This document shows positions 1-34,483 of a DNA stretch of 34,483 nt, piece by piece. A model generated the notes under the pieces. That model was given only the letters and a program-made list of their open reading frames with translations, was not told where the DNA came from and ran no database searches. The position numbers and the translations under genes were made by a program. The stretch is from Gammaproteobacteria bacterium (GTDB lineage: Bacteria; Pseudomonadota; Gammaproteobacteria; Chromatiales; Chromatiaceae): the NCBI GenBank assembly GCA_007135625.1, contig SLIM01000216.1, positions 1 through 34,483 on the forward strand, read 5' to 3'. Every line of letters begins with the position of its first letter. Position 1 is the first letter of the stretch.

Positions 1-1241
1 CCCAGCCCCATAAAGCGGCGAGCCAAAGCTCCCTTAAGTCGCGGACTGTTGTCCAAAAGCGTCAGCCCCAAGCTACGACCCAGGCGCAGCGGCGGCAAGG
101 GGTTGGTAAAGAGGCGAATCAGACCATCGGTCACCAGGGTAAGCAGCCGTTGATCAGCAAGGCGAGCGGCACTGTAGGCGGCGACCATCGACTCGCCGCC
201 GAGTTCGCTCCCTTGGCGCTGGGCCTGTTGGAGGAGATCGGCGAGGGCGGCGACATCGCGCAGCCCAAGGTTAAAGCCCTGGCCGGTGATCGGGTGGAGG
301 GCGTGAGCCGCGTTACCGATCAGCAGCGCCCGCCCCTGCCCCAGGCGGTCGGCGTGGACCAGGCGCAGGGGGTAGCAGCGACGCGGTGCGCTGACCCGGA
401 GCGTCCCGAGTCGGGTTCCGAAACACGCACTGAGCTGCTGGGCAAAAGCCCCATCGTCTAGCGCCATCACCTGCTCGCGCCGCTCTTCGGCGACACTCCA
501 AACTGCGGCGTAGCGACCGGCAAGCAGCGGGAGCAGGGCTAGCGGCCCCTCTTCGCTAAAGCGCTCAAAGGCGAGTGCTGGGCGTGGCTGGGTGGAGGTT
601 AGGGTGGTGATAATGGCGCTCTGGTGGTAGTCCCACTCCCGTGCGCCAATGCCGAGGCGCTGGCGCACGAGCGAACGCGCCCCGTCGGCGGCGACTAGCA
701 GCCGGGTGGTGCGCTGCGTGATCCCGCTCTCCTCATTGATCGTCAGGGCGACGTGGCGGGGGTGCTGTTGCAGGTCGATCAGCTTGGCCGGGGCGGCGAG
801 GGTTACTCCCGGCAGGGTTGTGATCCTGCCTAGCAGCACCCGCCCCAACTGCTGGCCGGTGACGACGTAGCCTAGCGCTTCGACTCCGTAGTCGCGACTG
901 TGGAGCCGAGTGATGCCGAAGCGGCCCTGCTCCGAGACGTGGATTTGGCGAATCGGGGAGGCTTCGGCGGCGAGTTGGGGCCAGAGGGCGAGGGATTCCA
1001 GGATCTGGCGACTGCCCCAGGCGAGGGCGATGGCGCGGTCGTCGTAGCCGGGGTGGTCGCTGTTCTCCACGAGTGGGTGGTGTTCGATCACCAGGGTACG
1101 CAGGCCGAGTCGGGCGACTGCGTGGGCGAGGGTTGCTCCGACCATGCCGGCCCCGATAATTGCGATGTCGTAGTCGCACTGCCGGGTTGCGGGTTCGGCG
1201 GTGGGGTTGGCGGTTGGTTCGCTAGGCGGTTGAGTGTGCAA
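1..1241 (-). CDS. ubiH: UbiH/UbiF/VisC-family FAD-dependent hydroxylase (ubiquinone biosynthesis), 3' end beyond the window
   Basis: Not in the supplied ORF track because it runs off the edge. Minus-strand reading gives DYDIAIIGAGMVGATLAHAVARLGLRTLVIEHH (Rossmann FAD motif), ...LLIGNAAHALHPITGQGFNLGLRDVAALADLL... and ...PLPPLRLGRSLGLTLLDNSPRLKGALARRFMGLG, typical of UbiH-like hydroxylases. Likely TTG start at 1241 preceded by GGAGG. Confidence 0.85.
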   Translation of the reverse strand, partial: MHTQPPSEPTANPTAEPATRQCDYDIAIIGAGMVGATLAHAVARLGLRTLVIEHHPLVENSDHPGYDDRAIALAWGSRQILESLALWPQLAAEASPIRQIHVSEQGRFGITRLHSRDYGVEALGYVVTGQQLGRVLLGRITTLPGVTLAAPAKLIDLQQHPRHVALTINEESGITQRTTRLLVAADGARSLVRQRLGIGAREWDYHQSAIITTLTSTQPRPALAFERFSEEGPLALLPLLAGRYAAVWSVAEERREQVMALDDGAFAQQLSACFGTRLGTLRVSAPRRCYPLRLVHADRLGQGRALLIGNAAHALHPITGQGFNLGLRDVAALADLLQQAQRQGSELGGESMVAAYSAARLADQRLLTLVTDGLIRLFTNPLPPLRLGRSLGLTLLDNSPRLKGALARRFMGL

Positions 1242-1334
1242 GGGTAATGCCCTCCGGTTCGGTGCAGAATCTCGCCCTCCCGTCCGATGCCACGGTGCAG
1301 GAGGGAGTCTCTGGTTGCGCGGTGACTCTGCCGA

Positions 1335-1961
1335 TCACTCGGCGGCTCCCGGCGTGTTCTCTTCGCCCTCCATCGGACACAGCTCCGCTTCTAGGGCGGC
1401 GCAGAGCGCATGGGCGAAGACGATGTGTAGCTCTTGAATGGTGTTGACGCTGTTGCCGGGGGCGATGAGGACGTAGTCGGCGAGGGTGGCGGCTTGGCCT
1501 CCGTCACGACCACCAAACAGCAGCGACCGAATCCCGCGCTGCCGACAGCTCTCTAGTGCGCGTAAGATGTTGGGGGAGTTGCCGGAGGTGGAGATGGCGA
1601 TAAACAGGTCGCGGGACTCCATGCGCCCGATCACTTGCCGTTGAAAAACCCATTCAAAGCCGTAGTCGTTGGCCACGGCGGTGAGCAGTGAGGTGTCAAC
1701 GGTCATCGCTTCGGCGGGGAGTGGGCCGCGTTCGCGCTCCAGACGTCCCACCAGTTCGGCGGCGAGGTGCTGGGCATCGGCGGCGGAGCCGCCGTTGCCT
1801 GCGACGTAAATGCGGCCACCGTTGCGGTAGACCGTTAACGCATGCTCGACCGCCTGCTCGAAGATCTGGTGCTGTGCGGTGTCGGTGATAAAGGAGCGCT
1901 TTGCCGCAATGGAGGCGTGCATGGCGCGGATAAGAAGGTCGGCATGTTTCACGAAGGACAC
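1335..1961 (-). CDS. gmhA: SIS-domain phosphosugar isomerase, GmhA/DiaA-like (sedoheptulose-7-phosphate isomerase)
   Basis: VAGNGGSAADAQHLAAELVGR, AISTSGNSPNILRAL and NTIQELHIVFAHALC motifs of the GmhA family; clustered with hldE. Confidence 0.85.
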   Translation of the reverse strand: MSFVKHADLLIRAMHASIAAKRSFITDTAQHQIFEQAVEHALTVYRNGGRIYVAGNGGSAADAQHLAAELVGRLERERGPLPAEAMTVDTSLLTAVANDYGFEWVFQRQVIGRMESRDLFIAISTSGNSPNILRALESCRQRGIRSLLFGGRDGGQAATLADYVLIAPGNSVNTIQELHIVFAHALCAALEAELCPMEGEENTPGAAE

Positions 1962-2773
1962 CCCTGCTGGGCAATGATCTGCTGAAGGATTGCGACGTTA
2001 TCACGCAAGTGTTGCGGATTGATGGTTCCGATCAAGATGCTGGAGACGGCGGGCTGGGCGTAGACAAAACGCAGCGCTTCGGCGATGCGCTGTTGGGGGG
2101 CGTCTGCGCTGCCGAGGTGGCCGCTGGCGAGGGCCTTTTTGATGAGTACTCCTTGGTTGCGTCGCTGGGCCTGCTGCAAGACCTCTAGCTCGTCGTTGTA
2201 GTGGAGGTTGCAGGTGACCATCACCCAGTCGAGCTGCTCTAGTGCCAGCAGTCCGCCAGCGACGCTCTTGCCGGAGAGGCCGTGGCTACGAATCAGTCCG
2301 CGCTGTTTGAGTTCTTGCAGTGCGGCAACTACTCCAGCGCGGGATGGGTCGAACAGCGCACAGTCGTTGCCGTCGCTGTGGATCACTACGCCATCCAGGT
2401 AGTCGCTGCGCAGGGTGCGCAGGCTCTTTTCGACGCTCTCCAGGGTGTGCTGAAAGGAGAAGTCAAAGTGGGAGCGTCCGTCACGAAATGACTCCCCCAC
2501 TTTGGAGAAGATGACCCACTCCTCACGCCGTCCGGGCAGGAGCCGTCCGAGCCGCTCCATGCTGTTGCCGTAGGCGGGGGCGGTGTCGAGTAGGTTGATC
2601 CCCAGCGCACGGGCGCTCTCTAGGAGCCGGATCACGCTGCGATCATCGGGCAGGGTGAAGGGGTGGGGGTATTTGACCTGCTGGTTGCGTCCGAGCTTGA
2701 CGGTGCCTAGCCCGAGGGGGCTGATCCAGATTCCGGTTTCGCCTAGTGGTCGTAGCGCTAGCGGTTCACCCAT
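1949..2773 (-). CDS. Aldo/keto reductase
   Basis: LGLGTVKLGRN..., INLLDTAPAYGNSMERLG, DYLDGVVIHSDG, SSILIGTINPQHLRDNV: AKR barrel motifs. Overlaps both neighbours by a few nt. Confidence 0.9.
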   Translation of the reverse strand: MGEPLALRPLGETGIWISPLGLGTVKLGRNQQVKYPHPFTLPDDRSVIRLLESARALGINLLDTAPAYGNSMERLGRLLPGRREEWVIFSKVGESFRDGRSHFDFSFQHTLESVEKSLRTLRSDYLDGVVIHSDGNDCALFDPSRAGVVAALQELKQRGLIRSHGLSGKSVAGGLLALEQLDWVMVTCNLHYNDELEVLQQAQRRNQGVLIKKALASGHLGSADAPQQRIAEALRFVYAQPAVSSILIGTINPQHLRDNVAILQQIIAQQGCPS

Positions 2774-3953
2774 GCAAGAGCCGCTCCCAGGGCGGTGGTG
2801 CCAACTGTGGCGGATGCGCTGCGGCGGCGAGTGGTTGTTCCGCGATTTCCGGTTGAAACGGCTGCTGCCGCAGGCAGGCGCTTACCGCATCGCCGAGTGC
2901 CGGGGCCAGAACCAGTTTGGTCGGCCAGACGGTGAGAATCGTCCCGGCATCGTACAGCTTGACTCCATTGGGGCGGATAGCGCCAGGATTGCTCGCTTCG
3001 GCCCGTGCCATGGGTAGCGTTCTCCAGCGTAGGCCGGGGAGGTCGGCAACTCCGGGTAGCAGTTCGTGGAGCAGCGCTTTGGCGATGCGAATCTGGGTGT
3101 CGGGGGAGCGCCCCACCCCCTGCTCCGCCAGTTCGCCGCCGAGGTACCAGAGCCGCTCGCCGCTGCTCGTAAGGTGGCTGGTGACGGTGAGTCGGGGCAG
3201 GTTGGTTGCGCCGAGGCAGTGGCCAAATAGCGGGGGCAGTGCGCCGCCGGATAGCAGAACCATCTGTAGCGGGCGGAGCTGCATGGTCGGCTGCTGCTCT
3301 TGGAGTGCGGCGAGCAGGTCGCGGTTGCCCGCTCCGGCGGCGAGCAGCAGGCGGCGCACTCGGTAGTGTTCTCCCGCCCGTTGAAAAGTTACCCCTTGTG
3401 CGTCGCGCTGCAGCGCAGTGACCGGCTGGCCGGTGAGAATCCGCCCGGGGTTAAGCGCGGCAAGGCGGGCAACCAGGGAGTGTGGGTCGATCACCTGTTC
3501 ATGCAGCCGAAATAGCGCTGCCGGGGGGTGGCGGTCGAAGGGGGCGGGGTAGTCGGCACGGTCGAGCGGTTGCATCGCTCCATGGAGCAGCCGTTTGGCG
3601 ACCTGCTGGAGGAGGCGGGTGGGGAGCGTCGAGGTGATGCTCCAGAGCAGTTGCTGGTGGGCGACGATGGTGACCCCGGAGAGGTCTGGCGTATCCTCAT
3701 TACCATTACCGTCGAGGGCTTGCCGCCAGCGTGCTGGCATTGCGGTAAGTGCCTGCGCTGCGTCGCTGAAGAGTCCGTCGAGGGCATATTTCATGCCGCC
3801 GTGCAAGATCCCTTGGGCGGCACCGGTCTGCCCCTCGCCCAGGCGCTTCGTTTCAATGAGCAAGACCGAGTAGCCGATCCTGCGCAGTTGGGTGAGTAGC
3901 CATAGCCCGGCGACACCCCCTCCGAAGATCGCGATATCGGCCGCATACTTCAC
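2766..3953 (-). CDS. FAD-dependent oxidoreductase (DAO / glycerol-3-phosphate dehydrogenase-like fold)
   Basis: N-terminal ADIAIFGGGVAGLWLLTQLRRIGYSVLLIE dinucleotide-binding motif; C-terminal layout typical of DAO-type oxidases. Substrate unknown. Confidence 0.8.
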   Translation of the reverse strand: MKYAADIAIFGGGVAGLWLLTQLRRIGYSVLLIETKRLGEGQTGAAQGILHGGMKYALDGLFSDAAQALTAMPARWRQALDGNGNEDTPDLSGVTIVAHQQLLWSITSTLPTRLLQQVAKRLLHGAMQPLDRADYPAPFDRHPPAALFRLHEQVIDPHSLVARLAALNPGRILTGQPVTALQRDAQGVTFQRAGEHYRVRRLLLAAGAGNRDLLAALQEQQPTMQLRPLQMVLLSGGALPPLFGHCLGATNLPRLTVTSHLTSSGERLWYLGGELAEQGVGRSPDTQIRIAKALLHELLPGVADLPGLRWRTLPMARAEASNPGAIRPNGVKLYDAGTILTVWPTKLVLAPALGDAVSACLRQQPFQPEIAEQPLAAAAHPPQLAPPPWERLLHG

Positions 3954-3962
3954 AGCGCTCTC

Positions 3963-5396
3963 TCACCCCTCTGTGGCGCGGCGAATGCGCTCAATCATGG
4001 CGGTGGTGGAGCAGCCGGGGACGAACGGCATCACCCGCACTTCGCCGCCGCTGCGCCGCACACACGCGCCTCCCGGAATCTGCTCGGGGTCGTTATCGCC
4101 CCCTTTGATCAGAAAGTCGGGTTGCAGGCGGCAGATCAGCCGCTCCGGGGTCGGCTCATCAAACGCGATCACCCAATCGACGCAGTTGAGCGCGGCGAGT
4201 ACCGCCATGCGCTGGGCCAGTGGGTTGACCGGTCGCCCCTCTCCTTTGAGGGCGGTGACGCTGGCATCTACGTTGACCGCCACGACCAAGCGGTCGCCAA
4301 GCTGCGCCGCTCGCTCCAGATAGGCGACGTGGCCCGCGTGAAGCAGGTCGAAGCAGCCGTTAGTGAAGACGATGGTCTCTCCCTGCGAGCGCACCCGCTC
4401 CACGGCGGCGAGGAGTCCCGCTTCGTCGATCACTCCGCGATGGACTGCCTCCTGCTCGCTGAGTGCCATCCGCAGCTCCTCCAGGGAGGCCGCTGCGGTG
4501 CCGAGCTTGCCCACCACCACCCCGGCGGCGACATTGGCCAGGTGGGTCGCGGCCTCTAGCGGCATTCCCCCTGCGAGGGCGGTGGCAAGTACCGCGATGA
4601 CGCTATCCCCGGCACCGGTGACATCAAACACTTCGCGGGCATGGGTCGGCAGGTGGCGCGGGGGTCGCTCACGCTCCAGCAGGGTCATGCCGCGCTCGCC
4701 ACGGGTCACCAGGAGCGCCTCCAGGTCGAGCTGCTCCAGAAGCTTTGCCCCGCGTTGGACTAACTGCTGCTCGCTATCACAGCCGCCCACCACGGCCTCA
4801 AATTCGCTCATGTTTGGGGTGATGAGAGTGGCCCCGCGATAGCGGATAAAGTCCGTCCCTTTGGGGTCGATTAAGACCCGCTTGCCGGCGGCACGGGCGC
4901 TGTCGATAAAGAGGGTAATGTCGCGCAGGGTGCCTTTGGCGTAGTCGGAGAGCAGTAGCAGGTCACTGGCGGCCAACTGCTGGGTAAACTCGGGCGGTGT
5001 TCCGGTGAGTGGGTAGACCGGGAAGCCGTTCTCAAAGTCGAGGCGAATCAACTGCTGGTGGCGCGAGATGACGCGCAGTTTGGTGATCGTCGGGCAGTCC
5101 GGCAGGTGGGTGAAAAATGATCTGATTAGTGGGTTTTCGAGGATCTGCTCCAACTGGCGCGCTGCCTCATCATCGCCCACTACGCCGAAGAGGGAGACCT
5201 GCCCGCCTAGCGAGGCGATGTTGAGGGCGACGTTGCCCGCGCCGCCAGCACGCCACTCCTCCGTCTCGACCCGCACCACAGGCACCGGGGCCTCGGGCGA
5301 GATGCGCCCGGCATCACCATGCCAATAGCGATCCAACATCACATCCCCAGCGACTAGGATACGGACATCTCGAAAATTGGGGATCTCTGACAACAT
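3963..5396 (-). CDS. hldE: Bifunctional D-glycero-beta-D-manno-heptose-7-phosphate kinase / heptose-1-phosphate adenylyltransferase
   Basis: PfkB-type kinase motifs (GGAGNVALNIASLGG, FDVTGAGDSVIAVLA) followed by nucleotidyltransferase FTNGCFDLLHAGHVAYLERA; 477 aa. Confidence 0.95.
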   Translation of the reverse strand: MLSEIPNFRDVRILVAGDVMLDRYWHGDAGRISPEAPVPVVRVETEEWRAGGAGNVALNIASLGGQVSLFGVVGDDEAARQLEQILENPLIRSFFTHLPDCPTITKLRVISRHQQLIRLDFENGFPVYPLTGTPPEFTQQLAASDLLLLSDYAKGTLRDITLFIDSARAAGKRVLIDPKGTDFIRYRGATLITPNMSEFEAVVGGCDSEQQLVQRGAKLLEQLDLEALLVTRGERGMTLLERERPPRHLPTHAREVFDVTGAGDSVIAVLATALAGGMPLEAATHLANVAAGVVVGKLGTAAASLEELRMALSEQEAVHRGVIDEAGLLAAVERVRSQGETIVFTNGCFDLLHAGHVAYLERAAQLGDRLVVAVNVDASVTALKGEGRPVNPLAQRMAVLAALNCVDWVIAFDEPTPERLICRLQPDFLIKGGDNDPEQIPGGACVRRSGGEVRVMPFVPGCSTTAMIERIRRATEG

Positions 5397-5640
5397 CGGC
5401 GTGCGACTCGGCTCTATGGAGGCAATTCTCTGTATGGATCAATGGACACTCTGTCCACCACTCGGGGCGGCATAGTATAGCGAAATCTTGTCGAAAGGGT
5501 TCAACTTTACAAAAACCTCAAGTTATTCCATAAGATACCTTCGCGCCCTCCCCCTTCTCACAATGATCACTCCCTTACTTGCGCAAAACTTGCTAGAATC
5601 ACACTCATGACTACTCCCCGCACCCTCTAAGGAGCCACTG

Positions 5641-6906
5641 TTGACCGACCTCCCCCTCTCCGCCCTATTTTCCATTTTGGCGCTGTTGATCCTGCTCTCC
5701 GCTTGCTTTTCCGGTTCAGAAACCGCGCTGATGACCCTCAACCGCTATCGCCTGCGCCACCTGAAGGAGCAGGGGCACCCGGGGGCGATTCACGCCTACC
5801 ACCTGCTCAAGCGCCCCGACCGGTTGATTGGGCTGATTTTGTTGGGCAATAACTTTGTCAATATCCTCGCCTCCTCGCTGGCCACCATTATTGCCTTGCG
5901 CCTTGGTGGGGAGGGTGCCATTGCCATCGCTGCCGGAATCCTGACCCTGGTGATTTTAATCTTTGCTGAGGTCGCTCCCAAGACCCTCGCGGCCCTCCAC
6001 CCCGAAAAACTGGCTTTTCCTGCTGCCTTTGTCTACCGCCCGCTGCTGCGTCTGCTCTACCCGCTGGTGTGGCTGGTCAACCTAATCGCCAACGCCCTGC
6101 TCAAGGCCATCGGCATCTGCCCCGAGGGAGAGTCGAGCGCACTCACCCAAGAGGAGCTGCGCACCGTAGTGGTCGAGGCGGGCAGCTTGATTCCCCCGGC
6201 CCGCCGCCAGATGCTGATTAGTATCCTCGACCTGGAGCATAAGCGGGTTGAGGAGATTATGATCCCGCGTCATGAGGTGGAGGGGATCGACCTCTCTCTG
6301 CCGCTGGAGGAGCTGATTCGGCTCCTGCGCAACAGCCACTACACCCGGATCCCTCTCTATGAGAAAAGGATTGACAATATCGTGGGGATCGTCCATATTC
6401 GCAGTGCCATGCGGGCGCTCGCCGATGGGGAGTTGAATAAGCAGACCCTGCGCGAGATCGCCACCACCCCTTACTTTATCCCCGAAGCGACCCCGCTCAA
6501 TCGGCAACTGCTCAATTTTCAGCGGGAGCGTCACCATATCGGGCTGGTGGTGGATGAGTATGGCGACCTGCTGGGGCTGCTCACCCTTGCCGATCTGCTT
6601 GAGGAGATTGTCGGCGAGTTTACCACCAACCCGGCGGATGGTATTCAGGATGTACAGCCACAACCCGATGGAAGTTACCTAATTAATGGCAGCGCCAATG
6701 TCCGCGAATTGGTTCGGGTATTTCACTGGGATCTCCCAATTCGTGGCCCGCGCACGCTGAATGGTCTAATCTTAGAGTATATGGAGACCATCCCCGAACC
6801 GGGAACCAGCTTGCTACTCCACGGCTACCCGCTGGAGATCCTTCAGACCCAAGAGAATATGGTGAAAACCGTTCGCTTTATGCCGCATCTACGCAAAAAT
6901 GATTAA
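5641..6906 (+). CDS. HlyC/CorC-family membrane protein (CNNM/DUF21 + CBS pair + CorC_HlyC domain)
   Basis: N-terminal membrane domain SACFSGSETALMTLNRYRLRHL, CBS region VEEIMIPRHEVEGIDL / TRIPLYEKRIDNIVGIVHIR, C-terminal VVDEYGDLLGLLTLADLLEEIVGEF. TTG start preceded by AAGGAG. Confidence 0.93.
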   Translation: MTDLPLSALFSILALLILLSACFSGSETALMTLNRYRLRHLKEQGHPGAIHAYHLLKRPDRLIGLILLGNNFVNILASSLATIIALRLGGEGAIAIAAGILTLVILIFAEVAPKTLAALHPEKLAFPAAFVYRPLLRLLYPLVWLVNLIANALLKAIGICPEGESSALTQEELRTVVVEAGSLIPPARRQMLISILDLEHKRVEEIMIPRHEVEGIDLSLPLEELIRLLRNSHYTRIPLYEKRIDNIVGIVHIRSAMRALADGELNKQTLREIATTPYFIPEATPLNRQLLNFQRERHHIGLVVDEYGDLLGLLTLADLLEEIVGEFTTNPADGIQDVQPQPDGSYLINGSANVRELVRVFHWDLPIRGPRTLNGLILEYMETIPEPGTSLLLHGYPLEILQTQENMVKTVRFMPHLRKND

Positions 6907-6926
6907 CACAGTGGGGTTGACAAGTC

Positions 6927-7595
6927 ATGGCGAAATTAATCGTCCGCTTCGCGAAAAAAATTATTCGGGTCATAACCCTGGAGCAGCAGGTGCCGCTGCT
7001 CCTCGGGCGCAGCAGCGATTGCGGCCTGCGTATTGACAGCATCCGCTGCGCCCCCGAACACGCCACCATTATTCGCGACAACCAGAGCGGAACCTACCAG
7101 ATTAACCCGGTCGATGCCGAGCATTTCCCGTTGCAGATTAACCACCACACCGTCTCCAGCTATACCCTGGAACATGGCGATATGCTTCACTTCGGCGACT
7201 ACCAGATCGAGTTTGTCTCTAGCGCACAACGCTTTCATGACCCGATTCAGCACCCCGCTCCAGCGGAGGAGGAGCATGACCAACGCCTCTGGTCGGTCAA
7301 GATGGCGGAGCGGCAAAACCCTGCCCTGCTTCAGATTCTCAACGGCCCGCGCATGGGGCGCATCATCAAGCTCACCCGCGAACGGCTCACTCTAGGCGGA
7401 AAAGGTAAGGAGTGTGCCTTTATTCACCATCAAACCGAGGAGGGTCACTACCGCCTTCTCGCTAACCAGTCGCAACGGGTAGAGATCAACGGCCAGCCAT
7501 TCAAGGAGGGGGAGAGCAAGATCCTGTGCAACGGTGATCGGATTCAGATCGACGGGCTACAGATGGAGTTTCAGCAAGAAAAGCAGAATAACTAA
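6927..7595 (+). CDS. FHA-domain protein with two predicted FHA modules
   Basis: VPLLLGRSSDCGLRIDSIRCAPEHATI...HTVSSYTLEHGDMLHFGDYQIEF and second module RIIKLTRERLTLGGKGKECAFI...RVEINGQPFKEGESKILCNGDRIQIDGLQMEF. Confidence 0.8.
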   Translation: MAKLIVRFAKKIIRVITLEQQVPLLLGRSSDCGLRIDSIRCAPEHATIIRDNQSGTYQINPVDAEHFPLQINHHTVSSYTLEHGDMLHFGDYQIEFVSSAQRFHDPIQHPAPAEEEHDQRLWSVKMAERQNPALLQILNGPRMGRIIKLTRERLTLGGKGKECAFIHHQTEEGHYRLLANQSQRVEINGQPFKEGESKILCNGDRIQIDGLQMEFQQEKQNN

Positions 7596-7650
7596 AAAAG
7601 AGCAGCGGCCTTACAATTTTCGTTTCGGAGAGTGCGTCAAGGCCAGAGGC

Positions 7651-7756
7651 GAGCCGCAGGGCGGCTCTTCAGGCTGTGCCTGTCGCGCCCCCCAAGGGGA
7701 GGGGTCGGCGACAGGTGGCGAGGGGCGGCGCTCTCCTGAGGCGACATTGCGCCGCC
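7651..7756. other. Run of three GC-rich perfect inverted repeats between convergent genes
   Basis: GAGCCGC-AGG-GCGGCTC (7651-7667); CCTGTCGC...GCGACAGG (7679-7686/7708-7715) with nested CCCC/GGGG; GGCGGCGC...GCGCCGCC (7724-7731/7749-7756). Confidence 0.6.
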
Positions 7757-7788
7757 GAAAGCGTCTCCTCGGTTTCGCCAGCCGACAG

Positions 7789-8154
7789 CTACTCGGATGC
7801 TGCCTCAACCGCACTCTCCAGCGTCTCTTCCGCAGCCTCCATCCCAGCCTCCGCAGCCTCTAGCGCACTCTCCGCAGCCTCCATTCCGGCCTCCGCAGCC
7901 TCCAATAGACTCTCCTCCGTTGGCAGCGCATAGCCGGTCTCGCTCGATGCCTCGCCCATCCCCTCCACGGCGGCCTCCTCCTCAAGGATCGGCTCCGCAA
8001 CCGGAGTGACCACGGCGGGTTGCTGCTCCGCAATCGGGGTCACTACCGGCGGTGGGTCTGACGGCGGCGGAGTGGTGGTTGGCTCCTGATCGCAGGCCGC
8101 AATCACAAGGGCAAAAGAGGCGACAGCTAGCAGACGGTACGTTGGGTAGGGCAT
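7789..8154 (-). CDS. Small lipoprotein with Pro-rich linker and repetitive Ala/Glu helical C-terminus
   Basis: Signal/lipobox ASFALVIAAC; PPPSDPPP linker; repeats LEAAEAGMEAAESA / LEAAEAGMEAAEET. AGGAG ribosome-binding site upstream of ATG. Confidence 0.75.
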   Translation of the reverse strand: MPYPTYRLLAVASFALVIAACDQEPTTTPPPSDPPPVVTPIAEQQPAVVTPVAEPILEEEAAVEGMGEASSETGYALPTEESLLEAAEAGMEAAESALEAAEAGMEAAEETLESAVEAASE

Positions 8155-8580
8155 GGTAAATCTCCTGTAGAGGGGTATGCGTCGTGATCAATGGGGATGG
8201 ATTGACCTCTCTGCCCGGTAGCCACTTCGTACCGTGGAGGTACAGGGGGCGAGTATTGTCGTACAGCGCGGTATGATCCTAAAGGGCAATAGGCCAACCT
8301 CTAGAGTATAACCGACTGTTCTATCTCACGCAATCTGGTATTCATCATGGATACAGTTTCGGGAGGTAGCGAGAGGGAAGAGGAGCGGCAATTGTTGACC
8401 CGGATCAACGAAATATCCAAGGAACTCGTGCAAAATGTCGTAGTGTCTCCATGCAGTTGAGGAGAGAGGGCAGAAGATGGCGGAGGGCAGCGGAGAATCG
8501 ACCGACGCATAGGGGTCGATTTTTGACGAAAAGCCTATTATACTCAGAGCGTGTCCAATCAACCTTTCAGTGGGTGAATA

Positions 8581-8772
8581 ATGACTACCAACACAGAGAA
8601 AAAGTTACCAGCAGCTCGCCTGCAGCGAGCCATTGAGGGATTTAACGGGTTTTGTGAGGAGGATCTGGAGTGGCATCGCAACTCTGGGGAATCTTTTGAT
8701 GAATCGGTGTTTTCCGAAGCCCGTGAACTCGTCATGCGTAAGCTAGAGGCACTCCAGGAGGAATCTATATGA
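8581..8772 (+). CDS. 63-aa acidic small protein, stop overlaps start of the downstream ATPase (ATGA)
   Basis: ORF MTTNTEKKLPAARLQRAIEGFNGFCEEDLEWHRNSGESFDESVFSEARELVMRKLEALQEESI; 4-nt overlap with next CDS suggests translational coupling. Confidence 0.7.
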   Translation: MTTNTEKKLPAARLQRAIEGFNGFCEEDLEWHRNSGESFDESVFSEARELVMRKLEALQEESI

Positions 8773-10664
8773 TCATTACCCGCATCGCGGCAACCAATGC
8801 CTTCAAATACAATCACTTGGAGATAGATGACATCCCTGCGCAAGGGGTCATTGCCGTTAGCGGCGACAATGAGTCAGGCAAGAGTTCGGTCGGCGAGATC
8901 ATCTGTTTCGCACTATTTGGCCAAACCTACTCACTGCCGGAAGAGGAGATCGGCAAGGCCATCCGCTGGGGTGAACTGAGCTGTTCGATGAGCGTATGCT
9001 TCGCGATTGACGAGGATCGGGAGTATGAGGTCTATCGTCACCTTGATGAGGATGGCAAAGCGGCCGCCCGACTGACCGTGCGCGGTGAGAGCGAACCGCT
9101 CGCAGTCGGTATGCAGCCGGTTACCGAGGCGGTCATCAAACTGGTCGGCTTTGACTTTGACGAGTTCCTGGAGACCTTCTACCTCGCCCAGCGCGAAATC
9201 ATCAAGCCCCAATCCCAAGGCGATGCGATTAAGTCGATTGCCGGACTCTCCCTGCTAGAGCGGGTGCGCGAAAAGCTGGAGGATGAGAACGACAACGAAG
9301 GCTCCGATGCCGAGGAGCTGCAACAGCGTATCTCTGAGATCGGCACCGAGCAGGCCGAGCTGAACATCGACCACACCCTGCTGAAGCGCTTCAAAGAGCA
9401 GCGCAGTGGCGTACAGCAGGCGCTGGAGCGGGTACAGGAGGCGAGCAAGGGGCTGGAGGGAGCCGCCAACAACTACCGCGAGGCGGTCGAAAGTGGCGAT
9501 TCTGGTGCCGGTGGCGGGGTCATCTTCCTGCGCCTGCTCACGCTCCTCGCCGCTGTCGGCTTCGGCCTTCTCTGGTACCTGATGGAGCGGATGCCCGATG
9601 CCAACATCACCCAATCCCTCGCCCCCACTCTCGGTGAGCTAGGCGTGGGGAGCGTTCATCTGCTGACCGGCGGCAGCATTGCGGCCCTGCTCTTTATCAT
9701 CTTTCTGTTCGTCGGCGGCTCCTCCAAAGCACGCGCCGAGCGTCTGAAAACCCCGGCGATTGCGGTCGCTCGCAAGCTGCGTGATGGCTGGGCGATTCAG
9801 GGCGAGGGGAGCAGCGGGGAGACGACCTCTCTGCGACAAGAGCAGATCGAACGGGTTAGCGAACGGATGGAGGGCGGACTCGCTAGCGTCGAAGAGATGG
9901 ATCCGCTGGTTGAGGCCGAAGTCGCCCGCCTCGCCCAGGTTATCGCCGCCGAAAAGGAGAAGGTCGGTGCGCTGGACAAGGCGATCAAGCAGGAGCAGTC
10001 CCGCCTGAACAGCGCCAGCGTGCTACAGCAAGAGCAGCAGGAGCTGGAGGCCAAGCTGGCACAGATCGCCCGCAATGCCGAGCTGCGCGATGTCGCCCGC
10101 CACCTGCTCAACGGGGCCGAGAAGCATGTCATCAAGCGCTTCAACGCCGACCTGCGGGAGTTTGCCGCCCGCACCCTGCCGCTCTTCACCAGCAACCGCT
10201 ACGAGCACCTGCGCGTCGAAGGGGATCTGAACGTGCGGGTCTTCTCCAACCGCAAGCGCGACTTCATGGATCTCGCCGAGATCTCCGCCGGCACCCAACG
10301 GCAAATTATGCTCGCCCTGCGCCTTGCCTTGGCCAAAGAGCTAGCCGACACCACCGTCGTTGGTCGTCAGTTTATGTTCCTGGATGAACCCTTCGCCTTT
10401 TTCGACCAGACCCGCACCCGCGACACCCTAAAGGTGCTGCCCAGTATCAGTGAAAAACTCTCACAAGTCTGGGTCGTCAATCAGGAGTTCAGCGACGAAC
10501 ACCCGTTCGCGCTGCACCTCTGCTGCAAGGATGAGAACGGCGAACTGGTAGGCCACGGCGAGCAATCACCCAAAATCAGCAGTAGTGAAGCGCCGCCCGC
10601 TGCCCGCCCCTCCCAACCGGAAAGCTCCTCCCAACCGGAAGAGGAGAGCAGCACCTCCTTATAG
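8769..10664 (+). CDS. Rad50/SbcC/YhaN-like SMC-type ATPase with two central transmembrane segments
   Basis: Walker A VSGDNESGKSSVGEI, Q-loop-like ETFYLAQREI, ABC signature-like EISAGTQRQIMLALRLALAK, Walker B QFMFLDEPFAFFD; hydrophobic segments VIFLRLLTLLAAVGFGLLWYL and GGSIAALLFIIFLFVGG inside the coiled-coil region. Confidence 0.85.
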   Translation: MIITRIAATNAFKYNHLEIDDIPAQGVIAVSGDNESGKSSVGEIICFALFGQTYSLPEEEIGKAIRWGELSCSMSVCFAIDEDREYEVYRHLDEDGKAAARLTVRGESEPLAVGMQPVTEAVIKLVGFDFDEFLETFYLAQREIIKPQSQGDAIKSIAGLSLLERVREKLEDENDNEGSDAEELQQRISEIGTEQAELNIDHTLLKRFKEQRSGVQQALERVQEASKGLEGAANNYREAVESGDSGAGGGVIFLRLLTLLAAVGFGLLWYLMERMPDANITQSLAPTLGELGVGSVHLLTGGSIAALLFIIFLFVGGSSKARAERLKTPAIAVARKLRDGWAIQGEGSSGETTSLRQEQIERVSERMEGGLASVEEMDPLVEAEVARLAQVIAAEKEKVGALDKAIKQEQSRLNSASVLQQEQQELEAKLAQIARNAELRDVARHLLNGAEKHVIKRFNADLREFAARTLPLFTSNRYEHLRVEGDLNVRVFSNRKRDFMDLAEISAGTQRQIMLALRLALAKELADTTVVGRQFMFLDEPFAFFDQTRTRDTLKVLPSISEKLSQVWVVNQEFSDEHPFALHLCCKDENGELVGHGEQSPKISSSEAPPAARPSQPESSSQPEEESSTSL

Positions 10665-10776
10665 CAGCAGGAGGTCGGCAACACACGGCGGTACCCCCTA
10701 GCCCGAGTGATCCCCCCTTCGGAGGCGGTCATTCGGCTCTTTCTTCGGCAGGTGAACCATCCTGGGAGAGGACTAG

Positions 10777-11289
10777 ATGAAAAGACTCCTTTTTCTGTTA
10801 CCGGATGTCCGCTCCTGCAAGCGTATCGTAGCCGAGCTGGAACAGGCGGGGATCTCCCCCCGTCATCTCCACGTTATCGGCGGCATTCAACACTCACTAG
10901 AGGGACTCCCCGAAGCGAGTCTGTGGCACAGAACCGAACTGGCACGCGGTCTGGAGTGGGGAGTTAGCCTTGGCGGGGTCGCCGGGCTACTCGGTGGGCT
11001 GCTTGCGGTCAGTTTTCCACCCGCAGGGGTGATTGTCGGTGGCGGAGCGCTACTCGCTGGTGCTGCTGCTGGGGCCGGTTTCGGCGGTTTGGTTGCCGCG
11101 CTCACCAAGGGAAATGAACACAACCACCAACTGGATGAGTACCGCAGCGCCCTGATTCAAGGCTATCTGCTGGTGATTATCGAACTGCACAGCGCCCAAC
11201 TTCCCGTCGTTCGGCAACTGCTCCTACAGCATCTCCCTGACACCTCGATCCAGGTCGACATCCCCAATGCCCTACCCCAAAATCCTTAA
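10777..11289 (+). CDS. Membrane protein with glycine-zipper-like central hydrophobic region (DUF1269-like)
   Basis: MKRLLFLLPDVRSCKRIVAELEQAGISPRHLHVIG... then GVSLGGVAGLLGGLLAVSFPPAGVIVGGGALLAGAAAGAGFGGLVAAL. Confidence 0.75.
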   Translation: MKRLLFLLPDVRSCKRIVAELEQAGISPRHLHVIGGIQHSLEGLPEASLWHRTELARGLEWGVSLGGVAGLLGGLLAVSFPPAGVIVGGGALLAGAAAGAGFGGLVAALTKGNEHNHQLDEYRSALIQGYLLVIIELHSAQLPVVRQLLLQHLPDTSIQVDIPNALPQNP

Positions 11290-11352
11290 AATCACCACAA
11301 AATGACGCAGCACCCTAAAGCAGACTGCCACCCCCAGTAACTCATTGAAAAA

Positions 11353-12642
11353 TCAACTATTCGTAGCGGACTCTACGACCGATTTCTCTCCCACAATCAA
11401 CTGATAGAGACGCTCCACCGCCCCCCGATTTTCGATCATCACCGCAGTCCCGCGCTCGGCGATCTCCGCCCGCAGGGTAGCATCGCGCAACCAGGCGAGC
11501 AGCACGCGGGCGAGCTGCTGCGCATCAGCGACCTCCACCCCGGCACCCCGCTGCTGCAACAGTTGCGCGATATGGGCGAAGTTAAAGGTATAGGGGCCAA
11601 AGGCGACCGGCAGGCCACACAGCAGCGGCTCCAGCAGATTGTGCCCACCGCGCTCGACCAGACTGCCGCCGACAAAAGCAGCATCAGCGGCAAGAAAAAA
11701 GAGCAGCAGCTCGCCCATGCTATCACCGATGAGAACCTGGGTATCCGCCCGCAGAGTCTCCCCGCTGCTGCGCCGCTGCAAGGTCATCGTGTCCCCCTGC
11801 TGCACCAGGGCAGCGACCTGCGCGAAGCGCTCGGGGTGGCGCGGAACCAGCACCAACAGGGCGTTGGGAAGGTGTTGCAGAATCTCCCGGTGGGCGGCGA
11901 TCACCTGCTCCTCCTCCCCGGCATGGGTACTCCCGGCGACCCACACCGGTCGCCCCTGCCAGTCGAACTTGAGCAGCTCCCCGCGCTCCCGCAAGCTCGG
12001 AGGAAGGGTCATATCAAACTTCATGCTCCCGGTAACTTGAATGCGCTGGGGCAAAACCCCCAGGCGGATAAAACGTTCCTGCTCTTCGGCACTCTGCACC
12101 GCAACCCGATCCATCTGTGCAAAGATTTTTCGGGTAAAATCTCCCAAGCGGGCGTAGCCACGCGCCGAGCGTGCGGAGAGGCGAGCGTTAGCCAAGAGGG
12201 TAGGAATCCCCCGCTGCTGGCACTGGATGAGCAGATTGGGCCAGATTTCGGTCTCCATCAGGACTACCTGCCGTGGTGCCACCCGATCCAAAAATCTTCG
12301 CATCGCAAACGGGAGATCGTAGGGGCAGTAGCTATGGTAGAGGCGCTCACCAAAGAGTAGCCGCGCCCGCGCCGATCCGGTAGGGGTGGTGGTGGTCAGG
12401 GTGAGCGGCCACTCGGGGTGGTCACGCAAAAGGCGGCGGATCAGGGGTTCTGCCGCCTGCACCTCGCCGACCGAGACCGCATGGAGCCAGATCCCCCCTT
12501 TATTGGGCGGACTGGGCAGCGCACCAAACCGCTCGCGAATGCGTCGCCGGTAGTCGGGAGCATGGCGACTGCGCCATAATAGGCGCAGCAGCAGGAGCGG
12601 CGTGGCCAGAATCAGGAGAAGGTTGTAGAGCCGATACATCAT
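11353..12642 (-). CDS. waaA: 3-deoxy-D-manno-octulosonic acid (Kdo) transferase
   Basis: MMYRLYNLLLILATPLLLLRLLWRSRHAPDYRRRIRERFG, WLHAVSVGEVQAAEPLIRRLL, LMETEIWPNLL, VAGSTHAGEEEQVIAAH, VGGSLVERGGHNLLEPL. The ORF-track start (12954) is probably an over-extension; ATG at 12642 fits the family. Confidence 0.9.
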   Translation of the reverse strand: MMYRLYNLLLILATPLLLLRLLWRSRHAPDYRRRIRERFGALPSPPNKGGIWLHAVSVGEVQAAEPLIRRLLRDHPEWPLTLTTTTPTGSARARLLFGERLYHSYCPYDLPFAMRRFLDRVAPRQVVLMETEIWPNLLIQCQQRGIPTLLANARLSARSARGYARLGDFTRKIFAQMDRVAVQSAEEQERFIRLGVLPQRIQVTGSMKFDMTLPPSLRERGELLKFDWQGRPVWVAGSTHAGEEEQVIAAHREILQHLPNALLVLVPRHPERFAQVAALVQQGDTMTLQRRSSGETLRADTQVLIGDSMGELLLFFLAADAAFVGGSLVERGGHNLLEPLLCGLPVAFGPYTFNFAHIAQLLQQRGAGVEVADAQQLARVLLAWLRDATLRAEIAERGTAVMIENRGAVERLYQLIVGEKSVVESATNS

Positions 12643-12670
12643 TTCATCACCAACGTGGAGAGGGTCGAGT

Positions 12671-12949
12671 ATGCTAAGGGATTTTTCTCGCAAAGTAAAA
12701 GGGTCTGGTGGGCGGGGATGGCTACTGCTCCCCCTGCTCCTCGCCGCTTGCAGCGAACCGACGGCACCGCCAGAGGCACCGGAGAGCCGCTTGCAAAAGG
12801 AGCTGGAGACGCAACTGGAGGTGCTGCACCAGAGTCGCGAAGTGGTACGCCACCTCGATGCACAGGATCGTGAACGGCGCGACCGGCTCGAAGAGCTGGG
12901 ACTGAATGCGCAGGAACACGAATCCCACGCTCCCCAACCGCAAGAGTGA
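12671..12949 (+). CDS. Small lipoprotein with coiled-coil-like C-terminal part
   Basis: Signal peptide and lipobox GRGWLLLPLLLAACS; charged helical tail RLQKELETQLEVLHQSREVVRHLDAQDRERRDRLEELG; directly upstream of speE. Confidence 0.65.
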   Translation: MLRDFSRKVKGSGGRGWLLLPLLLAACSEPTAPPEAPESRLQKELETQLEVLHQSREVVRHLDAQDRERRDRLEELGLNAQEHESHAPQPQE

Positions 12950-12953
12950 AACA

Positions 12954-13817
12954 ATGACCCAGCAGACCACTGAATGGTTCCAGGAGCTCTGCCCGGAGGC
13001 CGGTTCGGCCCTCCGCTTACAGGTGACCGAACCGCTCCACGCGGAGCAGAGCCACTACCAAAAGATCGAGGTCTACCAGACCACCCACTGGGGTCGGCTA
13101 CTGGTGATTGACGGCCTGATCATGCTCACCCAGCGTGATAACTTCCTCTACCATGAGATGCTCGCCCATCCAGCGCTCTTCAGCCACCCGGCCCCGCGCC
13201 AGGTGGCGATTATCGGCGGCGGCGACTGCGGCACCCTGCTGGAGGTTGCCAAGCACCCCGAGGTCGAGCGGATCGTTCAGATCGACATTGATGAGCGGGT
13301 GACCCGAGTGGCCGAGCAGTTCTTCCCCGAACTCTGTGCCGCCAACCAGGATCCGCGAGTCGAGCTGCTTTTTCTCGACGGCATTCGCTGGATGGAACAG
13401 GCCCCTCCCGCCTCACTCGACCTGATTATTGTTGACAGCACCGACCCCATCGGCCCCGGCGAGGCGCTCTTCTCCCCCCCCTTTTACGCCGCCTGTCGCC
13501 GGGCTCTGCGTAACCCGGGGCTGCTGGTGCAGCAGAGTGAGTCGCCGCTGCTCCATCTGCCGATTTTGCAGCGGATGCAGCGCCAACTGCGTGAGGCCGG
13601 TTTTGCGGCAACCCGCCCGCTGCTCTTCCCGCAACCGAGCTACACCTCGGGATGGTGGAGCGCGACCCTTGCCGGTAACGAGGGAGCGCTGGAGCTACTG
13701 CGTGAAGCGGCCGCCGAGGCCCGCCCCTTCACCACCCACTACTACTGCCCCGCCACCCACCACGCCGCACTCGCCCTCCCCCCCTTCCTGCAGCAGCAGT
13801 TAGCGGTCGTCGAGTAG
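12954..13817 (+). CDS. speE: Polyamine aminopropyltransferase (spermidine synthase)
   Basis: TTEWFQELCPEAGSALRLQVTEPLHAEQSHYQKIEVYQTTHWGRLLVIDGLIMLTQRDNFLYHEMLAHPALFSHPAPRQVAIIGGGDCGTLLEVAKH and IIVDSTDPIGPGEALFS. Start set to internal ATG at 12954. Confidence 0.95.
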   Translation: MTQQTTEWFQELCPEAGSALRLQVTEPLHAEQSHYQKIEVYQTTHWGRLLVIDGLIMLTQRDNFLYHEMLAHPALFSHPAPRQVAIIGGGDCGTLLEVAKHPEVERIVQIDIDERVTRVAEQFFPELCAANQDPRVELLFLDGIRWMEQAPPASLDLIIVDSTDPIGPGEALFSPPFYAACRRALRNPGLLVQQSESPLLHLPILQRMQRQLREAGFAATRPLLFPQPSYTSGWWSATLAGNEGALELLREAAAEARPFTTHYYCPATHHAALALPPFLQQQLAVVE

Positions 13818-14725
13818 TGCTACCGCCCAGCGCGCTCCTCGCCCCACGCTACTGGCCGACCTGGCTGGGGTTAGGGCTGCTGCGCCTCACCAGCCAGCTC
13901 CCCTACCGGCAACTGCTCGCCCTCGGGCGCGGAGTCGGCTGGGTGGCACTCCACCTGCTTCCGCAGCGGCGGCGAATTGCCGCAACCAACATCGCCCGCT
14001 GCTTTCCCGAGCGTGATGCCGAGTGGCAGCGGCAGCTCCTGCGCGACCACTTCGCCGCACTCGGCATCAGTCTGTTTGAGCTGGCCCTAAGCTGCTGGGC
14101 CAGTGAGCGCCGTCTCGCCCCCCTCGGCCACCTCCACGGCCTGGAGCATCTGCACCAAGCGCTGGCGCAGGGCAGCGGGGTGATCCTGCTCTCGGCCCAC
14201 CTGCTCCCGCTCGACATCGGCGGGCGACTGCTGCCGCGCCAACTTCCGCTCTCGGTCTTCTATCGCGCCCATAAGAACGCGGTGATTGAGTGGGTATGGG
14301 CCGGTCATCGCCGCCGCCATGTCGAGCAGGCGATCCCCTCCAGCGCGATTAAATCGGCACTCCGGGTATTGCGGGGCGGCGGCGTTCTCTGGTACGCCCC
14401 CGACCAAAATACAACTCCCAGAGAAGCCGTTTTTGCCAACTTTTTCACCATTCCCGCCGCCACCAACTCCGGCACCGCCCGCCTCGCCCGCCTAACCGGC
14501 GCGCGCGTGGTTCCCTACCGCGCAGTACGCCGACGTGATGGCAGCGGCTATGACCTCTTCATCGACCCACCGTTGGCGCATTACCCCAGCGGAGATCTGC
14601 AAGCTGATACCCAGCGCATCAATGATCTGATTGAGCAGTGGGTACGCCGCGATCCCGAGCAGTATCTGTGGGTACATCGCCGCTTTCGCCACCGTCCCAA
14701 TCGAGATGATCCGCCTTTTTACTAG
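13817..14725 (+). CDS. Lysophospholipid/lipid A acyltransferase, LpxL/HtrB family
   Basis: TNIARCFPERDAEWQRQLLRDHFAALGISLFEL, GVILLSAHLLPLDIGGRLL (HX4D motif), WYAPDQNTTPREAVFANFFTIPAATNSGTARLA. GTG start overlaps speE stop by 1 nt (TAGTG). Confidence 0.87.
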   Translation: MLPPSALLAPRYWPTWLGLGLLRLTSQLPYRQLLALGRGVGWVALHLLPQRRRIAATNIARCFPERDAEWQRQLLRDHFAALGISLFELALSCWASERRLAPLGHLHGLEHLHQALAQGSGVILLSAHLLPLDIGGRLLPRQLPLSVFYRAHKNAVIEWVWAGHRRRHVEQAIPSSAIKSALRVLRGGGVLWYAPDQNTTPREAVFANFFTIPAATNSGTARLARLTGARVVPYRAVRRRDGSGYDLFIDPPLAHYPSGDLQADTQRINDLIEQWVRRDPEQYLWVHRRFRHRPNRDDPPFY

Positions 14726-14823
14726 GTGATTATAGGTGAGCAGCGTCTATCGTATCGCTGGAGACACGGCACCACCACTGCGCTCTTCGCCAGCTCCCTC
14801 TATTCCGCTAAAGTTGTCGGCTA

Positions 14824-17800
14824 TTACTGATGACCAATCTCCAAGCGATAGGTAATTTCAACAATCGGCAGTTCCCACCGCTCCGCTTGGCAGCGTTGAC
14901 GGTAGCCATCTTTCTCATCATCTTTTGTTCGTTGCAGCATCGCGATGACCTCAACCGATTCGACTCCCTGCCAGTGGTTGCAGAGTTCTGCGCCGGGCTG
15001 CCCCGGCTCTCGGTGGTTGGCGAGGCGAGCGATGGGGATCTGCTGGTGAAGCAGCAGCAGACGGTTGCCGTTACGCCCAGGGGAGAGCCGGGTACCGCTT
15101 TCGACCGTTCGCAGTGCCGCATGAATCGGGTGGTGCGGTGGATGACTTCCGGCGTAACCGAGGTCGAAGGCAGCGCTACCGAGAAACTCCCGCCTTAACC
15201 CTTTGAGCGCCGCTGGGTAGCTGTTATCAACCGGGGCGTGGCGAGTGATGAGAAAATCCCCCTGTAATTGGCCAATAAAAGGGTTGTCACCGTCGTTGCG
15301 ACATAAGATATAGAGGGTTTCACAGGCGCGTGACAGGGCGACATAGCAGAGCCGTCGTTCGCTTTCGTTGGCGCTATTCCAGTCGCCATCAAGTAGCCAC
15401 AGATGGCGAAACTCCATTCCTTTCACAGAGTGGATGGTGCTGAGAAAGATGCCGTCGCCGAGACGTTGCTGGCTGCGCTGGTCGTTGAGCGCCTCGTAAA
15501 GGTAACTCTCTAGGTGAATCGCCGGTTGTGGTAGATCGCCGCTCTGCCTCTGCCACTGCGCCAGAATACCGTGCAAGTTGCCCCACCAAGGGTTGCGTGC
15601 GGCAGGGGCGAGCTGTTGCAGCGCCTGGCTAGCGGAGATCTGTTTGCCGCGTTGGCACTTGAGCCAGTCGAGCAGATGGCGGTGCTCGCGAATCCGCAGG
15701 GGGGAGGGATACTGCTTGGAAGGCAGGGCATAGCTGACCTCCACTCCCTCGCTCGCCAGCAGGATGCGGAGTGCGTCGAGCTGTCGCCAAGTGCGCGCAA
15801 GAACGGCACAATCACGCCCCACAAGCTGCGGGTCGAGCTGCTTGAGGCGGTGCCACTCATCCACCACCGCGCGGGCCTGGTGGTAGCCGTCGCGAACTTG
15901 CAGGCACTGTACCCGCCCGTCAAACATCGCCGGCTGCTGCTGCCAGCGTCCCCCCGGAGAGTCATGGCGACGGCTGCGGTTGCGCTGAATCGGTTGTTCC
16001 GCTTTCATGCGATCGCGGTTGGCGGCGATCAGTTGGTTGGCAGCGGCGATAATGTAGGCGGTAGAGCGGTAGTTCTCCACTAGGTAGCAGGTCTCTGCTT
16101 GATAGTCGCGGGCAAAGCGGCGGATGAATTCGACATTGGTGCCGTTAAACTCGTAGATATTCTGGTCGTCATCACCGACCGCAAGGATCGAGAGGCGGCG
16201 TTCAGGATCCTGTTGAGTCCGCCCGGCAATGGCAGATACCAAGCGGTATTGGCGCTCATTAATATCTTGGTACTCATCCACCAAAATGTAGCGAAAACCG
16301 GCCAGTAGCCGCTCCCGCAGCTCGTCACTCTCGATCCCCAGGATCTCGTGTTTCCCCTCCAACAGCTCGGCAGCCTGGTCAAGCAGTTGATCAAAGTCGA
16401 TCTGCTGCTGCTCGGCATCGACCAAAGAGCGCCCCAGCAGCCGCATGGCGAGTCCGTGGTAGGTCTGTACCGTGACCCGGCGACTACCACCCCCCCCGAC
16501 CAAGCGATCTAAACGCCGCGCCAGCTCATCGGCAGCGTTGCGATTAAAACTGAGCAGCAGAATACTTTCAGGAGGTTGCCGCTGCACCTGCAACAGCCAA
16601 GCGCAGCGGTGGACGACGACCCGGCTTTTGCCCGCTCCAGGCCCGGCCAGGATCAGCAGATTACGTTCGGTCGGAGCGGTTACAATATCCTGCTGCTGCG
16701 GATTGTTGAGTTGCTCCACAATCTTTCGGTAGGCGCTATCACTGATCGCACGGGTCAACATCTCCTGATTATTGGGAAAATAACGCTGAATAAAGCTCTG
16801 TTTATCCTCAGAGAAATAGGCGGTGACCAAGCGTAGCGCCTGGCTGATTTTCAGCGTCCCAAGCTGGGCGTACTGGTTCATTACGTGGAGCTGAAAAATC
16901 TTTTCCAAATAGTGGTTGGCGAGTGGTTGGTAGTGCTGCAACCGGTAGCCCTGCCCCTTGCGCTCGGGAAGGATACGAATCGTCATTGCGGCATGAAAGA
17001 CGGCCAACCCCTGTTGCAAGATGATCACCTTCTGCTCATGCAAAAAGTTTAAGGCACGCTCAACCGCCGCCAGTGGATCCCGCAGCCGCGCCCGTAGCAG
17101 CAGATCCTGCTGCAGCGCACGCAAAATATCCTCCATCGCAAAAGCGACCATCAGGTTACTCCCTTTGGTATCTTTTGGGATCTTACGCAAGAGCTGCTCC
17201 ACGATCACCTGGGCAACCGCGTTGCGCAGCTCGGCAGTCTCCACCAGCGCCCGCCAACTGCGCCGCAGCAGACGTAACTGATAGTGGTCACGCCGACTAT
17301 AGCGCAACGCAATACTCCCCTGCCCCCCGGCCAGACCGCGCCCATCCTGGGCCAGGCTATAGAGCAGATCACGCAGCCGTTGCGGCAGACTCTCATGGCC
17401 ACTGTTCAAGAGCTGTTGGTTAAGGTGACGCAGCGACAACTCGTGCCACTCCCCCCCCTCCGCGTCGGGGGCCGTCTCGCGCAGCGCCTCAAACAGCGCC
17501 TTTTCCAGGATGATCACTGCCGCTAAACGTCCGCGTGAGTGGCCCTTCGCCTCGCGATGAACAAACGCAGTAAGCTGCATCGACTTACTGATCAACCCCT
17601 GCCCAGCCATGTCGTGGAGGGTGCGTAACACCTGCTGGCCGGGAGTCAGGCGACCCTTTACCTCTTCCGGTGTAGCATGAAAGGGGGCCAGTTCGGCCAG
17701 ATCATCGGCACTGAACCCCGTATCCGGGGAGCTGTTCAGCAGCCATTGCAAAATCGCCAGCCAGCGCTGCTGCTGCTGTTGCGAGAGGTTGCACCGTTCG

Positions 17801-20127
17801 ACCTTGCGCTGCGCCTCTTCCAGCGAGTGGACTAGCGGTCGCCCTTGGAAGATTTGGGTGTAATTCTGGTTTTGCTCCACAAAACCGGCCCGCTCCAACC
17901 AAGCGACAGCACTGCGCACCTTGGTATCAGCTCGTGTATCATAGGGATCGAAATGGCCGGTCAGCGCCTGGCTACGCAGCAGTTCACCGGTGGTCAAAAC
18001 TACCTCCTGGTCACCTTTGCGCCGCGCCGCACGTATCCCCCGCAAGATTGCCACGATGTCACGGTGACGCAGTTGTGACCGGCCACCAAGGCGAAACTGG
18101 ACTTCGACATCCGCTTCGTCGTAGAGCAGAATACACTCCGCCGTGCGCTGATCCCGCCCCGCCCGCCCCGCCTCTTGCAGGTAGTTTTCGAGCGACCCCG
18201 GAATATCGGCATGGATCACCAGTCGCACATCCTCCTTATCAATCCCCATCCCAAAGGCATTGGTTGCACAGATCACTTGCACCCGATTGGCCATAAACGC
18301 CTCCAGAATCTCGCGTTTGCGCGGAGCCTCCAGCCCGGCATGAAAGACCGCCACAGACCACCCCTGACTCCCCAAAGTAGCGGCCAAATCTTCACACTTT
18401 TTGCGGGTAGCACAGTAGATCAACGCCACCCCCTCGACCAGCCGCTCTTGCAGCAAGGCATGGATCCAGCCACTCCTAGCCATCTCCGCGACCGGCTCCA
18501 CCGCAAAGCACAAATTGTCACGCTGCACCTCGGCGCGATAGAGGGTCAACTCCAGCCCTAGGGTAGTGCGAAAATAGGCGGCAATCTCCTCCGCTACATC
18601 TCGCTTGGCAGTAGCGGTAAAGCACTGCACCGGCGGGATCGGCACCCCCTGCTGCTGGGCAATCTCCCTGATTCTTCTCCCCGCATAGAGGTAATCAGGA
18701 CGGAAATCGTGTCCCCACTTGGAGAGGCAGTGCGCCTCGTCAAAGACCCAGCAACCGATCTCGCGCTGGCTAATTACACGATTCAGGGAGTGATTACGCA
18801 ACTGTTCGGGAGAGAGGTAGAGCAGCGCAATATCCCCCATGCGTACCTGCTCCAGGATCTGTCCCCGCTCCGGTGGGGTCAGCAGCCCATAGAGTGCGCC
18901 GACATGGTGAGCGCCGCTCTTGTGGCGCAGGTTATCGACCTGATCCTTCATCAGCGCTTGCAGCGGCGAGATGATTAGGGTCAACAGCCCGCGCCGCTGG
19001 TAGCGAATGAGTGCCGGGAGCTGGTAACAGAGCGATTTGCCACCACCCGTGGGGAGAATCGCCAACAGCGACTGCTCCCCCATGGCATCAGCGACGATAC
19101 GCCGTTGCAGGCTTTCCCCCGTAGCGGGATCAAGTGGTTGCGGGCGGAAGGCGGCAAAGCCAAAGTAGCGTTGCAGTTGCCCCTCAGGGTGATGAACCTG
19201 GCAGCAGTAGTGGCACTGCGCAGAGCCGCAGGGGATATCCCGCAACTGGTGAAGGATGAGCGCAACCGCTGGAAACTGGTGGCGCACCCAGCCGGGCAGT
19301 ACCGAGTTCCCACCAGCAACACCGAGCCAAGCCGCGCAGTAAGCGAGTGCGATACGCTGCTCGCGGTCGGGCAGATAGCGCCGTACAACGGCATCAAAAC
19401 GACTGCTGCAAACCTCCCCCGCCCACTGCTCGCGCAGGTTGCGGTAGGCCTCCGCCGCACCAATCTGGGCGACTCCGAGAGCGGCAAAGAGGGCCACCAA
19501 CCCCGCCCCCATGCGATCGCTCTCCAAGCAGTAGCGGATCAGCGCAAGGCGCTGCGGAGACTCCACCTGCTGCTGTGCAAAGACGTTCCACTGATCACGC
19601 AACAGCTCTGCCGTCAAACGAGCATCGGCGAGAGGGTCGCTTAGGCTATCACGCACCAGCTTATACTCTTTTACAAGCTTATGATAGGGGTTTTGTGGAA
19701 AGGCTAACGGTGAGAGGTAAAGGGTATCAATCACCGGTTTGTGGTACAGCTCCAACGCCACCAGATGGTTACGCAGGTGCGGCAAGTCGTGGTGCAACAC
19801 ATTGTGACCCAACAACCGCTGCGCCGGTGCGCAAAAGGTATCCAATGCATGCAGCACGTCCGATCCAAGTCGCCCCCGGCGGTGAAACTCCCGCCCCCCA
19901 AGCAGCGCCCCGATAGCGTAGATCTCGCCACGCGCATTGATCTCCAGATCGACCACCGCCGTCTCATCCAGAAAGCGCTCCAATGCCGCAGCGGGCAACA
20001 CCTCTCCCCCACTCTCTAGCGTACAAGCACCCTCTACCTCATTCCGCACAGGCCCAACCTCATCATAATTCAATGGATGGTAACAGCAAGGGCATACGGC
20101 CTTCCCCCCGAGCCGACAAGACCTCAT
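14824..20127 (-). CDS. 1767-aa fusion: N-terminal DEDD-type exonuclease-like domain, central RecQ SF2 helicase, C-terminal UvrD/PcrA-like SF1 helicase
   Basis: Exonuclease-like AVVDLEINARGEIYAIGAL / LLGHNVLHHDLPHLRNHL / DPLADARLTAELL; RecQ Walker A LPTGGGKSLCYQLPAL, VFDEAHCLSKWGHDFRPDYL, NYLQEAGRAGRDQRTAECILLY; UvrD ILAGPGAGKSRVVVHR, ILVDEYQDINERQYRLV, VGDDDQNIYEFNGTN, ENYRSTAYIIAAAN, STIHSVKGMEFRHLWLLDGD, RLCYVALSRACETLYIL. Confidence 0.93.
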   Translation of the reverse strand: MRSCRLGGKAVCPCCYHPLNYDEVGPVRNEVEGACTLESGGEVLPAAALERFLDETAVVDLEINARGEIYAIGALLGGREFHRRGRLGSDVLHALDTFCAPAQRLLGHNVLHHDLPHLRNHLVALELYHKPVIDTLYLSPLAFPQNPYHKLVKEYKLVRDSLSDPLADARLTAELLRDQWNVFAQQQVESPQRLALIRYCLESDRMGAGLVALFAALGVAQIGAAEAYRNLREQWAGEVCSSRFDAVVRRYLPDREQRIALAYCAAWLGVAGGNSVLPGWVRHQFPAVALILHQLRDIPCGSAQCHYCCQVHHPEGQLQRYFGFAAFRPQPLDPATGESLQRRIVADAMGEQSLLAILPTGGGKSLCYQLPALIRYQRRGLLTLIISPLQALMKDQVDNLRHKSGAHHVGALYGLLTPPERGQILEQVRMGDIALLYLSPEQLRNHSLNRVISQREIGCWVFDEAHCLSKWGHDFRPDYLYAGRRIREIAQQQGVPIPPVQCFTATAKRDVAEEIAAYFRTTLGLELTLYRAEVQRDNLCFAVEPVAEMARSGWIHALLQERLVEGVALIYCATRKKCEDLAATLGSQGWSVAVFHAGLEAPRKREILEAFMANRVQVICATNAFGMGIDKEDVRLVIHADIPGSLENYLQEAGRAGRDQRTAECILLYDEADVEVQFRLGGRSQLRHRDIVAILRGIRAARRKGDQEVVLTTGELLRSQALTGHFDPYDTRADTKVRSAVAWLERAGFVEQNQNYTQIFQGRPLVHSLEEAQRKVERCNLSQQQQQRWLAILQWLLNSSPDTGFSADDLAELAPFHATPEEVKGRLTPGQQVLRTLHDMAGQGLISKSMQLTAFVHREAKGHSRGRLAAVIILEKALFEALRETAPDAEGGEWHELSLRHLNQQLLNSGHESLPQRLRDLLYSLAQDGRGLAGGQGSIALRYSRRDHYQLRLLRRSWRALVETAELRNAVAQVIVEQLLRKIPKDTKGSNLMVAFAMEDILRALQQDLLLRARLRDPLAAVERALNFLHEQKVIILQQGLAVFHAAMTIRILPERKGQGYRLQHYQPLANHYLEKIFQLHVMNQYAQLGTLKISQALRLVTAYFSEDKQSFIQRYFPNNQEMLTRAISDSAYRKIVEQLNNPQQQDIVTAPTERNLLILAGPGAGKSRVVVHRCAWLLQVQRQPPESILLLSFNRNAADELARRLDRLVGGGGSRRVTVQTYHGLAMRLLGRSLVDAEQQQIDFDQLLDQAAELLEGKHEILGIESDELRERLLAGFRYILVDEYQDINERQYRLVSAIAGRTQQDPERRLSILAVGDDDQNIYEFNGTNVEFIRRFARDYQAETCYLVENYRSTAYIIAAANQLIAANRDRMKAEQPIQRNRSRRHDSPGGRWQQQPAMFDGRVQCLQVRDGYHQARAVVDEWHRLKQLDPQLVGRDCAVLARTWRQLDALRILLASEGVEVSYALPSKQYPSPLRIREHRHLLDWLKCQRGKQISASQALQQLAPAARNPWWGNLHGILAQWQRQSGDLPQPAIHLESYLYEALNDQRSQQRLGDGIFLSTIHSVKGMEFRHLWLLDGDWNSANESERRLCYVALSRACETLYILCRNDGDNPFIGQLQGDFLITRHAPVDNSYPAALKGLRREFLGSAAFDLGYAGSHPPHHPIHAALRTVESGTRLSPGRNGNRLLLLHQQIPIARLANHREPGQPGAELCNHWQGVESVEVIAMLQRTKDDEKDGYRQRCQAERWELPIVEITYRLEIGHQ

Positions 20128-20185
20128 CGTAGCAAAACCTTAGTCATAATGCAAGGATTCAAGAGTGGATGTAATCACCCGCTTC

Positions 20186-20214
20186 TTGACTCACGCCGCC
20201 CGATAGCGTATTTA
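20186..20214 (+). promoter_or_regulatory. Possible sigma70-like promoter upstream of phosphoribulokinase
   Basis: TTGACT (20186-20191), 17-nt spacer, TATTTA (20209-20214); -10 match is weak. Confidence 0.3.
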
Positions 20215-20269
20215 TTGTTCTAAATAGTCACCATTAAGCCACTTCATTACCTGACGGGAGTATTAGACT

Positions 20270-21250
20270 ATGTCGATCAAACACCCTATTGTTGCCGTTA
20301 CTGGTGCCTCTGGCTCGGGGACTACGACAATTCAAAAGGCCTTTGAACACATCTTCTCCCGCGAAGGTATTCGATCCGTTGTTGTTGAAGGAGATAGCTT
20401 CCGCCGCTACGACCGTCACCAGATGCAGGAGGCCTACCAGCGCTCCCTAGCGCGGGGGGTACCGATCAACCACTTCGGTCCCTGCGCAAACCTGTTTGAT
20501 CGCCTAGAGGGGCTATTTCGCGAATACTCCCGAACCGGCGAGGGATTGGTGCGGCGCTATATCCGCACCGCCGAAGAGGCCGAGACAGCAGGACTGCCGG
20601 TCGGCACCTTTACCCCCTGGGAAGAGATGGAAGAGGGCAGTGACCTGCTCTTCTACAAAGGGCTGCATGGGGGGGCGATTGAAACCACCTGGTCGCACCG
20701 CAAAATGAGTCCGTCACACAACCCGATAGCGATTCGTAAGCGCCAGCAACTGGAGAGCGTAGACCATCCCGGAGTCGATATTGCGCAGTGGGTCGACCTG
20801 CTGCTCGGCGTGGTGCCGGTGGTCAATCTGGAGTGGATTCAGAAGATCCACCGCGACTGCCGAATCAAAGGGTGCTCCAAAGAGGCGGTGATTCAAACCA
20901 TTCTGCGCTATATGCCCGACTATGTACGCTACATCTCCCCCCAGTTCTCCCTCACCGACATCAATTTTCAACGCATCCCCCTGGTAGACACCTCAAACCC
21001 CTTTGATGATCGCGAAGTCCCCTCACCCCACGAGAGTATGCTGGTCATTCGCTTTCGTGAGCCACAGCACCATAACTTCCCCTATTTTTTGAGTATGTTC
21101 AAAAACTCTTTTATGTCGCGGCGCAATACCCTAGTCATCCCCGGCGGCTCACTGCAACTGGCGATGGAGGTGATCTGCACCCCCCTAGTCCATGAGCTGG
21201 TGGAGCGGCGGCGAGATGCCGAGATCTACTGTAGCCGAGCGAAGCCGTAA
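20270..21250 (+). CDS. prk: Phosphoribulokinase (Calvin cycle, proteobacterial type)
   Basis: PIVAVTGASGSGTTTIQKAFEHIFSREGI, VVEGDSFRRYDR, HFGPCANLFDRLEGLF, GTFTPWEEMEEGSDLLFYKGLHGG, WVDLLLGVVPVVNLEWIQKIHRD, SPQFSLTDINFQRIPLVDTSNPF. Confidence 0.95.
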   Translation: MSIKHPIVAVTGASGSGTTTIQKAFEHIFSREGIRSVVVEGDSFRRYDRHQMQEAYQRSLARGVPINHFGPCANLFDRLEGLFREYSRTGEGLVRRYIRTAEEAETAGLPVGTFTPWEEMEEGSDLLFYKGLHGGAIETTWSHRKMSPSHNPIAIRKRQQLESVDHPGVDIAQWVDLLLGVVPVVNLEWIQKIHRDCRIKGCSKEAVIQTILRYMPDYVRYISPQFSLTDINFQRIPLVDTSNPFDDREVPSPHESMLVIRFREPQHHNFPYFLSMFKNSFMSRRNTLVIPGGSLQLAMEVICTPLVHELVERRRDAEIYCSRAKP

Positions 21251-21285
21251 AAAACATGAGTGAGGAAAAATGCGGGTGGGCGTAG

Positions 21286-24200
21286 ATGGATACTCTTTTA
21301 CAACTCACCCTACTCCTCCTGCCGGGAGGAGTGCTGACAATCGCGGCGTTACTTTACGGAAATCGCCGTTTAGCACGTGAAATGGCGGCCCGCCAGCAGG
21401 TAGAGGCGAACTACCAAGAGCTGCATGGGCGACTGGAGAAGATCGCCGAGCAGATCCCCGGGATGATCTACCAATACCGACTCCACCCCGATGGCCACGC
21501 CTCCTGTCCCTACGCCAGTCACGCGATTTACTCCCTCTTCGGCCTCTCTCACCAAGCGGTGCGAGAGGATTCCGCCCTGCTCTTCCAGAGCATCCACCCC
21601 GATGATCGTGAGACGGTAGCGCAGAGCATCCTGACCTCGGCCCACACCCTACAGCGTTGGCACCTGGAGTACCGGGTACTGCTGAGTAGTGGGATAGTGC
21701 GCTGGCAGCTTGGGGATGCGGTGCCGGAGCGGCTGGCCGACGGCTCCACCCTGTGGCACGGTTACATCACCGACATTACCACAAACAAAGAGGCAGAGCG
21801 AGCGTTGCAGGCCAAGGAGCAGCGTTTGCAGCAGCACGCTGAGGAGGCGCTGCGCAAGCGGGAAGCGCACTACCGCCTGATTATTGCCGCAATGAGCGAA
21901 GGGGTCATCGTGCGCGATCGAGAGGGGGTGCTGCTCATCTGCAACCCCGCCGCCGAGCGGCTACTGGGTCTCTCCCGCGCCCAGTTACTCGAACCGCACC
22001 GCATTGATCCGCGCTGGCGAGCCAGTTACCTGGACGGGCGCACGGCCCCACTGGCCGAGTGGCCCTGTCAACTCGCCCTGCAGAGCGGCCAGCCGCAACA
22101 TCACCAACAGATTGGGATTCACCTCCCCGACGGTCACCTGCGCTGGCTACAGGTAAATGCCGAGCCGCTCTTCACGGATGAGCCAGCGGCGCTGTACGGG
22201 GTGGTCGCCACCTTCTCGGACATTACCGCCAACCGCGCCGCAACCCGAGAGATCGACCAGCAGCGGCGCACCCTGGAGGCGATCTTAGAACAGACTCCGG
22301 TTGCGGTTATGGTCTTCTCCCCCAGCGGATCGATCCTGCTCGCCAACCAAGAGGCGGAGTCACTGCTCGGCGACTTCCCCAGCACGCCGCTTGAGGAGCT
22401 AGGTCGCGCCTATCAAGCCTTTATCAGCGGCAGTAACACCCCCTATCCACCCACCCAAATGCCCCTGGTTCGCGCCCTTCAGGGAGAGAGTTGCAGCACC
22501 GACGATATGGAGATACGCCGCAGCGATGGATCCCGTATCCGTTTGCAGATCACCGCCGCCCCGATTCTCGACCAGCAAGGGAAGATCAGCGCCAGCGTGG
22601 TAGCGTTTCAGGACATCACCGAGCGCAAGCGGGCCGAGGCGGTGATCTCCGCCAGTGAGCAGCGCTTTCGCGAAATGTTTGAGTACTCCCCGGTCGGCTA
22701 TCAATCCCTCGACCGCAACGGCTGCTACCTGGAGGTCAACCAGGCGCTCTGCACCCTCCTCCACTATCGCCCCGAACAGCTTCTCGGCAAACCCTTTGGT
22801 GAGTTCTGGTCGCCCTCCACGCAGGAGCATTTTCTCCATGCCTTTTCCTGCTTTGTCGAAAAGGGTTCAGCCCAGCAAGAGCTAGAGCTGATCGCTGGTG
22901 ATAGGAGCTTGGTCACGGTGCTGCTGCAAGGCACCATCCAGCGCGACGAAACCGGCCTCTTTTTACGCAGCCACTGCATTCTCATTGATATTAGCGAGCG
23001 CAAACGGGCGGAGCTACAGATTGAGCAGGCACGGCAGGCGGCGGAGGCGGCCAATCAGGCCAAAAGCACCTTTATCGCTCGCATGAACCATGAGCTGCGC
23101 ACCCCCCTCAATGGCATTCTCGGCTACGCCCATATCCTGCGCCAACAGGCCCTGCCCGGTTCGCTGATCGAGCAGGCGAGTACGGTGATCGAGGGCAGCG
23201 GCGAACATCTGCTGGGGTTGATCAATGAGATCCTCGACCTCGCCAAGGTGGAGGCGGGACGGGAACGGTTAGAACGGGTGCCGGTAGCCCTTCAGGGCGT
23301 GCTGGATGAAGTGATGGCGCTCATGCGGTTACGTGCCGAGCGGCATAACCTACGCCTCCAGCAGCAGTTCGGTGCGCTGCCGAAACAGATCTACGCCGAC
23401 CCGCGCCGGCTACGCCAGATTTTGCTCAACCTGCTGGGCAATGCCATCAAGTTTACCCGCCAAGGCGGAATCATCCTGCATGTCACCCCACAGCAACAGA
23501 GCGCACACGAGGTGGTCATGCGCTTCGCAGTGGAGGATAGTGGGCCGGGAATCCCCGCCGATAAACTGCACACCATTTTTGAGCCATTTGAACAGCTTGC
23601 CGACCACCGCCACCTCCCCGAGGGGACTGGGCTGGGGCTGGCAATCTGTCGTAACCTGGTCACCCTGATGGGGGGGAGACTGGAGCTAATGAGCCGCCAC
23701 GCAAGCGGCGGGTGGCGCACCACGGCAGAGGGGAGCGAGCTGCCACCAGCACCGCAGCAGGCCAGCCAAACGGGTACGCTATTTTGGTTCGACCTGCGCT
23801 TTCCGATCCCGGAGGAGTCGGCGGATGCCCTCGTCCCTGCCAACGCGCCGCTTCGCGAGAGCGCCCAGATTAGCGGCATCGCCAGCCCCCCTCCGACACT
23901 CTTAATCGTGGATGATATCGCCACCAACCGGCAACTGCTGCACCACCTGCTCGACCCCCTCGGCTGCAAGGTCTTGCAGGCAGTCAATGGTGTCGATGCC
24001 CTGCAAATCGCCACCGCCCACCCTCTCGACCTGCTGATTACCGACATCCAAATGCCAGAACTCGACGGCTATGAACTGATTCAGCAGTTCCGTAGCCCCC
24101 CACCCGATGCCACTGCACCCGACTTGCGCCAGGTGAAAATTATCGTCCTCTCCGCCAGCGTCAGCCGTGGCGACGAGGAGCGCTGCCTCGCCCTTGGCGC

Positions 24201-24540
24201 GGATCGCTTTCTGCCAAAACCGCTCCACGCTCCCGACCTGCTGGCCCTACTCAGTGAGCTAGCGGGGGTGGAGTGGATCTATAGCACCCCACCGCAGGTG
24301 GCCGCAGTCGAGGAGTACGACGGCCCGGAACAGGCCCAACTGGAGCAGCTCTGGCACCACACCCAAGCGGGTGACATTGATGCCCTCCTCGCCGCCTGCC
24401 AAGCGTTGGAAGAGCGCCACCCGGCCTTCGCCCGCCATATCCAAGGCCTCGCCGAAAACCTGCTGCTGGAGCCGTTGGGCGATGAACTCAAGCGGCTTCT
24501 CCAGCTCGCGGAGGAGAGTGAACAGAAAATCGAGGAGTAG
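21286..24540 (+). CDS. Multi-PAS hybrid sensor histidine kinase / response regulator
   Basis: About four PAS modules, H-box STFIARMNHELRTPLNGILGYAHIL, N-box LLNLLGNAIKFTRQGG, G-boxes VEDSGPGIPADKLHTIFEPF and GTGLGLAICRNLVTLMGGRLEL, REC domain LLIVDDIATNRQLLHHLLDPLG...DLLITDIQMPELDGYEL. Confidence 0.95.
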   Translation: MDTLLQLTLLLLPGGVLTIAALLYGNRRLAREMAARQQVEANYQELHGRLEKIAEQIPGMIYQYRLHPDGHASCPYASHAIYSLFGLSHQAVREDSALLFQSIHPDDRETVAQSILTSAHTLQRWHLEYRVLLSSGIVRWQLGDAVPERLADGSTLWHGYITDITTNKEAERALQAKEQRLQQHAEEALRKREAHYRLIIAAMSEGVIVRDREGVLLICNPAAERLLGLSRAQLLEPHRIDPRWRASYLDGRTAPLAEWPCQLALQSGQPQHHQQIGIHLPDGHLRWLQVNAEPLFTDEPAALYGVVATFSDITANRAATREIDQQRRTLEAILEQTPVAVMVFSPSGSILLANQEAESLLGDFPSTPLEELGRAYQAFISGSNTPYPPTQMPLVRALQGESCSTDDMEIRRSDGSRIRLQITAAPILDQQGKISASVVAFQDITERKRAEAVISASEQRFREMFEYSPVGYQSLDRNGCYLEVNQALCTLLHYRPEQLLGKPFGEFWSPSTQEHFLHAFSCFVEKGSAQQELELIAGDRSLVTVLLQGTIQRDETGLFLRSHCILIDISERKRAELQIEQARQAAEAANQAKSTFIARMNHELRTPLNGILGYAHILRQQALPGSLIEQASTVIEGSGEHLLGLINEILDLAKVEAGRERLERVPVALQGVLDEVMALMRLRAERHNLRLQQQFGALPKQIYADPRRLRQILLNLLGNAIKFTRQGGIILHVTPQQQSAHEVVMRFAVEDSGPGIPADKLHTIFEPFEQLADHRHLPEGTGLGLAICRNLVTLMGGRLELMSRHASGGWRTTAEGSELPPAPQQASQTGTLFWFDLRFPIPEESADALVPANAPLRESAQISGIASPPPTLLIVDDIATNRQLLHHLLDPLGCKVLQAVNGVDALQIATAHPLDLLITDIQMPELDGYELIQQFRSPPPDATAPDLRQVKIIVLSASVSRGDEERCLALGADRFLPKPLHAPDLLALLSELAGVEWIYSTPPQVAAVEEYDGPEQAQLEQLWHHTQAGDIDALLAACQALEERHPAFARHIQGLAENLLLEPLGDELKRLLQLAEESEQKIEE

Positions 24541-24690
24541 TCGCAGCGTCCGTTACGTTTTCTCTATAACGCCAAAGAGAGAGCTGCTGACGGAGAGCGG
24601 ATGGCAGATAACTGAACATGAATCCCAAAAACTCTTATGGTGGAACTAAGCCCTGTTTGATCACTCTGAGCATCCTAATCGACCCGGAAA

Positions 24691-24740
24691 ATGGGCCGCG
24701 TAGGCCCGACTCGGCTCTCTTTTCTCTTTTCTCTTTTCTG
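24691..24740 (+). terminator. Possible intrinsic terminator / pyrimidine tract after the histidine kinase
   Basis: GGGCC-GCGTA-GGCCC short stem followed by (CTCTTTT)x3 (24717-24737); pyrimidine-rich rather than pure U-tract. Confidence 0.3.
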
Positions 24741-24765
24741 TTGTCTGCCCCCTCGCCTTGACTCT

Positions 24766-25869
24766 ATGAAGCCAACCACCGCACCACCGCCCTCCCCCTG
24801 GAAGCCGCTCCGCTGGATGCTGCTGCCGCTGCTACTGGCCGCCTGCCAACCGAGTACCGAGCCAGCGGCAGCGCGTCAAGAGCGCCCCCCGCATCGGGTG
24901 GAGGTACTGGTGGTGCAGTATGAAGAGGCGGCACTCCAGCGCGAGCGCGGCGGAACCCTAGCGGCAGAGCGCATTCTCAACGTGGTAGCCCGCGAAGAGG
25001 GGGTACTGCTGGAGCTGCCCTACCGCCGTGGCGATGCTGTAGCGGCGGGAGCGCTGCTCTACCGCATTGACGACGCGCTACTGCAAAACGCACTGCGCCG
25101 CGCCCGCGCCACCCTGGAGGAGGCGCAGCAGAGCGTCGAGCGAATGCGCAGCCTACGCACCAGCCGTGCGGTTTCGGAGGAGCAGGTGGTCACGGCAGAG
25201 ACCGCCCTAACCCTCGCCAGTGTGGCGGTCGAAGAACTCACCCTGCGCTTGGGCTACACCCGCATGACCGCCCCCTTTGCCGCAATAGTGAGTGAACGAC
25301 TGGCCGAACCGGGAGAGTATGTCACCGCTCGCCAGTCGCTCCTCACCCTCATCGACCCCAGCGCCCTGGTCACCGAGGTGACCCTCTCCGAACAGTTACT
25401 CGCACGCCTGCATGTCGGCGACCCAGTCACCCTGACCCTCGATGCCCTTGGCAGCCAACGCCACAGCGGCACCATCGCCCGCATCCACCCAGCCATCAAC
25501 CCCACCACCCGCCAAGGTCAAGTCGAAGTGCGCCTCGATCCCGCCCCCAGCGGCGCCCGCCCCGGCCAATTGGCACGAGCCACCTTTACCATCCGCCCAG
25601 AACCGCAACTGCTCGTCCCGTTTGCCGCACTGCGCAGCGATTTGCAAGGCGAATACCTCTACCTCTACCGCGACGGCAAGGCGCACCGCCAAGCGGTACG
25701 CACCGGCAGCGCAATGGATCAGCGGGTGCAGGTTCTGGAGGGGCTGACCGAGGGGGATCAGGTGATTGTGCGCGGCCTCATGGATCTGCGCCACGCCAAA
25801 CCGGTAACCCTGCGCACCAGCAGCGAACCGGCGGCAGATGACCACCCACGCATCGGGGAGCAGCCGTAG
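24766..25869 (+). CDS. RND efflux periplasmic adaptor (membrane fusion protein), lipoprotein
   Basis: Lipobox WMLLPLLLAACQPS; LELPYRRGDAVAAGALLYRIDD, hairpin, LGYTRMTAPFAAIVSERLAEPGEYV, LRSDLQGEYLYLYRDGKAHRQAVRTG...VLEGLTEGDQVIVRG. Internal ATG start at 24766 preferred over 24691. Confidence 0.92.
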   Translation: MKPTTAPPPSPWKPLRWMLLPLLLAACQPSTEPAAARQERPPHRVEVLVVQYEEAALQRERGGTLAAERILNVVAREEGVLLELPYRRGDAVAAGALLYRIDDALLQNALRRARATLEEAQQSVERMRSLRTSRAVSEEQVVTAETALTLASVAVEELTLRLGYTRMTAPFAAIVSERLAEPGEYVTARQSLLTLIDPSALVTEVTLSEQLLARLHVGDPVTLTLDALGSQRHSGTIARIHPAINPTTRQGQVEVRLDPAPSGARPGQLARATFTIRPEPQLLVPFAALRSDLQGEYLYLYRDGKAHRQAVRTGSAMDQRVQVLEGLTEGDQVIVRGLMDLRHAKPVTLRTSSEPAADDHPRIGEQP

Positions 25870-28800
25870 TGGGAGATCGCGTCGAACGCATCAACCGCCA
25901 CGGCGGCGGCCTCGCCGCCTGGTCGATCCGCCACCCGGTCGGGGTCTCGCTGATCGCCCTGGCGGTGATCGTGCTGGGCCTCTTCACCTTTGGCCGCCTG
26001 GCGGTCGATCTACTGCCGCAACTGATCTACCCCGAAGTCGAAGTGCGGGTCGCCGACCCCGGAACTCCGGCACCGATTATCGAAGATCGCATCACCCGCC
26101 CACTGGAGGAGCAGTTAGCGATTACCGAGGATGCCATCGCGATTCAATCCAACAGCAACGAGGGGCGCTCCAGCATCAGCCTCAGCTTCTCCTACGGTAA
26201 GGATATCGACCGCGCCCTGCAAGATGCCAGCATCCGCTTAGATCGCGCCCGCCGCTTTCTGCCTGACAGCAGCGAACAGCCGGTCATCTTTAAGCGCGAC
26301 CCGTCGCAAATCCCGGTGGTCGAGTATGTAGTCAGCTCCAGCGAGCGCGACCCGGTGGCACTGCGCAGCTATATGGATTACCAGTTCGCCAACCAACTGC
26401 TCAACCTGCCGGGCGTTGCCGCAGTCGAGATTGGCGGCGGTCTGCAACGCGAGATTCAGGTGATCCCCGACCTCTACCGCCTCGCCGCCTTCGGCCTCGA
26501 CTACGACGACCTGCTGCAAGCGATTCGCGACGGCAACCGCGATGCCGCCGCCGGTCGCCTCACCACCCCCAATCAGCAGATCAGCAGCCGCGTCGCTGGC
26601 CGCCTCGACACCCTGCAAGCGCTACGCGAGCTACCGATTCAACTACCCGGCAGCACCACCATCCCCCTCGCCCAAATCGCCGAGGTGCGCGACAGCCACG
26701 CCGACGAGCGGTTACGGGTTCAGCTCGACGGGCGCAGCGGAGTGCGCATGTCGATCCAAAAGCAGCCCGATGCCAACACCGTCGCCGTCGTTGCAGCGGT
26801 CGAGCAGCGCCTTGCCCAACTGCGCGAGAGCGGACGGCTCCCCGCCGACTTGCACATTAGCACCGTCGATAACCAGTCGATCTACATTAAAAACGCCCTT
26901 AATAACGCCACCCTCGCCGCCATCCTTGGCACCCTGCTGGCGATGTCGATTGTCTACCTCTTCCTCGGCAACCTGCGCCGTACCCTGCTCATCGGCACCG
27001 CCATTCCGCTAGCGATTATGGTCACTTTTGTTTTAATGGGGCTAACCGGCCTCACCTTTAACATCATGACCCTCGGCGGCCTCGCCCTCGGAGTCGGCAT
27101 GTTGGTCGATAACACCATCGTAATGCTCGAAAACATTCAGCGCCACCAGCAGCAGGGCGAAGGCGACCTGGAGGCGGGCGAACACGCCGCCGCCGAAATC
27201 AACTCCGCCATTGTCGCCGCCACCAGCACCAACCTCGCCGCCGTCCTTCCCTTCCTCTTTATCGGCGGCCTGGTCGGACTCCTCTTTCAAGAGCTGATCT
27301 TCACCATCTCCGCCGCCATCCTCGCCTCCATGGTGGTCGCCCTCACCCTCGTCCCGGCGCTCGGGGTGCGCATCCACGACCAGCGCAAAGGCCGCCTGCG
27401 CCAAGGGTTCGACCGCCTGCTCCACCATCTGCAAAACGGCTATCAACGGCTGGTCGAAGGACTCCTGCGCCGCCCGCTGCTGCAACTCGCCTACCTCGCG
27501 CTACTGCTTGGCGGTGGCCTGTGGGCCGGGCAGCTCTTACTCTACGGCCAGCAGGTGTTTCTCCCCGATATGGACAGCGGCTTTGTCAACGCCCGCATTA
27601 ACGCCGATGTCGGCACCACCCTGGAGGAGATGCAGCAGCGGGTCGATCAGATCACCGCCCTGTTGCAGCAGCAGCCGGAAGTGGTCGCCATCTCCGCCAC
27701 CGTCGGCGGTGCCATCTTCGGACGGACTGAGGTCGAGCGCAGCAACCTCAGCCAGCTCAAGATTCAACTGGTCCCAATTACCCAGCGCCAACTCAGCAGC
27801 CAGCAGTGGGCCGCCAAAATGAACCGCCTACTCGCCGAACAGGGGCTGGTCGGGATTCGGATACGCCTCTCTGCGCAAGGCATTCGCGGGATTCGGGTAG
27901 GGCGCGGCAGCGAAGATATCAACCTACGGGTCAGCGGCCCCGACCTGGAACAGCTCCGCCAGATCGGCGACGAAATCGTCGAACGGCTCCGCCCGCTACC
28001 GCTGCTCACCAACCTCAGCCACATCTACGAAGAGGTAGCACAAGAGCTATCCATTCAGATTGACCGCGAGCGAGCCGCCGAACTCAACCTCGACCCTGGC
28101 GAAATCGGGCGCTTAATCCGCCTCGCCCTAAGCGGCGAAGTGGCCGGCGAGTTTCTCGATGCCGACCGGGGCTTCGACATCCGGCTACGCCTCACCCGCC
28201 ACACCATCAACTCCCCCGCCGCCCTAGAGCAACTGCTACTCCCCCTAGAGAGCGGCGTAGTCGTCCATCTCGGCGACCTCGCCCAACTGCGCCTGCAAGC
28301 CGCCCCCTCCTCGATCCTGCGCGACCGCCAGCAGCGCACCGTCGCGATTAGCGCCACCCTCGCCCCGGGTGCCACCGTCGCCGAAGTCTACCGAGCGGTC
28401 GATACCCTCCTCGCCGACTACTCCCTCCCCCCCGGCTATGAGCGCTACAGCGGCGACGAACTGGAAGCGCTGCAAGCGGCCAACCGCCTCGGTGTCATCC
28501 TCCTGCTACTCGCTATTTTTCTGGTTTTTGTGGTCATGGGGGTGCAGTATGAGTCGCTGCGCAACCCGCTGGTGATCCTCTTTAGCATCCCCTTCACCGT
28601 CATTGGGGTCGCCCTCGGACTCACCCTCACCGCAACCCCGCTCTCCATGCCGGTCTGGCTCGGGCTGATTATGCTCGCCGGGATTGTGGTCAATAACGCC
28701 ATTGTACTGGTCGAATATATGGATCTCGCCCGCGCCCGTGGCCTGCCACTGCAACAGGCGATTAGCGAAGCCGCCCGCCTGCGCCTGCGCCCGGTGCTAA

Positions 28801-29027
28801 TGACTACCCTCACCACCGTCATGGGCATGATGCCCCTCGCCATCGGCATGGGCCAAGGCAGCGAAATGCTGCAACCCCTCGCCATCGCCCTGGTCTCGGG
28901 ACTGAGCCTCTCGCTACTCATCACCCTACTGCTCATTCCCATGGTCTATCAATTATTTCACCGCAGCAGCGCGAAGCCGCGCAGCGTAGTCACCGAGCCG
29001 AAAGGAGCTGTCCAAGATGCAGGTTGA
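25869..29027 (+). CDS. RND-family efflux pump permease (AcrB/HAE1-like)
   Basis: 1052 aa; WSIRHPVGVSLIALAVIVLGLFTFGRLAVDLLPQLIYPEVEVRV, GGLALGVGMLVDNTIVMLENIQRH, VLMTTLTTVMGMMPLAIGMGQGSEMLQPLAIALVSGL. GTG start overlaps adaptor stop by 1 nt. Confidence 0.96.
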   Translation: MGDRVERINRHGGGLAAWSIRHPVGVSLIALAVIVLGLFTFGRLAVDLLPQLIYPEVEVRVADPGTPAPIIEDRITRPLEEQLAITEDAIAIQSNSNEGRSSISLSFSYGKDIDRALQDASIRLDRARRFLPDSSEQPVIFKRDPSQIPVVEYVVSSSERDPVALRSYMDYQFANQLLNLPGVAAVEIGGGLQREIQVIPDLYRLAAFGLDYDDLLQAIRDGNRDAAAGRLTTPNQQISSRVAGRLDTLQALRELPIQLPGSTTIPLAQIAEVRDSHADERLRVQLDGRSGVRMSIQKQPDANTVAVVAAVEQRLAQLRESGRLPADLHISTVDNQSIYIKNALNNATLAAILGTLLAMSIVYLFLGNLRRTLLIGTAIPLAIMVTFVLMGLTGLTFNIMTLGGLALGVGMLVDNTIVMLENIQRHQQQGEGDLEAGEHAAAEINSAIVAATSTNLAAVLPFLFIGGLVGLLFQELIFTISAAILASMVVALTLVPALGVRIHDQRKGRLRQGFDRLLHHLQNGYQRLVEGLLRRPLLQLAYLALLLGGGLWAGQLLLYGQQVFLPDMDSGFVNARINADVGTTLEEMQQRVDQITALLQQQPEVVAISATVGGAIFGRTEVERSNLSQLKIQLVPITQRQLSSQQWAAKMNRLLAEQGLVGIRIRLSAQGIRGIRVGRGSEDINLRVSGPDLEQLRQIGDEIVERLRPLPLLTNLSHIYEEVAQELSIQIDRERAAELNLDPGEIGRLIRLALSGEVAGEFLDADRGFDIRLRLTRHTINSPAALEQLLLPLESGVVVHLGDLAQLRLQAAPSSILRDRQQRTVAISATLAPGATVAEVYRAVDTLLADYSLPPGYERYSGDELEALQAANRLGVILLLLAIFLVFVVMGVQYESLRNPLVILFSIPFTVIGVALGLTLTATPLSMPVWLGLIMLAGIVVNNAIVLVEYMDLARARGLPLQQAISEAARLRLRPVLMTTLTTVMGMMPLAIGMGQGSEMLQPLAIALVSGLSLSLLITLLLIPMVYQLFHRSSAKPRSVVTEPKGAVQDAG

Positions 29028-30327
29028 TACCCTACTGAGCGGGCGCTGGGTAGTGCCCGTCACCCCCGGCGACCCGATTCTCGAAAACCACGCCATCGTG
29101 ATGAACGATGGCAAGATCATCGCCCTCCTCCCGGAAGCGGAAGCGTTAGCCCGCTACCAGCCGCGTCAGCACCACCAGCGCTCCGACCACCACCTAATCA
29201 TTCCCGGCCTGATTAACGCCCACACCCACGCCGCAATGAGCCTGTTTCGTGGACTCGCCGACGACCTCCCGCTAATGCGCTGGCTCAATGACCACATCTG
29301 GCCCGCCGAAGGGCGCTGGGTCGGCCCCGAGTTTGTCGCCGACGGCAGCCGCCTGGCCATTGCGGAGATGCTACGCGGCGGCATCACCTGCTTTAATGAT
29401 ATGTACTTCTTCCCCAATCACACCGCCGAAGTTGCCGCCGCCGCCGGAATGCGGGCGGTCGTCGGGCTGATCGTGATCGACTTCCCCTCCGCCTGGGGCA
29501 GCGGCCCCCAAGAGTACCTGCAACGCGGCAGCGAACTGCTGGAGCAACTCCGCGCCCACCCTACCCTGCACGCCGCCCTCGCCCCCCACGCCCCCTACTC
29601 GGTGGCCGATGAGGCGCTGCGGGCCGTGGTTGCGCTGGCCAACCGCGAACAGCTCCCGATGCACATCCATCTGCACGAAACCGCCGAAGAGATCGCGCTC
29701 AGTATCGAGCGCTACGGAGTGCGCCCGCTGGAGCGGCTAGAGCTACTCGGCCTGAGCGGCCCGCACCGGCTCGCCGTCCACATGACCCAGCTCACCGATG
29801 CGGAGATTGCCCACTACGCCGCCAGCGGTGGGCATATCGTCCACTGCCCGGAGTCCAACCTAAAACTGGCCAGCGGCTTCTGCCCGGTGCAAAAGCTCCT
29901 CGATGCCGGAATTAACGTCGCCCTCGGCAGCGACAGCGCAGCGAGTAATAACGATCTTGATCTGCTCGGCGAAATGCGCACCGCCGCGCTGCTGGCCAAG
30001 GGGGTAGCGGCCAACGCCGCCGCCTTGCCAGCAATGATGGCGCTGCGCATGGCGACGATTAACGGGGCCAAAGCGCTCGGTCTGGAGCAGCAGATCGGCT
30101 CGCTGGAGCCGGGCAAAGCGGCTGACATCACGGTGATTGATATGGGGGTTCTTGCGGTGCAGCCGATCTATCAGGTGGTCTCGCAGTTGGTCTACGCCAG
30201 CAGCCGCGAGCAGGTGAGTGATCTCTGGGTCGCCGGTCGCCAACTGCTGCACCAGGGGAAGCTGCTGACCCTTGATTCGGAGGAGATTATGGCTCGTGCG
30301 GCGGTTTGGCGGGAGCGGATAAAATAA
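29017..30327 (+). CDS. mtaD: TRZ/ATZ-family amidohydrolase, likely 5'-methylthioadenosine/S-adenosylhomocysteine deaminase
   Basis: IIPGLINAHTHAAMSLFRGLADDLPLMRWLNDHIWPAEG, MHIHLHETAEEIALS, IVHCPESNLKLASGFCPVQKLLDAGINVALGSDSAASNNDLDLLGEMRTAALLAK. Confidence 0.9.
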   Translation: MQVDTLLSGRWVVPVTPGDPILENHAIVMNDGKIIALLPEAEALARYQPRQHHQRSDHHLIIPGLINAHTHAAMSLFRGLADDLPLMRWLNDHIWPAEGRWVGPEFVADGSRLAIAEMLRGGITCFNDMYFFPNHTAEVAAAAGMRAVVGLIVIDFPSAWGSGPQEYLQRGSELLEQLRAHPTLHAALAPHAPYSVADEALRAVVALANREQLPMHIHLHETAEEIALSIERYGVRPLERLELLGLSGPHRLAVHMTQLTDAEIAHYAASGGHIVHCPESNLKLASGFCPVQKLLDAGINVALGSDSAASNNDLDLLGEMRTAALLAKGVAANAAALPAMMALRMATINGAKALGLEQQIGSLEPGKAADITVIDMGVLAVQPIYQVVSQLVYASSREQVSDLWVAGRQLLHQGKLLTLDSEEIMARAAVWRERIK

Positions 30328-30341
30328 CCACTTGCGGGAGT

Positions 30342-31472
30342 TTAGACCTGGTCATCGATCCAGCCTCGCTCAACCAACATCGCAATCGGCAGACCACTCT
30401 CTGCCTCATTGGCGGAGATCCGTTGCACACGGATATGCCGATTCTTTTCTCGGCTAAACCAGTAGCCCGATTCGAGTGACAGCCAGTTGATGATCCGGGG
30501 GTGGTGGGAGATCAGGATAACCTGCAAACTCTTCTCCTCCGCCAAGTCATGCACCCTGTCAAGCCATGGCTGAATCTCCGGCAAGGCCAGAAAATTCTCC
30601 GGCTCATCAATAGCGAGAAGGCTCCCCTCGGGGAGAGAGTAGAGCAGCGTATAGAGTGCAATCAACGTCTTCTGCCCATCGGATAACTCATTCAGGCGAT
30701 ACTTTAGCTGATTCGAAAACTCCACATAGAGCAGCTTGCTATCACCCGCTGGGGCGAAGTGAAAAAGTTCAAAATCTTCTATAATTTCTTTTAGAACCTC
30801 TTCAAAAAGGGAGACCGCCCGCCGATTCTCCTGTACAAGATAGCGTAGCCAGGATGCGTAATTGGAGAGATCTCGCTTGGGATAGGTCGCCTCGCAATCG
30901 GCAACAGCTCCCATACTGGATGGGGAAATTTGCAGGACATACCAATTCAAAATCTGCTGTTTGAAAAAAGTTAGCTTTTTATTGTCAGGACGCTCATGGA
31001 TCATTGCCAACCCCGAGTGCGACCAGTTCATCGCAAAAGGGATTCCTTCCTCCTGCGTATAAGAATCCGTATAGAGGCGTGCCCTGCCAATCGGCTGATC
31101 ACCCTGCTGCTCAATCGAAAAGCGAAAAAGTGGCTGCCCGTTACAAAACAGGGACTCCTCTGTAATACGAGAGAGATGTCGGCTTCGATGGCGCTCCAGC
31201 TCCAAGCGGTAGCGATACAGTCCGTCATCGCCCTGGAGATCAATCTCAATCTGCTGCCGCTCCTCATTGAGCCATTTCGTCAACGTGGAGTCGTCAAACA
31301 GGCTATCTACCGAGCGATTTTCGATAATCAGCTCTCTAACCTTAAATAATAAGTCAAATATCGTTGTTTTCCCGGCACCATTAGCGCCCAGAAAGAGAGG
31401 ACTGGAACTTTCCAGAGACAACTCAAAATTGACTAAGCATTTGAAATTATTCGCATAAACTCTCGTAATCAT
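30342..31472 (-). CDS. RecF/OLD-type AAA ATPase (AAA_15/AAA_21-like), no obvious partner gene
   Basis: Walker A LFLGANGAGKTTIFDLLFKV, signature-like LNELSDGQKTLIALYTLLY, Walker B SLLAIDEPENFLALPEIQPWL, LISHHPRIINWL. Confidence 0.85.
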   Translation of the reverse strand: MITRVYANNFKCLVNFELSLESSSPLFLGANGAGKTTIFDLLFKVRELIIENRSVDSLFDDSTLTKWLNEERQQIEIDLQGDDGLYRYRLELERHRSRHLSRITEESLFCNGQPLFRFSIEQQGDQPIGRARLYTDSYTQEEGIPFAMNWSHSGLAMIHERPDNKKLTFFKQQILNWYVLQISPSSMGAVADCEATYPKRDLSNYASWLRYLVQENRRAVSLFEEVLKEIIEDFELFHFAPAGDSKLLYVEFSNQLKYRLNELSDGQKTLIALYTLLYSLPEGSLLAIDEPENFLALPEIQPWLDRVHDLAEEKSLQVILISHHPRIINWLSLESGYWFSREKNRHIRVQRISANEAESGLPIAMLVERGWIDDQV

Positions 31473-31721
31473 ACAAACACACTTCGAGGTACCGTAAAAA
31501 GAGGCATAAAGATTTTTCTAAAACCGACTTTCCCCACCTTACCCTTATAACCCACTGATCCAAATAAATGATTATGTTTTTCTATAGTCATGCTAAAAAG
31601 AAAACCATTTTTTGAATCAGCGTGTTGCACGGGGGGGTGCGGAATGTGGGCTAAAAGCTCATGAATGGGTGATTGTAGCCGATGCCCCCAAGTACAGCAA
31701 GGGCCACTTCCATTTTTCCAC

Positions 31722-31819
31722 CTAGCGTCTAGCACCTAGCGTCTAGCATCTAGCGTTTAGCACCTAGCGTCTAGCACCTAGCATCTAGCATCTAGCACCT
31801 AGCACCTAGCATCTAGCAC
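31722..31819. repeat. Heptanucleotide tandem repeat, 14 units of consensus CTAGCRY (98 bp)
   Basis: Units read directly: ctagcgt ctagcac ctagcgt ctagcat ctagcgt ttagcac ctagcgt ctagcac ctagcat ctagcat ctagcac ctagcac ctagcat ctagcac; abuts the trmL stop codon. Confidence 0.97.
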
Positions 31820-32301
31820 TACCCCCCGCCACAAAACCCCATCTGCCGCCATGCCTCGTAGGCGATTACCGCCACTGCATTGGAGAGGTTGAGACTGCGG
31901 TTACCGGGGCGCATCGGGATGCGTAGCCGCTGTGCTGGCGGAAGCTCCGCTAGCAGCTCCTCGGGGAGTCCTCGGGTTTCGGGGCCGAAGAGCAGCAGGT
32001 CGCCGGGTTGGTAGTGGACTTCGCTGTAGCAACGAGAGGCTCGGGTGGTGCAGGCGAAGATACGGGGGTTGCTAAGGGCGTGTTGCAGGTCGCTAAAACT
32101 GGAGTGGTGGTGGAGGTGAGTCAGCTCGTGGTAGTCGAGACCGGCGCGGCGCAGGTGGCGGTCGCTGAGGTCGAAGCCGAGAGGGTGGATCAGGTGCAGG
32201 GAGGCACCGAGATTGGCGCTTAGGCGGATAATATTGCCGGTATTCGGGGGGATCTCGGGCTGGTAAAGGGCGATATGAAGGGGGGGAGTGGGAGTATTCA
32301 T
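31819..32301 (-). CDS. trmL: tRNA (cytidine(34)-2'-O)-methyltransferase, SPOUT family
   Basis: [98 protein letters not shown]. Confidence 0.95.
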
Positions 32302-32392
32302 GGTTAGCGGATCGGTTTCGCGCAGGCAGTCCCGAAGAGGGCGGGCGACCTAGCCGGAGTGGGAGTATTCATGGTTGGCGGATCGGTTTCGC
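32285..32392. repeat. 37-bp imperfect direct repeat (1 mismatch), copies 32285-32321 and 32356-32392
   Basis: ggagtgggagtattcatggtt[a/g]gcggatcggtttcgc occurs twice, 71 bp apart; each copy contains the minus-strand ATGAATACTCCCACTCC start sequence of trmL. Confidence 0.95.
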
Positions 32393-32393
32393 T

Positions 32394-33098
32394 TCAATCA
32401 GACAGAACAAACCAGCGCAGTTGCTGCGGCGGTTGCTCCAGAGCGAGGCAGGCGATCCAACCGGGCTGCGGAGTGAGGTGGTGGTGCCAAAGCGGGGAGC
32501 GGGGCGGAGAGAAGAGGCTCTCCCCGTAGAGCTTGGCACTCGCCTCAAGGGCCGTCCAGTGGTAGAGAAAGCGTTCGCTCTGTAGCTCCTGCGGCGCATG
32601 CAGGATGGCATCGGCAGTGGCCGAGTCAAACATGCGGCGGGCGATGGCGGCGACTTCGGGATGTGGGCGCAGGGGTTCGAGGTCGATGCCGAGGGGGTGG
32701 TTAGTGGCGACCGCCAGAAGTGCCGCGCCGTCGGAGTGGCTGAGATTAAACTCCAGCTTGGCGGCGGGTTCGGCCAGGGCCGGTTTCCCCTTATCGCCGT
32801 AGCTGAAGCGCAGCGCCGCCGCCGGGGTGGCGAGGCAAGCGGCGAGGATGCGGCGCAGGCTGCCGCGAGCGGCAATGAAACGGTGCTGGAGTTGCGCGGT
32901 GACGAAGCGGGCGGCGCGTTGGCGCTCATCACTGGAGAGGTTGGGGTAGAGGCGCTGCGAATCGAGCTGGTCGAGGTCGAGCCAGTAGAGATCCACCGTG
33001 CCGCTAGGGGGCGGTGCGCCGGGCAGCTCGGGGGCGCGGCTGGAGCGGTACGCCAGCGGCTGCGGGGTGTGGTGAAAAGGCTGCGGAGTGGGTAGCAC
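32394..33098 (-). CDS. 4'-phosphopantetheinyl transferase (Sfp/HetI-type)
   Basis: FSYGDKGKPALAEPAAKLEFNLSHSDGAALLAVATNHPLGIDLEPLRPHPEVAAIARRMF...FLYHWTALEASAKLYGESLF. Start likely GTG at 33098; the ORF-track ATG at 33284 would lie inside fcl. Confidence 0.88.
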   Translation of the reverse strand: MLPTPQPFHHTPQPLAYRSSRAPELPGAPPPSGTVDLYWLDLDQLDSQRLYPNLSSDERQRAARFVTAQLQHRFIAARGSLRRILAACLATPAAALRFSYGDKGKPALAEPAAKLEFNLSHSDGAALLAVATNHPLGIDLEPLRPHPEVAAIARRMFDSATADAILHAPQELQSERFLYHWTALEASAKLYGESLFSPPRSPLWHHHLTPQPGWIACLALEQPPQQLRWFVLSD

Positions 33099-33108
33099 GG
33101 CGCGGCTC

Positions 33109-34077
33109 TTAACTACGAAGCTGCTGCTGGTTTTCACAGTACCAGCGGTAGGTGCGTTGCAGACCGCTGCGCAGGTCGATGCGGTGGTGCCAACCGAGGC
33201 GGTGGATGCGTGAGACATCGAGGCGTTTGCGCGGGGTGCCGTCGGGGCGGCTGGTGTCGAAGCGAAGTTCGCCGGTAAATCCAATCACTTCGCGCAGGGT
33301 CTCGGCCAGTTCGCGGATGGTGACATCTTCGCCGGTGCCGATATTAAGGTGGGAGCGCTGCACCTCGGTCTCCTGCTGGTAGGCGGCATCGGGGAGCTGC
33401 ATAACGTGCAGGCAGGCGGCGGCCATATCTTCGACATGGAGGAACTCGCGCATCGCCTGACCGCTGCCCCACACCGTGACCTCCTCGTCGCCGCGCTCTT
33501 TGGCCTCGTGAAAACGGCGCATTAGTGCGGGGATAACGTGGCTGTTTTCCGGGTGGAAGTTATCCCCTTCGCCATAAAGATTGGTCGGCATCACGGCACG
33601 AAAGCGGGTGCCATGCTGCCGGTTGTAACTTTCGCAGAGCTTGATCCCGGCAATTTTAGCGACTGCGTAGGGTTCGTTGGTCGGCTCCAGCGGGCCACTC
33701 AGGAGTGCCTCTTCGGCCATCGGTTGGGGAGCCTGTTGGGGGTAGATGCAGGAGCTGCCGAGAAACAGCAACCCCTTGACCCGGTAGCGCCAGGCGGCGT
33801 GGATCAGCAGGCTCTCGACAAGGAGATTTTCATAGATAAAATCTGCCGGATAGGTGTTGTTGGCGTGGATTCCGCCGACCTTGGCAGCGGCAAGAAAGAG
33901 GTACTCGGGGCGCTCTTGGGCGAAGAACTGCTCGACCGCCCCTTGGTCGAGAAGATCCAGCTCACTGCGGCTGCGGGTCAAGAGATGGGTATACCCGGCC
34001 TGCTGCAGTTGGCGCACAATGGCACTGCCGACCAGGCCACGGTGGCCAGCGACAAAGATCGTAGCGTTTTGTTCCAT
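33109..34077 (-). CDS. fcl: GDP-L-fucose synthase
   Basis: [127 protein letters not shown]. Confidence 0.95.
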
Positions 34078-34262
34078 GGTGGGGTTCCTTGGGGTGAGCG
34101 GGGTATTAAGGGCGGGACTTACGGGATCGTGGAATTGTACCCGATTGGGGCGGGCGGCGGCAAGGTTGGCGGGGGATTTTTATACATACAAAAAACGTGA
34201 ATAGGCGGAGGCGAAACACTCCTGGAGGTTGAGGCTTCAACCGGTGTGTTGGGATTAGCGTA

Positions 34263-34295
34263 AGACCTGACAGCTCTTTGATACCTATCAGGTCT
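34263..34295. other. 8-bp perfect inverted repeat AGACCTGA-N17-TCAGGTCT
   Basis: Read directly: 34263-34270 and 34288-34295. Confidence 0.6.
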
Positions 34296-34317
34296 GTGGG
34301 TTTGTTCGATGCTAAGT

Positions 34318-34333
34318 TTATCTCTGGAGATAA
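34318..34333. promoter_or_regulatory. Operator-like palindrome TTATCTC-TG-GAGATAA
   Basis: Perfect 7-bp arms with 2-bp centre in the intergenic region upstream of fcl and upstream of a rightward promoter-like sequence. Confidence 0.4.
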
Positions 34334-34401
34334 TCGCTTTGCTCTCACAAGTGATACCAGAGCCAACCGGGGCCACTGTTTGCGATACTACCACAAAAAG
34401 C

Positions 34402-34431
34402 TTGACAAGCCCGTCGGACGTAGAAGATACT
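34402..34431 (+). promoter_or_regulatory. Possible sigma70-like promoter reading out of the right edge
   Basis: TTGACA (34402-34407), 18-nt spacer, GATACT (34426-34431); the gene served would lie outside the window. Confidence 0.4.
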
Positions 34432-34483
34432 ATTCCAGGGTTCGGGCTTTCTATCCCCCGGCCAGTGCCGTAGAGTATCCTGC

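Follow-up and report, generated by a model that had tools for sequence, protein, structure and literature searches.

The cassette described here pairs a gene for a small acidic protein with a gene for a Rad50-type ATPase that is predicted to be anchored in the inner membrane. It lies in a 34,483-nt stretch of DNA (contig SLIM01000216.1, positions 1 to 34,483; hereafter the window) from a gammaproteobacterium of the Chromatiaceae. The reading we favor, with a probability of roughly 0.45, is that the two proteins form one complex, in which the ATPase, anchored in the inner membrane, works with a small helical subunit to keep chromosomal DNA at that membrane or to sense it there. The computed basis of this reading is the gene pair and its conservation, the ATPase motifs, the membrane segments, a structural model of the head and arm, and a locus that has no SbcD/YhaO-type partner. 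The motifs and hydrophobic segments of the window ATPase are far beyond what chance would produce.

The small gene (8581..8772, + strand) was delimited by its open reading frame and by family alignments, and encodes a 63-aa acidic protein. Its stop codon and the start codon of the ATPase gene share the sequence ATGA (8769..8772, +), which suggests that translation of the two genes is coupled. The ATPase gene (8769..10664, +) encodes a 631-aa member of the Rad50 superfamily with a predicted central membrane hairpin of two segments. A first-pass annotation of the window had described this gene arrangement, and its coordinates and lengths agree with those given here. In one homologous locus (L042:9321-9323, - strand; genome G058), the small gene lies in the reading frame of the ATPase gene, with a single TAG directly before the ATG.

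The ATPase is built as expected for the Rad50/SMC superfamily: an N-terminal lobe with Walker A and a C-terminal lobe with signature and Walker B, with an antiparallel coiled coil between them. The head motifs named in the first-pass annotation are all present and nearly all invariant in alignments of 40-67 homologues. In Walker A, GDNESGKS (aa 32-39; 8862..8885, +), residues G32, N34, E35, G37, and K38 are invariant in both alignments; the ABC signature EISAGTQRQ (aa 504-512; 10278..10304, +) has invariant E504, S506, G508, T509, Q510, R511, and Q512. The Walker B and D-loop segment FMFLDEPFAFFD (aa 535-546; 10371..10406, +) begins with Walker B proper, FMFLDEP (aa 535-541), and its invariant residues are D539, the catalytic Glu540, and D546. 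The head belongs to Pfam family AAA_23. Its closest PDB entries by sequence are Rad50 (3e-17 with the single sequence, 3e-37 with the family profile), and Rad50 is also the best match in a fold search (1e-15; Mre11-Rad50 entries 5dny, 3auy, and 3av0). In our own reading of the alignment, a conserved Gln572 (VNQEF/VAQEF) appears to occupy the position of the Rad50 switch histidine. Superfamily membership also suggests that the heads bind DNA.

The AlphaFold model of the ATPase (pLDDT 86.9, from a 67-sequence alignment) places the first head lobe at residues 1-158, followed by outbound coiled-coil helices at aa 160-243 (160-198 and 204-243; 9246..9497, +), a transmembrane helix at 248-274, and a short helix at 279-290. 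A helix at 295-342 then contains the second membrane segment, and the inbound coiled-coil helix (aa 374-473; 9888..10187, +) returns to the other head lobe, and the final 30 residues are disordered in the model. At 0.15 nm per residue, the 84 residues of the outbound arm correspond to about 12 nm, and arms in the 740-760 aa forms of the ATPase are probably longer.

Two hydrophobic segments had been noticed in the middle of the protein, and both stand up to scrutiny. Kyte-Doolittle hydropathy peaks at 2.23 for segment 1 (aa 250-268; 9516..9572, +) and 2.42 for segment 2 (aa 298-316; 9660..9716, +), and between them is a polar loop of about 27-29 residues (9573..9659, +) that is predicted to be periplasmic. 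The pair is kept in homologues: when the central region is scanned at KD>=1.5, exactly two segments are called in 134 of 145 ATPases, and the others comprise nine with a single segment, one with three, and one lacking any. Hairpin and loop length (~27 residues) are likewise conserved. Seven control proteins drawn from the same or related genomes (two SbcC, two YhaN, two other metallophosphoesterase-linked ATPases, and one SMC) have no hydrophobic segment, and a CPxCG hook is found only in SbcC among them. Segments and topology were called by hydropathy and a charge rule rather than by a trained topology predictor. Lysine plus arginine counts average 4.9 before the first segment, 1.3 in the loop, and 3.5 after the second, so by the positive-inside rule both ends of the ATPase are predicted to be cytoplasmic (N-in/C-in). 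The zinc hook of SbcC/Rad50 proper is not a feature of the family, with a CxxC in the middle region of only 7 of the 145 ATPases. These seven (L044, L062, L069, L070, L142, L147, and L150) have hydrophobic segments as well. An inner-membrane-anchored ATPase of Rad50 type, with a predicted hairpin replacing the zinc hook, is well supported computationally.

The small protein is 63-65 aa long across its family, with an average net charge of -6 and no hydrophobic segment. F21, E28, F39, and A47 are nearly invariant in alignments A1 and A4, and the core pattern of the family is F..YC.AE.ERR.NSGE.FDE..F..A..L...L. AlphaFold models the protein as a soluble antiparallel helical hairpin (helices at aa 11-35 and 41-62; pLDDT 81), a fold supported by the top within-protein covariation pair, 29-45. 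It matches none of the families in Pfam, NCBIfam, or PADLOC, and a structure search with the model gave no match with E below 3. Matches of its sequence profile to a Cullin-3 helix in the PDB are weak and were judged to be chance. Covariation between the ATPase and the small protein scored no better than shuffled pairings. A candidate contact at ATPase aa 99-130 appeared with the full amino acid alphabet and was lost in a reduced-alphabet rerun; because neither the rerun nor the shuffled-pair control supported it, we assign no contact site.

The small ORF is conserved in sequence and position across homologous loci, and the precedence of the small gene, first seen in the window, proved general: it lies directly upstream in 145 of 150 ATPase loci (104 non-redundant pairs), usually with the 4-nt overlap. 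Among 112 related genomes, 46 have an ATPase match, which is the cassette ATPase in 45; the other (G034) is a weak partial match. All 40 loci fetched from related genomes have an upstream small ORF, which is adjacent or overlapping in 39 and about 97 nt away in the exception, G008. Named genomes have the small gene in 79 of 80 loci, the sole exception being truncated by a contig end; a script found the 4-nt overlap in 71 of the 80, and three more had been missed by its motif filter. Every named host with a classification is a gammaproteobacterium, and Sedimenticola, Candidatus Thiodiazotropha, and symbionts of gills or tubeworms make up many of them. A single-sequence search of named-genome contigs gave no match.

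Independent profile searches of 369 genomes of the class found the small protein in 33 and the ATPase in 36, with all 33 among the 36 and the genes adjacent (Fisher p ~ 5e-44, relatedness ignored). At the cut-offs used, three genomes thus have the ATPase only and none has the small gene only. On inspection, G371 proves to have a divergent but clear small ORF that overlaps by 4 nt, a second (G172) has a possible one, and in the third (G288) none is visible. Both G172 and G288 (L194 and L195; family f105) have long, divergent ATPases of the cassette type, and the small partner is either missing or strongly altered.

The cassette extends beyond the class. Among 399 genomes sampled from the phylum, 33 that lie outside the class encode a longer ATPase, mostly of 740-800 aa. 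An upstream small ORF, mostly with ATGA, is found in 15 of 16 loci fetched from the other class (14 by profile, one divergent), and in the sixteenth the script did not locate the ATPase start; most of these 16 loci have the two hydrophobic segments. The cassette as defined here comprises a gene for a small helical hairpin immediately upstream and an ATPase with two membrane segments at the tip of the arm, and the window has both. Judged by sequence comparison, the gene pair is an ancient, conserved cassette of at least two classes of Pseudomonadota.

Neighbors of the cassette vary with lineage. One lineage has the gene order prfB, lysS, HDOD, ygfZ, RNase II-like gene, small gene, ATPase, 170-aa protein, and HrpB helicase (the first four named from their sequences, without family search). 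In the window, genes for a CNNM/CorC protein and an FHA protein (Pfam) lie upstream, and the gene for the 170-aa protein is followed by those for a KdtA-like transferase and a spermidine synthase (the last two named from sequence). Frequent neighbors differ again in the other class. Across all these contexts, the two-gene core alone is retained. RNase II, the HrpB helicase, and the 170-aa protein were considered as obligate partners and ruled out as lineage-specific.

Two other reading frames of the window deserve mention. A short ORF at 7789-8154 (-) has a lipoprotein-like N-terminus (ALVIAACDQ), repeated EAAEAGMEAAE units, and no Pfam match. A 1767-aa ORF at 14824-20127 (-) is a RecQ-like DEAD helicase fused to a UvrD/REP helicase (Pfam), and its N-terminus looks, by eye, like a DEDD 3'-5' exonuclease.

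A constant two-gene core among changing neighbors suggests a self-contained housekeeping module. The ATPase gene is single in nearly all genomes that have it, no match was found in 50,697 phage records, and plasmids gave only partial 30% matches, on three plasmids. Together with the lineage-varying neighbors, these results point to a standalone chromosomal module that is probably inherited vertically.

In the favored reading, both genes would give rise to one complex, with translational coupling supplying the small subunit in roughly matched amount. Two ATPase heads, which we infer to dimerize, would close on ATP in the cytoplasm, and the coiled-coil arm of each (~84 residues, ~12 nm) would end in the two-helix membrane hairpin. 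The small helical protein would probably pack against the neck or head, in the manner of the Rad50-binding segment of Mre11 or the end of a kleisin, and determine when the heads engage. Most likely, such a complex would act as a housekeeping factor that keeps chromosomal DNA at the membrane or senses it there, and it would do so without its own nuclease.

More tentatively than this reading, the cassette may represent an undescribed class of SMC/Rad50-type complex, found in at least two classes of Pseudomonadota, in which a membrane hairpin takes the place of the dimerizing tip, DNA is tethered about 12 nm or more below the inner membrane, and a 65-aa subunit akin to a kleisin or Mre11 peptide exerts control. 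To our knowledge, well-studied Rad50 and SMC complexes are all soluble, with arms closed by a hook or hinge. The literature searched gave no Rad50- or SMC-like ATPase with membrane segments, and nothing relevant on YhaN with SbcC or COG4717. If true, the proposal would tie an SMC-type ATPase directly, at the molecular level, to the inner membrane, in a family that has a tiny obligate subunit and no nuclease. How bacteria keep their DNA at the membrane, an old question, could then be tested in hosts that can be cultured, such as Sedimenticola.

The same architecture could instead serve an envelope machine, in which the ATPase cycle drives the hairpin and periplasmic loop through the short arms, in the manner of ABC mechanotransmission, with the Rad50-like head serving solely as the engine. 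The hairpin with its loop of conserved length and the short arms are compatible with this, as is the gene that often comes next, which encodes a 170-aa membrane-type protein with a glycine zipper (10777..11289, + in the window). This frequent, non-obligate third neighbor follows the cassette in the same orientation in 25 of 134 loci, and a homologue is present in 19 of 45 cassette genomes compared with 13 of 67 others (p 0.01, relatedness ignored); in the window, L047, and L048 it adjoins the cassette without RNase II and HrpB neighbors. We nevertheless consider an envelope machine unlikely: the heads are nearest Rad50, unlike those of ABC transporters or MacB/FtsE-type transmitters, and the cassette has neither a periplasmic domain nor a constant envelope partner gene.

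An anti-phage or anti-plasmid system akin to Lamassu or MADS, in which the ATPase would be the sensor and the hairpin would provide the effector or anchor, is suggested by PADLOC models, of which mad3 matches all 67 ATPases scanned and LmuB matches 58 of them. In Lamassu, too, an SMC-like ATPase of about 650 aa, LmuB, is encoded together with a small protein (PMC10586767). The Walker B glutamate is generally replaced by glutamine in LmuB (PMC10586767), whereas Glu540 of the cassette ATPase is invariant. Other results also make defense a distinctly unlikely role. No LmuA-type effector, MADS-type cluster, or other system gene recurs beside the cassette, the neighbors are of the housekeeping kind, and the loci compared give no sign of a defense island. 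The near neighbors in the window have no Lamassu match, and against the mad models only the spermidine synthase responds, with weak similarity to mad2. The mostly single-copy, chromosomal cassette, which is not matched in phage, also fits poorly with this role.

A role in RNA turnover or RNA quality control at the membrane, together with the RNase II-like enzyme that frequently precedes the cassette, is improbable. In 57 of 134 loci a gene of the RNase II family is found directly 5' of the cassette in the same orientation, for example at L032:4870-6693; the median distance is 261 bp with the small gene included. A gene for an HrpB-type helicase follows the cassette in 48 of 134. The association is confined to one lineage, and the neighbors differ in the window, in several further families of the class, and in the second class; local synteny accounts for it. 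Bacillus YhaN also adjoins an exoribonuclease, YhaM, and the RNase II-like gene may be a parallel to that arrangement.

A shortened SbcC or YhaN that works with a metallophosphoesterase from another part of the genome, as the Rad50-type head and YhaN-like SxGTxxQ signature might suggest, is a very improbable identity for the ATPase. SbcD exceeds the cut-off in only 11 of 45 cassette genomes, several cassette genomes carry separate SbcC or YhaN genes, and the window genome has no SbcD match. That genome is 90% complete and has five metallophosphoesterase genes, none matching the SbcD model. The first-pass annotation had seen no nuclease gene beside the ATPase, and this holds widely: no SbcD/Mre11- or YhaO-type gene was found in 134 cassette loci and 16 loci of the other class. 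SbcD/SbcC is present as a separate pair in G058 and G003 (two loci inspected), and YhaN/YhaO in G007 and G043. SbcC with a distant SbcD was rejected as an explanation. Mutual exclusion of the cassette and SbcCD is not seen either (SbcD in 11 of 45 cassette genomes vs. 8 of 67 others, p 0.12).

The first-pass annotation had named YhaN-type proteins as the closest membrane-containing relatives known to it; the comparisons do not bear out YhaN as the closest relative. The cassette profile scores at least 338 bits on members and at most 48 on other proteins, reaching 48 on SbcC and 1.5 on local YhaN; PF13514 (AAA_27) has no match to the window ATPase at E<=1; and in a tree of the heads the cassette ATPases form one group (SH-aLRT 93) separate from SbcC and YhaN. 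With the coexistence of YhaN/YhaO, the profile and tree rule out a plain YhaN orthologue. Since, in addition, the small ORF and the pair of hydrophobic segments are conserved in homologues, the architecture of a Rad50-like ATPase tethered to the membrane and accompanied by an obligate small partner has good computational support.

Among known systems, LmuB and mad3 are weak relatives of the cassette ATPase. The cassette differs from Lamassu LmuB/LmuC in having no LmuA effector, in keeping the Walker B glutamate, in its membrane hairpin, and in its chromosomal housekeeping context. The PADLOC models for Mad3 and Mad8 of MADS are the best PADLOC matches for the N- and C-terminal halves of the ATPase; the cassette has one full-length ATPase and no recurrent MADS genes around it. 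YhaN (PF13514, with YhaO) is a Rad50-like ATPase with an SxGTxxQ-type signature, as in the cassette ATPase, whereas the two local YhaN proteins are 1154-1162 aa long, have no membrane segment, and are encoded beside a YhaO-type gene. With Rad50/SbcC the cassette ATPase shares the split ABC ATPase head and coiled coil. It differs from them in its SxGTxxQ signature in place of LSGGE, in a locus without a metallophosphoesterase gene, in a predicted membrane hairpin instead of the zinc hook, in its short arms, and in its obligate partner of 63-65 aa.
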